A stretch of 58,066 nucleotides of DNA. It comes from Gammaproteobacteria bacterium (GTDB lineage: Bacteria; Pseudomonadota; Gammaproteobacteria; JACCYU01). The stretch is from positions 1-58,066 of the forward strand of contig JACCZW010000087.1 in NCBI GenBank assembly GCA_013695765.1, in the 5' to 3' direction. The notes below the pieces were generated by a model. It was not told where the DNA came from and did not search any database. It saw only the letters and a program-made list of their open reading frames with translations. The stretch's first letter is position 1, and each line of letters begins with the position of its first letter. Shown piece after piece: positions 1-58,066 of this stretch. Position numbers and translations under genes: made by a program.

Positions 1-1627
1 GCCGGCCGCGCACCATGGGATAAAACTCCGGCAGCATTAAATCGTTCTCGCGAAACAGATTCGCGAGGGCGGCGACTTCCCGCGGCTGAACGTTGATCAT
101 GAAATAGTTGGGCGCATCGGTGGGCAAAGTGTCACGCCAGATGTTCAGCAGGTCCACGCGCGCGATCGCCAGCACCAGTAGCGCCGCAATACCAAGTGCG
201 AACGCCGCGATCTGCAAGGTGCTGCCCGCCGGACGACGGCCCAGGCGCGCAAGCCCTTTGCGCCACACTGCGCCGGCGCGAGGTTGTACCCGCTGCAGAC
301 CGGAAATGAGCGCGAACGACGCCAACCACAGCGCGGTTACCGTCAATATCGCGCCCAGCAGCAGCTTCGCCACAAGCCTCGCCTCACCGACCTGCAAGAC
401 CAGAAGCACGCACACCGCGGCCAGCGCAAACGCACCCGTGACCCAGGCCGCCGGCGCTGGATTGCCGAGTTCGCGCCGCAACACGCGCAGGGGCGGAATC
501 TGTTTAAGACGCAACAGCGGCGGCAGCGCGAAACCGAACAACGCGAGCAGACCAGTGGCAACGCCGGTAACGACGGGCATCAGACCCGGCGCCGGAACCT
601 TCTGCGCGAGCCAGCCTTCCAGCAACGCCGCCAGCACGGTCTGCGCAAGATAACCCAGCGCGCAGCCTGTCAGACTGGCGAGTAGCCCCAGCATCAGCAG
701 CCGCCAGACATAAATCCGCAGCACCAGACCTTGGCTCGCGCCCAGACAGCGCATGATCGCGCTGACATCGGCCTGGTTTTGTGCGTAGTGTCGCGCCGCC
801 AGCGCGATCGCCGCCCCCGCCACCAGCACCGCGACCAGCGCCGCCAGACCCAGATACTGCTGCGCGCGATCCGTTGCTGTGCGAATTTCCGGACGCCCAT
901 CGCGCACTCCCTGAAGCTCCTCGCCGGGCCGCGCGCGCGGTTCCAGCCAGCCGCGATACGAGTCGATCGCGGCAGGCGTTCCCGCCAGTAGCGTGTTGTA
1001 CGACACCCGGCTGTTGACGCTGACCAGGTCAGTGGATGCCAGGTCTTCGAGATTGATCATTAACCGCGGTGAGAGCTGGAACAGTTCGCCTCCGCGATCC
1101 GGTTCGTAATCGATAACGGCGGACAACTTGAATCGGCGGTCACCCAGATTGATACGCTCACCGACAGTGAGGCCCAGATTCAGCATCAGCCGCGGATCGG
1201 CCCAGGCCTGGCCGGAATTTGGAATAGCGGGGGTAACAGACGCCGGGCGAGTCCGCGCCGCGGCAATCCGCATCCGCCCGCGCAAGGGATAGGCGTTGTC
1301 CACCGCCTTGACCTGCACCAGCTGCGTCGCATTGCCGGCCAGCACTACGCTGGGGAAAGTGACCGTATTGGCGATGCGCAAACCCCGCGCCCGCGCCTCC
1401 TCAAGCAGACGCACGCGCGGCGGGGCTGATGTCTCGATCACCAGATCGGCGGCCAGCAGTTCGGACGCCTGCAACGTCATCGCGCGCTGGATGCGGTCGG
1501 TAAAAAACGCCACTGAAGTGACCGCGCCGACAGCTATCACCAATGACAGCGCGAGGATGCGCAGCTCGCCCGCGCGCCAGTCGCGCGTGAGCGAGCGCCC
1601 CGCCATGCGTAAAGCGTCAGCCGCCAT
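1..1627 (-). CDS. ybbP: ABC transporter permease, FtsX-like, YbbP type (3' end outside window)
   Basis: About 542 codons are visible on the minus strand, from an ATG at 1627 to the window edge, with no stop. The protein starts with a short basic stretch and one membrane helix. A long periplasmic MacB-core-like domain follows (about residues 50-260), then a helix cluster with the FtsX/MacB hallmark of a hydrophobic segment followed by an SAIMRCLGAS-like coupling motif near residue 290. More hydrophobic segments lie beyond. Its start overlaps the stop of the ATPase gene by 11 bases, so the two are translationally coupled. With the ATPase and the divergent esterase it reproduces the E. coli ybbP-ybbA / tesA arrangement. 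The family is linked to lipid or lipoprotein handling, but the substrate is not established. The C-terminal third lies outside the window. Confidence 0.88.
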   Translation of the reverse strand, partial: MAADALRMAGRSLTRDWRAGELRILALSLVIAVGAVTSVAFFTDRIQRAMTLQASELLAADLVIETSAPPRVRLLEEARARGLRIANTVTFPSVVLAGNATQLVQVKAVDNAYPLRGRMRIAAARTRPASVTPAIPNSGQAWADPRLMLNLGLTVGERINLGDRRFKLSAVIDYEPDRGGELFQLSPRLMINLEDLASTDLVSVNSRVSYNTLLAGTPAAIDSYRGWLEPRARPGEELQGVRDGRPEIRTATDRAQQYLGLAALVAVLVAGAAIALAARHYAQNQADVSAIMRCLGASQGLVLRIYVWRLLMLGLLASLTGCALGYLAQTVLAALLEGWLAQKVPAPGLMPVVTGVATGLLALFGFALPPLLRLKQIPPLRVLRRELGNPAPAAWVTGAFALAAVCVLLVLQVGEARLVAKLLLGAILTVTALWLASFALISGLQRVQPRAGAVWRKGLARLGRRPAGSTLQIAAFALGIAALLVLAIARVDLLNIWRDTLPTDAPNYFMINVQPREVAALANLFRENDLMLPEFYPMVRGR

Positions 1628-2321
1628 TATCGGCGGGTTCCAGGCGGCCACCGGCCAACCGCTGACGCCGATCACACCAGGCGGTGAGGTCGGTGTCGTG
1701 GGTCACCATTACCAGCGCGGCGCCGTGCTCGTCACGCAGCGAAAACAGCAACTCGATGACCTTGAGCCCCGTATTTTGATCGAGATTGCCGGTGGGCTCG
1801 TCCGCGAACAATACCTGCGGTTGCGGCGCGAAAGCGCGCGCGATCGCAACCCTTTGCTGCTCTCCACCGGACAACTGATGCGGGTAATGCCGGGCGCGTG
1901 CCGTCAGACCCACTCTCGCCAGACTGTCGCGCGCGGTAGCCTCCGCGCGCCTGCTGACGCCATTTAACTCCAGCGGCAGCATGACGTTCTCCAACGCGGT
2001 CAGGCCGGGCAATAACTGAAACGACTGGAACACGAACCCGACCCGCCCGGCCCGCAACGCGGCTCGGCCATCTTCGTCGAACGCCCCGAGATCCTGGCCA
2101 AAAAGGTTGACGCGGCCGGTGCTTGCGGTGTCGAGTCCAGCCAGCAAACCAAGCAACGTGGATTTGCCGGTGCCCGATGCGCCGATGATCGCCAGCGCCT
2201 CGCCCGCGCGCACGGCGAGATCGACCTCGCGAAGAATCACCAGCTCGCCTTCCGGGCCGGTAACCTGCTTGCTTAAATGGCGCGTTTCAATAACAGGAGC
2301 TTCCGCGGAGTGAATGTTCAC
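1617..2321 (-). CDS. ybbA: ABC transporter ATP-binding protein, YbbA/LolD family
   Basis: This 234-residue protein has a complete nucleotide-binding domain. Walker A (GASGTGKST) is at residues 47-55, Q-loop VFQSFQ near 97, signature LSGGEQQ at 150-156, Walker B with FADE at 172-175, and the H-loop histidine near 208 (MVTHD). Length and motifs fit the LolD/MacB/YbbA subgroup, whose ATPases energise FtsX-like permeases without transporting across the membrane themselves. The partner permease overlaps its 3' end. The gene is divergent from tesA with only about 50 bases between the starts, so both promoters must lie in that gap. The ybbA assignment rests mainly on this gene order. Confidence 0.92.
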   Translation of the reverse strand: MNIHSAEAPVIETRHLSKQVTGPEGELVILREVDLAVRAGEALAIIGASGTGKSTLLGLLAGLDTASTGRVNLFGQDLGAFDEDGRAALRAGRVGFVFQSFQLLPGLTALENVMLPLELNGVSRRAEATARDSLARVGLTARARHYPHQLSGGEQQRVAIARAFAPQPQVLFADEPTGNLDQNTGLKVIELLFSLRDEHGAALVMVTHDTDLTAWCDRRQRLAGGRLEPADNGG

Positions 2322-2370
2322 AGGCTGTTGATGTCCGAAAATGCTTTAAGAACAACTATCGACTTGCGTC

Positions 2371-3012
2371 ATGAAGAAACATTCGCTGAAGCCTGCGTTG
2401 GCCGTGCTGTTATATCTGTGTCTGTGGCAGTCTGCGGTCGCCGCGATGGCGCCCACTATTCTGGTTATGGGCGACAGCCTCAGTGCGGCGTACGGCATAA
2501 ATGCCGAGCGCGGCTGGGTGAGTCTCCTGGCGCGGCGGCTTGACGATCGCGGCGATAACTTCCGGGTGGTCAACGCCAGCATCTCCGGCGAAACCAGCGA
2601 GGGCGGGCTCTCGCGGCTGCCGGAGGCGCTGAACAAGTACACACCAGCGCTGGTTATCCTCGAACTGGGCGCCAACGACGGTCTGCGCGGCATCAACCCC
2701 ACGGTGCTGCGATCCAACCTCGCGCGGATGATCAAACTGATCCAGCAGCATGACGCGACAGTGCTGCTGACCGGCGTGCGGATCCCTGCCAACTACGGCG
2801 AGGCCTTTCGCGAACGCTATTACGTGGTTTACGCCAAAGTCGCGCGAGACCACGGCATACCGCTGGCGCCGTTCCTGCTCGACGGCGTCGCGCAAGACCC
2901 TGCCCTGATGCAACCCGACGGGCTACATCCAAAGGCGAAAGCCCAACCGCTGCTTCTCGATAACGTGTGGCCGAAGCTCAGGCCGCTGATCGAGGGCATA
3001 ACCGCCCCGTAG
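2371..3012 (+). CDS. tesA: GDSL esterase/lysophospholipase L1-like (arylesterase)
   Basis: A 213-residue periplasmic SGNH hydrolase. Residues 1-25 form a signal peptide (basic MKKHSLK, hydrophobic core, AVAA-type cleavage site). Block I GDSL is at 34-37 with nucleophile Ser36. Block III GAND is at 100-103. Block V DGLHPK supplies Asp183 and His186. The family hydrolyses acyl-CoA thioesters, lysophospholipids and aryl esters. It is divergent from the ybbA/ybbP ABC pair, as in many gammaproteobacteria, suggesting a shared role in envelope lipid turnover. The gene ends with TAG, which shows that amber is used as a normal stop in this genome. Confidence 0.93.
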   Translation: MKKHSLKPALAVLLYLCLWQSAVAAMAPTILVMGDSLSAAYGINAERGWVSLLARRLDDRGDNFRVVNASISGETSEGGLSRLPEALNKYTPALVILELGANDGLRGINPTVLRSNLARMIKLIQQHDATVLLTGVRIPANYGEAFRERYYVVYAKVARDHGIPLAPFLLDGVAQDPALMQPDGLHPKAKAQPLLLDNVWPKLRPLIEGITAP

Positions 3013-3048
3013 AAATCTTGCCATTCATTCGAAATCGGGCAATCGAGA

Positions 3049-3764
3049 TCAGTAATTAGCGCCAGCTTGCCGATTGCTTTGTTTAACCGACCAGCGCGCG
3101 AGCACCTCGTGCAGTTCGGGTAAAGCACGGATCACCGCATCCGGCGGCCGACCCCCCGGCCAGGGCGACATTGCCGGGTTATACCAGACGGCGCGCATGC
3201 CGGCACGCGCCGCGCCCAGCACGTCGTTGCCGGGATCATCGCCTACATGCACGGCGCCCGCGGGTTCAACCTGCGCGCGCTTGAGCGCCGCATGAAAAAT
3301 GCGCGCATCCGGTTTCGCGGCGCCGGCGTCCGCCGAATACACGATAAAGTCGAACAAATGATCGGCGCCGATGCGTTCGAGTTGCGCATTGCCGTTGGTG
3401 ATGGCGCCCACTGTGTACCGTTCTCTAAGCCGTTTGAGCAACGGCTGGGCGGCGTCGAAAAAGGTCACCTGGTTGCGGTGGTGACGAAAATAAGCCACCG
3501 CCGGTTCGACCATGTCGTGCGCATAACCGGCATCGTCCGCCAGTTGCGCGATCCAGTGGCGGCGCAGCGAGGTCATGTCGTGCCGCAGGTCCGGGCGCGA
3601 CTTGAGCAGCGCCGCGCGATGGGCGCGCAGGTCCTCGATCGAGCGCGCCGCGCAGATCCGCGGGTAATGCTCGCATAGCCAGTCGTACAATGCCTGCTCC
3701 GCGCGTAGGATCACCGGGCCGCAGGCCCACAAGGTATCGTCGAGATCGAAGGTGATGCAGCGGA

Positions 3765-3768
<4 letters not shown>
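3049..3768 (-). CDS. HAD-superfamily (subfamily IA) hydrolase, YigB-like
   Basis: A 239-residue HAD phosphatase. Motif I FDLDDT is at residues 7-12 (nucleophile Asp8, acid Asp10), motif II is ITNG in the middle, motif III is the Lys of AAKPDARIF, and motif IV is GDDPGND. The cap domain between motifs I and II is alpha-helical, as in subfamily IA. The start is placed at ATG 3768, directly before the conserved MIRCITFDLDDT; the open frame continues upstream only as a shadow of yjbQ. Start and upstream stop overlap as ATGA, so translation is coupled to yjbQ. Closest known relatives dephosphorylate small metabolites such as FMN or 5-amino-6-ribitylamino-uracil phosphate; the substrate here is not known. 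Confidence 0.88.
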
Positions 3769-4196
<428 letters not shown>

Positions 4197-4440
4197 TCGC
4201 CGCAGGCTGGGCGGCGGTTAATCGTAGATCGGATCATGTGACGTTTGAGCTGCGCGCTCGTTAACATCCGGCGACTCCGCTGGATAGTCTTCGCCCAATT
4301 CTACAACCGGGACGGCGCGCGTTAAGGATTCTGAGACTGTGGATTCGCGACATCGTGCGACACTGGTGCAAGCTTGGTAGAATAACGGCCCAGATCGGAA
4401 GTCTGAATGTATTTTTCCCTATATCGCCGCGGTTCTAACC

Positions 4441-5700
4441 ATGTCACCACTCGTATCAATCACACCTCGCCGTCAGTCCATCGCTGTACAGGTCGGCGCC
4501 ATTACCATTGGCGGCGGCGCGCCTGTAGTCGTGCAGTCGATGACCAACACCGACACCGCGGATGTGGTGCGCACCGCCATACAGGTCGCGGATCTCGCGA
4601 AATCGGGCTCGGAACTGGTGCGCGTCACCGTAAATAACGAAGAAGCAGCCAAAGCAGTGCCGCATATTCGCGAAAGGCTGGACAGCATGGGCGTCAACGT
4701 GCCGCTGGTCGGCGACTTCCATTTTATCGGCAACCGGCTGCTCACGCGCCATCCCGCCTGTGCCGAGGCGCTCGCCAAGTATCGCATCAACCCCGGCAAC
4801 GTGGGACGCAAGGACCTTCACGACCGCAATTTCTCGCAGATGATCGAGATCGCCTGCAAGTACGGTAAACCGGTACGCATCGGCGTGAACTGGGGCAGCC
4901 TGGATCAGGACTTGCTGACCGCGCTGATGGACGAGAACGCCAAGCTCGCGAACCCGCGCGAGCCCGAACAGGTGATGCACGACGCGCTGATCGCCTCCGC
5001 GCTCACTAGCGCGCGGCGCGCCGAGGAACTGGGGCTCGCGCACGAGCGGATTGTCCTGTCCTGCAAGATGAGCGGCGTGCAGGACCTGGTCTCGGTATAT
5101 CGCGATCTCGCTGCGCAATGCGATTACGCGCTGCATCTCGGCCTGACCGAAGCCGGCATGGGCAGCAAGGGCATCGTCGCTTCCTCAGCCGCGCTGGCGA
5201 TTCTTCTCCAGCAAGGCATCGGTGACACAATCCGCATTTCCTTGACGCCGGAGCCTGGCGGCGATCGCACGCGCGAGGTGATGGTCGCACAGGAAATTCT
5301 GCAAACGATGGGGTTGCGTTCGTTCACGCCCATGGTGGTGTCATGCCCCGGCTGCGGACGCACGACATCGGATTATTTTCAGCGGCTGGCGGGCGATATC
5401 CAGGCTTACCTGCGCGAGCAGATGCCCGTGTGGCGGACGCAGTATGACGGCGTGGAAGACATGACCGTGGCGGTGATGGGTTGCGTCGTCAACGGCCCCG
5501 GCGAAAGCAAACACGCCAACATCGGCATCAGTCTGCCGGGCACCGGTGAATCTCCGATCGCCCCGGTGTACATAGATGGCAAGCGGGCGATGATTCTTAA
5601 GGGCGAGCTAATCGCGCAACAGTTCCAGCAGTTGGTTGAGGATTACATTCGCACTCATTATGGCGCGCAACCGGCAGCGCAGGCCAGTCAACACCCATGA
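4441..5700 (+). CDS. ispG: 4-hydroxy-3-methylbut-2-enyl diphosphate synthase
   Basis: A 419-residue enzyme of the MEP isoprenoid pathway. It reductively opens 2-C-methyl-D-erythritol 2,4-cyclodiphosphate to HMBPP using a [4Fe-4S] cluster. The N-terminal TIM-barrel begins with [14 protein letters not shown]. The three cluster cysteines are visible: C302 and C305 in CPGCGR and C348 in GCVVNGPGE, the last followed by the Glu that is the fourth ligand. Length matches the shorter bacterial form without the plant insertion. An A/T-rich TAGAAT hexamer near 4378 may be a -10 box. No partner gene of the pathway is adjacent. Confidence 0.96.
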
Positions 5701-5749
5701 GATCAAGGATATATCGGAGAACGCCGCGCGAGACCGGTCAGTACAGCTT

Positions 5750-6757
5750 TTAGTGGTACATGTCCTCCGAGCTGACCTTGCCGCGAAAGACGTAATACGC
5801 GTGCGCCGTGTAAAGCAGCACCAGCGGGATGATGACCGCCACGCCGACGAGGATAAATAGCTGAGATTCAGGTGGCGAGGCAACCTCCCAGATCGTGAGG
5901 CTGCGCGGCACGATATACGGCCACAAACTGACCGCCAGTCCCGCCAGGGTGAGCAGGTAAAGTGTCGCGCATAGCAAGAACGGCGTGTATTCACGACCTT
6001 TGCGCAACGCCTGAAACAGAGCAAATCCTACCGCGCCGGTCAATACCGGCACGGGCGAGAGCAGCAGCAGATTCGGCCAGTTGAACCAGCGTTGCGCTAT
6101 CTCCGCACTGGCCAGCGGCGTCCACACACTCACCAGCGCGATAAACGCGAGCATCACGAACAGCAATCGCAGCGCCGCCCGCCGCGCCCAGGCTTGCAGG
6201 TGACCTTCGGTCTTGATCAGCAGCCAGCATGCCCCGAGCAGGCCGTACCCGCACACGACCGCCAGACCGGTGACGACCGAAAATGACGTCAGCCAGTCCA
6301 GCGGTCCGCCCGCGTATTCGCGCGCCTGTATATCGAAGCCCAGCACGTAGGCGCCCAGTACGACACCCTGACAGAAAGCTGCAGTAACGGATCCGCCGAT
6401 AAATGAATAATCCCAGATCGTGCGCCAGATGTCACCGGGCTCGGCCTTGAAGCGGAATTCAAACGCCACACCTCGAAATACCAGCGCGATCAGCATCACA
6501 GTCAGCGGCAGATATAGAATGGACAGCAGCAGCGCAAACGCGGTTGGAAATGCGCCGAACAGACTGACGCCGCCCAACACCAGCCAGGTTTGATTGCCGT
6601 CCCACACGGGTGAGACGCTGCCCATCATGAGATCGCGCTCGTCTGGATCTTTGACGAATGGAAACAGAATGCCCGTGCCCAGCGAAAAACCGTCCAGCAG
6701 CACATACAGCGTCACACCAAAGGCGATAATGCCCGCCCAGATCAGCGGCAAATCCAT
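5750..6757 (-). CDS. cydB: Cytochrome bd-type ubiquinol oxidase subunit II (CydB/CioB)
   Basis: A 335-residue integral membrane protein with eight or nine hydrophobic segments. It starts with the typical MDLPLIWAGIIAFGVTLYV, followed by GFSLGTGIL and the conserved WDGNQTWLVLGG motif near residues 53-64. It is the second subunit of the bd quinol oxidase, which reduces O2 to water without proton pumping. It lies 58 bases downstream of cydA on the same strand, so the two form an operon. No CydX-like small protein is seen between its stop and ispG, which converges on it. Confidence 0.94.
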   Translation of the reverse strand: MDLPLIWAGIIAFGVTLYVLLDGFSLGTGILFPFVKDPDERDLMMGSVSPVWDGNQTWLVLGGVSLFGAFPTAFALLLSILYLPLTVMLIALVFRGVAFEFRFKAEPGDIWRTIWDYSFIGGSVTAAFCQGVVLGAYVLGFDIQAREYAGGPLDWLTSFSVVTGLAVVCGYGLLGACWLLIKTEGHLQAWARRAALRLLFVMLAFIALVSVWTPLASAEIAQRWFNWPNLLLLSPVPVLTGAVGFALFQALRKGREYTPFLLCATLYLLTLAGLAVSLWPYIVPRSLTIWEVASPPESQLFILVGVAVIIPLVLLYTAHAYYVFRGKVSSEDMYH

Positions 6758-6815
6758 GTCAAACGCCGGTTAGTTTTAGTTTGCTCAGACTCATAAATAC
6801 CTTTGTGGTCGCACG

Positions 6816-8189
6816 TTACCCGTAAATGGCGGGGCTGCGCGTATCCAAGCGCTCTTCGTCGGTGCGCGGAATCCTGTCGTCGGGACCCTTGCGTACCATG
6901 AACAGCAGGAACCACAGGAATGCACCGAATAACGCACTGTAGACAATCGCGAACAATGTCAGCGATATCGCGGCCTCAGCGCCGGTGAGAGAGGGCGACA
7001 CCGAGTCCGACGTCCGCAACAGGTCATGCACGGTCCACGGCTGACGGCCAGCTTCGGTGGTTACCCAGCCCGCAAGCACGGCGATAAATCCGGCCGGACT
7101 GGCCCACGTCATGGCCCGCAGGTACCAGGGGTTGAATTCGCCATGCCGACGCCAGATACAAAAAGCGCCATACCAGGCGAGGATCAGCATCAGTCCGCCT
7201 AATGCAAGCATCAAGCGGAATGAGAAAAACACGATCGGCACGTAGGGTCGCTCGTCCGGCGGTACGGATTTGAGGCCGGTGACTTCACCCTCGAGACTGT
7301 GCGTGAGAATCAGGCTGCCGGCATACGGCACGGCAATCTCGAAATGATTTTCGGCCGCTTCCTGATCGGGCCAGGCGAAGATCGTAAATGGCGCTGGGCC
7401 GGTTTCCCAGTGACCCTCCATCGCGGCGACCTTGACCGGCTGATGGTGCAGTGTATTAAGACCGTGAAGGTCGCCGATGAGTATCTGCGTGGGCGCGAGC
7501 AATGCCGCCGTTAGCACCGCCGCGCGAAACGTGCGGCGGGCAAATTCCTGATCGCGACCGCGCAGCAAATACCACGCCGCGATACCCGCCACGACAAACG
7601 TAGTAGTCAGATACGAGGCGTTCAACATGTGCGCCCAGCGATAAGGGAACGACGGGTTGAACACAGCCTCCCACCACGAGGTGACGAAAAACTGTCCATC
7701 TTCAAAACGAAACCCGTCAGGCGTATGCATCCAGGAATTTGCGGACAGTATCCAGAACGCGGATAGGAACGTGCCGAGCCCTACCATCACAGTGGCAAAG
7801 TAATGCAGTTTCGGTCCAACACGGTTCCAGCCGAACAGCATAATGCCCAAGAAGCCCGCTTCGAGGAAAAACGCGGTCAGCACTTCGTAGCTCATGATCG
7901 GACCGAGCACGTTGCCGGTGATGCGTGAGAACTCGCCCCAGTTCAGGCCGATTTCATACGAGAGCACGACACCGGACACCACTCCCGTACCGAACGACAG
8001 CGCGAAAATTTTCGACCAGAATTTGGCGCTATCCAGGAAAAAGGCGTCGTGGGTGCGCAGCCACTGCCCTTCAAGATAGATCAGGAACAGCCCCAGCCCC
8101 ATCGTGAACGTGGGAAACAGAATGTGGAAGGCGATGGTGAAGGCGAATTGAATGCGCGACAGGAGGAGCGGATCGAAGTCCATCGTCAA
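6816..8189 (-). CDS. cydA: Cytochrome bd-type ubiquinol oxidase subunit I, short Q-loop (CioA-like)
   Basis: A 457-residue membrane subunit carrying the haems. The b595 ligand histidine is in FTIAFHILFP near residue 22. The Glu-rich proton-channel segment is MSYEVLTAFFLEAGFLG near 100. The b558 ligand His lies in YRWAHML. The hallmark GWVTTEAGRQPW precedes the last helices. At 457 residues it lacks the long Q-loop of E. coli CydA (522), which places it with the cyanide-insensitive or short-loop group. It heads the operon with cydB. The start may be the first ATG or the third codon (8183). A high-affinity terminal oxidase implies growth under low oxygen or sulfide/NO stress. Confidence 0.95.
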   Translation of the reverse strand: MTMDFDPLLLSRIQFAFTIAFHILFPTFTMGLGLFLIYLEGQWLRTHDAFFLDSAKFWSKIFALSFGTGVVSGVVLSYEIGLNWGEFSRITGNVLGPIMSYEVLTAFFLEAGFLGIMLFGWNRVGPKLHYFATVMVGLGTFLSAFWILSANSWMHTPDGFRFEDGQFFVTSWWEAVFNPSFPYRWAHMLNASYLTTTFVVAGIAAWYLLRGRDQEFARRTFRAAVLTAALLAPTQILIGDLHGLNTLHHQPVKVAAMEGHWETGPAPFTIFAWPDQEAAENHFEIAVPYAGSLILTHSLEGEVTGLKSVPPDERPYVPIVFFSFRLMLALGGLMLILAWYGAFCIWRRHGEFNPWYLRAMTWASPAGFIAVLAGWVTTEAGRQPWTVHDLLRTSDSVSPSLTGAEAAISLTLFAIVYSALFGAFLWFLLFMVRKGPDDRIPRTDEERLDTRSPAIYG

Positions 8190-8223
8190 ATGCCCAAGGT
8201 ATAGGTAAGCGTAACTTAAAAAT

Positions 8224-8667
8224 TTACTTGTACTGCATCATCACAATGCCGATTACCATCAGCACGGCGCCGGCAACGCGCCACGGGTGCAAAGGAATTT
8301 GGGGCACCCCGAGCAACCCGAAAGTATCCAGCAACAGCGCGCCGACCAGTTGCCCGATGATTACAGCCGCGAAAGCGATCGCGGTGCCGATTTTTGGCAA
8401 TGCCACCACGGCGGTTGTCACCCAAGTCGCGCCAAGAATGCCGCCAGTCCAGGCCCACCACGGCGCGGTCCCGATAGTGGACAAGTTTCCACGTCCGAAA
8501 ATTCCCGACATCGCCAGCGCCGCCAGCATCACGCCGCCCACCGTGAAGTTGATCAGCGCGCTCAACACCGGCGACTGCACGGCCTCGCTCATGCGGGCAT
8601 TGGTCGCGGCCTGCACCGCAAGCCCGATGCCCGAAGCGCCGATCAATGCAACGATCAGGTATTGCAC
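8224..8667 (-). CDS. DMT-superfamily transporter, YdcZ/DUF606 family
   Basis: A 147-residue protein with about five membrane helices. It matches the YdcZ pattern: QYLIVALIGASGIGLAVQA at the start, PWWAWTGGILGA in the middle, and IIGQLVGALLLDTFGLLG late. The start is taken as GTG 8667 because an AAGGA Shine-Dalgarno lies about eight bases upstream and family members begin here; the open frame extends further upstream but without family similarity. Family function is poorly defined, with single-domain transporters assumed to dimerise. It is divergent from the MerR/B12 regulator across a 124-base gap and lies close downstream of nothing on its own strand. Confidence 0.82.
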   Translation of the reverse strand: MQYLIVALIGASGIGLAVQAATNARMSEAVQSPVLSALINFTVGGVMLAALAMSGIFGRGNLSTIGTAPWWAWTGGILGATWVTTAVVALPKIGTAIAFAAVIIGQLVGALLLDTFGLLGVPQIPLHPWRVAGAVLMVIGIVMMQYK

Positions 8668-8748
8668 GACTAAAGTCCTTATTGCGTTGACGTGGGCCGG
8701 AACAGGCTGCGGCAAGTTAAAGAGATAATGCCATAGAGCCAAACCCGG

Positions 8749-8767
8749 CGCTGGACAAATACCAGCG
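8749..8767. promoter_or_regulatory. Inverted repeat in the divergent ydcZ-like / carH-like promoter region
   Basis: Perfect 6-bp arms CGCTGG / CCAGCG are separated by seven bases, centred about 35 bases upstream of the regulator gene. This position suits an operator for autorepression by the MerR-type protein encoded next door. It could equally be a chance palindrome. Confidence 0.35.
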
Positions 8768-8791
8768 ATCCGTTAATAGTAACTGGCGTAT

Positions 8792-9772
8792 ATGTCATGT
8801 CCGCGGGGCTACATGCCAACAGCCAGAGATTCGGAACGAGCTGCCCATCCCATACAAGTGGTGGCACGCCGCACGGGTCTGAGCACTTATGTATTGCGCG
8901 CATGGGAACACCGTTATAACGCGGTTGCGCCGGCGCGGTCGGCATCCGGTCGGCGGCTGTATTCGGACGCCGACGTAGAACGCCTGAAGCTGCTGCAATC
9001 CGCGACGCGCGCTGGCCGGCGCATCGGCGAAGTTGCCGGCCTCGCGCGAGAAGACCTGGTCCAGATATGTCTCGCCGACAGTTTCTTTCATGCCTCGACG
9101 CCCGCCAGACCGATCCCGGATTCCGCCCCTCCAGAGGTCGATCAACACCAGCGGACCTGCCTTGAGGCAATCCGCCAGATGAACCCGTTCGCGCTGGAAG
9201 CCGCGCTATACAATGCGTCGGTGGCCGTCAGCGTGCAGGTCCTGCTGGAAAATGTCCTGTGTCCGTTGCTGCACGCCATCGGTCACGAGTGCCGTCACGG
9301 CGATATGCGGATCAGCGAAGAACACATGGCCACCGCTATCATTAGATCGTTTTTAGGGACGCTGAAACTCAACGGGCGCGTGCCGCACCACCATGAGCTG
9401 ACTTTGGTGGTGACCACCCCCGCGGGCCAGCGTCATGAGCTGGGCGCCCTGATGGTCGCCGTCACCGCGGCCAACGAAGGCTGGAATGCGATCTATCTGG
9501 GCGCGGACCTGCCGGCCGACGAAATCGCCGCGGCGGCACTTCGCACCGGTGCCAGAGCAGTCGCCGTCAGCATCACTTATCCGGATAGTAACGCGCGGCT
9601 GGTGTCCGAACTACGGTGTCTGCGCCAGCAAATTGGCTTCGCAGTGGTGCTACTTGTGGGTGGGGGTGCCGCGGGCACTTACCGGAGGCTGCTCGAAGAG
9701 ATAGGCGCATTGCGTCTGGAAAGCCTGATCGCACTGCGAGACGCGCTCGGCAAGCTGAGCGCATCATCCTGA
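8792..9772 (+). CDS. MerR-family regulator with cobalamin-binding domain (CarH/LitR-like)
   Basis: A 326-residue regulator. An N-terminal MerR-type winged helix occupies residues 21-75 (VVARRTGLSTYVLRAWEHRY then GRRLYSDADVERLKLL). A four-helix B12-cap domain spans about 115-195 and a Rossmann cobalamin-binding domain about 200-320. The lower axial His is present in GQRHELGAL (His215), and YLGADLP follows. In CarH the cap carries Trp-x9-Glu-His. Here the Glu-His pair is conserved (Glu177, His178) but the Trp position is Cys167, and the residue matching the light-state His ligand is Arg168. By family, such proteins are adenosylcobalamin-dependent repressors released by light; the substitutions make light sensing uncertain. 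An alternative start is ATG 8813, preceded by GGGG. Confidence 0.85.
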   Translation: MSCPRGYMPTARDSERAAHPIQVVARRTGLSTYVLRAWEHRYNAVAPARSASGRRLYSDADVERLKLLQSATRAGRRIGEVAGLAREDLVQICLADSFFHASTPARPIPDSAPPEVDQHQRTCLEAIRQMNPFALEAALYNASVAVSVQVLLENVLCPLLHAIGHECRHGDMRISEEHMATAIIRSFLGTLKLNGRVPHHHELTLVVTTPAGQRHELGALMVAVTAANEGWNAIYLGADLPADEIAAAALRTGARAVAVSITYPDSNARLVSELRCLRQQIGFAVVLLVGGGAAGTYRRLLEEIGALRLESLIALRDALGKLSASS

Positions 9773-10006
9773 AAAATTGGCGTTATGGCCGTGTTCGAAG
9801 GCAATCGAAGTGCCTGCGGCGCGCTTGCCAAACTGCAACCCTTGCACCACACTTAAGTTGGTAAGTTGGCCAACGGCGGTGGCGACCGTGCGTTGTACAC
9901 CCGTCGATAATCCGCGGCTTGCCCGAATATTGCGTCGGCCAGGCGCCGCGCCGACTTCCCTTCGCACCTTCACTAGCCGCGCCGTCTCCTAACTTTCGTG
10001 ACCTCA

Positions 10007-10678
10007 ATGTACCCGACCGAGTTTTCAACGTTTCCGCCGGTGGTGAAGTTTCTGCTGATCGCCAATGGCGTCGCATTTGTGACCCAGCAATTCATGTTTA
10101 ACGAGCTGGTAACCTGGTTCGCGCTGTGGCCGATGGGTACGCCGGATTTCACCTTTACGGCGGATGGCGTCGCGCAAATTCCGGGCTTCCTGCCCTGGCA
10201 GCTGATCACCTATGGGTTTCTGCACGGCGGCATGGTGCACCTGATTTTCAACATGTTCGCGTTATGGATGTTCGGCATGCAGATCGAGAACGCCTGGGGA
10301 TCGCGCACGTTCGCGGTTTATTATCTGGTCTGTGTAGTCGGCGCAGCAACGATCCAGCTCATTGTCGCCTCCAACGCGGCCAGCGCCGGCGAGATTTATC
10401 CCACCCTGGGCGCGTCCGGCGGCGTCTTCGGCATTCTGCTGGCATTCGGCATGATGTTTCCCGAACAGCGGCTGATCCTGCTGTTTCCCCCGATTCCGAT
10501 CAAGGCCAAGTGGCTGGTCATCGGCTACGGCGCGATAGAACTGTGGGCCGGTGTGACCGGCACCACGGCCGGCGTGGCGCACTTCGCGCACCTGGGCGGC
10601 ATGCTGTTTGGATTTGTGCTGATTCAGTACTGGCGCGGCAAACTGCCGCTACAGCCAAGGCATCAGATGCGATGGTAA
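10007..10678 (+). CDS. Rhomboid-family intramembrane serine protease
   Basis: A 223-residue polytopic protein with six hydrophobic segments. The oxyanion/catalytic features are all visible: HLIFNMFALWMFG on helix 2 (HxxxN type), the nucleophile serine in GASGGVFG, and the catalytic histidine in HFAHLGGMLFG near the C-terminus. The PWQLITYGFLHGG segment fits the typical bacterial GlpG-like N-half. It cleaves within or near transmembrane helices of other membrane proteins; substrates are unknown. The ATG at 10007 is preferred; a GTG nine bases upstream is possible. About 230 bases separate it from the regulator upstream. Confidence 0.9.
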   Translation: MYPTEFSTFPPVVKFLLIANGVAFVTQQFMFNELVTWFALWPMGTPDFTFTADGVAQIPGFLPWQLITYGFLHGGMVHLIFNMFALWMFGMQIENAWGSRTFAVYYLVCVVGAATIQLIVASNAASAGEIYPTLGASGGVFGILLAFGMMFPEQRLILLFPPIPIKAKWLVIGYGAIELWAGVTGTTAGVAHFAHLGGMLFGFVLIQYWRGKLPLQPRHQMRW

Positions 10679-10758
10679 GGACTATATCCGACGAGAGCTG
10701 TCGCGCGGAATTGACCTCGGCGACACGGCGGGCCTAAAATCGCGTCTTCAATGCGGAC

Positions 10759-10833
10759 GGGCGATTAGCTCAGCGGGAGAGCACTGCCTTCACACGGCAG
10801 GGGTCGCTGGTTCGATCCCAGCATCGCCCACCA
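10759..10833 (+). tRNA. tRNA-Val (anticodon CAC)
   Basis: A full cloverleaf can be folded. The acceptor GGGCGAT pairs with ATCGCCC. The D-stem is GCTC/GAGC. The anticodon stem CTGCC/GGCAG carries loop TTCACAC, so the anticodon is CAC and reads GTG. The T-stem is GCTGG/CCAGC with loop TTCGATC. Discriminator A and CCA are encoded. The gene stands alone. Confidence 0.97.
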
Positions 10834-10860
10834 GATATAAATCACCATGCTCCATCTTTT

Positions 10861-10891
10861 AGCGGATGCATGGGATGTGTGTGCATCCGCT
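10861..10891. repeat. Perfect 10-bp inverted repeat downstream of tRNA-Val
   Basis: Arms AGCGGATGCA and TGCATCCGCT enclose an 11-base loop, starting 28 bases after the tRNA CCA. The hairpin is strong, but no T-run follows on either strand, so it is not a standard intrinsic terminator. It may aid 3' processing or transcription stop of the tRNA precursor, or be a scar of a mobile element. Confidence 0.55.
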
Positions 10892-10987
10892 ATTATGCGC
10901 CTAGCCCTCCGACGATCGCGCCCTCTGGTACACCAGCGTTTTCGACGGCCCGTGCGTGGCCCTATGCGGTCACAATTTCAGAGCACT

Positions 10988-11009
10988 CCCACCCGCAACC
11001 GCGGGTGGG
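10988..11009. terminator. Stem-loop between tRNA region and peroxiredoxin gene
   Basis: A 9-bp perfect stem, CCCACCCGC / GCGGGTGGG, with a 4-base loop sits 15 bases beyond the peroxiredoxin stop codon. The flanking tract is only partly T-rich on the plus side (GTTGTTCGGTATTTT) and not on the minus side. It probably ends the peroxiredoxin transcript, but termination strength is uncertain. Confidence 0.5.
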
Positions 11010-11023
11010 GTTGTTCGGTATTT

Positions 11024-11683
11024 TCAGTGCGGCTGTTTGACCGTGCGTAAATAAGGTTTGTGCGTCTTGAAGCCTTGCGGATATTTCTTCTTGGCCTCAT
11101 CGTCAGATACCGAGGTCGGGATGATGACGTCGTCGCCATCCTGCCAGTTGGCGGGTGTCGCAACCTGGTGTTTGGCGGTCAGTTGCAGAGAGTCAATCGC
11201 GCGCAACACTTCATCGAAATTGCGGCCCGTGCTCATGGGATAGATGAGGATCAGTTTGAGCTTCTTGTCCGGCCCGACCACGTAGACATTACGCACGGTG
11301 GCGTTGTCCGCTGGCGTGCGGCCCTTGGCGTCGCCGTAAGCCTCGGCGGGCAGCATGTCATACAGCTTGGCGATACTTAACTCGGGATCGCCGATCATGG
11401 GGTAATTTGGCGCGGTGCCCTGCGTTTCCTCGATGTCTTTTGCCCATTTGCTGTGGTCGCCGACAGGATCGACGCTCAAGCCAATAATCTTGACATTGCG
11501 CTTGTCGAACTCCGGCTTGATGCGTGCCATATAACCCAGCTCGGTGGTGCAAACGGGAGTGAAATCCTTGGGATGCGAGAACAGCACGGCCCAGCCGTCA
11601 CCGATCCATTTGTGAAAGTCGATCTGGCCTTCGGTGGTTTCGGCCTTAAAATCGGGTGCGGTGTCTCCGAGTCTTAGTGACAT
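11024..11683 (-). CDS. 1-Cys peroxiredoxin (Prx6 family)
   Basis: A 219-residue thioredoxin-fold peroxidase that reduces hydrogen peroxide and organic hydroperoxides in the cytoplasm. The peroxidatic Cys lies in PVCTTELG near residue 47, within HPKDFTPVCTTE. The family's long C-terminal dimerisation arm is present (GFKTHKPYLRTV). The start is ATG 11683, giving MSLRLGDTAPDF, with a CTGGAG Shine-Dalgarno nine bases upstream; the frame extends further upstream without similarity. The gene is monocistronic between a hairpin downstream and an intergenic region carrying a regulator remnant. Confidence 0.94.
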   Translation of the reverse strand: MSLRLGDTAPDFKAETTEGQIDFHKWIGDGWAVLFSHPKDFTPVCTTELGYMARIKPEFDKRNVKIIGLSVDPVGDHSKWAKDIEETQGTAPNYPMIGDPELSIAKLYDMLPAEAYGDAKGRTPADNATVRNVYVVGPDKKLKLILIYPMSTGRNFDEVLRAIDSLQLTAKHQVATPANWQDGDDVIIPTSVSDDEAKKKYPQGFKTHKPYLRTVKQPH

Positions 11684-11928
11684 TATGATTCTCCAGGAAA
11701 TAACGTAAGTAAGGGGTATATAAACTTCGGGCGGTCTCATTTCAAGACCGCCCCGGTATTCAAGACTATCCCATTGTTCAAGGTCATCCTGGGGCCATGA
11801 CCCTCAAGCGGAAATTTCGGCGTGGTGTGCCGCCGTACGGTGTCGTACCGAACTGGACGGTCAACGCTGCGACAAAGATTACAATGTGGCGTAAATATTA
11901 CAATCCCCCATAGTGCGATGCCCGCGAG

Positions 11929-12108
11929 TCAATGCACCTGATAGCGCTTGCGCTTGTTGTACAAGGTCTTGCGGCTTATTCCAAGCGCCTGGCCGGTGCG
12001 CGTATTCCGGTCAGTCGCGGCCATCAGGCAGACATCGACGTCGACTTCCCGGTCGTCACCCAGGCGCGTGAGCTTGCCGGTCTCCAGTGCGCAGGCGTAA
12101 AGCTCGGA
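11929..12108 (-). pseudogene. Remnant of an NtrC-type sigma-54 activator with large internal deletion
   Basis: The minus strand encodes about 58 codons ending at TGA 11929-11931. The first part, LTRLGDDREVDVDVCLMAATD, matches the AAA+ core just before sensor I of NtrC-type activators. It then jumps without a stop to a Fis-type helix-turn-helix, LGISRKTLYNKRKRY, which is the extreme C-terminus of the same family. Roughly 150 residues that normally lie between are missing, and a stop codon closes the frame upstream. It is a fusion scar, not a functional gene. It differs from the NtrC-type regulator at 33.7 kb, so it is not a recent copy of that gene. Confidence 0.75.
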
Positions 12109-12252
12109 TCATCATCGACTTCACACCAACGCGGCGCTGCGAACAATGCGAAATATCAAAATCACGCTCGCCGCTATCCGGAACTTTGGTACATCGCTTG
12201 CTTAGCAATTTGCCAGACTCTTTGTACTGTAACCAGACACAGGAGGTTGCGA

Positions 12253-12507
12253 ATGTCGAGTCACCCATTGACGGTTAGCGACTGGTTCAGGCTCAAGGCA
12301 TATATTCAGCAAGATCTGGCAGGCGTTACCGAGGCCGATCTCGCCTCCTGCGACGGCCAGCGTGAAAAGCTGGTGACGAAGCTGCAGGAGATTTACGGGA
12401 TCACGGCCGATGAAGCCGAAGGCGCGGTGGCGTACTACGAACAGCGGATCGCGATGTGGTATCGCTCGCGGCTGACCGGGTCGGCGTCGCTGAAGTCACG
12501 TCACTAG
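12253..12507 (+). CDS. CsbD-like general stress protein
   Basis: An 84-residue hydrophilic protein. The start is ATG 12253, six bases after a perfect AGGAGG Shine-Dalgarno; the frame is open further upstream only by chance. The core, from FRLKAYIQQDLAGVTEADL through GQREKLVTKLQEIYGITADEA, follows the CsbD pattern: an amphipathic helix pair, then repeated K/R-E positions and a YGI turn. Known members are small proteins induced in stationary phase or by general stress; biochemical function is unknown. The C-terminus YEQRIAMWYRSRL is longer than usual. It lies just upstream of the small-RNA candidate. Confidence 0.72.
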   Translation: MSSHPLTVSDWFRLKAYIQQDLAGVTEADLASCDGQREKLVTKLQEIYGITADEAEGAVAYYEQRIAMWYRSRLTGSASLKSRH

Positions 12508-12688
12508 ACGCGACGCAGGTTATACGCGCGGCACCTGCGGGTCAGCCAGGTCACGATACCGGGCCAATGACGCAAATTTGTCAGCGGCACGCGTGGGAAC
12601 CGCGAGGTACCGTTGAGCATACCGGCGACTACATCTGACGCAGTTAACAGTTGATAAAATTATTTTTCCCCCGGACGCGTTTTCGTTA

Positions 12689-12694
12689 TATACT
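12689..12694 (+). promoter_or_regulatory. Putative -10 box of the small-RNA candidate
   Basis: TATACT lies in the context GTTATATACTGC, about seven bases before the presumed transcript start. No good -35 is seen at 17-18 bases upstream (TTTCCC-like), so transcription may need an activator or an alternative sigma factor. Confidence 0.4.
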
Positions 12695-12700
12695 GCTTTC

Positions 12701-12839
12701 ATTCGGAAAACGACAATTTTTAGAGGTTTCAAATAGCGCGATGCGTTAATGTTCATTCTCCCATTGCGGGCTCTTTTTGAGCCTGAACCGTTTGATCGCC
12801 TCCTCTTCCCCTCCCCACTTGATCGAACGGTTTTTTTTT
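12701..12839 (+). ncRNA. Candidate small regulatory RNA with C/U-rich anti-Shine-Dalgarno loop
   Basis: This roughly 140-base transcript is predicted from a -10 box at 12689 and a strong terminator. It contains no ORF of note: the only ATG near an AGAGG gives two codons. Two hairpins close it. Hairpin 1 (12768-12786) pairs CGGGCTC with GAGCCTG around a T5 loop. Hairpin 2 (12786-12832) pairs AACCGTTTGATC with GATCGAACGGTT, with one G-U pair. Its 23-base loop is almost pure pyrimidine and contains CCTCCTCTTCCCCTCCCC, complementary to Shine-Dalgarno sequences. This layout resembles trans-acting sRNAs that expose CCUCC-type loops. An mRNA leader is less likely because a separate promoter precedes the next gene. 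Confidence 0.6.
12786..12839 (+). terminator. Rho-independent terminator of the small-RNA candidate
   Basis: A 12-bp stem (12786-12797 with 12821-12832, one G-U pair) ends in a run of nine Ts at 12831-12839. It is the clearest intrinsic terminator in the window. The unusually long pyrimidine loop is discussed with the RNA. Confidence 0.85.
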
Positions 12840-12944
12840 GCGCGTCTTCCAGCAATCTGGCCAGTGTATGGAATGGATCATGGAGCTAGATCAAAATGCA
12901 TCTGACTCACTGGCGACATTGGCCGATTGGCCGTCAACATCGAA

Positions 12945-12950
12945 TATAAT
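12945..12950 (+). promoter_or_regulatory. Consensus -10 box upstream of the DUF883-like gene
   Basis: A perfect TATAAT lies 30 bases before ATG 12980. The -35 at 17 bases spacing is weak (CCGATT). Two TTGGCC copies lie just upstream and could be activator half-sites. Confidence 0.5.
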
Positions 12951-12979
12951 GAGATTCTCAACCAAACGGAGTGGCTCTT

Positions 12980-13234
12980 ATGCGATATAGATCAGACCAC
13001 GCACGCGACGCGCTGGAATAGGCCGTGGAACGCGCCTCGGATGCCGGACGGCGGCTGAAAGAACTGGGTACTGTCATCGAAGAGCGCGCCTCCGACACGG
13101 CGCGCAGCACGCGCCGCATGTCTGAGGATTACACCGGCCGCCTGCGTGACCGAGTGGTGGACTACCCGCTGGCGTCGATCGGCGTCGCGGTGGTGGTGGG
13201 CGCGTTTATCTCGGTCCTGTTGGCCCGGCGTTAG
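12980..13234 (+). pseudogene. DUF883/ElaB-like membrane-anchored protein interrupted by an in-frame amber codon
   Basis: The frame from ATG 12980 (CGGAG Shine-Dalgarno ten bases upstream) would give an 84-codon ElaB/YqjD-type protein. It has an acidic/basic helical body with repeats such as VERASDAGRRLKELG and RSTRRMSEDYTGRLRDRV, then one C-terminal helix (SIGVAVVVGAFISVLLARR). This is the usual architecture of DUF883 proteins, which bind ribosomes and anchor to the inner membrane in stationary phase. Codon 14 is TAG (13019-13021), in frame, most simply from CAG or GAG. Re-initiation at GTG 13025 would yield 69 residues, nearly the whole domain, so a functional product is possible. No Shine-Dalgarno precedes that GTG. 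Confidence 0.7.
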
Positions 13235-13265
13235 GCTGGTTCCATGGTGTTGTCGCGAGCGCCGC

Positions 13266-13966
13266 TTAGCGCGACAGCACTTCCAGCCCGTCATGCACGG
13301 CGTGCACGCCCGGGATATACCACACGTCGCGCACGGCACGAAGTTTTTGCGTTTCAGTGGCAACCGCGCCGCGTAAAGTCACCTCGCTGTCGCGGGTAAC
13401 CACTGAAATCTGCTCGGCATCCAGTGCCGGTTCCTTATCGAACACCATACGCACGACATCCGTAATTTCCTCGTCGGAGTCCACCTGAGGCGGTCGTACA
13501 TGCAGGCGATTGTAAACATCGCAGCTACCGGGCACCCACCAGAGAAGCACCTCCGCGAATCGCCGGTGAGACAGGCTTTTTACCTCGCCGGTGACCTTGA
13601 TGAGCAATCCACAGCCGTCACCCTCATCCAGTCCCGCTCCTGGCCCGACGGCGCATCCGTACCGGCATCGATATCGATCTCCGCGAACGCGGGCTCGCGG
13701 CGCAAAACGTCCAGCGCGGCGTCGCGCAACTGATCGCCGACTACTCGCTCACCGGATACCAGTCGCAACCGATCCTCGATCGGCAGTCCGGCGGCATGCT
13801 GGTGGGCGATACGCAGCGCCTTGCGTTTGGCGACGATATCCTCGACTTCTCCGTCCAGATGAATGACGTCCTCCACGTTGATGGTTATCTTGGACGCATG
13901 CATATTGATATCTCGATCAACCTCTAGCGCCGCGCGTATCGCGTTGGCGATGGATTCTTCACTCAT
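13266..13966 (-). pseudogene. Multi-BON-domain protein, frameshifted
   Basis: Two overlapping minus-strand frames (13580-13966 and 13266-13607) together make one protein of about 230 residues with BON-type domains. The first part begins MSEESIANAIRAALE and carries a BON domain (VIHLDGEVEDIVAKRKALR). The second holds VTGEVKSLSHRRFAEVLLWWVPGS, then a further BON domain ending in WYIPGVHAVHDGLEV. Reading passes from one frame to the other near 13607-13630, where DWMR must join EGDGCGLLIKVTGEV. This is a one-base shift. BON domains bind lipid or peptidoglycan-associated partners, and this type often sits with other stress genes. The sequence could be a true pseudogene or an assembly indel. Confidence 0.75.
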
Positions 13967-14092
13967 TCTGCCTCCTGATTTTCTGGTTTGCGCAGTAGCG
14001 TAACTCTCTATCGAAATGGTCGGGCGGATTCTTCAGGCCCGAACTGGAACAGGCTTTGCAGGTTTGCCGCTTTTACTTAGTGTAGCGACGAT

Positions 14093-14962
14093 ATGCAAAA
14101 CGACGACCAGGATCAACAGCCGCGCGATCCGCAACATCAATCCGCGCAACCCGGTCGCGAGGAGCCGATGACGCCTCAGCCGGTTGTGATTCGTGACGAT
14201 TACCGCGGCAGCGCGAAGCTTAAACACAAGGTTGCGCTCATCACCGGTGGCGACAGCGGCATCGGGCGCTCGGTGGCGGTGCATTATGCGCGCGAAGGTG
14301 CGGATGTTGCGATAGTGTATCTGGAGGAGCACGACGACGCCCGGACCACCCGGCAGATGGTCGAGGCCGAGGGCCGTACCTGTTTCTTGCTGGCGGGTGA
14401 TGTCGGCGACGAAGTATTCTGCCGCGAGGCCGTGGCGGCAACCGTGGATCGTTTCGACAAGCTCGACATTCTTGTCAACCACGCGGGTGAGCAACACCCC
14501 ACCGCCGGCATCGAGGAAATTTCGGCGAGGCAGCTGGAACGCACGTTTCGCACCAACTGTTTTTCGTTTTTTTATCTGACACGCGCCGCCGTGGCGCACC
14601 TGCCCCGCGACGGTGTGATTATCAATACGAGTTCGGTCACGGCGTATCGCGGCAGCACGCATTTAATTGATTACGCAGCCAGCAATGGCGCGATTACGGC
14701 ATTCACACGTTCACTCGCCAAGGCACTCGTCGAACGCGGCATTCGCGTAAACGGCGTAGCACCCGGTCCGATCTGGACACCGCTGATTCCGGCCAGTTTC
14801 GAGGCCGATGAAGTCGCCGCATTTGGTACCAAGACACCCATGAGACGCGCCGGCCAGCCCGCCGAAGTCGCGCCGTGTTACGTGTTTCTGGCGTCCATGG
14901 ACGCATCTTATATAACCGGCGAAACGCTGCATCCCAGCGGTGGGGACTTCGTCGCCACCTGA
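14093..14962 (+). CDS. Short-chain dehydrogenase, YghA-like, catalytic Lys replaced by Asn
   Basis: A 289-residue SDR with the N-terminal extension typical of YghA/general-stress dehydrogenases. The cofactor motif TGGDSGIG is near residues 52-59, NHAGEQ near 128, catalytic Ser in NTSSVTAY, and Tyr in IDYAASNG. The active-site consensus is YxxxK, but here the fourth residue after Tyr is Asn (codon AAT). The RVNGVAPGPIWTPL segment and C-terminal GG-rich tail are normal. Loss of the Lys should strongly reduce oxidoreductase activity, so the protein may be inactive or repurposed. It is the first plus-strand gene after the BON gene and converges on the photolyase. Confidence 0.9.
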   Translation: MQNDDQDQQPRDPQHQSAQPGREEPMTPQPVVIRDDYRGSAKLKHKVALITGGDSGIGRSVAVHYAREGADVAIVYLEEHDDARTTRQMVEAEGRTCFLLAGDVGDEVFCREAVAATVDRFDKLDILVNHAGEQHPTAGIEEISARQLERTFRTNCFSFFYLTRAAVAHLPRDGVIINTSSVTAYRGSTHLIDYAASNGAITAFTRSLAKALVERGIRVNGVAPGPIWTPLIPASFEADEVAAFGTKTPMRRAGQPAEVAPCYVFLASMDASYITGETLHPSGGDFVAT

Positions 14963-14983
14963 GTTCTGTAGTCGCATCCGGTG

Positions 14984-16384
14984 TCAATCCGCCTGTTCGT
15001 CACCCGTTAGTGCGTAACGCTGCCGCGCCACATGAAACTGTTGCGCGTGATCCATCATCGGTGACGGATAACCGTGAAGTACCGGCGGACGCGCCTTGTG
15101 CAGTTGATGAATGGCCTTAGGTTCCAGCTCCCTCAGCTCCGGCACCCAGCGCTTGACATATTCCGCCTGGCTGTCGAATTTCTGCTGCTGCGTCCAAGGG
15201 TTGAGAATGCGGATGGGACGGGTGTCCACCCCAACCGAGGCGATCCACTGCCAGTTGCCGTTATTCACGCAGGGATCGTAATCGACCAGTTGACGCGCAA
15301 AATAGCGCTCGCCCCAGCGCCAGTCGATGAGCAGATTTTTGGTCAGGAAGGAGCCGGTGACCAGCCGCGCGCGATTGTGCATCCAGCCGGTCTCGTTTAG
15401 CTGGCGCATCCCCGCGTCGACCATGGGAAAGCCGGTGCGCCCTTCGCACCAGGCGTTGAAATGACTTTCATCGTTGTCCCATTGCATGCCTTCAAACCTG
15501 GTTTTCAGCGACTTGCCGAAAACCGACGGATTGAAGAAAGCCAACTGTGTGAAGAAGTCCCGCCAGTAGAGTTGACGGATAATCTCCTCGCAGGACGCCC
15601 CCAGTTTCTTCTTCAGCGCGTGATAAACCTCGCGGATCGAGACGGTACCGAACTTGTGGTGCGCCGACAGGCTGGTAGTACCGGCTTGCGCGACCGCATC
15701 GTGCGAGTGGCCGTAGTCGTTGAACTCGCCGAGCTGCCGCAGAATCGCCAACCCGTTATCGCGTCCGCCGCGCACGTGCGCACGCTCGTTGCGCTTCGTG
15801 AGCAGCTCGTCATAAAGGTCTACGCTGCGCGCGAATTCAATCTGACCATCATAAAAGTCGCTGACCTTGAGCGTCTGCGGCGGCGGCACGTCGATCTGGC
15901 TGGCACGCCGGTAATACGGCGTAAACACCCTGAACGGTGTGCCCGCTTCAGTCAACGCGCGGCCGGGTTCGTTGAGTAGCAGGTCCGGATATTGACCGAA
16001 AAAAACACGCCGCCGTGCGCACAACGCTTGCAGTTCGCCATCCCGCAACCGGCTGAATGGCGTGTAGTCGCGGTTGACTAAGACCGCCTCGGCGCCGCAC
16101 TGCTCGATCAGGCGCTCAACGATTTCGTGGGGCAAGCCTGAGAACCGGTAGAGCGTGCCCCCGGCTGCCTTCAGTTGCCGCTCCAGGTCTTCAAGCGACT
16201 CGATCAGAAACTGAAAGCCGTGCGCGGTGAAGTAATCGTTCTTGTCGTGCTGCTGGCGCGGATCGAAGATGAAACACGGCAGTACGTGCTCGGCCAGCGC
16301 GAACGCCTTACGCAGACCCGTGTTGTCGCTTAGCCGCAGATCGCGCCGGAATAGAAAAACCACGGTCTTATAAGGCTTTGTCAT
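14984..16384 (-). CDS. phrB: Deoxyribodipyrimidine photolyase, class I
   Basis: A 466-residue flavoprotein that repairs cyclobutane pyrimidine dimers with blue light. The N-terminal antenna-binding Rossmann domain starts VVFLFRRDLRLSDNTGL. The FAD domain shows FPMVDAGMRQLNETGWMHNR, then RWGERYFARQLVDYDP and NNGNWQWIASVGVD, followed by RILNPWTQQQKFD. All are hallmarks of class I photolyases; the Asn-rich NNGNWQW loop and intact Trp positions argue for repair rather than a signalling cryptochrome. The C-terminus has KWVPEL-type RWVPELREL and a GYPSPMMDH end. It is monocistronic and converges with the SDR gene. Confidence 0.94.
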   Translation of the reverse strand: MTKPYKTVVFLFRRDLRLSDNTGLRKAFALAEHVLPCFIFDPRQQHDKNDYFTAHGFQFLIESLEDLERQLKAAGGTLYRFSGLPHEIVERLIEQCGAEAVLVNRDYTPFSRLRDGELQALCARRRVFFGQYPDLLLNEPGRALTEAGTPFRVFTPYYRRASQIDVPPPQTLKVSDFYDGQIEFARSVDLYDELLTKRNERAHVRGGRDNGLAILRQLGEFNDYGHSHDAVAQAGTTSLSAHHKFGTVSIREVYHALKKKLGASCEEIIRQLYWRDFFTQLAFFNPSVFGKSLKTRFEGMQWDNDESHFNAWCEGRTGFPMVDAGMRQLNETGWMHNRARLVTGSFLTKNLLIDWRWGERYFARQLVDYDPCVNNGNWQWIASVGVDTRPIRILNPWTQQQKFDSQAEYVKRWVPELRELEPKAIHQLHKARPPVLHGYPSPMMDHAQQFHVARQRYALTGDEQAD

Positions 16385-16491
16385 AAAAAAAACTGATCTT
16401 CGAGGGTTGATTCTTCATGGTCTAGCAGCAACAATGTTGCATCGCATCAACATTATTGGTTTTTTTGCTTCAATCAAAGGAGGTCATGTCT

Positions 16492-16944
16492 ATGACACAG
16501 CGCAGACAATTGGCGGATGCACAAGGCAACCCGTTGTTAAAGGATTTCGGCGCATTCTATCCCACTGGCTACCTAGTCATCGCCTTCGAGCGCGGCGACG
16601 ACGCCCGACAAACCTGCCACGAGTTGCGGGTAGGCGGCTACGACGAGCAGGATTGCGCCGTGCATGAACCGCGGGACGTGGCCGAACGGGCGCATCGCAA
16701 CATCAACAATGCAGGCCTGATGGCCAGGCTGGGCAAAAGCATCGCGGCCGTCAAGAAGCACGCCAGCGCGGCCGGGAATGGCGCCACGTTCCTGACGGTT
16801 TACGCGCCAGACGATGTCGAAGCCGAGCGCGTGATGAACGTCGTGCGCCGCCGGCCGCACGTCCTGGCGCACCGCTATCAGCGTTTCGCCATTCAGGATC
16901 TGGCGGAACGCGATGAGGAGGCCGGCGCGACCTCCGCACGATAA
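16492..16944 (+). CDS. Conserved-type hypothetical protein, soluble
   Basis: A 150-residue protein not recognised. The start is ATG 16492 because a perfect AGGAGG lies eight bases upstream; ATG 16486 is only two bases from it. The N-terminus TQRRQLADAQGNPLLKDFGAFYPTG leads into GYLVIAFERGDDARQ, a beta-strand followed by helix that suggests a ferredoxin-like fold. Near the C-terminus ATFLTVYAPDDVEAERVMNVV reads as a second strand-helix unit. There is no signal peptide and no membrane segment. The gene lies between the photolyase (divergent) and sdhB (convergent). Confidence 0.65.
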   Translation: MTQRRQLADAQGNPLLKDFGAFYPTGYLVIAFERGDDARQTCHELRVGGYDEQDCAVHEPRDVAERAHRNINNAGLMARLGKSIAAVKKHASAAGNGATFLTVYAPDDVEAERVMNVVRRRPHVLAHRYQRFAIQDLAERDEEAGATSAR

Positions 16945-16981
16945 ACGCGAGTCCGTGCCGGGCCGCTGGCCCGGCACGACG

Positions 16982-17767
16982 TTACATATGCCGCTGGGCG
17001 ATCATTTCCTTGATCTTGCCGATGGCTTTGGCCGGGTTGATGCCCTTCGGACACGTGGCGGTGCAGTTCATGATGGTGTGACACCGGTACAGCTTGAACG
17101 GGTCTTCGAGTTCGTCGAGCCGCTCGCCGGTCGCCTCGTCACGGCTGTCCGCGATGAAACGGTGCGCCAGTAACAATATGGCGGGACCCAGATAACGCTC
17201 CTGATTCCACCAGTAGCTCGGGCAACTGGTGGAGCAGCAAGCGCACAAAATGCAGCGCTCGTTGTCGTCGAACGCCTGGCGTTCGGCAGGGGACTGCAGT
17301 CGCTCTCTATCGGGCGGCGTCGGCGTTTGCGTGCGCATCCACGGTTTGACCGATGCGTATTGCGCGAAGAAGTGAGTGAAATCGGTCACCAGATCCTTCA
17401 TGACTTCCATGTGCGGCAACGGGTAAATCTTCACGACGTCGCCTTGGTAGTCTTCGATGCGTTTGGTGCAGGCGAGCGTGTTACCGCCGTTGATATTCAT
17501 CGAGCACGAGCCGCAGATCGCCTCGCGGCAGGAGCGCCGGAACGCTAACGTCGGATCGATCTCGTTTTTGATCTTGAACAGCGCGTCCAGCACCATCGGC
17601 CCGCAGTCGTCCAGATCCAGCTCGAATGTATCGATTCTGGGGTTCGCGCCGGAATCGGGATCGTAGCGGTAGACGATAAATTTTTTTGTGCGCCGCGCGC
17701 CGTTGATCGCAGGATAGCTTCTGCCAGCCTTGACCACCGAATTGGCCGGTAACCGGAACTGTGCCAT
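16982..17767 (-). CDS. sdhB: Succinate dehydrogenase iron-sulfur subunit
   Basis: A 261-residue electron-transfer subunit of complex II. The [2Fe-2S] ligands are in [21 protein letters not shown]. The [4Fe-4S] and [3Fe-4S] clusters are bound by [13 protein letters not shown] and [14 protein letters not shown]. The N-terminal extension before [19 protein letters not shown] is slightly longer than in E. coli. It is the last gene of sdhCDAB, 51 bases after sdhA, with its own AAGGAGAAT ribosome site. Confidence 0.97.
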
Positions 17768-17818
17768 TGGATTCTCCTTAAAAATTTAACGCCTACCCCG
17801 GCCAGGGGAAGGCGCGCG

Positions 17819-19612
17819 TTAATACGTCCGCGCCTTCAGCGCTATGCTCTCGATGTCGTCAGTGAGTGTATCCATGTGTACCGGCCGATATTCGAGCCGC
17901 ACTTCGCCGCCCTCGCCCACCCACGCCATACTGTGCTTCAGCCAGTTCTGGTCGTCGCGTTCCGGATAGTCCTCGCGCGCGTGGGCACCGCGACTCTCGG
18001 TGCGTTTGGCGGCGGAGGCCATCGTCACCAGCGCCTGCGCGATGAGATTCGAAAGCTCGAAAGTCTCGACCAGATCCGTATTCCAGATCATCGAGCGGTC
18101 GGTGACGCTGATGTCGTTGTTGAACGTCTCGACCAGCGCGCGAATCTTATCCGCGCCCTCATCCAGGGTCTCGGCGGTACGGAACACGGCGGCGTATTCC
18201 TGCATTGTTCTCTGCATCTGCAGGCGCAGTTGCGCGGTCGGCGTGCCACCTTTGGCGTGTCTCAATTCATCGAAGCGCGCGATCGCCGGCTCCGACAGAT
18301 GCGTCGGCAGCGGTCCCGACGGGTTACCGGGTTTGACCAGCTCGGCGCAACGCTTGGCCGCCGCGCGGCCGAATACGATGAGATCGAGCAGCGAATTGGA
18401 GCCCAGACGGTTCGCGCCGTGTACCGATACGCAGGCGCCCTCGCCGATCGCCATCAAGCCTGGCACCACGGTTTCCGGATTGCCGTCCTTGTGAGTCACG
18501 ACTTCCGCGAAGCGGTTGGTCGGCGTGCCGCCCATGTTGTAATGCACGGTCGGAATGACGGGGATCGGCTCCTTCGTCACGTCTACATTGGCGAAGGTTC
18601 TGGCTGTCTCGGCGATGCCCGGCAGTCGTTCGTGGATGATCGTCGGATCCAGATGCTCCAGATGCAGGTGCATGTAGTCCTTGTCGGGACCGAAACCGCG
18701 CCCCGCGCGTATTTCCATGGTGATACTGCGGGAAACGACATCGCGCGAAGCAAGATCCTTGGCGTTGGGCGCGTAGTTCGGCATGAACCGTTCGCCTTGC
18801 GCGTTTTTGAGGTATCCGCCCTCCCCGCGCGCGCCTTCCGTAATCAAACAGCCGGAACCATAAATGCCGGTGGGGTGAAACTGTACGAACTCCATATCCT
18901 GTAGCGGCAGGCCGGCGCGCAGCACCATGCCGTTGCCGTCGCCCGTGCAGGTGTGCGCGGAGGTACTGGAAAAATACGCACGGCCGTAACCGCCGGTGGC
19001 GAGCAGCACCATGCGCGCGCGGAAGCGATGCAGTTCGCCAGTGGACAAATCCCAGGCCAACACGCCGCGGCAGCGGCCTGCGTCGTCCATGATCAGATCG
19101 GTGGCGAAATACTCGATGTAGAACTCGGCCTGCTGCTTCAGTGACTGCTGATACAAGGTATGCAGAATCGAATGACCCGTGCGATCGGCGGCAGCGCAGG
19201 TGCGCTGCGCCGTGCCCTTGCCGTAATGCGTGGTCATGCCGCCGAACGGGCGCTGGTATATACGGCCGTCGTCGCGACGCGAGAACGGCACGCCGTAATG
19301 CTCCATTTCGACCACGGCCTGCATGGCATTCTTGCACATATATTCGATGGCGTCCTGATCGCCCAGCCAGTCCGAACCCTTGACGGTGTCGTACATGTGC
19401 CAGCGCCAGTCGTCCTCGCCCATGTTGCCCAGTGCCGCACTCATGCCGCCTTGCGCGGCGACCGTGTGACTGCGGGTCGGGAATACCTTGGTGACACACG
19501 CGGTTGTCAAACCTTCCGCAGCGATGCCTAAAGTCGCGCGCAGTCCCGCGCCGCCCGCGCCGACGACAATGACGTCGTAGGCATGATCGATTACTTTGTA
19601 GGCGTCACTCAT
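17819..19612 (-). CDS. sdhA: Succinate dehydrogenase flavoprotein subunit
   Basis: A 597-residue flavoprotein that oxidises succinate to fumarate. The dinucleotide fold is [13 protein letters not shown] near residues 14-26. The covalent-FAD histidine is in [10 protein letters not shown]. Substrate-site segments are [21 protein letters not shown] and [19 protein letters not shown]. The start is ATG 19612, overlapping the sdhD stop as ATGA; the open frame continues 34 codons upstream only as a shadow of sdhD. Confidence 0.97.
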
Positions 19613-19998
19613 GCGCCGGCACCCAACGCAATCTTCAACACCGCCACCACGCCCAGCACCGACAGAAAGACGCAGAAAAAATTCATCGTCAGGATACCGG
19701 CAAGCTTCACCCATTCAACGTGCACGTAATCCTCGATGATCACGCGCAACCCCAGTTGCAGATGGTAGAAGAGCGTTACCAGCAGGAGGATCAGCAGCAC
19801 GGTCACGATCGGTGATTGCACCCACTCGACAAACGCCGCGTAATGCATGTCGCCGAACGATGCGACCGAAAAGGCGAACCACAGCATCAGCGGGATCAAC
19901 GCAACCGAGGTCACGCGCTGCAGCCACCAGTGCGAAAAGCCGGATTTCGCCGCGCCCAGACCGCGCGCAGTGCTTAACGGTGTGCGCAGCGTCATCAT
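19609..19998 (-). CDS. sdhD: Succinate dehydrogenase membrane anchor subunit
   Basis: A 129-residue protein with three membrane helices. The [20 protein letters not shown] start is typical of proteobacterial SdhD, and [16 protein letters not shown] contains the haem/quinone-side His and the conserved DYVH. The start ATG 19998 overlaps the sdhC stop, and its own stop overlaps the sdhA start. Both junctions are four-base ATGA overlaps. Confidence 0.94.
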
Positions 19999-20390
19999 GC
20001 GCCCCAGCGCGTGGCAATCACCACGATCCACAACAACAGAGTGAGGCCGGCCGCTGCACCCAGCGCGATCATGGCCGTATAGTGCGTGGTGGCATAGTCG
20101 AAACCGTAGCCCATATCCCAGGCCAGATGCCGGATGCCATTGCAGAAGTGGAAAAACAAGGCAAAGGTAAATGCGAAGGAAAGCAACTGTCCGTACCATG
20201 CGGCCACGTGACCGTGCACGCCAGCGTAGGCATCCGGCCCGGCCGCGGCCGCCGCCACCAGCAACACGAACACGAACGCGCCAAAACCTAGTAATACGCC
20301 GGTGATGCGATGCGAAATCGATAATACGACGGTCAGCGGCAGCCTGTAGATCTGCAAATGCGGTGACAGGGGACGCGACTCTGTTGCCAT
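19995..20390 (-). CDS. sdhC: Succinate dehydrogenase cytochrome b556 subunit
   Basis: A 131-residue three-helix subunit that heads the operon. RPLSPHLQIYRLPLT and SISHRITGVLLG are family signatures; the latter carries the quinone-site Ser/Arg. The haem-ligand His is in FHFCNGIRHLAWD. The sdhCDAB order is the standard gammaproteobacterial one. Confidence 0.96.
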   Translation of the reverse strand: MATESRPLSPHLQIYRLPLTVVLSISHRITGVLLGFGAFVFVLLVAAAAAGPDAYAGVHGHVAAWYGQLLSFAFTFALFFHFCNGIRHLAWDMGYGFDYATTHYTAMIALGAAAGLTLLLWIVVIATRWGA

Positions 20391-20692
20391 ACAAACCCTC
20401 CGAATCGTTTAGCCTGAATTTTTTTACTGCTTGGTTTTTGATGCCTGGCTCACGCCGGGCGTCGTGATCGTGATTCGCGCATCGTTGGTGATTCGCCACA
20501 ATGGGGAGTCGCGGGTGGATCAAATACCCACTGGCCCGGCAAGATGGCGAAATTACGTGAAAACGGCGCCCGGCACAATAGTCAGTCATACAGGCAATGA
20601 GACACGCAGGCGGCGACGTGAATTTGCGCACGCCCGCGAGATGTAGTCCACTGGTCATACTAGCCCCATCGCGGCAGTCCGACATCGAGCAC
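20391..20692. other. Intergenic region between sdhC and FeS-photolyase homologue
   Basis: About 300 bases hold the divergent promoters of the sdh operon and of the photolyase-like gene. An A/T-rich tract (TGAATTTTTTTACTGC) lies near the sdhC start. Short open frames here show no protein-like pattern. No clear operator was found. Confidence 0.5.
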
Positions 20693-22278
20693 ATGAAATC
20701 CACGCAAAACTCCCGACCGCGACATCTGGTGCTGGTGCTGGGCGATCAGCTCAACCGCGAAGGTGCCGCATTTGACGATTTGGATGTCGATCGCGACGCG
20801 GTGTGGATGGCGGAAGTCGAGGAAGAGATCTCCCACGTGTGGTGCCACAAACTTCGCATCGCGCTTTTTTTGTCGGCGATGCGACATTTCCGTGATGAAC
20901 TCACTGCCGATGGCGTCAAGGTTCATTACACAGCGTTGACGCAGGATCCTTCCGCCGATCGCGGCGCCGACCACGCCGGCGTCCTAACCGCGGACGTGCG
21001 CGCATTGCGGCCTTCGAAACTGATCGTGACACAACCGGGCGACTACCGCGTGCTGGCGATGCTGCGCGACGCGGCCCGGGATCTGAACATCGAACTGGAG
21101 GTGCGCGAGGACCGACATTTTTACGCGCGCCTCGATGAATTCAATACCTGGGCCGACGGTAGAAACGGCTTGCTCATGGAAGCCTTTTACCGTCGCATGC
21201 GTAAGCAGCACGGGATTCTGCTGGAGCCGGACGGCGGACCGGTGGGCGGTAAGTGGAATTACGACCAGGCCAACCGCGAAAGCTTTAAGAAAGCCGGGCC
21301 AGTCAAGGGTAAAACGCCGCGCAAGTTCAAGCCCGATGCGCTCACCGATGACGTGCTGGCGCTCGTGCGCGCGCGGTTCACCGCGCATCCGGGCAGCCTC
21401 GAACACTTCGACCTGCCGGTAACGCGCGATCAAGCGCGTTTATTATTGCGTGACTTTATCCGCCACCGGCTCGCAGCGTTCGGCGCCTATCAGGACGCAA
21501 TGTGGAGCGACGAGACGTTTTTGAATCACTCGCGACTGTCGGCCGCACTGAACCTGAAATTTCTCGATCCACGCGAGTGTGTCGATGCGGCGATCGAGGC
21601 CTATCACGACGGCGACGCGCCACTCAACAGCGTCGAGGGTTTCGTGCGGCAGCTTCTAGGCTGGCGCGAATTCGTGCGCGGCGTTTACTGGCGTCACATG
21701 CCGGATTACGCGGCGCGCAACGCGCTGGATTGCGACGTGGAGCGGGACGTGCCCGCGTTCTACTGGGACGGCGAGACGGACATGCGGTGTGTGGGTCACG
21801 CGATGCGCGCGCTCATCGATCATGGTTATGCACACCACATCCAGCGCCTGATGGTGCTGGGCCTGTTTGCGCAACTGAGCGGTGTGCATCCGCGCCGCTT
21901 TCACAAATGGCACATGGCCATGTACCTGGATGCCATCGACTGGGTATCGCTGCCCAACGCGCTGGGCATGAGCCAGTATGGCGACGGCGGACTGGTCGGC
22001 ACCAAACCTTACTGCGCCAGCGGCAACTACATCAACCGCATGAGTAATTACTGCGGGGAGTGCCGCTACGATTACCGGCAGGCCAGCGGCGAGCGCGCAT
22101 GCCCGTTCACGACCTTTTTTGGGATTTTCTGGACCGCCATTGTCAAGCTTTTACACACAACGCACGGCTCAAGTTTCAGATGAAAAATCTGGAGCGGAAA
22201 AGCGATTCGCAGCTCGATTTGATCCGCGCACGGGCGCGGCAACTTGCGACCCGCATCGCGTCTGGCGAACGGATATAA
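20693..22278 (+). CDS. FeS-containing (6-4) photolyase / cryptochrome-related protein (FeS-BCP), one-base frameshift near the 3' end
   Basis: The long frame ends at 22183, but the true C-terminus continues in the next frame to 22278. The N-terminus [17 protein letters not shown] and [17 protein letters not shown] are signatures of bacterial (6-4)-type photolyases (Agrobacterium PhrB group). Four cysteines for a [4Fe-4S] cluster are at 366, 454, 457 and 470. The intervals of 88, 3 and 13 equal those I recall for PhrB (350/438/441/454). Adding one T to the six-T run at 22115-22120 restores [15 protein letters not shown] and a normal helical tail ([11 protein letters not shown]). The break is therefore a homopolymer slip, biological or technical. 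The start is ATG 20693. Confidence 0.9.
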
Positions 22279-22431
22279 CGTCGAGGCTAGTACCGCCACC
22301 ACATCGATCCGTAAACTTTGCGACGTCGTTACATTCGCCTCTCAACATGTGCGCGAGGCAGGCCGACCACTGTTGCGAGTGGCGACGCAAGCACCGCAGA
22401 CTTTATTCATACCGACAATGGGAGCCATTGC

Positions 22432-22656
22432 TTGAAAACCGTGGACCTGATTACATTCATATTGATTATCATCGGGGCCCTTATCTGGGGCTCGGTGGGG
22501 GTGTTCGACTTCAATCCGGTTGCCATCGCGTTTGGACCGGCGCATCCGGCCACGCGGGGGATCTATATCCTGGTGGGCTTGAGCGCCGTATACCATGTGA
22601 TCGCGCTCAAGGCGATTCAACAGCGCCGGCGTCCGCGGGCCAGCCGCACGCTATAG
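22432..22656 (+). CDS. DUF378 (YuzA-like) small membrane protein
   Basis: A 74-residue protein with two membrane helices. The opening KTVDLITFILIIIGALIWG and the following VFDFNPVAIAFG match the DUF378 pattern (usually K-x-DxIA...GGLNWGLVG.FxFDLV). The second helix is RGIYILVGLSAVYHVIAL. The start is taken as TTG 22432, with a GGAG seven bases upstream; GTG 22441 is possible. Function is unknown. The gene converges with the uracil-DNA glycosylase, leaving two bases between stops. Confidence 0.8.
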   Translation: MKTVDLITFILIIIGALIWGSVGVFDFNPVAIAFGPAHPATRGIYILVGLSAVYHVIALKAIQQRRRPRASRTL

Positions 22657-22658
22657 TT

Positions 22659-23369
22659 TTAGTCCGCGGGCTCCACACCCATGGTCACTAGCGCCTGCTC
22701 GGCTGCCCGGCCCCAGCCCCGGTTGGCGGCCGGGTTGGCGGGACTCGGATGCGGTATAACGCCGACCTTGCGATCACCCGCCACCTGCCTGGCACGTTCC
22801 GCGGCGAAATGGCCGATCCCGATCACATGCCGCGGGGACAGCCACGCAACTGTGCGTGCCAGCGCGCAATCGCATATATCGAACAGCGGTTTTCTTTCCG
22901 CGCGCGGGAGTTTGTCCGGCGTACGGTTTCTGCCGCTCGCCTCGAGAAAAGCCAGCGGGCAATAGTTCAACACGAAATACCGCGCGAAGAATTCATCGGC
23001 CGTGCCGTAACGCTGTTGCGCCCAGCCCCACAGCCGCTGACCGCTGACCTCACCGCGCGTGCAATTAAATCCCAGCACCGGCCGCGCGGGATGCTGCGAC
23101 CGTGGCTGTTCCACCGCGCCGACGATGCCTAGCCAGTCGCGCACCATGCTCGCATCGCCGAACGGAATGCCAGTCTGCATCATCCCCCATGGCCCTGGGT
23201 TTATGCCGATCAGCACGGCTGCGCGCGGCTGCGCGCCGAAACGCTCCAGATAGATCCTGTAATTATTCCAGGCGTATTCCAGCGGACTGTAAACATAGTC
23301 CACTGGTGCTGCGAAACGCAGGTCGCGCAACTCGCGTCGCAGCGTGCGGGCGGTTTCGATCAGGTCCAT
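22659..23369 (-). CDS. SMUG1-like uracil-DNA glycosylase family protein
   Basis: A 236-residue UDG-fold protein. The catalytic loop is GINPGPWGMMQTGIPFGD; Asn of motif A with Pro-Gly-Pro is the SMUG1 form. Motif B near the C-terminus is IPHPSPANPAANRGW with the expected HPSPxNP. The start is ATG 23369 (MDLIETAR), because the frame upstream has no similarity. SMUG1 enzymes excise uracil and oxidised pyrimidines from DNA. Its position near two photolyases fits a DNA-repair neighbourhood. Confidence 0.9.
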   Translation of the reverse strand: MDLIETARTLRRELRDLRFAAPVDYVYSPLEYAWNNYRIYLERFGAQPRAAVLIGINPGPWGMMQTGIPFGDASMVRDWLGIVGAVEQPRSQHPARPVLGFNCTRGEVSGQRLWGWAQQRYGTADEFFARYFVLNYCPLAFLEASGRNRTPDKLPRAERKPLFDICDCALARTVAWLSPRHVIGIGHFAAERARQVAGDRKVGVIPHPSPANPAANRGWGRAAEQALVTMGVEPAD

Positions 23370-23617
23370 AACTTTAACGATGCGCGTGCGCGCGGCGGGT
23401 CGATATGCCGACCGCCGGCAATGTAACGTAATGGTCATGTTATCATCGAACACATGGTATGGTGTCTTGCGTAGTCGCGACCACAGAAACGCGGCATGAA
23501 AACATTAGCCCTGCGTAATTAGGGAATGGCATTTGCATGAAATGAAGGCCGTGTTGGTGCTAAATATAAAAACATGAACAAAGCTACTGGCTTAATGCCG
23601 CATCTTCGCAAACTGTA

Positions 23618-24949
23618 ATGCGCGCGCTGGTGCTGACATCTCAACTGGGTAACGGCCACACCCGTGCGGCCGAAGCCGTCGAAGCGGCGCTGGTTCGTAA
23701 AGATCCGCAAACGCGCATCCACAGGCTCGACCTGTGGACCTTAATGGACGCGAAGGTCGCCAAAGCCCTGAAAGACGGTTATTTGCAGATCGCCACCGAA
23801 CATCCCGAGATCTATGACCAGCTTTACCACGCGCGCACCAAGCAACAACTGCTGGGCAAGGAGCCGCTGCCGCCTTCGTTTGCGGAAGTGCTGGACAAAC
23901 TGGTCACCCGCTGGTTTCCGAAACGCTGGTTCGCGCCCCGTACCCGCAACATCGACCAGGCCGTGCTGGTGACCTTGCTGGATATGCTGACCGGCCGCGT
24001 ATCGTCGGTGCCGGACACACTCATCCGCAGTGGCCTGCTTTTATGGATAAGATCGTTGCTGTTACGCCGTCTGAAAACCGAACTGGCCCGCTTCGAGCCC
24101 GATATCGTCATCGCCACCCAGGTGTATCTGGCCGCGCTAATGATGGTCGTCAAGCGTCGCGGCGATTTTATCGACACCCCCACTCTGGGCGTGTTGACGG
24201 ACTACGGCGTCCATGAATTCTGGTTGCAGTTCGGCACGTCCGGCCATTATTGCGTGGCGACCGATGCTATCGCCCGGGAGCTGCGCACGCGCGGGGTAGC
24301 ACCTGAGCGCGTATATGCGACCGGTATTCCGTTGATGCCCGAATTCAACCATCCGCCTTCGCAGATGGAAGCGCGCCAGCGCTTCGGGCTGAACCCTGAT
24401 GCGCGCGTGGTGCTGGTAACCGGTGGCTGGTTCGGCATCGGCGTTAACGAGGCCGTGAAAGGTCTGATGGACTGCGCGCTGGATGCGCAGGTCATGGTCA
24501 CCATCGGTCGCGCCAAAGCCGGCGACGTACGTAAACTCAGGCAACTGGCGAAGTGTTACGGAGGGCGGCTACGCCTGATCGAATGGTCGGACGAGATGCC
24601 CATGTTGCTGCGCGCCGCCGACGTGGTGGTGGGCAAGCCGGGCGGCCTGTCGGTTGCCGAGGCGCTGGCCTGTGGCCGTCCGTTTTTCGCAACCACCTCA
24701 CTGGGCGGTCAGGAAGGCTTCAATCTGCAATTTCTGGAGCAACATGGCGTTGGCCGGCAGGTTGCATTGGAAGAACTGTTCGATGCGCTTTACGGCTTGC
24801 TCAGTTCACCGCGGAAGCTAATCCGCGCACAGGACCAAGCATGGAAGCTCGGCCGACGGGATGGCGCTGAACAAATTGCGGCGCTGGCCGTCACGCACGC
24901 GCGGCCCAGGGGCGAAGCCGGCAAGCAGTGGGCGGCGCAAACACTCTAG
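23618..24949 (+). CDS. Glycolipid-type glycosyltransferase, MGDG synthase/YkoN family (GT28)
   Basis: A 443-residue two-domain GT-B enzyme. The N-terminal domain opens with LTSQLGNGHTRAAEAVEAAL, the GNGH-type phosphate loop of MurG/MGDG synthase relatives, and carries the diacylglycerol-binding-type long loop (WTLMDAKVAKALKDGYL). The C-terminal nucleotide-sugar domain has LVTGGWFGIGVNEAVKGL and KPGGLSVAEALACGRP. The family transfers hexose to diacylglycerol. It is the first gene of a three-gene run with the YkoP-like and deacetylase genes, overlapping the next gene by 22 bases, so an operon is likely. Confidence 0.85.
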   Translation: MRALVLTSQLGNGHTRAAEAVEAALVRKDPQTRIHRLDLWTLMDAKVAKALKDGYLQIATEHPEIYDQLYHARTKQQLLGKEPLPPSFAEVLDKLVTRWFPKRWFAPRTRNIDQAVLVTLLDMLTGRVSSVPDTLIRSGLLLWIRSLLLRRLKTELARFEPDIVIATQVYLAALMMVVKRRGDFIDTPTLGVLTDYGVHEFWLQFGTSGHYCVATDAIARELRTRGVAPERVYATGIPLMPEFNHPPSQMEARQRFGLNPDARVVLVTGGWFGIGVNEAVKGLMDCALDAQVMVTIGRAKAGDVRKLRQLAKCYGGRLRLIEWSDEMPMLLRAADVVVGKPGGLSVAEALACGRPFFATTSLGGQEGFNLQFLEQHGVGRQVALEELFDALYGLLSSPRKLIRAQDQAWKLGRRDGAEQIAALAVTHARPRGEAGKQWAAQTL

Positions 24950-25551
24950 TTGCAAAGCTCCTCTGGCGCGCGGTGCATGGCGGGTACCTGCTGCAGGAGC
25001 GGCTTTACCGGCGGGTGTTCGGGCTGCGCGCCGTCGGCGAACTTATCTATCTCGGCCGCACCCGTTATCGGGGCGCAACAAGACTGCTCTCGGACGACAC
25101 GCGCATTGCCCCCGGCGATGCACTGGGCGTGATACATTTCGACAACCTGCGGCTCGCGGCCATCGAGGTTGAGCCGGGTAACCCGAGACATCGCGAGGTC
25201 GTATTCCTGCGGCTGTTGCGCAACTCGCTGTCGGCGCTGGCGCAAAAGGTGTGCGCTGACTCCGAGCTTGCGGACTTAACGACTTTCAGGGGCATTACCT
25301 GGATGCCGGCTCGTGGCCGCCATTTAGGCTTCGAAACCGAACCGATGCCACCGGGCTTACGCACGCGCTGGCTTAAGCTGCACTTCTGCCTCATGCTTTA
25401 TGCGTTCTATCCCGAGGCGACCCGCCCGGCAGGTGATCTCAAACCCTACGTTTACTGGCTGACCCGCCGACAGCTTCTGCAGCACTTTGCGCCCCCCGAT
25501 CAACGTCGAAGAGTAACGTCGAACACTGATGCAGAGGTCGCCACGCGCTAA
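24928..25551 (+). CDS. YkoP-like domain protein
   Basis: A 207-residue soluble protein with GTG start inside the 3' end of the glycosyltransferase gene. Features of the YkoP type are the basic helix LLWRAVHGGYLLQERLYRRVFG, then GDALGVIHFDNLRLAAIE and the Trp/Tyr-rich FRGITWMPARGRHLGFETE near residue 125. Such proteins occur next to GT28 glycosyltransferases and polysaccharide deacetylases (ykoN-ykoP in Bacillus), as here; the biochemical role is unknown. A hydrophobic segment is lacking, so it probably acts as a cytosolic partner. Confidence 0.72.
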   Translation: MGGANTLVAKLLWRAVHGGYLLQERLYRRVFGLRAVGELIYLGRTRYRGATRLLSDDTRIAPGDALGVIHFDNLRLAAIEVEPGNPRHREVVFLRLLRNSLSALAQKVCADSELADLTTFRGITWMPARGRHLGFETEPMPPGLRTRWLKLHFCLMLYAFYPEATRPAGDLKPYVYWLTRRQLLQHFAPPDQRRRVTSNTDAEVATR

Positions 25552-26221
25552 CATCATCCGGCATCTGTCCGCGCAAAGTTCGCAGACACATCTGACGTTC
25601 GACGACGGCCCGCACCCGGAGTACACGCCGCGCGTGCTCGATGTGCTGGCGGCAGCCGGTACGCACGCCACCTTCTTTATGGTCGGGATCGCGGCTGAGG
25701 GTCACGCCGCGTTGACTCGGCGGGTGCTCGCCGATGGGCATGAGGTGGGCAATCATACCTGGAGCCATCCGCATCCCGGCCTGCTGCGCGCGGCCGTCGC
25801 ACGCCACGAGGTCACCGCCGGCAGCATCGCGATCGCGAACGTGATCGGTGCGCGGCCGCGGTATTTCCGGCCGCCGTACGGGCGCATGCGACGTTGCATG
25901 ACTGAAGCCGCGGCGGAGCAGGGTCAGTCCGTGGTGCTGTGGAGTTTGAGCGGCAAGGACTGGGGACCACTGGGCCGTGCGCGCTGGATTGCGGAAAGAC
26001 TATCGCGCGCCCGCGCGGGCGACATCGTGCTGTTGCATGACGCCCCTTGGCGCTACAACCGTCCGTGGGAGACGCTCAAGGTATTGACCGCGTTTCTCTC
26101 GCGGCTTAAACAGGACGGCCTGTCGTCCGAAGCGCTGACACGTGACGTGATCAGTGAGCGTCCGGTGCACTCGGCCCCGGCAGACCCCCAACCCAGTGAA
26201 CCGCCCGCGATGCGCCCATGA
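25529..26221 (+). CDS. Polysaccharide deacetylase (NodB homology, CE4)
   Basis: A 230-residue catalytic domain without an obvious signal peptide. All five NodB motifs are present: TFDDGPHP, HTWSH, RPPYG, the Asp-Trp of GKDWGP, and IVLLHD. These supply the metal triad Asp-His-His and the catalytic base and acid. The family removes N-acetyl groups from chitin-like or peptidoglycan-like glycans; the substrate is not determinable. Its start overlaps the YkoP-like gene by 23 bases. Since it lacks an export signal, it may act on a cytoplasmic lipid-linked intermediate. Confidence 0.88.
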   Translation: MQRSPRANIIRHLSAQSSQTHLTFDDGPHPEYTPRVLDVLAAAGTHATFFMVGIAAEGHAALTRRVLADGHEVGNHTWSHPHPGLLRAAVARHEVTAGSIAIANVIGARPRYFRPPYGRMRRCMTEAAAEQGQSVVLWSLSGKDWGPLGRARWIAERLSRARAGDIVLLHDAPWRYNRPWETLKVLTAFLSRLKQDGLSSEALTRDVISERPVHSAPADPQPSEPPAMRP

Positions 26222-26296
26222 TATCCGCCGCCGGAGCGAAGAGCGGAACCATTTTCGCGCGCTCGACGGCATGGCCGCCCTGACCGGTTTAAGTCC

Positions 26297-26774
26297 CTAT
26301 TGAACCGGCAACTGACGCGGTTGGGGTAGTTGCCCGTCTGCAGGGCGGCCCGGCTGTTCCCAGTACGGCGTAAGCCCGAACGCGGCGTGCAGCTTCGCAC
26401 CCCAGTTCCGCTGGCGCCGGCACCGGATAGAGACGCCTGTCCTCGGCGTCGAGAGCCTTCCGGGACAGAAGAATGTAACTCACTTGGCCACCTTCCCGAT
26501 CCACGACGGTCACCGCATCGACCACTTTGCCCAGACGTTCGCCGGCATTGTTTTCGGCCGGCAGGCCGATTAGCGCACCGGCATTGCCTAGCTGCGGCGC
26601 CGCCGGCGCTGTGTCACCGGCAGTTTGGGCCAGCGCCGCTTGTGTACCGGGCGTTACCAGCAGGACGCAGACCAGTGCGGACCACCTTGTCGCGGGTATC
26701 AGCGCCTGGCGCGCCACGCAGTACAACGCCGCGCGCGCCACAGAGTCATTTGGTAAACCTGGTGTCATTTCCAT
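26297..26774 (-). pseudogene. PRC-barrel-like exported protein, probable frameshift at C-terminus
   Basis: The frame starting at ATG 26774 (GAGAGGGGG upstream) encodes a long, atypical export signal ending LVTPGTQAALAQ. A PRC-barrel-like unit follows: LIGLPAENNAGERLGKVVDA, then VSYILLSRK and LYPVPAPA. After that the frame runs on into unlike sequence and stops at 26289. A shift by one base near 26395-26405 gives NWGAKLHAAFGLTPYWEQPG, a sensible tail closing at TAG 26297. PRC-barrels bind RNA or partner proteins; exported forms are uncharacterised stress proteins. I judge the shift likely but not proven. Confidence 0.55.
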
Positions 26775-27093
26775 ATCCCCCTCTCGATCCCGGTATTTGG
26801 CATCATCACCCTTATTGTACAAGAATTCCTGTACTCGAAATTCTACCGCGCGTTATGGTTCGTGCCGCCATATCTGTCGCGCGCGTTGCGTCGACATCAT
26901 CGCATCGCCGTGTGCAGCCGGGAACACCGCTTCACTCAAGGCGTTGACCGATGGATCGGAACTAATACAACGACAGGTGAGGCGGGGCGTTAAGCAGAAG
27001 CCGCGGGCCACAACGAATTTCAACGGTCGTCACGAGGCGCATGGGCGCAAGAGGTTGTTCATTCAGGAGGGCGACAGCACTTAGATCCCGTGA
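26775..27093. other. Intergenic region without recognisable gene
   Basis: About 320 bases separate the PRC-barrel gene from the extended end of the beta-helix gene. Frames here lack protein-like composition. The 26820-26850 part holds an A/T-rich stretch that may carry the promoter of the PRC-barrel gene. Confidence 0.4.
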
Positions 27094-29040
27094 TCAAGCC
27101 TCTGTCTCTGACGAAAGCGGCGGGCTGGACGGGTCAACTACTGGCTGATCGTTGCCAGCATCGGGCGAAGATCCTGCGTCAGGCAGCGGGTCAGGGCCGG
27201 ATGACGATCCGTTATCGGGTAAAGAGCCAATGTTCGGGAGTGGCACATTCTAGGGTGGAGCCGCCTCAGTCGGCGGTCCGCGGTCCGGCTCAGACATGTT
27301 ATCGGGCGGCGGTGAATCAGGTGGCATCGGCGCTTCTGGCGGGTCGGGCGATCCGTTACCCAACGGAGGGTTAAGCGAAGGTCCTTCAACGTTGCCTGGA
27401 GGCTCGTTGTCCGGTGATGGTCCATTGTCAGGTGGCCCTCCACCGCCGTTTGCCGGAGGTCCGTTATCAGGTGGCGTACCATCAGCCGGCGAGGGCACGT
27501 TATTGGGCGGCGACCCGTTGTCGGGTGGTGACGTTGGCGCCGGCAACCGATTACTGTGCGGCGGCGGCTCAGGCGGCGGAGGCGGCACCGCTCCGGGCGG
27601 CGACGTCGGTTGTGGATCGGGCGTCGTCGGCGGAGTCGGCGTCATTCCGGGCGGCGGCGGCGGTTGTGGATCAGATGGCGTTGGCGGACTCGGCGCTACT
27701 CCGGGCGGCGGTGGCTTAGCTGCCGATGGCGGTGGGGCTAGCGTTCCAACTGGTGGTGGAGGCGCAGCCGGCGTTGGATCCGCGGGCGGCTGAGCCGCTA
27801 TGTTGTCAGTCGGCCCGGGGGCAAATCCCACCACCCCCGCGCTGCCGCCGAACCCGATCGTATTCGCGTTATCGACATCGACAAACGAACCCGCCTGCGC
27901 AACAGCTTCCCTTCCCTGCGGAGCGGTATTCCCCGAGACAACCGAGTCGTTTAACGTAAGATCGCTGCCGTCGCTAACGACCAGACCGCCGCCGCTAATG
28001 GTGGCGACATTATCCGTCAAGGTGGTGTTGGTTATTACAACGCTGGCAGGCGGCGCACTTGCTGCCACTGTCCAGGTCGATTGCGCGGTTTTGGCCGCGG
28101 GGAGAGCGTCATTGATAATTTTAGCCAGAAGCGTACCGACGGCCATTGCTCCGCCCTGTTGCGCGACGTTGTCCGCGAGCGTGCTGTCGTTGACGGTGGC
28201 GCTGCCATTCACTTGCAGGCCACCGCCTTGCCCATCCGCGGCATTGGCTGTAAACGTGCTGCGGTTTACCAAGAGTGTGGCAGGCGCCACCTGTCCGGCG
28301 AAGGGCTGACCGGCAGAATAGAAGCCGGCGCCGCCATTACATATGATGGGGACACGCGAGGGCGGGCAAAAACCCCGGTTGCCAGCAAACGTGCTGTTGG
28401 TAACGGTGACGATGTTTTGAGCCCAGAAACCGCCGCCACTACCAAGCGCGCGGTTGGCGTTGAAGGCAACATTGGTCATGGTGAGCGCGCCCAGGCTCCG
28501 AATGCCACCACCGCCGAGCTTCGGCGCAAATCCGTTCCTTACGTTGAGCCGACCAAGCGCGAGTCTGCCAGTCGTGGCCACCGCGAATATTCGAAATCCG
28601 GGCGCACCCGGCCGACGGATGATCGTGCTTCCATTGCCGAAAATGGCGATCGGGCTGCGGATGACGGGAAGTCCCGTGGGGCCAAAAATCGTATTGTGCA
28701 CCTTGGTCAATACTTGCCGGCTGTTCGGGCGCATAACGATTCGGTCGGCGCCACGGCCACGGTTACAAACTCCGCGCGCACTGGTATCGGTATTGGCCGC
28801 GTTGATGGCTCGGACCAGTGTACATCGCACGTTTACGTTGATCGTCGCGGCATAGGCCGGCTGCCCCAACAGCAGCAAAAGCACAACGCCCCCGAGCAAA
28901 TGTCGCCAGTTACGCAATCCATGAACGCCTCGCAACCGTGTTGCAGGGTTCGCATGGCGCCGCGTGATGCGGTCTACAAACAGCTCGCTGTGCACGGGCA
29001 CACGATTCTGAGTTGGCGTACTGCCTTGTATTTGTTGCAT
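27094..29040 (-). CDS. Secreted parallel beta-helix protein with CSLREA-like start and very long Pro-rich tail; in-frame amber at 27250
   Basis: The start ATG 29040 has GGAGGTG seven bases upstream. A signal segment (HLLGGVVLLLLLGQPAYAA) is followed by VRCTLVRAINAANTDTSARG, a CSLREA-like motif. Residues about 120-400 form beta-helix rungs of the polymorphic outer-membrane type: GGGGIRSLGALTMTNVAF, GSGGGFWAQNIVTVTNSTF, GGGLQVNGSATVNDSTL and GGGLVVSDGSDLTLNDS. From about 430 the chain becomes repeats of P, PPDNG, PPxP and DPQP. The uninterrupted frame ends at TAG 27250-27252, giving 596 residues. Reading through, 51 more codons of the same composition (LPDNGS, PDPLPDAG) run to TGA 27094, so the TAG looks like a nonsense change. 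It is probably surface-exposed, with an adhesive or structural role inferred. Confidence 0.75.
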
Positions 29041-29254
29041 CCAACACCTCCATGATTGTGATTTCCTGGGATTGCGATTGCCCGGTCCATAGCATACATC
29101 GATCGACCATATATTATTCATGCTGATCCTCAAGCCCGTGCGACCAATTTGGCAATCTACCAAAGATCAGTCGCTGCGTCTCGCCTTGCCTATACTGCGT
29201 TTTCGATTAGTCATTTATAACAATCGCGTACTTTGCCGATTTCGCCATAGCTTC

Positions 29255-30358
29255 CTAAAAGGTTCCAAAAACCCGGGGTGGCTCAGGCGACGGCGAATTC
29301 TGTGGACTGTCGCTTGGTGATGTCCGCGGTGCTTGCGCGCGAGGTTGAGACGCAGCCTTGTTAGGTGCATTGGCTGATGGTGTACCAGACTGCTCGACCA
29401 GCTTCGCCAGATAGTTCACACCCGTTAACCTTAGCTGGTATCGCGCGGCGAGGTCGGCCGCCGCCTTATGCTGGTTAACCGCCTCGGCCTGATCGCCGAG
29501 TTGCAGGGCGGCCAGCCCAAGCGACACGCGGCAGTCCTTCAATTTCTCAAGTTCCTTGCGCAAAAGTTTTCTAACCAGTTCCCTACGAGCCCGCCCCGGC
29601 TGATACGTCTGCCGCGCGTAGCGCTTCCATTCATAAGACGCCTGCGAAGATTGATTCTCGGCAAGCCGCCGCGAAAGGTAACTCAGCCCCCCTTGCTTCA
29701 ACTGGTATTTCGCGACCAGGCGGGCCGCGGCCCGCTGCTGGTGGCCCGCTTCGGCATGTTCGCCAAGTTGCAGGGAAGCCAGGCCTAGAGAGACCCGGCA
29801 GTCCTTCAGTTCGGTCAGTGCCGGAGGCAGCAACCGCCTGATCAGTCGCTCATCGCTACGCGCCTTGCTGCTCAACGCCCTGAGATTCCTCATGCGCGCC
29901 AATTTCCGCGCCGGACCGGCCGCTTCGTTACTCGTTTTGAAGCGCGCGATCAGTTGATTCAAGAGTTCAGCCGCTCGATGGTCCGCGGGTTCTTTCGCAA
30001 CTATTCGTTCCAGATACATTAACGCGTTGTCGTTGGGTGGCGAAACGAGCTGACCGCTTGCCAGAGCCAGTTCCGCCCTCAACAGCAGGCGTTTCATCTT
30101 CGTATTCACGTAATCGCTATACTTGGGCTCGGCATGAGACAGGCCTTGCAACGTGACCAGCGCATAGATGAGTAGCTTGCAAAGTATGGGCCGCCGTCGC
30201 CCTCCTCGTGCCCCGCCTGCACCGAATTTTCTCTGATGCACTAGTACAGGCGCCAGCAATAAACGGTTCATGGGAAAAGGCACTCGGGCTTTAGTTACAC
30301 GGCGTTCGTGGGTGAGCGTTGACACATTCGGTGGGGTGAACAATACTCCGCCTCGCAT
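29255..30358 (-). CDS. Secreted repeat protein with internal duplication and Pro/Ser-rich tail
   Basis: Up to 367 residues. The start is uncertain: ATG 30358 or ATG 30271 (MNRLLL), and the hydrophobic segment ILCKLLIYALVTLQGLSHA before residue 77 reads as a signal peptide. Two copies of a 49-residue unit are seen. The first is at about 183-232 (LKDCRVSLGLASLQLGEHAEA ... YQLKQGGLSYLSRRL). The second is at about 272-320 (LKDCRVSLGLAALQLGDQAEA ... YQLRLTGVNYLAKLV). The helical pattern is TPR-like. The C-terminus is P/S/A-rich and ends in VFGTF. It lies 214 bases upstream of the beta-helix gene on the same strand and could work with it. The family is not recognised. Confidence 0.65.
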   Translation of the reverse strand: MRGGVLFTPPNVSTLTHERRVTKARVPFPMNRLLLAPVLVHQRKFGAGGARGGRRRPILCKLLIYALVTLQGLSHAEPKYSDYVNTKMKRLLLRAELALASGQLVSPPNDNALMYLERIVAKEPADHRAAELLNQLIARFKTSNEAAGPARKLARMRNLRALSSKARSDERLIRRLLPPALTELKDCRVSLGLASLQLGEHAEAGHQQRAAARLVAKYQLKQGGLSYLSRRLAENQSSQASYEWKRYARQTYQPGRARRELVRKLLRKELEKLKDCRVSLGLAALQLGDQAEAVNQHKAAADLAARYQLRLTGVNYLAKLVEQSGTPSANAPNKAASQPRAQAPRTSPSDSPQNSPSPEPPRVFGTF

Positions 30359-30473
30359 TAACCGACAATGTTCGTCAAATTACTGCGCCCGCAGCGGCGA
30401 ATGTCGAAAGTAACGCCGCTAGCGACCGCGCAACTCGATTACCAATCGCTTCATTAACCTTGGGAATTCAGCA

Positions 30474-31295
30474 ATGGCTCAGGCGTATCTCCGCCGTACA
30501 AATATTCTGCTTCCTGCCGCTGCGAACGCCACGTTACTCGCTTGTGTGGTGTTTGCCCCGGGTACGGCCGCGGCACTTGACTTGACTGTGCAGCCAAGGA
30601 TCAACACCGGCGCGATGTATTACGAGCTGGATGTCGAAGATACCTTCAAAGTGGATGACACGCTGCCGTTTGTCGGCGGCGGGGCAACCGCATTTATAGA
30701 CAGGTTTTATGTCGATTTTTATGCGCAAGGGGCGTTCTCGGGCAACGATGAACTGCAACAACTACGAGGTGAGGATTTGCCTCCAGGCGTGACCATCGAC
30801 TGGGACCGGGCGGAGTATTCCGCCTCCGCCGGTTACGCGCTTACGGACCGATTTTCCGTGTTCGCAGGGTATCGGCGCTCGGATATGGAGTTTAATTTGC
30901 GCGACGGCGCATTCTTTGACTACCAAAACGACGGGCCTTTCCTAGGCGCGAACTATGGTCTGCCGGTCAATATAAATGAATGGCTCAATGGGACGCTCGC
31001 GCTTAATCTCGCTGTCGCGCGATTTGCTGGTGAAATCGAATTTTCAGACGTTCCGCTACCCAGCGTTACCGGTGACACCGTGGGTTTTACCGCGGGAGCG
31101 GCGTGGATCGGTAATCTGATAGCACCCGCCGATAGCGGTCTCTTTGCCAACGGCCTGAATTACACCATCGGCGTCGACGGTTATGCGTACAATTTCGACC
31201 AGGATAATGTTAACCCTGCGGATACGGGCGGCAACGAGATTTCAGAAACCGTCCTCCGGGGATCTGTAGGACTGTCGATTCCGTTTGATCTATAG
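30474..31295 (+). CDS. Outer-membrane beta-barrel protein
   Basis: A 273-residue protein with a signal peptide (ATLLACVVFAPGTAAALD). It is made of alternating amphipathic strands rich in aromatic and polar residues (INTGAMYYELDVED, FIDRFYVDFYAQGAF, FSVFAGYRRSDMEF, LNYTIGVDGYAYNF). The last strand, LRGSVGLSIPFDL, ends close to an aromatic residue as in Bam-inserted barrels. About eight to ten strands fit the length. It is divergent from the duplicated-repeat protein across 115 bases, suggesting one envelope locus. No porin or transport family could be assigned. Confidence 0.75.
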   Translation: MAQAYLRRTNILLPAAANATLLACVVFAPGTAAALDLTVQPRINTGAMYYELDVEDTFKVDDTLPFVGGGATAFIDRFYVDFYAQGAFSGNDELQQLRGEDLPPGVTIDWDRAEYSASAGYALTDRFSVFAGYRRSDMEFNLRDGAFFDYQNDGPFLGANYGLPVNINEWLNGTLALNLAVARFAGEIEFSDVPLPSVTGDTVGFTAGAAWIGNLIAPADSGLFANGLNYTIGVDGYAYNFDQDNVNPADTGGNEISETVLRGSVGLSIPFDL

Positions 31296-31349
31296 TCTGG
31301 CGCAACCGTGTTCGAGATCGGCCGTATCTTAAGACATTGGCGAACCTGA

Positions 31350-31510
31350 ACGCGGTCTTTCGCGGTCGCGCATAAGCGAGGCAATAACCGCGGGCGGCAC
31401 GCCAGACCGGTTCATCGCCGAACGCGGTCAACCCCGCCCTCTTGGCGCCAGCCGCCGCACTTCACCGATCATCAGCAGACCGCGTAGTGACGGCTGGCAA
31501 TTACGGTCGT
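31350..31510 (-). pseudogene. Decayed copy of the DUF2892-type gene found at 37.5 kb
   Basis: On the minus strand, SLRGLLMIGEVRRL and, in the next frame, LTAFGDEPVWRAARGYCLAYAR align with SGLLMISGVRRL and LTALGGALAYRAASGHCAAYAR of the intact gene at 37512-37844. Nucleotide similarity is obvious over about 60 bases, for example AGCCGCCGCAC and GATCATCAGCAG are shared. A frameshift separates the halves, and both membrane-helix halves are truncated. The rest of 31296-31758 holds no gene I can support. Confidence 0.6.
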
Positions 31511-31758
31511 TATACAAGCTCTCGGATTCGCAAGACTGAATCACGCTCCCGTAGTCGCGGTTCGCGCGTACACCGCGTTTCCATTTGACGCGCGAGGTCT
31601 CACGTTCCGCCCGCCGAATAGCCAGTAGCCAGCGCGCGCACCGCGCCGGCATCATCACGGGCCTATTTACGACCAGAATGCCGTAACATCCACTGGCTAG
31701 TCCGTCGCAGCGCCGCTACAGACACCGGGCCGTGTAACTCCGAACAGCATTGAATAGA

Positions 31759-33726
31759 ATGAAACCTTTGCATTTTTCCATCACCAGCAAGGTCGCCGTC
31801 GGTCTTGGCATCATTCTGCTGCTTGGCATGCTGTCGATGCTGTTCATCTATCGCGGCTTAAGTACGGTTGACAAGGCTGTCGATAAACTCGCTGAAGTCG
31901 AGGAACCTACCAGCCTTGCAGCCTACGAAATGGAGATCAACGTCAACGGCATGGGGCTGGCGGTATTGAAATATCTGGACGACGCCGATCCGCTGTATCG
32001 GGCATGGGCCGCGGACGACAAGGCGGATTTCAGTCGCTTTCACGACGAATACACAAGCCTGACCAACACGCCACAAGAGCGCCGGCTCGGGGCTGAAGTA
32101 ACCACGCTGTTTGCCCGCTTTGACCGGCTGTCGAGGCAGCTGATGGAAAAAAAGGATACACAGACCGCCTGGTTTCTTCGCACGACCGAAAACCTCGAAG
32201 CGGTCGACCGCATTATCGATACCCGGATACAACCCGCGATCGACCGGGGCGCGCCGAAGGCGCTCGCAATTGTAGAAGCGTCGATGGACATGGAGGCGTC
32301 GATCGCGGAGCTGGGCTTGTGGGCTACGGTTTATCAGAATACTTCGCTTACACAGTACCGCCGGCTGATCTTCGCCAAGCAACGGGAATTCCGGCGGGCG
32401 CTGGCGAGATTGCAGGGACTCGAGCCGTCGGCCCGGATAAGAGTATTCAGCCAAACAGTGGATAAGATCGCGGATCGGACTATCGCGCTGGTGCGCCATA
32501 TCATCACGCTTGAAGACAACCTCGATGAGAGCACCGAGCGCTTTGTCGATCTGCGTTTCAAACTCGACAATCTGCTGGACGACCAGATTCAAATCCTCGC
32601 GCTTGCGGATCTCACCGTCCCGCGAAAAGAAGCCGACGCGGCCACGAACGCCGCGCTACGCTCCACGAACTACCTGATCCCCGCCTATATTCTTGCGACG
32701 ATCATCGTTGCGGCTTTGTTGATCCAGCTGATTCACCAGCCGCTCAGGCGGCTGATGCGGGGCACCAACGCGATCGGCGGCGGCCATCTGGATTACCGCA
32801 TCGAAGAGCGGGGCGGCGATGAATTCGCGGACCTCGCGCGTGACTTCAACCGCATGGTCGATCAGCTGCAGGCGACGACGGTCTCCAAACGGTTGCTGGA
32901 GACCAGCGAGGCGAATCTGCACAGTACGGTCGCCGAGCTGCGGCACGAGATCGGCGAGCGCGAGCGCGCCGAGCAGGAACGCGCCCGACTGCAGATCAAG
33001 CTGCGCCGCATCGAGACCTTGTCCGCCATGGGTGCACTGGTCGCCGGTGTGGCGCACGAGGTGCGCAATCCATTGTTCGGCATCTCCGCGACCCTGGACG
33101 CGATGCACGCGCGGTTCAAGGATCGCGAAGACGTGCGGCGCTACACAGACGTGTTGCGCGTGGAGGTGACACGCCTCAGTCGGCTGATGAACGAACTGCT
33201 CGATTACGGCAGGCCGCCGGCGCTGGATCTGACACGCGGGTCGATTGAACACTCGATCACCCTGGCGCTTCAGGCCTGCGCGCCGCTCGCGCTACGGTCT
33301 GGCATCGAAATCGTCAACTGTATCGACACCGACCTGCCGGAACTCCGCCTGGACAAGGCGCGTCTTTCTCAGGTTTTTCAAAACCTGTTGCAGAACGCGG
33401 TTCAGCATTCACCGCCGGGCAGCGCGGTTTCGATAGAAGTCACGGCAGAGGCGGGAACCGAAGGCGCGTGGATCCGCTGCGTGGTGTACGACTCCGGTGC
33501 GGGGCTGGCGGAGGACGATATCGCGCGCCTGTTCGAACCCTTTTTTACCCGCCGCCGCGGCGGCACGGGCTTGGGACTCGCGATCGTGCGCCGCATTGTC
33601 GAAGAGCATGGCGGCGTGATCAGCGCCGCCAACCGGCCGGAGGGCGGCGCGGTCATGGCCGTGCGTCTGCCCGTGGAAGCCGATGTCGTGAGCGACGGCG
33701 ACTCATGGCGAAGCGCAAAATCCTGA
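31759..33726 (+). CDS. Sensor histidine kinase, HAMP-containing, NtrB-like
   Basis: About 655 residues. One membrane helix (VAVGLGIILLLGMLSMLFIY) is followed by a four-helix periplasmic sensor of about 260 residues, a second helix (ILATIIVAALLIQLI) and HAMP (QPLRRLMRGTNAIGGGHLDYR). The H-box is GVAHEVRNPLFG, N-box NLLQNAVQHS, G1 YDSGAGLAEDD and G2 RRGGTGLGLAIVRRIVEEHGG. It is the kinase partner of the overlapping NtrC-type regulator. The start is taken at ATG 31759, with a TTG nine bases upstream also possible; neither has a convincing Shine-Dalgarno. The signal sensed is unknown. Confidence 0.92.
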   Translation: MKPLHFSITSKVAVGLGIILLLGMLSMLFIYRGLSTVDKAVDKLAEVEEPTSLAAYEMEINVNGMGLAVLKYLDDADPLYRAWAADDKADFSRFHDEYTSLTNTPQERRLGAEVTTLFARFDRLSRQLMEKKDTQTAWFLRTTENLEAVDRIIDTRIQPAIDRGAPKALAIVEASMDMEASIAELGLWATVYQNTSLTQYRRLIFAKQREFRRALARLQGLEPSARIRVFSQTVDKIADRTIALVRHIITLEDNLDESTERFVDLRFKLDNLLDDQIQILALADLTVPRKEADAATNAALRSTNYLIPAYILATIIVAALLIQLIHQPLRRLMRGTNAIGGGHLDYRIEERGGDEFADLARDFNRMVDQLQATTVSKRLLETSEANLHSTVAELRHEIGERERAEQERARLQIKLRRIETLSAMGALVAGVAHEVRNPLFGISATLDAMHARFKDREDVRRYTDVLRVEVTRLSRLMNELLDYGRPPALDLTRGSIEHSITLALQACAPLALRSGIEIVNCIDTDLPELRLDKARLSQVFQNLLQNAVQHSPPGSAVSIEVTAEAGTEGAWIRCVVYDSGAGLAEDDIARLFEPFFTRRRGGTGLGLAIVRRIVEEHGGVISAANRPEGGAVMAVRLPVEADVVSDGDSWRSAKS

Positions 33727-35055
33727 TTGTCGACGATGAGGCGTCGATCCGCTTCGCGTTGCGCGACTTTCTGGAAGCGCATCGCTTCGAGGTCTGCGAA
33801 GCGGCGGATGGCCGTCAGGCGGAAACGGTGTTCCGCGTGGCACGGCCCGATGCGGTCATCGCCGATTACCGTCTGCCGGACATGAACGCGCTGGCGCTGC
33901 TGCCGCGCCTGAAAGATATCGACGCGAGCGTACCGCTGGTGGCTGACCGGACACGGCTCCATCGATCTTGCCGTGCAGGCCATCAAGGAAGGCGCCGAGC
34001 AATTCCTGACCAAGCCTGTCGAACTTCCGGCACTGCGCGCCGTGCTCGAACGTCTGCTTGAAAACCGGCGCAACCACCAGAAGCAGCTGGCTGGCCAGAC
34101 CCGTCAGGTGCGCGATGCCGTTGATCCATTCATGGGCCAGAGTCCGCTGATCCGCGAACTTAGGGCGCAGGCGCTTAAGATCGTAGCGGCCGAGCGGCCC
34201 ATTCTGCTGCAGGGCGAGACCGGCACCGGCAAGGGCGTACTGGCAAAATGGCTGCATGCCAACGGACCGCGCGCTGACGAGACGTTCGTCGACCTCAATT
34301 GCGCCGGCCTGTCGCACGAGTTTCTCGAAACCGAACTGTTCGGCCACAAGAAAGGCGCGTTTACCGGCGCTGTGGCAAACAAGACCGGCCTGCTCGAAGT
34401 CGCGCAGCGCGGCACCGTATTTCTCGACGAAATCGGTGACATGGGCGCGCAGGTGCAGTCCAAGCTCCTGAAAGTGCTGGAGGAAAAGCGTTTCCGCCGC
34501 TTAGGCGAAGTCGAAGACCGGCAGGTCGATATCTGTCTGATCGCGGCGACGCATCAGGACTTTCAGCGTCTGGTGCAGGAGCAGCGATTCCGCAGTGACC
34601 TGTATTTCCGCATCAGCACCATCCCGCTGACCGTGCCACCGCTGCGGCAGCGCCGCGAAGACATCCCCCTCATCGCGACCGGCCTGCTGGCGAGACTGAG
34701 CGCCGAACTGGGGCGCGGCGGGCTCAGGCTGATGCCGGATGCACAGCGCGCAATGCAGGATTATCCATGGCCCGGCAACATACGCGAGTTGCGCAACGTG
34801 CTGGAACGCGCGACCCTGCTCAGCGATAGCGAAGCGCTTACGCGACGCGACCTGCGTTTCGACGATGTGGCGACAAGGGATCCGAACCCCTCCGACCTGG
34901 ATCTGACCTTGCAAGAGCTGGAGCGGCTGCATATCGAGCGGATGCTGGATGCGGAAAGCGGCCATGTGGAGCGCGCAGCCACGCGCCTGGGCATCCCGCG
35001 AAGCTCGCTCTATCAGAAGATTAAGCGCTACAGTATCGCGGCCGGCAAGGTCTGA
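33705..35055 (+). CDS. Sigma-54-dependent response regulator, NtrC family, frameshifted in the receiver
   Basis: The start ATG 33705 overlaps the kinase gene by 22 bases. The receiver (KILIVDDEASIRFALRDF, phospho-acceptor in AVIADYRLPDM) runs in one frame to about 33945. The next frame then carries LTGHGSIDLAVQAIKEGAEQF and the rest. The sequence between PLV and LTGHG fits a two-base loss from PLVVLTGHG. The AAA+ domain is complete: Walker A GETGTGKG, GAFTGA loop for sigma-54 contact, Walker B FLDEIGDM, and the sensor segments. A Fis-type HTH closes it (ATRLGIPRSSLYQKIKRY). Restored length is about 450 residues. The largest intact part spans 33973-35055. Confidence 0.88.
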
Positions 35056-35121
35056 GTTCAGCGGGATCTAAAGCCTAAGGGTTCTGAATCAACGGGATGT
35101 GGAGCAATCGAGCACAGAGCT

Positions 35122-35499
35122 ATGGCAACTAACATACTAATCGTTGACGATGAGCGCGCCATCCTGTTCGCAATGCGGGAGTATTTCGCCGCCTTCGGCT
35201 ACGACGTCGATTGCGCGCGCGACAAACAGGAAGCGAAAGCCTTGCTGGACCATCGTACGTACGCTGTGCTGATCTCCGACCTGCGTCTTTCGGGCGCCGG
35301 CGATACTGACGGTCTGGACATCGCGGCCTACGCACGTGCGCGCAATCCGGCGATGCGCAGCATCCTGCTCACCGCTTACGGCACACCGGAGATCGAACGG
35401 TCCGCCCACGCGCTCGGCATCGACGTGTGCCTCTCCAAACCGAGACCGCTGGATGAAATTGTGGAAACGGTAGCCGAGCTGATGAACGAAAAAACCTGA
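35122..35499 (+). CDS. Stand-alone response regulator receiver
   Basis: A 125-residue single REC domain: ILIVDDERAILFAMREYF with the acidic pair, phospho-acceptor in ISDLRLSGAGDT, conserved Thr in LLTAYGTPE, and Lys in LSKPRPL. No output domain. It follows the NtrC-type gene by 66 bases and may act as a phosphate sink or relay for the kinase. It is the intact member of three related copies. Confidence 0.9.
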   Translation: MATNILIVDDERAILFAMREYFAAFGYDVDCARDKQEAKALLDHRTYAVLISDLRLSGAGDTDGLDIAAYARARNPAMRSILLTAYGTPEIERSAHALGIDVCLSKPRPLDEIVETVAELMNEKT

Positions 35500-35781
35500 C
35501 CCACATCCCGAAGCTGGCCTCGCCCGCACATTCCGTGGTGACAAGCGCCTGCGGGTGAGAGCCCGAACCTCATTCCCGGCGTCCTGCCGATTAGCGCCCT
35601 GGGCGCCGCGTCCGAGTCTCATACATCCGCATCTAAAATTCAGATACCAGTGTTTTTCATTCGCGCCTGTCGCCGCGAGCGGCTGCTTCGTATGAGAAAC
35701 TAATACTCATATATTCAATAACTTATTAAATTGTAACCAAATTCTAACCTGGTCTGGCATACGCCTTGAAACAGGGCGCAC

Positions 35782-35970
35782 ATGAAACCGAGACTGCTGC
35801 TGGTTGACGATAATCGCACCATCCTGTTCGCGATGCGGGAATACTTCGCCGAACGTGGCTACCGTGTGAGTTGCGCTTGCACCAAGAATGAGGCTGAGAC
35901 TTTACTTGCCGAACATGCTTATACGGCGTTAATTACGGCTGGAACTGACCCCCTATCCGGATTTCGATGA
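35782..35970 (+). pseudogene. Truncated second copy of the receiver gene
   Basis: The first 50 codons (LLLVDDNRTILFAMREYFAE ... HAYTALIT) are clearly related to the receiver at 35122. The frame then departs at the point where the phospho-acceptor Asp should follow and stops at codon 63. The phospho-site and the whole second half are missing, so it cannot be a functional receiver. Start and spacing are well preserved, suggesting fairly recent truncation. Confidence 0.78.
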
Positions 35971-36209
35971 AGTCCTGGAAGTCGGCGCGAGCACACGGCC
36001 CGCGGCGTGGCGGCGGCATGGGTGGCATGGGATGAAGGGGGTCGCGCCTGAATCGCCGCGTGCTTGCGCAGCGTTCGTGTCGAATGGCTTATAAACGAGA
36101 ATAGATATGACGATCTACCGTCTGACTGAGGTCGATAGAAGGCGAACTGGATTCGCTGGAATGCGTACCTGATCGAGCCTCAGGGCCTCTCAGGCCGTCA
36201 AGTCCAACG

Positions 36210-36563
36210 GTGTTCGGAACGCTGCCGCCGCCTCGATGTCATTGCCTGAGAGACCGAAGCCAAAAGCAAGCGCCCGCGCGACTGGTTAACGTTTCGGCGC
36301 GCATTATCGAGAACGCCAGCGCCGTCAAACGAGCAAACGCTCCCGCGCTGCTCGAAGCGGTCAAGAACGGTAGCGTGTCGGTGTCGATGGCCGTGCGGAT
36401 TGCCAAACTCTCCGCGGAGCATCAAGCAATGGTCCTCTCCCTCGGCAGCAACGCCGAGATGCGGCGCGCGCTCTATTTATACGGGCAGCCGGATTTTCGC
36501 AGGTCGCTCGACGAAGCCGTACACGCGATGCCGATCATTGAAGAGCGTGCTCGAAACACTTGA
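36210..36563 (+). pseudogene. ParB/KorB-like HTH fragment
   Basis: From about 36271 the frame encodes PARLVNVSARIIENASAVKR, then ANAPALLEAVKNGSVSVSMAVRIAKLSAEHQ. This follows the helix-turn-helix and linker of ParB-type or plasmid-replication-type proteins (pattern LxVSxRxVxxAxxV...G.PELxEAVxxGxVSVSxAAxIAxLPxE.Q). The N-terminal ParB nuclease-like domain and the C-terminus are absent. It sits between two dead receiver copies, in a tract with no intact gene. Most likely it is the remnant of a mobile or integrative element. Confidence 0.5.
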
Positions 36564-36944
36564 GGAAGTCTTCGATCTCATGGGCGATCGCTCGCCGCAG
36601 CTTATCGTGCACCCCTCCACTCAATTGTTTCCTCTGTACGACGCGCGCATGGTGCGCGGATTCGCAAGCGCCATAAAAACGGCCCGACTATTCGCCGAGA
36701 ATCTCACGGGCCGAGCAAGCCGAAGACGGTTTACAGACATATGATCGTCCGGGATGCGACATCTAGGAATATGAATGCAGCAGCAAGTAGCGAATCCAAA
36801 GACGCCGTTAAACGCCTGCCGCAAGCGCGCCGAGAAGTTGTTGGGTTCAACGGCCCACGAATCATAAGCTGGGGCTTACAGGATTTATAGGCTGGGTGGT
36901 AGTGAGCAGATTGCCGTAAGCCTTAATTTCGCGGACACATCGTG
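36564..36944. other. Stretch with no supportable gene
   Basis: Only short frames are present. One (ending 36744) reads LETLEEVFDLMGDRSPQLIV and SAIKTARLFAENL; it looks protein-like but matches nothing I recognise and may extend the ParB-like remnant after a frameshift. Confidence 0.35.
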
Positions 36945-37312
36945 ATGCGGACTCGGATACTCATTGTGGCCGATTAGCGCGCCATTTTTATCCGCTATGG
37001 GGGATACATCGCCGCCTGCGGCTTCGAAGTCGATCGCGCGCGTCACCGACAGGAAGAGGAAGTCTCGTTGACCAACCACACGTATGCCGTGCTGATTACA
37101 AAACCTGCGACTGTACGGCATCGACGATACCGTCGGCTTGGACATCCATATAGCGGGCGCGCGAGCGCAGACCGGCGATACGCAGCATCCTATTGACCGC
37201 GTATGGCAAGCCGAAAATCGAGCGCGCCGCCGGCGCGCTGGGCATCGATGCGTCTCTGTCCAAGCCACAGCCGCCGGACAAGATCGCCGAGTTGATGTCG
37301 AAGCTGCTGTAG
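36945..37312 (+). pseudogene. Third, fully decayed copy of the receiver gene
   Basis: RTRILIVAD at the start, AACGFEVDRARHRQEEE and HTYAVLIT in frame one, then in another frame SILLTAYGKPKIERAAGALGIDASLSKPQ and AELMSKLL up to TAG 37310. This is the same order as the intact receiver at 35122. Codon 11 is TAG where DERAI is expected, and at least two frameshifts occur. The copy is unambiguous but dead. Confidence 0.82.
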
Positions 37313-37511
37313 GACGCCGCCGTACACCTTCCCCTGCTTAATCCGCGCCGGACGCCCTCCTGGACACGCGGCGTCCAATTACCGTCAGCCCCTCGTAGCC
37401 GATGCAACCGCCCACCGCCGGCGCCGCGTAGCGTAGCGTCACGCTGGGAACCGGCCAATTGTATGTTCTGTTCACCGCGCCCGCAATGAGCGCACGGATT
37501 CAGGACCGAGA

Positions 37512-37844
37512 TTACGGGATTTTCGGAGTTCGCGGTATATGTGCTTCGGACAACGGTGCTTCGGACACCGTGGAGGCGTCGCTGTCCGTCGAGGTGTCGA
37601 TGCCCATCCGTGCATAGGCGGCGCAGTGACCGGAGGCGGCGCGATAAGCCAAAGCGCCGCCAAGCGCGGTCAACACCAGTCCACTTAGCGACAGCCGCCG
37701 CACCCCGCTGATCATCAGCAGGCCGCTGGCGACAGCGGTCAGCACCCGTTCACCTTCCCCGACGTTGATGGGTGCACGCGCGGCCGGATCTTCATCCGGC
37801 CATGCCCGCACCTTTACCGTTCCGCTGGGCGCGCCTTCAGACAT
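37512..37844 (-). CDS. DUF2892-type inner membrane protein
   Basis: A 110-residue protein with a short polar N-terminus, then NVGEGERVLTAVASGLLMISGVRRLSL and LVLTALGGALAYRAASGHC, two membrane helices in the DUF2892 arrangement (Asn near the start, Gly-rich helix, H/C-x-x-Y end). The C-terminus is a Ser/Thr/Asp-rich tail. Function is unknown; such proteins often accompany stress genes and superoxide dismutase. It lies next to sodB on the same strand, 36 bases downstream. A decayed copy is present at 31.4 kb. Confidence 0.78.
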   Translation of the reverse strand: MSEGAPSGTVKVRAWPDEDPAARAPINVGEGERVLTAVASGLLMISGVRRLSLSGLVLTALGGALAYRAASGHCAAYARMGIDTSTDSDASTVSEAPLSEAHIPRTPKIP

Positions 37845-37880
37845 GCTTATGTCCCATCATTGTCAGCCTCAGCGGTGCTG

Positions 37881-38468
37881 TTATTTGTCAAGTTTGCGGG
37901 CGATGAAGTCCCAGTTGGCGACTTCCCAGAAATGCTCGACGTAGTCTGCCTTGACGTTACGATAATCGATGTAATAGGCATGCTCCCACATGTCCAGACC
38001 GAACAGTGCTGTCTCGCTTTCCGCTATCGGGTTGCGGCCGGCATGCTTGAGATCGCGCACGGCGAGCTTGCCGCTCTTGTCTTTCACCAGCCAGGCCCAG
38101 CCGGCGCCGAACACCGACGTGGCGGTGGTCTTGAACTCTTTCTTGAAGTCATCGAACGAGCCAAAGCTGCTCTCGATGGCGCTGGCCAGTTTGCCCTGTG
38201 GCGCGCCGCCGCCGTCCGGGCTCATGCACTGCCAGAACAGGTTGTGATTCCAGGCCTGGGACGCATTGTTGAACAGCTTCTGGTTGTCGGTGCCTTTGAT
38301 GATTTCTTCCAGCGACGCGTTCTTGAGATCCGTACCATCGATAAGCTGATTGACCGTATCGATGTAGGTCTTGTGATGCTTGTCGTGGTGATACTCCATG
38401 GTTTCGGCCGAAATATGCGGCTCGAGTGCATTTTTTGGATAAGGGAGTTCGGGAAGCGTATGTGCCAT
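37881..38468 (-). CDS. sodB: Superoxide dismutase, Fe type
   Basis: A 195-residue enzyme that dismutates superoxide. Metal ligands are His in MEYHHDKHHKTY (His27), His in AWNHNLFW (about His74), and Asp and His in LDMWEHAYYIDYRN. The Gln at QAWNHNLFWQCM and the GGGAPQG loop indicate the Fe form. GAGGT lies seven bases before the ATG. An unusual tandem repeat lies 155-196 bases upstream of its start. Confidence 0.97.
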   Translation of the reverse strand: MAHTLPELPYPKNALEPHISAETMEYHHDKHHKTYIDTVNQLIDGTDLKNASLEEIIKGTDNQKLFNNASQAWNHNLFWQCMSPDGGGAPQGKLASAIESSFGSFDDFKKEFKTTATSVFGAGWAWLVKDKSGKLAVRDLKHAGRNPIAESETALFGLDMWEHAYYIDYRNVKADYVEHFWEVANWDFIARKLDK

Positions 38469-38622
38469 TGTTGGTACCTCGCTGCAGCTGTTTGTGAATG
38501 AATCGAACTAACAGGCATCGGAGCAAATCACGTGCCGGTTGCCAACGTCGCCACTTGAGCAGCGCGCGCGGTTGTGTACTGTCAGGTGCGCGCGCTGTGT
38601 TCGTGCGCGCCGTGCCTTCGGG

Positions 38623-38664
38623 TTGTAGGAATTACACGGCCACTTTGTAGCAATTACATTGCCA
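38623..38664. promoter_or_regulatory. Tandem 20-bp imperfect direct repeat upstream of sodB
   Basis: Two copies, TTGTAGGAATTACACGGCCA (38623) and TTGTAGCAATTACATTGCCA (38645), are identical at 17 of 20 positions. Their 22-base period is two turns of B-DNA, so a regulator bound at both would lie on one face. Each copy contains a partial dyad, TGTA-N4-TTACA. The site sits between the usp stop and sodB and most likely regulates sodB on the minus strand. Confidence 0.55.
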
Positions 38665-38689
38665 GGTCGTAGGTTCGAGGGCCGCGCCG

Positions 38690-39529
38690 TCAATGCGACA
38701 TTAACACGGGCACTGTCATGTGCTTGAGCACGTAGCTGGAGGTTCCGCCCAGCATGCGCTGCCGTAGCGGCGAATGCCCGTACGCGCCCATGACGATGAG
38801 ATCGCAGCGCCGCGCCGCGGCGCGCGCCATCAGGCATCTACCCCGCTCGCGCTCGCCGCCATCATCCTGCTCGGATTCGACGTGCACGCCATACGCTGCC
38901 AGATGCTCGACTATATCGACGCCGGGCGGCATTTTTTCCGCCGGGCCAATCGACAGCAACGTCACGCGCAAGGCCGCGCGCAGCAGCGGCATGGCATCGT
39001 GCAGCGCCCGAGCTGCCTCGCGGCTTGCATCCCAGGCGACCATGACGTGGCCGGCGTCGGCCGACAGGTGCTTCGTGTGCGGTACGACCAGCACCGGCCG
39101 CCCCGCTCGCAATGCCACATCCGCGGCGATGTCCACGCTGCCCGCGTGCGTCTGACTGACGATCGCCAGATCGGCGAAACGGGCGTAGGCAATCATCACG
39201 TCCGCGGCGCCCCCCGCCATCGTTCGCCATCGGGCGGTCACCGCATGACGGGCAACGCAACGCTTGAAGGTTTCTTCGGCGGCCTCGCTCTCGGCGTGGG
39301 CGATCTGCACATCATATTCCCCACTTTCCGGCGCGGTAACCGCGCCTTCCAGTCCCTGCAACAGACCATCATCCAGCGGCATGACCGGCGCCTGCGAGGC
39401 GTATACACCCACCAACCGCGCGTTGAACCGCTGCGCCATGCGCGCCGCATAATCGATGCGGGCTGTACAGCGCGTGGAGCCCTCGACATGCACGATCAGA
39501 TCTTTCACGCTCTGCTGCTCCAATGTCAC
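38690..39529 (-). CDS. Universal stress protein, tandem UspA domains
   Basis: A 279-residue protein with two UspA folds. The second domain carries the ATP-binding signature in DLIVMGAYGHSPLRQRMLGGTSSYVL near residues 245-270, with VLVVPHTKHL and HVMVAWDASREAARAL at the start of that half. The first domain (DLIVHVEGSTRCTARIDYAA ... LAIVSQTHAG) lacks the G-x2-G-x9-G loop. Such proteins are induced by starvation or oxidative stress. It lies downstream of nothing on its strand and 220 bases from sodB. Confidence 0.92.
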   Translation of the reverse strand: MTLEQQSVKDLIVHVEGSTRCTARIDYAARMAQRFNARLVGVYASQAPVMPLDDGLLQGLEGAVTAPESGEYDVQIAHAESEAAEETFKRCVARHAVTARWRTMAGGAADVMIAYARFADLAIVSQTHAGSVDIAADVALRAGRPVLVVPHTKHLSADAGHVMVAWDASREAARALHDAMPLLRAALRVTLLSIGPAEKMPPGVDIVEHLAAYGVHVESEQDDGGERERGRCLMARAAARRCDLIVMGAYGHSPLRQRMLGGTSSYVLKHMTVPVLMSH

Positions 39530-39760
39530 TTCGGCCGGATTTACTTCGCCCCGGTTTCACCTCAACGCTAAATTAAAACGGCCCATGCCGCTTTGCAAGG
39601 CGCGTGAGGGCAGCCAACCGCAGGCATCGCCGACAAATCTCGCGCGCACCGTCAACCGTGGATTCACGGGAACCGATCTTGCTAGTCGGATGTTCGTCGG
39701 CTCGCTGGCGGCGTCGCCGCGCAACCCTGCCGAGTCGTGCACCATGAGAGAGTCAAACCC

Positions 39761-40558
39761 ATGAGTCTGACAATTGCTCACGGCCCCCTGGCGGGCAAGC
39801 CGGCTGCGACGAATTACCGCATCGAAGGTCCCGCGCGCCGCCTGTTCTTTGAGGATTTTCCGCGCCACGTGCGCGCCGTCTTCGCCGGCGAGACGATTCT
39901 GGATTCGCGCGCGGGTAAACTATTGCACGAAACCAGCCTGCTGCCTCAATTGTATGTGCCGCGCGAGGACGTGCGCCTCGATCTGTGCGAAGCGACGGAT
40001 CACGCCACGCACTGCCCGTACAAGGGCGCTGCGTCATACTGGTCGGTACGCCGCCAGAATCGCATCGCGGAGAATGCGGTGTGGACCTATCCGGAACCGA
40101 GCGACGCTGCTCCCTGGCTGCGCGGCTATCTCGCGGTTTACTGGGATACGATGGATACCTGGTTCGACGAGGACGAAGAGATTCAAGGGCATCTGCGGGA
40201 TCCCTATCATCGGGTGGACGTGCGCGAAAGCAGCCGCCACGTGCGCGTTATCGTCGGAGGTCAGTTGGTGGCCGAGACCCGACGACCAAAGGTTTTGTCC
40301 GAGACCGGCCTGCCGAACCGGTTCTACATCGCGCCCGAGGACGTACGCCGCGACTCGCTGGAGCCGAGCGGGACGCGCACCGCGTGTCCTTACAAGGGCA
40401 TTACCACCTATCGTACGGTCATGCTCGACGGACATCGCATAGTGGACGCGGCGTGGGTTTACGAGCAGCCACTGGAGAACGCGTTGAAGGTGCGCGATCA
40501 TGTATGTTTTCTGGCGGGCGGCGTAAAAGTCGAGGTCGACGGCGACAAGGCTGCGTAG
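39761..40558 (+). CDS. DUF427 protein, two repeated domains
   Basis: A 265-residue protein formed of two DUF427 units. The first has VRAVFAGETILDSRAGKLL, YVPREDVRLDL and THCPYKGAASYWSV. The second repeats these as VRVIVGGQLVAETRRPKVL, YIAPEDVRRDSL and TACPYKGITTYRTV. CPYKG in both is the family hallmark. A linker with WDTMDTWFDEDEEIQGH joins them. No signal peptide. Function is unknown. The start is taken at ATG 39761 (MSLTIAHG) since the upstream codons are not family-like. Confidence 0.88.
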   Translation: MSLTIAHGPLAGKPAATNYRIEGPARRLFFEDFPRHVRAVFAGETILDSRAGKLLHETSLLPQLYVPREDVRLDLCEATDHATHCPYKGAASYWSVRRQNRIAENAVWTYPEPSDAAPWLRGYLAVYWDTMDTWFDEDEEIQGHLRDPYHRVDVRESSRHVRVIVGGQLVAETRRPKVLSETGLPNRFYIAPEDVRRDSLEPSGTRTACPYKGITTYRTVMLDGHRIVDAAWVYEQPLENALKVRDHVCFLAGGVKVEVDGDKAA

Positions 40559-40721
40559 GCGCAAAGGCTGAAATGTCCGGGCAAATACGCATGCCAAAGG
40601 TCACGCTATAAGAATCTTCAAACTGGATCACCGGCGTTTTGCGGCCTGGATCATCCGCTACGGGTTAATTCTCGGCTACTTCGCCTGTCTCGCCGCGGCG
40701 CTGCTGTATCCGTTCCGGTTC

Positions 40722-41756
40722 GTGTCGCCGATTGTCGATAATGGCGTGCGCCAGATCCACGGCGCCGGAATTGAATTCGCAACGCCCGGCGTGGTGCGCT
40801 CCACGGCGCCGGCACAGAAGCTCGTTACCGCGCTCAAACGAGGCGCCGGCTTTTCCCTGGAAGTCTGGATGGCTGCCGGGCGCAACGAACCGCCCAGACA
40901 CGCGCGGATTGTGTCCTGCTCGCGCGACATATTTGTGCGCAACTTTACCCTGGCGCAGCAGGACCGCGATCTGATCATGCGCCTGCGCACCACGCGCACG
41001 GATGCCAACGCGCTCAAGCCGTTCGTACAAGTCAGGAACGCATTCGCCACACAAAATATTCAGCATGTGGTCGTGACCTATGACTTCTCGCGGCAGCGTG
41101 TCTACATCGATGGCAGGCGGCGCTTCGACGCCGCGACGCCGGGTGGGGATTTCCGCAACTGGGACGGCGGCCACTATCTCGTGTTCGGCAACGAGCTGAC
41201 AGGCCAGCGGCCCTGGCTCGGCAAGCTTTACGCTGTCACCTTGTGGAATCGCGCGCTACGCAGCGGCGAAATCGAGCGCCTGTTCGCGGCCGGGGCCGGA
41301 GTGCGTGAGTCGCAACGCGACGCGCCGGCTGCTTTCGATTTCAGTGGCACGCGCGCATCGCTGAAGGAGTGGCACGCGATGGCGCCAGCGCTTGAGATAC
41401 CGCAGTACCTGATTCGAGGCACCGATGATTATCTGAAGTGGCCGCACGGCCGTGCGGCCTCGAGCGCAAGCGAGACGAGCGAAATCCTGGCCAATGTCGT
41501 GTTGTTCGTGCCGCTGGGTCTGCTGCTGTTTGCGCCAGCGCGGCGCCGGTTTGACGGCGTTCTGAAATGCGCCGCGGCTGTCGTGGCCATCGCCGCGCTG
41601 ACCACCGTGAGTTTCGAGTCGATCCAGTATTTTTTGCCGGGACGTACCTCGTCGTTAATCGATGCGTTCGCCAACGCCGCGGGGTCCGCGCTGGGCGTTG
41701 CCCTCCACGCCTCGTATTCGCGTATTCGCTCGAAGTCCATGCCTCAATTTGGGTAA
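40722..41756 (+). CDS. LamG/concanavalin-like plus VanZ-like membrane protein
   Basis: At least 344 residues. After a short start region, a LamG-type jelly roll spans about residues 45-195 (FSLEVWMAAGR, HVVVTYDFSRQRVYIDGRR, GKLYAVTLWNRALRSGEIERLF). The C-terminal third is VanZ-like with two or three helices: ILANVVLFVPLGLLLFAPARRR, AIAALTTVSFESIQYFLPGRTSSLIDAFANAAG. An N-terminal membrane helix (IIRYGLILGYFACLAAALLYPFRF) is encoded in frame just upstream of GTG 40722, yet no ATG, GTG or TTG precedes it after stop 40569. Either a non-standard start near 40608-40623 is used or a base is missing. Such proteins are seen near extracellular polysaccharide genes. Confidence 0.82.
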   Translation: MSPIVDNGVRQIHGAGIEFATPGVVRSTAPAQKLVTALKRGAGFSLEVWMAAGRNEPPRHARIVSCSRDIFVRNFTLAQQDRDLIMRLRTTRTDANALKPFVQVRNAFATQNIQHVVVTYDFSRQRVYIDGRRRFDAATPGGDFRNWDGGHYLVFGNELTGQRPWLGKLYAVTLWNRALRSGEIERLFAAGAGVRESQRDAPAAFDFSGTRASLKEWHAMAPALEIPQYLIRGTDDYLKWPHGRAASSASETSEILANVVLFVPLGLLLFAPARRRFDGVLKCAAAVVAIAALTTVSFESIQYFLPGRTSSLIDAFANAAGSALGVALHASYSRIRSKSMPQFG

Positions 41757-42013
41757 TGCCGCTGCGATATTTTTCAATGAATGCAGTTTTTGCAGCAGGG
41801 TGAATTCGATACGCCCGCCAAGATATCGGTGTACTTGCCGAATGGGGCGGCGGCTTTAACCACTCTACATGGCCGTATGCGTTTAGTTGGCGTAGAAAAT
41901 GCCTGTGTCCGTAAAACGCTCTTGACATTTTCAGGTGACTGATCGTATCAATCACCGCGTGACGCGGTACCTCCAACCGCACATTTTTTCGACCAGCCAA
42001 GTACCCGGAATCA

Positions 42014-42844
42014 ATGCCCAGACGCATACATATAGTCGGCACTTCAGACCGCAGCGGCACGACCCTGATGATGCAATTGATGGTGAACTGTTTGGCTATC
42101 GACCGTTATTGCAGCCACGAGCGGCGTATCTATAAACGGGCCCCGCGCGATTACGAGATCTATTGTTCCAAGCATCCGTTGGATATTCTGGGTGCGCGCA
42201 CCCTGCTTGCATTGGACCCTAATCTTTTCATGGTCTGTCTGGTGCGGGACCCGAGGGACGCCGTAGTCAGCAAGCACAATCGATTTCCGGATCGTTACTG
42301 GGGCATCAACTTTAGCAAATGGCGAACACACTATCAGCTCGCCAAGCGCCTGGCACCGCACCCTAGAGTTCTGGTCGTCGCATATGAATCGCTGGTTGAT
42401 GATCCCGATAGACTCCAAAACGAGTTGATGGCCTGTATGCCATTTTTGCGGAAACGGGCGGATTTCTCGCAGTTTCACGAAGTGGCCACGCCAACCAGCG
42501 ATCGTGCGGAACGTGCTTTGGGCGGGGTGCGGCCGATCTCCACCCGCAGCGTCGGCGCGTGGCGATCGCACAAACCGCGGATCGTGGCACAGCTTGCGAT
42601 CCATGGCGATATCTCCGATGAACTCATCGCGCTCGGCTACGAACGCGACCGTCGCTGGTTGCACGAACTGGCGGGAATCGAAGCGGATAACGGGCAGAGC
42701 GGCAATCCCGACCGGCGGCTTCCGACCACGGAGCGCAACGACAGGCTTACGGCCTGCGTAAACATTGGCCTTTATGCGCTCGCTAAAATGAAACGGCGCG
42801 TGGTTCTCACGTGGCGCACCTGGACGCCCGGCACACCTCGGTGA
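42014..42844 (+). CDS. Sulfotransferase family protein
   Basis: A 276-residue PAPS-dependent enzyme. The 5'-phosphosulfate loop is GTSDRSGTTLMMQLM at residues 9-23, and the 3'-phosphate motif is LVRDPRDAVVSKH near 76-88. It adds sulfate to a sugar or lipid acceptor, unknown here. It follows the LamG-VanZ gene by 257 bases that hold no gene, and may belong to the same surface-glycan group. Confidence 0.88.
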   Translation: MPRRIHIVGTSDRSGTTLMMQLMVNCLAIDRYCSHERRIYKRAPRDYEIYCSKHPLDILGARTLLALDPNLFMVCLVRDPRDAVVSKHNRFPDRYWGINFSKWRTHYQLAKRLAPHPRVLVVAYESLVDDPDRLQNELMACMPFLRKRADFSQFHEVATPTSDRAERALGGVRPISTRSVGAWRSHKPRIVAQLAIHGDISDELIALGYERDRRWLHELAGIEADNGQSGNPDRRLPTTERNDRLTACVNIGLYALAKMKRRVVLTWRTWTPGTPR

Positions 42845-43365
42845 CAGCGCGGACCTACCTGCGTATCTGCCGCTTCATACGGACATAGCGCACTGAACTC
42901 CGTTTTTGTTGGCGCCGCAACAAATCGTTCTTTCTGCATGTTTTGACGCCCTGAGACTGCGCTTAACATGGGAAACGCAATGCGCGATAGTCCTGAGCCA
43001 CCAAAACTCAGAAAGCCTGCCGGACATAAATGCAATACGGCGGCAACCAGCCGGCTGCGCAAGACCAAGCACTTGGACGCGCGACTTAACAGGGACTACA
43101 AGCCCGGCCTCGCTGCGTCTCGGTAGAACGGCACCGTCAACACCGCAGGCAGGCTCAAAATGCTTTGTGATGAATGCGTGATACAGCCTCAAAGTCCAGC
43201 CCGGCGCGTGTAAGGGGATTTCACAAGTAGTGATCGTTCAGACTGTTCGAATCCTCTGGTGCCCTGGACGGCAATCAGGTATTGAGCACTGCCTGACCAC
43301 GCGGGATGCCGCACGGCCCATGGCGTAACGGTGGGGTCCGAACCGTAAATGGTCAAGAGCGCGCC
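42845..43365. other. Intergenic region, 520 bases
   Basis: No protein-like frame is seen. Around 43235-43255 the words TTCGAATCCTCTGG and GTGCCC resemble the T-arm and acceptor 3' end of a tRNA, but no 5' half and only partial T-stem pairing were found. It may contain promoters of the downstream signalling genes. Confidence 0.4.
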
Positions 43366-43752
43366 ATGGCCGAAAGTTTGATCCCCCACGACTTCGAGGA
43401 TTTTGTGCTACAGACGCTCGATTCCGTCGCTCAGCTAGAGGCGTTATTGCTCCTGCGCGATCATCGCGCGGAAGAATGGAGCGCCGACATGGTTGCCGCG
43501 CGGCTCTATATCAGGGCGGAGGAAACACTGTCTTGGCTGGAACGTTTGTGCGGCAACGGACTTTTAACCTCGAACAGCGGCAGTCCGTTGCTGTATCGAT
43601 ACCAGCCACGCTCGACGGCGCTTGAGCAGACGGTCGATCGCCTCGTCGACGTATACGCCAAACAACTGGTGCCAGTGACCCACCTGATCCACTCCAAACC
43701 GCGGACACGGGTGCAGGAATTCGCCGACGCCTTCAAACTGAGAAAGCATTGA
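43366..43752 (+). CDS. Small winged-helix-like hypothetical protein
   Basis: A 128-residue soluble protein from ATG 43366 (MAESLIPHDFEDF). Its body looks like a winged helix: LDSVAQLEALLLLRDHRAEEWSADMVAARLYI, ETLSWLERLCGNGLL, then a wing (PLLYRYQPRS) and a helical tail. It precedes a DUF5985-type segment and a hybrid kinase, an arrangement I have seen as conserved in proteobacterial stress-signalling loci. It could be a DNA-binding output or a structural partner. Confidence 0.65.
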   Translation: MAESLIPHDFEDFVLQTLDSVAQLEALLLLRDHRAEEWSADMVAARLYIRAEETLSWLERLCGNGLLTSNSGSPLLYRYQPRSTALEQTVDRLVDVYAKQLVPVTHLIHSKPRTRVQEFADAFKLRKH

Positions 43753-43755
43753 ACC

Positions 43756-46611
43756 ATGGCCGGACTGATTTACGGATCGTGCGCATTAACCGCGTTGTTA
43801 TGCGCCGGGCTGCTATTACGCGCTTATCGCCACAGTGGTTACCGGCTGCTGCTATGGAGCGGCCTGTGCTTCGTCGGATTAACGCTCAACAATTTACTGG
43901 TGGTGATCGACAAGATATTGTTTCCGTTAAGATTAATTTCGGGACGCCGCATCCTGATCGTGGCCGGCACCTGGAAGGATTTAACCGACAACGTCAACGT
44001 CATGGCCACCAACCTGACTGAACAGGTGCGTGGCATCGTCAAGGTCGTAACCGCGGTGGCCGGCGGCGATTTGAAACAGCAGCTGTCGGTGAACGCCAAG
44101 GGCGAAGTGGCGGCACTCGGCGAGACCATTAACAACATGACTTCCACCCTGGCGATCTTCGCCGCGCAGGTAACGACCGTGGCGCGCGAGGTCGGCGTGG
44201 AAGGCCGGCTGGGCGGTCAAGCCAACGTGCCCGGCGCGGCCGGCACATGGAAGGACCTTACCGGCAACGTCAATCTGCTGGCCGCGAACCTGACCGATCA
44301 GGTGCGGGCCATCGCCGAGGTCGCTACCGCCGTGACTCAGGGCGATCTGACCCGTTCCATCCAGGTCGACGTCCGCGGCGAGGTGGCGGAGCTCAAGGAC
44401 AATATCAACTCCATGATCGGCAATCTGCGGCTAACCACCGATCGCAAGAACGAACAGGACTGGCTGAAGACCAACCTCGCCCAGTTCACCAGCATGCTGC
44501 AAGGCCAGCGCGACCTGACCATTGTCGGCAGGAAACTTTTGAGTGAGCTCGTCCCCTTGGTCAACGCCCATCAGGGCCTGATCTACTGGATGGAGGCGGA
44601 GGAGGAGCAGGCGCCGCACCTCAAGCTGTTAGCGAGCTACGGCAACCTGAAAAACGGCGGTTACCCGGAACGACTCGCACTGGGCGAAGGCTTCCTCGGG
44701 CAGTGCGCCGTCGATCAGCGTCGCATCCTTGTCAATGACGTGCCTCCGGACACCGTGCCGGTTGGCTCCGGTCTGCTGCAGGTTCTACCACGCTGCCTGG
44801 TATTTCTGCCGGTAGTGTTCGAGGGGCAGATCAAGGCGGTCATTGGGCTGGCGTCGCTGAATGAATTTACGCCCTCGCAACTCACTTTTCTCGACCAGTT
44901 GACCACCAGCATCGGCATCGTATTTAACAGTATAGAAGCAACGATTCAGACGGAGTCACTCCTTAAACAGTCCCAGCAGCTTGCCGGAGAGCTGACGGCG
45001 CAGCAAAAGGAGATGCAGCAGAAAAACGAACAACTGGCCCAGAAGGCACAGGAGCTGGCGGAACAGAACGTGGAGGTGGAACGCAAGAACCAGGAGATTG
45101 AGCACGCGCGCCGGGCGGTTGAGGAAAAGGCGGCGGAGCTCGCCCTGACCTCCAAATACAAGTCGGAATTCCTAGCGAACATGTCGCACGAACTGCGTAC
45201 ACCGCTAAACAGCATCCTTATTCTGGGTCAGCAGCTCGGCGATAATCTGGACGGCAATCTGAGCGGCAAACAGGTGGAGTTCGCCCTCACCATCCACGGC
45301 GCCGGTACTGACCTGCTTAACCTCATCAGCGATATCCTGGACCTTTCCAAGATCGAATCCGGCACGGTCACCGTGGAGGCCGAGGAGATTTCATTTGTCA
45401 CACTGCTGGGCATGGTGGAACGCACCTTTCGCCACGAGACCGAGCATCGCCACCTGTCCTTCGATATCTCGGTGGACCAGTCGCTGAGTGCGACCATGGT
45501 CACGGATTCGAAGCGCCTGCTGCAGGTGCTCAAGAATCTGCTGTCCAACGCTTTCAAGTTCACCGAGCATGGCGGCGTGCGGTTTAGCGTTTCGGCGGTC
45601 GCGGGCGGCTGGAGCTCCGATAATCCAGTGCTTCAGGCGTCGGCCACGGTGGTCGCCTTCGAGGTGTCGGATACGGGCATCGGCATCCCGCTGGACAAGC
45701 AGAAACTCATATTCGAGGCATTCCAGCAGGCCGACGCCGGCACCAGCCGCACATACGGCGGCACCGGTCTTGGCCTTGCTATCAGTCGCGAACTGGCGTT
45801 CCGGCTCGGGGGCGAGATTCAGCTGCGCAGCACGCCCGGCGCGGGCAGTACGTTTACGCTCTATCTGCCGCTGCGATATGTTGGCTCCTCAGCGCCAATG
45901 CCCACAGAAGACGCCAAGGTTTCCGCTATCGCTAGCAGCCTGCCGGTGGCGCAAACCACTTCCGACTGTCCGACGGTGCAGATTCCGGACGATCGTGAGT
46001 CGCTCTCCGCGGATGACTCTATCCTACTCATTGTGGAAGACGACCCGCACTATGCGCGGCTGCTGGTCGATCTAGCGCGCGAAAATGGCTTCAAGGTGCT
46101 GGTCGCGATGCGCGGCTCGGAAGCCTTGGCACTAGCCCGCGAACACCACCCGACCGCGGTATCGCTGGATGTATTTCTGCCCGACATGCTGGGCTGGACA
46201 GTATTGAGCCAGCTCAAGCAGGATGCCGCCACACGACACATTCCCGTGCAGATGGTAACGCTGGACGAAGCCCGGCAGCATGGGCTCGCCCGCGGTGCAT
46301 TCTCTTTCCTCACCAAGCCTACGACCAGCGAAGGTCTGGAAGCGGCGCTGGCACGGATCAAGGCGTTCGCGGAGCCACGCCGCAAACGCCTGCTGATCGT
46401 AGAAGACAATGCGGCCGAGCGCCTGAGCGTCACCGAACTGCTGGGTCACGACGACATCGACATCATCACGGTGGACTCGGGCGCCGCGGCGCTCGCGGCG
46501 TTGCAGGAGCAGCCGTACGACTGCGTGGTGCTGGACCTGCGACTGCCGGACATGTCGGGGTTCGAAGTGAGAGTATTCGTGACCTCGAATCGTTATCGGA
46601 GATGCCCGTAA
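43756..46611 (+). CDS. Hybrid sensor histidine kinase with HAMP repeats, fused to a DUF5985-type membrane segment
   Basis: 951 residues before the frame breaks. Residues 1-58 are a two-helix DUF5985-like unit (LIYGSCALTALLCAGLLLRAYRHSGYRLLLW). At about 65 the sequence enters mid-repeat of a multi-HAMP kinase: AGTWKDLTDNVNVMATNLT, then VPGAAGTWKDLTGNVNLLAANLT. A GAF domain (about 255-395), a coiled coil (QQKEMQQKNEQLAQKAQEL), H-box NMSHELRTPLNS, ATPase domain (DTGIGIPLDKQ, GGTGLGLAIS), and two receivers (LLIVEDDPHYARLL, LLIVEDNAAERLS) follow. The frame then ends at 46611 by frameshift within the second receiver. The N-terminal junction suggests deletion between two adjacent genes. Confidence 0.88.
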   Translation: MAGLIYGSCALTALLCAGLLLRAYRHSGYRLLLWSGLCFVGLTLNNLLVVIDKILFPLRLISGRRILIVAGTWKDLTDNVNVMATNLTEQVRGIVKVVTAVAGGDLKQQLSVNAKGEVAALGETINNMTSTLAIFAAQVTTVAREVGVEGRLGGQANVPGAAGTWKDLTGNVNLLAANLTDQVRAIAEVATAVTQGDLTRSIQVDVRGEVAELKDNINSMIGNLRLTTDRKNEQDWLKTNLAQFTSMLQGQRDLTIVGRKLLSELVPLVNAHQGLIYWMEAEEEQAPHLKLLASYGNLKNGGYPERLALGEGFLGQCAVDQRRILVNDVPPDTVPVGSGLLQVLPRCLVFLPVVFEGQIKAVIGLASLNEFTPSQLTFLDQLTTSIGIVFNSIEATIQTESLLKQSQQLAGELTAQQKEMQQKNEQLAQKAQELAEQNVEVERKNQEIEHARRAVEEKAAELALTSKYKSEFLANMSHELRTPLNSILILGQQLGDNLDGNLSGKQVEFALTIHGAGTDLLNLISDILDLSKIESGTVTVEAEEISFVTLLGMVERTFRHETEHRHLSFDISVDQSLSATMVTDSKRLLQVLKNLLSNAFKFTEHGGVRFSVSAVAGGWSSDNPVLQASATVVAFEVSDTGIGIPLDKQKLIFEAFQQADAGTSRTYGGTGLGLAISRELAFRLGGEIQLRSTPGAGSTFTLYLPLRYVGSSAPMPTEDAKVSAIASSLPVAQTTSDCPTVQIPDDRESLSADDSILLIVEDDPHYARLLVDLARENGFKVLVAMRGSEALALAREHHPTAVSLDVFLPDMLGWTVLSQLKQDAATRHIPVQMVTLDEARQHGLARGAFSFLTKPTTSEGLEAALARIKAFAEPRRKRLLIVEDNAAERLSVTELLGHDDIDIITVDSGAAALAALQEQPYDCVVLDLRLPDMSGFEVRVFVTSNRYRRCP

Positions 46612-47181
46612 TCGTATTCACCGGCAAGGAACTCAGCGCCGAGGAGGACGCGCGACTGCGGACACTGGCTCGCAGCGTGGTGGTCAAGGGCGTCGAGTCG
46701 CCGGAACGGCTGCTGGATGAGACCGCGCTATTCCTGCACCGTATCATTGCCGACCTGCCCGCCGCCAAGCAGCAGATGCTGGAGCGACTGCACAGCTCGG
46801 ACGATGACCTGCAAGGCAAGTCCGTGCTTGTGGTGGACGACGACGTCCGCAACATCTTCGCCCTGAGTACCAGTCCTGGAACGCCGCGGTATGACGGTGC
46901 TCACCGCCAACACGGGACGCGAGGCCATCGACGCCCTGTAGTCGGAGGAGATTGCCATCGTTCTGATGGACATCATGATGCCCGAAATGGATGGCTATCA
47001 GACCATGCGGGTCATCCGCAAGAACCCGTCGTTTCGCCGCCTGCCCATTGTCGCCCTCACCGCCAAGGCCATGAAGGGCGATCGCGACAAGTGTCTCGCC
47101 GCAGGCGCCTCAGATTATCTCGCCAATCCCGTGAATACCGAGCAATTGTTGTCCGCACTACGCATGTGGCTGCACCGTTAA
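46572..47181 (+). pseudogene. Severed C-terminus of the hybrid kinase (end of REC2, REC3) with further frameshift and amber
   Basis: Past the first break, ESLSEMPVIVFTGKELSAEED to MLERLHSSDDDL continues the second receiver and linker. A third receiver begins KSVLVVDDDVRNIFALS and shifts frame near 46875 to VLERRGMTVLTANTGREAIDAL. TAG at 46939 interrupts before [22 protein letters not shown], where family sequences have no stop. The end is [18 protein letters not shown]. All parts of a functional third receiver are encoded, so few changes separate it from an intact gene. Confidence 0.8.
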
Positions 47182-47194
47182 TCATGGAGGATCG

Positions 47195-47590
47195 ATGAGT
47201 ACCGACAAAGTCAACATCCTGCTGGTCGATGATCAGCCGGGCAAACTGCTTACCTACGAAGCCATCCTGAGCGATCTGGGCGAGAATCTGATCAAGGCCA
47301 GTTCCGGCAACGAAGCGCTGGAACATCTGCTAGAGACTGAATTCGCCCTGGTGCTGCTCGACGTGTGCATGCCGAATATAGACGGCTTCGAACTAGCCAG
47401 TCTTATTCGCCAGCATCCGCGTTGCCAGAGAACAGCCATTATTTTCGTCTCCGCGATCGCATCATCCGACCTCGATCATGAGTACGGGGCTGTGGACTAT
47501 GTCTCCGTGCCAATCGAGCCGGACCTGTTACGGGCGCGCGCGTCGGTCTTTGCCGACCTTATCGAAAAACCCGCGCGCTGGAGCGGTTGA
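47195..47590 (+). CDS. Receiver domain at the start of a broken REC-PAS-PAS-GGDEF-EAL gene
   Basis: REC domain of about 125 residues: NILLVDDQPGKLLTYEAIL, phospho-acceptor in LVLLDVCMPNIDGFEL, and IIFVSAIASS. The frame ends at 47590 with KPARWSG. One additional A in the five-A run near 47567 would give [24 protein letters not shown], joining it to the next segment. A good GGAGG-like site (GGAGGATCG) precedes the ATG. The TTGA overlap with the next frame could also allow separate translation. Confidence 0.85.
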   Translation: MSTDKVNILLVDDQPGKLLTYEAILSDLGENLIKASSGNEALEHLLETEFALVLLDVCMPNIDGFELASLIRQHPRCQRTAIIFVSAIASSDLDHEYGAVDYVSVPIEPDLLRARASVFADLIEKPARWSG

Positions 47591-48685
47591 ATCAGGAACT
47601 GGAACAGCGCGTGGCGGAACGCACCGCTGACCTGGAAGCAGAGCTTGCGGAGCGTAAGCGAACCGAGGCGGCACTGCGCCAGAGCGAAGCGCACTTCCGC
47701 CTGCTGGTGGACGGTGTGCGCGACTACGCCATCCTCACGCTCGATATGGAAGAGCGGATCAGCAGCTGGAATCCGGGCGCGGAGCGCATCTTCGACTACA
47801 GCGAAGCGGAAGTCATCGGCCAGTCGTTCGACCTTCTGTTCACCCCTAAAGACGGCCGTCAGGATCCCCGAGGCGGAAATCGAGCAGGCGCAGGCGACCG
47901 GGCACGGCGACGACGAGCGCTGGCACGTGCGCAAGGATGGCAGCCGTTTTTTCGCCAGCGGCGTAGTAACACCACTGCACGATGAATGCGGTCAGATCCG
48001 GGGCTTCGTGAAGATCGCGCGTGACATCACCGAGCGAAAACGGGACGAGGAGGCCTTGACGGACAGCGAAGCGCTCAACCGCAGCCTCATGGAAAGCAGC
48101 GCCGACTGCGTCAAGGTCCTGGATACTGACGGAATGCTCGTCTTGATGAACGGGCCCGGAATGTGCCTGATGGAGATTGATGACTTCACCCCATACGTCG
48201 GCCGGCCATGGGCCGAGTTGTGGCAGGAGGACGTAGGCACGGATCCCATTGCCGCCGTGACTGCGGCGCTGGAGGGCGGTGTTGGGCGCTACCAGGGGTT
48301 CTGCCCGACAGCGAAAGGTACGCCGAAATGGGGGGATGTCGTGGTCACGCCGGTGCGCGACGCGACAGGCGACATCGTGAGGCTGTTATCGGTCGCGCGC
48401 GACATCACCGCAAGCAAACAGGCCCAGGAACGCCTGGCTTTTCTGGCCAGTTACGACGCTTTGACCGGCTTGCCCAACCGCGTGCTGTGCATGGACCGCC
48501 TGATGCACGCACTGCCCGTGGCGCATCGACATAAGCACAAGGTGGCAGTGCTGTTCCTGGATCTGGATGGCTTCAAGCACGTTAATGACACTTCGGGACA
48601 CGAGATGGGTGATCGGCTGCTCAAGGCCGTCGCGGAACGACTACTCGCCTGCGTGCGCGACAGCGACACCGTCGCGCCCAGATGA
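47587..48685 (+). pseudogene. PAS-PAS and truncated GGDEF part of the broken signalling gene
   Basis: A coiled coil ([20 protein letters not shown]) leads to PAS 1 ([20 protein letters not shown]), then the frame shifts near 47870 and continues as PAEIEQ-type [11 protein letters not shown] and [14 protein letters not shown], followed by PAS 2 ([17 protein letters not shown]). The diguanylate cyclase domain starts correctly ([30 protein letters not shown]) but stops at RDSDTVA, one residue or two before the GG(D/E)EF motif. It therefore lacks the catalytic loop and cannot synthesise cyclic di-GMP. Confidence 0.82.
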
Positions 48686-49248
48686 AGGCGTGGCGCGACC
48701 AGGGCTTCGCACCGGTGCGGCTGGCAGTGAATGTCTCCGCGCGGCAGTTTCGCCAGGATAACTTCCAACAGGTGTTCGATCGAGCCCTGGCAGATTTTGG
48801 GCTGGATCATTTCTGTATGGAGGTCGAGCTGACCGAGAGCCTGTTGCAGACCGAGCGTGCGGAACGCGTTATGGAGGCTTTGAGAGCCGCGGGCATCACC
48901 ATCGCCATCGACGACTTCGGGGTGGGCTTCTCCTCGCTGAGTTATCTCAAGCGCTTTCCTGTGGATACGCTCAAGATCGACCGCTCGTTTACGCACGGCA
49001 TCCCTGCTCACGCGGATAATGCCGCGATTTGCCGCGCGATCGTCGCCATGGCGCACAGCCTGAACCTTAAAGTTACCGGAGAAGGCGTGGAGACGGAAGA
49101 ACAACTGGCGTTTTTGCGCGAGCTCAATTGCGATGCGGTGCAGGGTTATCTGCTCAGCAGGCCGCTGCCGGCCGACGAGTTCGCGGAGCAGTTGACGCCG
49201 CAAATCAGACAAGCGCCTCGGTCTCTAAACAGCGACCGGCGCGTGTAA
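48682..49248 (+). pseudogene. EAL domain lacking its N-terminal part and EAL motif
   Basis: A 188-residue frame begins directly at [20 protein letters not shown], the middle of an EAL domain. It retains ELTES, IDDFGVGFSSLSYL, TLKIDRSF and TGEGVETEEQ but lacks the EAL signature and the first metal ligands. The junction with the preceding frame lies between DTVA and QMKAW. About 200 residues (second half of GGDEF, first third of EAL) are missing. It may still bind cyclic di-GMP weakly but should not hydrolyse it. Confidence 0.82.
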
Positions 49249-49355
49249 TATGCGGTCGTTGAATGCGCTGATTTATGCATCCCTTCGCTTTCGTGGCAAA
49301 AACCACTGGTCGTGCGCTGTTGAACAAGTAGAACCGCTGCAAACTGTCGGTCATA

Positions 49356-50804
49356 ATGACGAGTCACCACATATCGAATCACCCGGCCCCTTATCACAAG
49401 GCGCGCATCCAGTTGAACAAGAACACGCTGATCACCGGCCTGCTCCGCAAAAAACCGATCGATTCCGAACCGCAGCGCGACACGGGCCTTAACCGCACGC
49501 TGAGCGCCTGGGATCTGACCCTGCTCGGCATCGGCGCCATCATCGGGGCCGGCGTGTTTGTGTTGAGCGGCATCGCCGCGGCCACGCAGGCGGGACCCGC
49601 CGTGGCATTGTCGTTTGTCGTCGCCGGCACGGCCTGTGCATTCACAGCGCTCGCTTACGCGGAGCTTGCCGCCGCGATCGGCGGCGCTGGCAGCGCCTAT
49701 GGTTATGCCTACGCGGGTTTTGGCGAACTGATCGCCTGGATCATCGGCTGGGATCTCATTTTGGAATATTCGCTGGCCGTGGCGGTGGTCGCCATCGGCT
49801 GGTCGGGGTACGTGAATAACGCGCTCACCAGCATGGGGCTGGAGTTACCAGCCACGTTGCTGCGCGGGCCGGCCGAAGGGGGCATCGTGGACCTGCCAGC
49901 CGCGGGAATCATCCTGGTGCTGGCGGGCATGCTGATGCTGGGGGTGCGGGAAAGCGCGCGCTTCAACGCCGTGATTGTGTTTATCAAGCTGCTTGCCATC
50001 GCGGTGTTTATCGGCGTTGCGGCGTTCCACGTCGATACCGCGAACTGGCATCCGTTCATGCCATTCGGGTGGAGCGGTGTTATGGGTGGTGCTGCGCTGG
50101 TGTTTTTCGCCTATATCGGTTTCGACGCGGTTTCCACGGCGGCGGAAGAGACGCGCAATCCGCAGCGTGACATGCCCATCGGCATCCTCACATCGCTGTC
50201 GTTTTGCACCATCATCTACATTATCGTCGGTCTGCTGCTGACAGGTATCGCGCCTTACGCCAGCCTGAACGTCGCCTCCCCGGTCGCCTTTGCGCTGTCC
50301 CAGGCTGGTGCGCGCTGGGCGGCGGCGGTGGTGTCGGCCGGCGCGATCGCGGGCTTGACCACGGTGATGCTGGTGATGTTCTACGGTCAGACGCGCATTC
50401 TGTTCGCCATGTCCCGCGACCGCCTGCTGCCGCCCATTTTTTCCCACTTGAACGCGAAAACGCGCACGCCGATCAGGGCCATCGCGGTGTGCGGCCTGAC
50501 CATCGCACTGATCGCGGGCTTCGCGCCGATCTCGGCGGTCGCCGAACTCGTGAATATTGGGACGCTGGCCGCCTTCGTGCTGGTGAGCGCCGGGGTAATC
50601 GCGCTGCGTCATCAGCAGCCGGATCTCAAACGCCCGTTCCGCGCGCCCTTTAGTCCCGTAATCCCCATGCTCGGCATACTTTTCTGTCTCTATCTGATCT
50701 TCAGTCTGCAATACATTACCTGGCTGGGATTCATCATCTGGACGGCTCTCGGTCTCATTGTTTACTTCGCATTCTCGCGGCGCCACAGTGCGCTGGCGTC
50801 CTGA
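49356..50804 (+). CDS. APC-family amino acid permease (cationic amino acid transporter-like)
   Basis: A 482-residue permease with about twelve helices. Helix 1 carries the substrate-binding GIGAIIGAGVFVLSG, and helix 6 FFAYIGFDAVSTAAEETRNPQRDMP; both are signatures of the CAT/YfnA subgroup. The end is KRPFRAPFSPVIPMLGI. It imports amino acids, probably cationic or branched; specificity cannot be read. The gene is not clearly linked to the broken signalling genes upstream. The predicted N-terminus may be shorter, since conserved sequence begins about 45 residues in. Confidence 0.92.
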   Translation: MTSHHISNHPAPYHKARIQLNKNTLITGLLRKKPIDSEPQRDTGLNRTLSAWDLTLLGIGAIIGAGVFVLSGIAAATQAGPAVALSFVVAGTACAFTALAYAELAAAIGGAGSAYGYAYAGFGELIAWIIGWDLILEYSLAVAVVAIGWSGYVNNALTSMGLELPATLLRGPAEGGIVDLPAAGIILVLAGMLMLGVRESARFNAVIVFIKLLAIAVFIGVAAFHVDTANWHPFMPFGWSGVMGGAALVFFAYIGFDAVSTAAEETRNPQRDMPIGILTSLSFCTIIYIIVGLLLTGIAPYASLNVASPVAFALSQAGARWAAAVVSAGAIAGLTTVMLVMFYGQTRILFAMSRDRLLPPIFSHLNAKTRTPIRAIAVCGLTIALIAGFAPISAVAELVNIGTLAAFVLVSAGVIALRHQQPDLKRPFRAPFSPVIPMLGILFCLYLIFSLQYITWLGFIIWTALGLIVYFAFSRRHSALAS

Positions 50805-50954
50805 GAACGTCTTCGGAATAAACTTCTCGCGGTCGGCAACGTTAAGTCGCGTCACAAACGCCGCCTTGTCTGTAGCCGGCGATGCTCTCGGACGAAATGT
50901 ATCCCGCATGCACGTTGTATTGAACGCTATCGCGCCCGGCCCGGCGGATGCCCG

Positions 50955-52943
50955 GTGACCTGGGACCAATTCAAGACCCGCGTGCACCGCGCGGTCATCG
51001 GCCCGCCGCGCGATCCGCTCGCGCCCGAAACCCGTCAGAGCATTACGCTGGTCGCGTTTCTCGCCTGGGTCGGCCTGGGTGCCGATGGACTTTCGTCATC
51101 CACGTACGGCCCCGAGCAGGGGTTCCTCGCGCTGGGCGAGCACACGGGTTTTGCACTGCTGCTGGCGCTGGTGACGATGGTGACCGTGTTCATCATCGCG
51201 CTTTCATACAATCAGGTCATCGAGCTGTTCCCGACCGGTGGCGGCGGCTACAAGGTTGCCACGCTGCTGCTCAACCGGCGCCTGGGGCTTTTGTCCGGCG
51301 CGGCGCTGATCGTGGATTACGTGCTCACCATCGCGATCTCCATCGCCGCCGGAGTGGATGCGCTGTTCAGCTTTCTGCCGGCGGGCTGGCATTTCCTTAA
51401 ACCCGAAGCCGCCGTGTTGCTGCTCAGTTTGCTGGTGATCGTCAATTTGCGCGGCGTCAAGGAATCCATCTACGTACTGCTGCCGATTTTTCTGGGGTTT
51501 GTCATCACACACGTGGGGCTGATTATCTATGGCATCGGCGCGCACGTGCATCGGTTCGACGACACGGTGGCGCTGTCGCTTGAGCACATCACCACTCTGA
51601 CAGACGAGACCGGAATTCTGTTCGCTATCGCGCTGTTTATCCGCGCCTACGGCATCGGCGGCGGCACCTACACCGGTATCGAGGCCGTGTCGAACACCGT
51701 AAACCTGCTGAAAGAACCGCGCGTACGTACCGGCAAACTCACCATGTTTTACACCGCGCTGTCGCTGGCATTCACGGCAGGCGGCACCATGCTGTTGTAC
51801 CTGCTATGGAACGCGGAACCCACCGCCGGCGAAACGCTGAACGCAGTTACGTTCGGGAAGATCATGGGCGACTGGCATTGGGGTGGCTGGCACTTTGGCG
51901 AACCGGCGCTGATCATCGTATTGCTGCTGGAGACCGGTCTGCTGTTCGTGGCGGCCAACGCCGGGTTCATCGGCGGGCCCGCGACTCTGGCCAACATGGC
52001 GGTCGATCACTGGGTGCCGCATCGTTTCAGCCAGCTTTCGGATCGCCTGGTCACCAAGAACGGCGTGTTGCTGATGGGTGGCGCGGCACTGAGTATATTG
52101 CTGGGCAGCGGCGGTCACGTCGAGTTTCTGGTGATCGTCTACAGCATCAGCGTGTTTCTGACGTTTTCACTGACGTTGCTGGGGCTCACGTTTTACTGGT
52201 GGCGACGCCGGCGTACGCAACGCGGCTGGTGGCGGCGCATGCTGCTCACCCTGACCGGGCTCATCATCACGGCCAGCATCTTCCTGGTGCTTGTCGTCGG
52301 ACGCTTTGCCGATGGCGGCTGGCTGGCCGTGCTGCTGATCGGCCTGCTGGTGGCGTTCTGTTACTGCATTTCCCAGCACTACCGCGATGTGCGCCGCACG
52401 CTCACGTCGCTGGACGAAATCCTTACGCAACTGCCCGCGCCCACTACCGGGACATCACCGCAACTTCGTGATGGCGAGCCGGCGGCCGTATTCTTCGTGT
52501 CCGACTATCGCGGCGTCGGCATTCATACCCTGCTCAACGCGCAACGGCTGTTTCCCGATCGCTTCAGGAATTTCGTGTTTCTAACCACGGGCGTGGTGGA
52601 TACAATCTGCATCAAGGAGGATCAGCAGATTCTGGACTTGCAGCGCGATGTCGATGACCAGCTCAATCAGTATGTGCGCTTCTGCCACGCGCACTGCATG
52701 GCGGCCACCAGTTACTCCTCGTTCAGCACCGATCCGGTGGAAGCCGGCACACAACTCGCCGAGCGGGTGATGGAACGCTTCCCCAATAGTGTGTTCTTCG
52801 CCGGCACGCTGATTTTCCGTCAGGAAAATCTCTTTACCCGCCTGCTGCACAATCACACGGCGTACGCGCTTCAGCAGCGCCTGCACCTCAAAGGCGTGCC
52901 ACTGATCATCATGCCCATGCGCCTGGACACCTCGGCGGGCTAA
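50955..52943 (+). CDS. APC-superfamily permease with large cytoplasmic domain (KimA-like)
   Basis: A 662-residue protein. About twelve helices span residues 30-480, with GLGADGLSSSTYGPEQGF on helix 1 matching the SDALSSVAYG motif of the Bacillus potassium importer KimA. A soluble domain of about 170 residues follows (AAVFFVSDYRGVGIHTLLNAQRLFP, VRFCHAHCMAATSYSSFSTDPVEAG). The closest named function is high-affinity potassium uptake, but amino acid transport is possible. The start is GTG 50955. It follows the first permease by 150 bases in the same direction. Confidence 0.85.
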   Translation: MTWDQFKTRVHRAVIGPPRDPLAPETRQSITLVAFLAWVGLGADGLSSSTYGPEQGFLALGEHTGFALLLALVTMVTVFIIALSYNQVIELFPTGGGGYKVATLLLNRRLGLLSGAALIVDYVLTIAISIAAGVDALFSFLPAGWHFLKPEAAVLLLSLLVIVNLRGVKESIYVLLPIFLGFVITHVGLIIYGIGAHVHRFDDTVALSLEHITTLTDETGILFAIALFIRAYGIGGGTYTGIEAVSNTVNLLKEPRVRTGKLTMFYTALSLAFTAGGTMLLYLLWNAEPTAGETLNAVTFGKIMGDWHWGGWHFGEPALIIVLLLETGLLFVAANAGFIGGPATLANMAVDHWVPHRFSQLSDRLVTKNGVLLMGGAALSILLGSGGHVEFLVIVYSISVFLTFSLTLLGLTFYWWRRRRTQRGWWRRMLLTLTGLIITASIFLVLVVGRFADGGWLAVLLIGLLVAFCYCISQHYRDVRRTLTSLDEILTQLPAPTTGTSPQLRDGEPAAVFFVSDYRGVGIHTLLNAQRLFPDRFRNFVFLTTGVVDTICIKEDQQILDLQRDVDDQLNQYVRFCHAHCMAATSYSSFSTDPVEAGTQLAERVMERFPNSVFFAGTLIFRQENLFTRLLHNHTAYALQQRLHLKGVPLIIMPMRLDTSAG

Positions 52944-52986
52944 ATGCCGCCGGGGTGTGTGCCCGTGCGGCTATCGGAGCAATTGT

Positions 52987-53577
52987 GTGAATATGCATCC
53001 CGACATGAGCGCGCCATCCTTGCCCGAAGAAGGTCCGGTCACCGCAATCGTCACACGGCGGGTAAAGCGCGGTCGCGGCCAGGAATACGAAGCGTGGCTG
53101 AAAGGCATTCTTAGCGCCGCGCGCGAATACCCGGGCTTTCTCGGCGTGAACGTGATCCGACCCTCCGGCAGCGCGGATTGCGACTACGTGACCCTGTTGC
53201 GCTTCGAGTCGCAGGCGCAACTCGAAGCCTGGGAGAATTCGGCCGAGCGTCGCGCCTGGTACGAGAAAATGCGCGACTGCGTCGTGGAGGGCGACGCCCG
53301 AATCGAGCGCATGACCGGGCTGGAGTTCTGGTTCACCCCGCCGCGCGCGGCGACGCTTCGGCAACCGACGCGTTACAAGATGGTGATCGTGCTCGTGGTG
53401 GTGCTGTTCTGCTTGCTCAATACATTGACGCCGCTGTACGCCGACCCGCTGAGTCATCTGCATCCGCTGCTGCGCTCGTTCATCCTGATCGTCACGCAAG
53501 TGATGTTGATGACCTACGTCATCATGCCGGCGGCGTCACGGCTGCTGTCGCGCTGGTTGTTCCAACCTCCGAAGTAG
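52987..53577 (+). CDS. ABM-domain (antibiotic biosynthesis monooxygenase-like) membrane protein
   Basis: A 196-residue protein. An N-terminal ABM ferredoxin-like domain covers residues 20-105 (VTAIVTRRVKRGRGQEYEAWL, YPGFLGVNVIRPSG, VTLLRFESQAQLEAWENSAER). It is followed by two C-terminal membrane helices (MVIVLVVVLFCLLNTLTPLY and FILIVTQVMLMTYVIMPAAS). Proteins of this build are common but uncharacterised. GTG 52987 is preferred as the start for its spacing to CGGAG; ATG 52993 is the alternative. The gene follows the KimA-like permease by 43 bases. Confidence 0.85.
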   Translation: MNMHPDMSAPSLPEEGPVTAIVTRRVKRGRGQEYEAWLKGILSAAREYPGFLGVNVIRPSGSADCDYVTLLRFESQAQLEAWENSAERRAWYEKMRDCVVEGDARIERMTGLEFWFTPPRAATLRQPTRYKMVIVLVVVLFCLLNTLTPLYADPLSHLHPLLRSFILIVTQVMLMTYVIMPAASRLLSRWLFQPPK

Positions 53578-53677
53578 CATGGCGCGGGCATGCCCGACGC
53601 TGCCATACCTTTTAACGCGCATGCATTCGGCACGCCGCCCACTGCTAACATGTCATTGCCTTATCGGGAGTAGTCCT

Positions 53678-54247
53678 GTGAATACACCCGCGCACGCGGT
53701 CATCAACTGGCTGATCCTCGGGCGCCGAGACCGTCCCGAACTCGCCGTTCCCATCGTCGCCGGTTCGGTGCTGCCCGACCTGTCGATGATCCTGTTTTAT
53801 GCATACCACAAGGCACTCGGCACGCAGGAGAGCATGATCTGGGGCGTGCATTATCACCAGCGCCAGTGGCAGGCATTTTTCGACGTATTCAATTCGCTTC
53901 CGATCATTTTAATCGGTCTGGCGGTCGCGTGGCGGTTGCGGGCGATGCGCTGGTGCGCGCTGTTCGCGGCTATGGGACTGCACGTGCTGCTCGATCTGCC
54001 GCTGCACAACGACGACGCGCACCGGCATTTCTTTCCGTTGTCGGACCGGCGTTTTCACAGCCCGGTTTCGTATTGGGATCCCGCGCATTACGGCGACATC
54101 GTAAGCGCCTGCGAGATAGTTGCTGTAGCCGTTGGCGGCGTGGTGCTCTGGCGGCGTTACCAAAGCATGTCTCTGCGGCTAATGTGCGCCGCGCTGGCGC
54201 TGAGTTATGCGCTGCATTGGGTTTATGTATTCGCCGTGTGGGCCTGA
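53678..54247 (+). CDS. Membrane-bound YdjM-like metal-dependent hydrolase
   Basis: A 189-residue protein with about five membrane helices. It starts at GTG 53678 (NTPAHAVINWLILGRR) with GGGAG seven bases upstream. Metal-ligand candidates are His in TPAHAVIN, Asp in AGSVLPDLSMI, His-Asp in LHVLLDLPLHNDDAHRHFFPLS. This HxN/PD/HxxxD layout is that of YdjM-like membrane hydrolases, which act on unknown lipid-like substrates. A VapC remnant abuts its 3' end. Confidence 0.78.
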   Translation: MNTPAHAVINWLILGRRDRPELAVPIVAGSVLPDLSMILFYAYHKALGTQESMIWGVHYHQRQWQAFFDVFNSLPIILIGLAVAWRLRAMRWCALFAAMGLHVLLDLPLHNDDAHRHFFPLSDRRFHSPVSYWDPAHYGDIVSACEIVAVAVGGVVLWRRYQSMSLRLMCAALALSYALHWVYVFAVWA

Positions 54248-54249
54248 AG

Positions 54250-54446
54250 GAAGCTGCGCTGATCGCCAAGCGCGGGTCGGTGGTGAACACCGGCATGCCC
54301 AGTTTGAGGCCGCAGCTCAAGCAGGCGCGATCGCCGAGGGAGAGTCCATAAGACCGAGTGGACTGCCAGAGTGAAGCCGCGATTTCTGCTTCCTCCGGCG
54401 TGAACGGCAATACTGCGCCCAGAACGAGATCCACAGCCCCCAGCAT
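54250..54446 (-). pseudogene. VapC (PIN-domain) toxin remnant, C-terminal half
   Basis: LPFTPEEAEIAASLWQSTRS followed by YGLSLGDRACLSCGLKLGMPVFTTD is the conserved second half of a PIN-domain toxin, with the catalytic Asp in GDRACL. The N-terminal half, including the first acidic residue, is absent and no antitoxin gene is seen. After FTTD the frame diverges; one shift would give DRAW as expected. The intact VapBC pair at 57.1 kb belongs to a different subgroup, so this is not its duplicate. Confidence 0.72.
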
Positions 54447-54487
54447 ACCTAAGCCCAGTATTGGGGTGCACCTTGAATCAGTTCAAC

Positions 54488-55945
54488 TTATGCCTGATAC
54501 GCTTGCTCTGCCGTCAATGGCGTGGCGATGTCCTCCAGGCTCTTGCGCTCGGCATCGACGCCGATAAACACTTCCACGAGTCCGGCCGCGATCATCAAGC
54601 CGGCGCCTAGCAGATAGCCCATGAATACATCGGCGGCGCGCCCGGTTTCGATCAGGGCGCCGAACACCAGCGGCCCCGAGATGCCACCGACCGCGGTGCC
54701 GATAGCGAAAAAGAACGCGATCGCGAGCGCCCGTATCTCCATCGGGAATACCTCGCTTGAGGTGAGATACGCGGCGCTCGCGCCGGCCGAGGCAAAGAAA
54801 AAGATTACCATCCAGGCCAGTGTCTGCGTCACCGCTGTCAGCACGCCCTGCACGAACAGGTAACCGGTGCCCGCGAGCAGCAGACCGGCGAGAATGTACG
54901 TGCCGGAGATCATCGCGCGCCGCCCGATGGTGTCGAACAGCGGCCCCAGCAACGCGGGTCCGAGAAAATTGCCGATCGCGAACGGGATCAGATAAAGCGG
55001 CGCGGTGCCGGCCGGGACACGATAAAACGTCGTCAGCACCAGCACGTAAGTGAAAAATATCGCGTTGTAGAGAAACGCCTGACCCGCAAATAACGAGAAG
55101 CAAAGGAACGCGCGTTGCGGGTAAACCTTGAACATCGTCCGCGCAATGGTGATGAACCCGATGCTTGCGCGTTGCCGCACGGTAATGGACGTTTCCGCTT
55201 CGGGCAGCGGTTCGCCGAGCTTTGTCTCGATCTCTTTTTCGATACCATCGACCAGCGCCTCGGCTTCGCGCGCGCGACCGTGAATATACAACCAGCGCGG
55301 GCTTTCCGGTACGTGACGGCGCACCAGCAGAACACCAAGCCCCAGGATCGCGCCCAGACCGAACGCGAGCCGCCACCCGAGGTCGGCGGCGAAGATATCG
55401 GTGTCGAGCAGAATCACCGCGAGACCGGCGCCACACGCGGTGCCTATCCAGTACGATCCGTTGATCAGCAGCGCCACGCGCCCGCGCAGACGCGCGGGTA
55501 TCAGTTCATCGATGGCGGAATTGACGGCCGCGTATTCGCCGCCGATACCAGCACCGGTAAAAAACCGGTACAGGTAAAACCACCACGCGCTGGTGGCGAA
55601 CGCGGTCAGCACGGTGGCGGCGAGATAAAGGATCAGGGTGATGAGAAAGAGCTTCTTGCGGCCGTAACGATCGGCGAGATACCCGAAGAATAGCGCGCCG
55701 CTCACCGCACCGGAGATGTAGATCGCGCCCGCGAAACCGATCTGCGCGGCGCCTAGCGCCAGTCCGCTGCCGGGTTCGGTGAGCCGGCCCGCGACCGCGC
55801 TGACGATGGTGACCTCCAACCCGTCGAGTATCCATACCGTCCCCAGGCCGATAATGATCAGCCAGTGCCAACGCGACCACGGCAGGCGATCCAGGCGCGC
55901 CGGCACTTTGGTGCGCACGACACGAGCCGGCAAAGGATCATTCAT
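54488..55945 (-). CDS. MFS transporter, sugar-porter-like
   Basis: A 485-residue twelve-helix transporter. The inter-helix 2-3 motif is GYLADRYGRKKLF, the 4-5 segment RFFTGAGIGGEYAAVNSAI, the helix 6 end PESPRWLYIHGR, and the second-half copy GPLFDTIGRRAMI. The central loop is long and acidic (EKEIETKLGEPLPEAE). It fits the metabolite:proton symporter group for sugars or organic acids; the substrate is not known. Monocistronic, and convergent with the hydrolase gene. Confidence 0.9.
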   Translation of the reverse strand: MNDPLPARVVRTKVPARLDRLPWSRWHWLIIIGLGTVWILDGLEVTIVSAVAGRLTEPGSGLALGAAQIGFAGAIYISGAVSGALFFGYLADRYGRKKLFLITLILYLAATVLTAFATSAWWFYLYRFFTGAGIGGEYAAVNSAIDELIPARLRGRVALLINGSYWIGTACGAGLAVILLDTDIFAADLGWRLAFGLGAILGLGVLLVRRHVPESPRWLYIHGRAREAEALVDGIEKEIETKLGEPLPEAETSITVRQRASIGFITIARTMFKVYPQRAFLCFSLFAGQAFLYNAIFFTYVLVLTTFYRVPAGTAPLYLIPFAIGNFLGPALLGPLFDTIGRRAMISGTYILAGLLLAGTGYLFVQGVLTAVTQTLAWMVIFFFASAGASAAYLTSSEVFPMEIRALAIAFFFAIGTAVGGISGPLVFGALIETGRAADVFMGYLLGAGLMIAAGLVEVFIGVDAERKSLEDIATPLTAEQAYQA

Positions 55946-56012
55946 GGGTTTTCAGGTCACTCAATTGATGCTCGGCATCTTAATCGTGCGAGCCGCTGAC
56001 ACAGTGCGTCGA

Positions 56013-56995
56013 CTAATCCGCCAATGCCTGGACCGCCGCGTACACGCCTTCCACCACCATCGCCATGCGCCGGTAGTCCAGCGTTTCCGGCGTGTCCTCC
56101 GCCGTGTGATAGTGAGGGTTTCGGTAAAACGCCGTGTCTGTGATCATCACCGCATCGTAGCCCGCGTCCCAGTAATTGCGATGATCGGAGAAGTCGATAC
56201 CGGGTACGAAACGCGGCGCGTTGATCGAGTAAACCGGCAGCGACGAGGCGCCGCGCATGGCGGCTTTCACCCGCCGCACCACCAGCGGCTGATCCAACTT
56301 GCCCACGACGGCGATGTAATTGCCGCGCGACGGGTAGAAAAGCTGCATGATCGGGTGCGGGTATGCCTGGGTCTCGGGCGCGTCGCTGAAATAACCCAGC
56401 ATCTCCAGCGAAAATATGGCGCGCACCAAAAAGTGTTTGCCTTGAGCGAGGCCGCGTGCACCGCGCTGCCCATTCGTTCGGTGCGGAAATGCTGACCTTC
56501 TTCCAGGGTGTACGCGACCAGTTCCACCCGCATCGGCGGCGGCGGGTCGCTCAGCATGCGCGCGAGCTCGATGAGCCCCGCCACACCGCTGGCGTTGTCG
56601 TCCGCGCCGGGCACGTCGGCGGCGACCGAATCGTAATGCGCGCCGATCACGATGCGTTCCCGCGTATCTGCGCCGAAGATCGCGATGACATTGCGATAGG
56701 TCTGGCCGTTCACTTGGTACGGCTGCTGCGAGGACCGCCCACCAGCGCGTTCGAACGCGCGGCGGATATACTCGGCAGCGCGATCCAGATTCTCCGGATG
56801 TGCCTCATTGCGCGGGATGAATGTCTCGGTCAGCATGCGCACGTGCGCTTCCAGCCGCGACGGATCGACCTCCACTTGGCCACGTCCCGGCGATCCCGGC
56901 AGCAACGGCTGCATGACCAGCGCCCAGGCAAGCACCAGCAGGCAGAGCAGAACTAGAAATGCCGGCAACATCCAGTGCCTGAGTTGTTTGAGCAT
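56013..56995 (-). CDS. M28-family zinc peptidase, membrane-anchored, one-base frameshift
   Basis: Two frames make one protein of about 325 residues. The N-terminus has a membrane anchor (FLVLLCLLVLAWALVM). Zinc ligands follow in IVIGAHYDSVAADVPGADDNASG, with the Glu pair in YTLEEGQHF. The first frame then leaves the family pattern near 56437. Reading resumes in the next frame as VRAIFSLEMLGYFSD, RFVPGIDFSDHRNYW and PHYHTAEDTPETLD with the remaining zinc His. SLKGKHFLVRAIF would need one extra G in the GG pair near 56443. M28 members are aminopeptidases or transferrin-receptor-like enzymes. Confidence 0.85.
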
Positions 56996-57027
56996 CGTTT
57001 AACGCCGCACACGCAGGTTCGGTGTAT

Positions 57028-57064
57028 AGACTAACCTGTTTAACTTAGCTAAGATGATTAGTCT
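57028..57064. promoter_or_regulatory. Nested palindromes upstream of vapB (candidate autoregulatory operator)
   Basis: Outer arms AGACTAA (57028) and TTAGTCT (57058) enclose a perfect 10-bp palindrome CTTAGCTAAG (57044-57053). The region is A/T-rich compared with its surroundings and ends 23 bases before the vapB ATG. Antitoxin-toxin complexes of this class bind such dyads to repress their own operon. Confidence 0.55.
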
Positions 57065-57087
57065 TATTTAACCAGTGCCGTGAAGTC

Positions 57088-57312
57088 ATGACAACCATCA
57101 ACATACACGAAGCAAAGACCAATTTGTCGCGCCTGCTGGAGCAGGTCGCGGCGGGCGAGGAGATCATCATCGCCAGGGCGGGCAAACCCGTCGCGCGCAT
57201 CGTGCCATTGTCGAAACCCGATCCACGCAAGCCAGGCATTGCCAAAGGCGAAGTCACGGACGCTTTTTTCGAACCTCTTGCCGACGATGAGTTGGCGGCG
57301 TGGGAACGGTGA
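57088..57312 (+). CDS. vapB: VapB-type antitoxin, Phd/YefM fold
   Basis: A 74-residue antitoxin. The N-terminal Phd DNA-binding fold is clear: TTINIHEAKTNLSRLLEQVAAGEEIIIARAGKPVARIVPL. The acidic C-terminal tail (GEVTDAFFEPLADDELAAWE) is the toxin-neutralising part. Its stop overlaps the toxin start as GTGA, so the two are coupled. Confidence 0.93.
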   Translation: MTTINIHEAKTNLSRLLEQVAAGEEIIIARAGKPVARIVPLSKPDPRKPGIAKGEVTDAFFEPLADDELAAWER

Positions 57313-57695
57313 GGGTGCTACTTGACACCCACGCGCTGCTGTGGTGGCTTTTCGATGACAAGCGACTTTCCGCGCTTGCGCGCAAGCTCATTGCCGCGGC
57401 GGACAACGACCTGATAGTCAGCAGCGCGAGCGCCTGGGAAATCACCACCAAATACCGCATCGGAAAACTGCCCAGCGCCGGAGACGTGCCCACGCGCCTT
57501 CCTGTCTATCTTCGCAAGGCGCGGATGTCCGTGCTCACCATCTCGCTGGAACACGCGATGGTGGCCGGCGCGTTGCCAGGGCCGCATCGAGACCCATTCG
57601 ACCGCATGCTGATAGCGCAGTCGCAACTGGAGCATATGCCAGTCATCACTGTCGATTCCATATTCAGAGACTATGGTGTTCGCACGTGCTGGTAG
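57309..57695 (+). CDS. vapC: VapC-type PIN-domain ribonuclease toxin
   Basis: A 128-residue PIN-domain protein. Acidic residues of the active site are in LLDTHALLWW (Asp near residue 6), SSASAWEITTKYRIGKL (Glu), and PFDRMLIAQSQ (Asp), followed by the final ITVDSIFRDY. It cleaves RNA, usually tRNA, when freed from VapB. The GTG start at 57309 overlaps the antitoxin stop; GTG 57300 is also in frame. Confidence 0.92.
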   Translation: MRVLLDTHALLWWLFDDKRLSALARKLIAAADNDLIVSSASAWEITTKYRIGKLPSAGDVPTRLPVYLRKARMSVLTISLEHAMVAGALPGPHRDPFDRMLIAQSQLEHMPVITVDSIFRDYGVRTCW

Positions 57696-57789
57696 CGCGG
57701 TCCAGGCATTAGCGCATACAAACACTTAAAGCAATGGGTGAAATCATCTGCTCGCGCCATGCGCGACTGACCCCTGCCTCACCGACGTT

Positions 57790-58066
57790 TTAATCCCGCG
57801 CCAGCTTCCCCGCGATCTGCGTGACGTGCCTGCCCTGAAAACTCGCCATCGCAAGTTCGCTGTCGCTGGGCTGGCGGCTGCCGTCGCCGCCCGCGATGGT
57901 GGACGCGCCATACGGGCTGCCGCCGGCAATATCTTCAAGGCCCATCTGCTCCTTCGAGGTGTACGGCAGACCGACGATGACAAACCCTAAGTGCAGCAAG
58001 GTGACGTGCGTACAGATGAGCGTGGTCTCCTGACCGCCATGTTGTGACGCGGTGCTGGTGAACACG
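57790..58066 (-). CDS. wrbA: NAD(P)H:quinone oxidoreductase WrbA, C-terminal part (5' end outside window)
   Basis: The last 92 or so residues of a flavodoxin-like quinone reductase: [56 protein letters not shown], and [15 protein letters not shown]. These are strongly conserved in WrbA. The enzyme carries out two-electron quinone reduction under oxidative stress. The N-terminal FMN-binding half lies beyond the window. Confidence 0.93.

Follow-up and report, generated by a model that had tools for sequence, protein, structure and literature searches.

What occupies the 470-base gap that separates a CsbD-like ORF (12253-12507, + strand) from a DUF883-like ORF (12980-13234, + strand) in this gammaproteobacterial genome? 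The genome (G000) comprises 3.13 Mb in 164 contigs, and the window, meaning the whole 58,066-nucleotide stretch analysed, is its contig C87. An earlier note had placed a candidate small RNA here, resembling trans-acting sRNAs, in a region said to hold no ORF and to lie between two stress-protein genes. We read 12700-12839, inside the gap, as an independent sRNA gene whose C-rich loop is presented by a 13-bp terminator and would pair with mRNAs to repress them, with a probability of about 0.68. The flanking genes only partly fit the earlier description: the DUF883-like ORF is a genuine DUF883_C match (Pfam), whereas the CsbD-like match is sub-threshold (17.9 bits vs a cut-off of 40). The DUF883-like ORF contains an in-frame TAG at 13019-13021 (+), read as CAG in the sister species; this reflects a recent nonsense mutation or else a mistake in the assembly. 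Likewise, mechanically called ORFs do overlap the locus (e.g. 12749-12889 on the + strand and 12520-12855 on the - strand), but their frames are disrupted relative to the sister species by 1-nt indels (positions 12707 and 12831), so they are unlikely to be conserved proteins.

Three genomes are named in the comparisons: G001, the sister species and sole same-genus genome; G002, a family-mate (78% complete); and G016, from another order. The host's own order is represented by three genomes only among those compared. The features of the locus are as follows.

About 12640-12660, + strand: 20-base block CAGTTAACAGTTGATAAAA, 20/20 identical to G001
12689-12694, + strand: -10-like box TATACT, read from the sequence, 6/6 bases identical in G001
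12700-12839, + strand: candidate sRNA transcript, ~140 nt, fold z -3.0, homologues in G001 and G016
12735-12747, + strand: 5' hairpin AGCGC-GAT-GCGTT, from the fold
12768-12784, + strand: hairpin 1, GGGCTC-TTTTT-GAGCCT, 6 bp with loop TTTTT, from the fold
12786-12832, + strand: hairpin 2, the intrinsic terminator stem, 13 bp, from the fold
12799-12819, + strand: C-rich terminator loop CCTCCTCTTCCCCTCCCCACT, the proposed mRNA-pairing site, identical in G001
12831-12839, + strand: T9 tail of the terminator, read from the sequence, T8 in G001

The two consecutive hairpins followed by nine Ts are thus where the earlier note had seen them, and none of 200 shuffles of 12700-12839 folds as stably (z = -3.0). 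The 12-bp stem and 23-base loop that the note gave for hairpin 2 are obtained when the closing G.U is omitted; otherwise the count is 13 pairs and 21 nt. The loop, described as pyrimidine, falls short of this by a single A (95% pyrimidine, 67% C). In hairpin 1, a seventh outer pair (C12767-G12785) is possible only in the host genome. The -10 box, announced about 100 bases upstream, is TATACT, ~75 bases 5' of hairpin 1 and 92 bases 5' of hairpin 2; it has no good -35 partner and is absent from the sites listed by the sigma-70 scan. The 5' end of the RNA is put near 12700 because of the position of this box. Further upstream, the conserved block CAGTTAACAGTTGATAAAA is a possible activator or UP site. 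Transcribed as an independent unit, the RNA would form three hairpins, a short one near its 5' end, a small one serving as spacer and a strong one acting as intrinsic terminator, and the 21-nt C-rich loop would be kept single-stranded atop the 13-bp stem.

How unusual such a loop is was assessed by applying one fixed rule to a 0.94-Mb sample of the host genome, which returned 59 terminator-like hairpins. Hairpin 2 has the highest pyrimidine fraction among loops of at least 10 bases (0.95 vs 0.70 for the runner-up) and the longest stem among the matches listed (14 pairs including an outer G.T), and it is the single C-rich-loop terminator of this kind in the sample. Across the class, a pattern for a C-rich loop followed by a T run (TTCCCCTCCCCN{3,30}TTTTTT) is present in 6 of 369 genomes: three hold the homologues described here (G000, G001 and G016), one holds an anti-hemB-type RNA (L127), and in the remaining two no terminator hairpin is formed. 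An exact search for the loop in named genomes returned two records, from a planctomycete and from Labedella. In other families, terminators with C-rich loops were also observed 3' of a clpB-like gene in G083 (CUUCCCCCUCCCCCUU, L024 1501-1545) and in G133 (CCCCCACCCCCC, L021 1501-1545). Their 5' parts fail to align with the candidate, and both were rejected as homologues and considered independent; loops of this type may have evolved on terminators on several occasions.

The sister species carries the RNA at the same position, with 91% identity and with both stems and the loop unchanged. Only 2 of 85 columns differ across 12755-12839 (97.6% identical), namely the position separating the two hairpins and a single T in the tail, compared to 77% identity in the non-coding flanks, an excess conservation of the 3' half that is highly significant (binomial P ~7e-8). 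The first 55 nt are 83.6% identical, barely above the flanks, and 12540-12599 is 60-75% identical. No copy was seen in the 78%-complete G002.

The earlier note had suggested a covariance search for the two hairpins in related genomes, together with a check of stem covariation and loop conservation. A model (R1) built from the host and G001 sequences and searched against the 369 class genomes gave one convincing new match, in another order (G016 C5:18061-18204, E 2e-5); an improved model returned no additional convincing member, and the sRNA was seen in these three genomes only. Other candidates were set aside: short matches near chance level for 369 genomes (L005, L006, L007, L008 and L009, of which L007 and L009 additionally resemble coding sequence) and weak model matches within long ORFs (L017, L019, L020, L022, L025, L028 and L029).

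In G016 the terminator stem is AACCGGCUUCCGAA/UUCGGAAGCCGGUU and the loop CUUCUCCUUCCCCUCCCCCCCA. Nine of the 13 stem pairs differ from the host, seven on both sides and two on one side, and none is broken; the loop stretch CTTCCCCTCCCC is unchanged and the core CUUCCCCUCCCC is identical. When the stem pairs were scored, 100% of cells were paired, compared to 16-55% for slid partners, and none of 500 shuffles matched it. Thus, judged from the alignment, the stems covary while the loop is kept, a result that supports the structure and stops short of proof since the three aligned sequences amount effectively to two lineages and were fitted to the structure. The resemblance also extends beyond the terminator. 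Hairpin 1 is replaced by a different 5-bp hairpin, and the 5' hairpin region shares TCAAAxAGCGCxxTGCGTTA with the host; only 1 of 2000 shuffles aligns as well as the 5' parts do with loop and terminator removed, which argues for common descent of the two RNAs rather than for two similar terminators. Altogether, conservation in G001 and G016 and covariation sustain the idea of a trans-acting sRNA as far as sequence allows, and very likely the sRNA gene is real and evolutionarily conserved. As a separate observation, Rfam gives faint signals for ar14 / CcsR1 of alphaproteobacteria (CCUCCUCCC), far under gathering scores, 300 bases from the G016 homologue (L016 1964-2068, - strand).

Known families do not account for the RNA. 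Rfam models gave no match up to E = 10, one meaningless match excepted, and the covariance models of anti-hemB (RF02837), ErsA (RF01719) and sX13 (RF02232) gave none. These are polA-engB sRNAs, and in the host polA and engB lie on contig C117, where an anti-hemB-like sRNA with two C-rich loops (CCCUCCCU and AUUUCCCCAAG) sits between them (L117 15169-15291). Its match to RF02837 covers L117 15191-15289, with E 2e-7 and 36.3 bits, under the gathering score of 49.5. With no Rfam match and a separate copy at polA-engB of the same genome, we rejected the candidate as a polA-engB sRNA; this host therefore has two C-rich-loop RNAs, apparently unrelated to each other, and the pair is available for comparison. 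Two weak hits in other genomes initially passed for homologues, which would have made the candidate a polA-engB sRNA, but fell to the same Rfam assignment and were rejected. One lies downstream of polA (L018 1502-1636 in G299; anti-hemB-type, 51.3 bits, above the gathering score) and the other is convergent with engB (L127 1400-1539 in G247; anti-hemB-type, 33.9 bits, below it); L127 scores below gathering despite a clear layout, so Rfam may have drawn its model too narrowly. In its 5' half, L018 shows a weak alignment to the window RNA (24 of 2000 shuffles are equally good), so a very remote kinship is conceivable.

Could the locus instead be no more than the place where transcription of the CsbD-like gene ends after a long 3' UTR, which perhaps yields a 3'-UTR-derived sRNA? 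In the scan, nothing from the CsbD-like stop (12507) to hairpin 2 makes a convincing terminator, as such a UTR would have it, but the conserved -10 box and upstream block intervene, and an ordinary terminator has no need of a 21-nt C-rich loop kept during stem turnover. Moreover, no CsbD-like gene precedes the homologue in G016, which adjoins suf genes and whose nearest upstream gene is a sufR-like regulator on the opposite strand. We therefore consider a UTR origin unlikely. A same-strand terminator 140 bases 5' of the DUF883-like gene could also point to a cis-acting leader or attenuator of that gene; however, a TATAAT box 25-30 bases 5' of the gene is conserved along with its RBS region, so the gene is probably driven by its own promoter, and in G016 the next large downstream gene is unrelated to it and on the opposite strand, making a leader very improbable. 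Neither host neighbour is kept at the G016 locus, so the stress-gene neighbourhood gives no clue to function.

A further possibility concerns the loop, which might be a protein-binding site (e.g. for an RNA chaperone or a Rho-like factor) or a decoy, and not an mRNA-pairing seed. Several proteins bind pyrimidine tracts, which favours this, and complementary sites are not in excess in target prediction: among 1135 predicted gene starts, 12 genes reach <= -22 kcal/mol in leader duplexes vs 11 for the reversed loop, and the genome-wide complement sites number 24 vs 24 for the control (8 vs 7 at -30 kcal/mol). The lack of excess is expected if Shine-Dalgarno-like targets are short, yet gives no support to pairing. 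Against a protein site, the characterised sRNAs with such loops that were considered here, RepG and sX13, pair with G-rich mRNA (PMC8295292, PMC3771888), and we hold this alternative to be quite unlikely. By this same analogy, the window RNA is most likely a trans-acting sRNA whose loop pairs with G-rich or Shine-Dalgarno sequences and would block translation.

Two sites gave strong predicted pairing with the loop. The leader of an mraZ-like gene (L100 556, GUGGGAGGAAGUGGGGAGAAGUGGG) pairs at -26.7 kcal/mol; its GUGGGAGGAAGUGGGGAGAAGUGGG repeats are presumably MraZ's own binding boxes, so we treat it as no more than a lead. The G-rich stretch TGGGGAGGGAAGAGGGGC (L117 15036-15054), ~130-150 bases 5' of the polA-engB RNA, could pair with almost all of the loop, leaving a single bulge (-32.9 kcal/mol). 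Over 1.4 Mb it ranks in the top three by strength, the sRNA gene itself excepted, but the control loop's best sites there are equally strong, and we keep it as a lead only. The stretch lies between a TTGACA-like box and a terminator-like hairpin (L117 14943-15095), an arrangement that possibly specifies a G-rich RNA or sponge; the candidate transcript folds no better than shuffles. A three-part circuit, in which the window and polA-engB sRNAs would share targets and the G-rich transcript (L117 ~14978-15095) would sponge both, is a long shot. Separately, the motif GGGGAGGGCYAGGGTGGG recurs at C2:12 and C17:24694 in G000 and on C93 and C234 in G001, near GGGGGAG-containing complement-like stretches, and resembles a small dispersed repeat family.

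How does this RNA compare with known regulators? The CcsR / cuckoo RNAs (CCUCCUCCC motif, RF02791 and relatives) likewise have a conserved anti-Shine-Dalgarno-like motif, but the window loop is CCUCCUCUUCCCC, not CCUCCUCCC, without an Rfam match, and the window RNA is single copy in its genome; no DUF1127 gene was found among the neighbours checked with Pfam. The U-rich tail is compatible with Hfq or ProQ as a putative chaperone; a search of about half of the genome turned up no hfq, which does not imply its absence from the genome. The polA-engB sRNAs (anti-hemB, ErsA, sX13) also have hairpins displaying C-rich loops, but they carry the main CCUCCC loop on the first hairpin, whereas the window RNA has its long C-rich loop on the terminator. 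The closest mechanistic parallel is RepG, from Helicobacter, a member of another phylum. In Helicobacter pylori, the C/U-rich terminator loop of RepG pairs with G-rich mRNA leaders and its second stem-loop is sufficient by itself (PMC8295292), and in Xanthomonas sX13 uses its C-rich loops to target G-rich motifs in mRNAs independently of Hfq (PMC3771888). The fold of the window RNA also bears a C/U-rich loop atop a terminator stem; the comparison with RepG is one of mechanism and not of sequence, and the window RNA, unlike RepG, has no known G-repeat target. Being likely a C-rich terminator-loop regulator, the window RNA is a new family, absent from Rfam, of a kind already known in other bacteria. 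It joins a set of widely scattered C-rich-loop regulators as an uncatalogued member, and its terminator stem, rewritten around a fixed loop core, illustrates cleanly which parts of such RNAs selection acts on.
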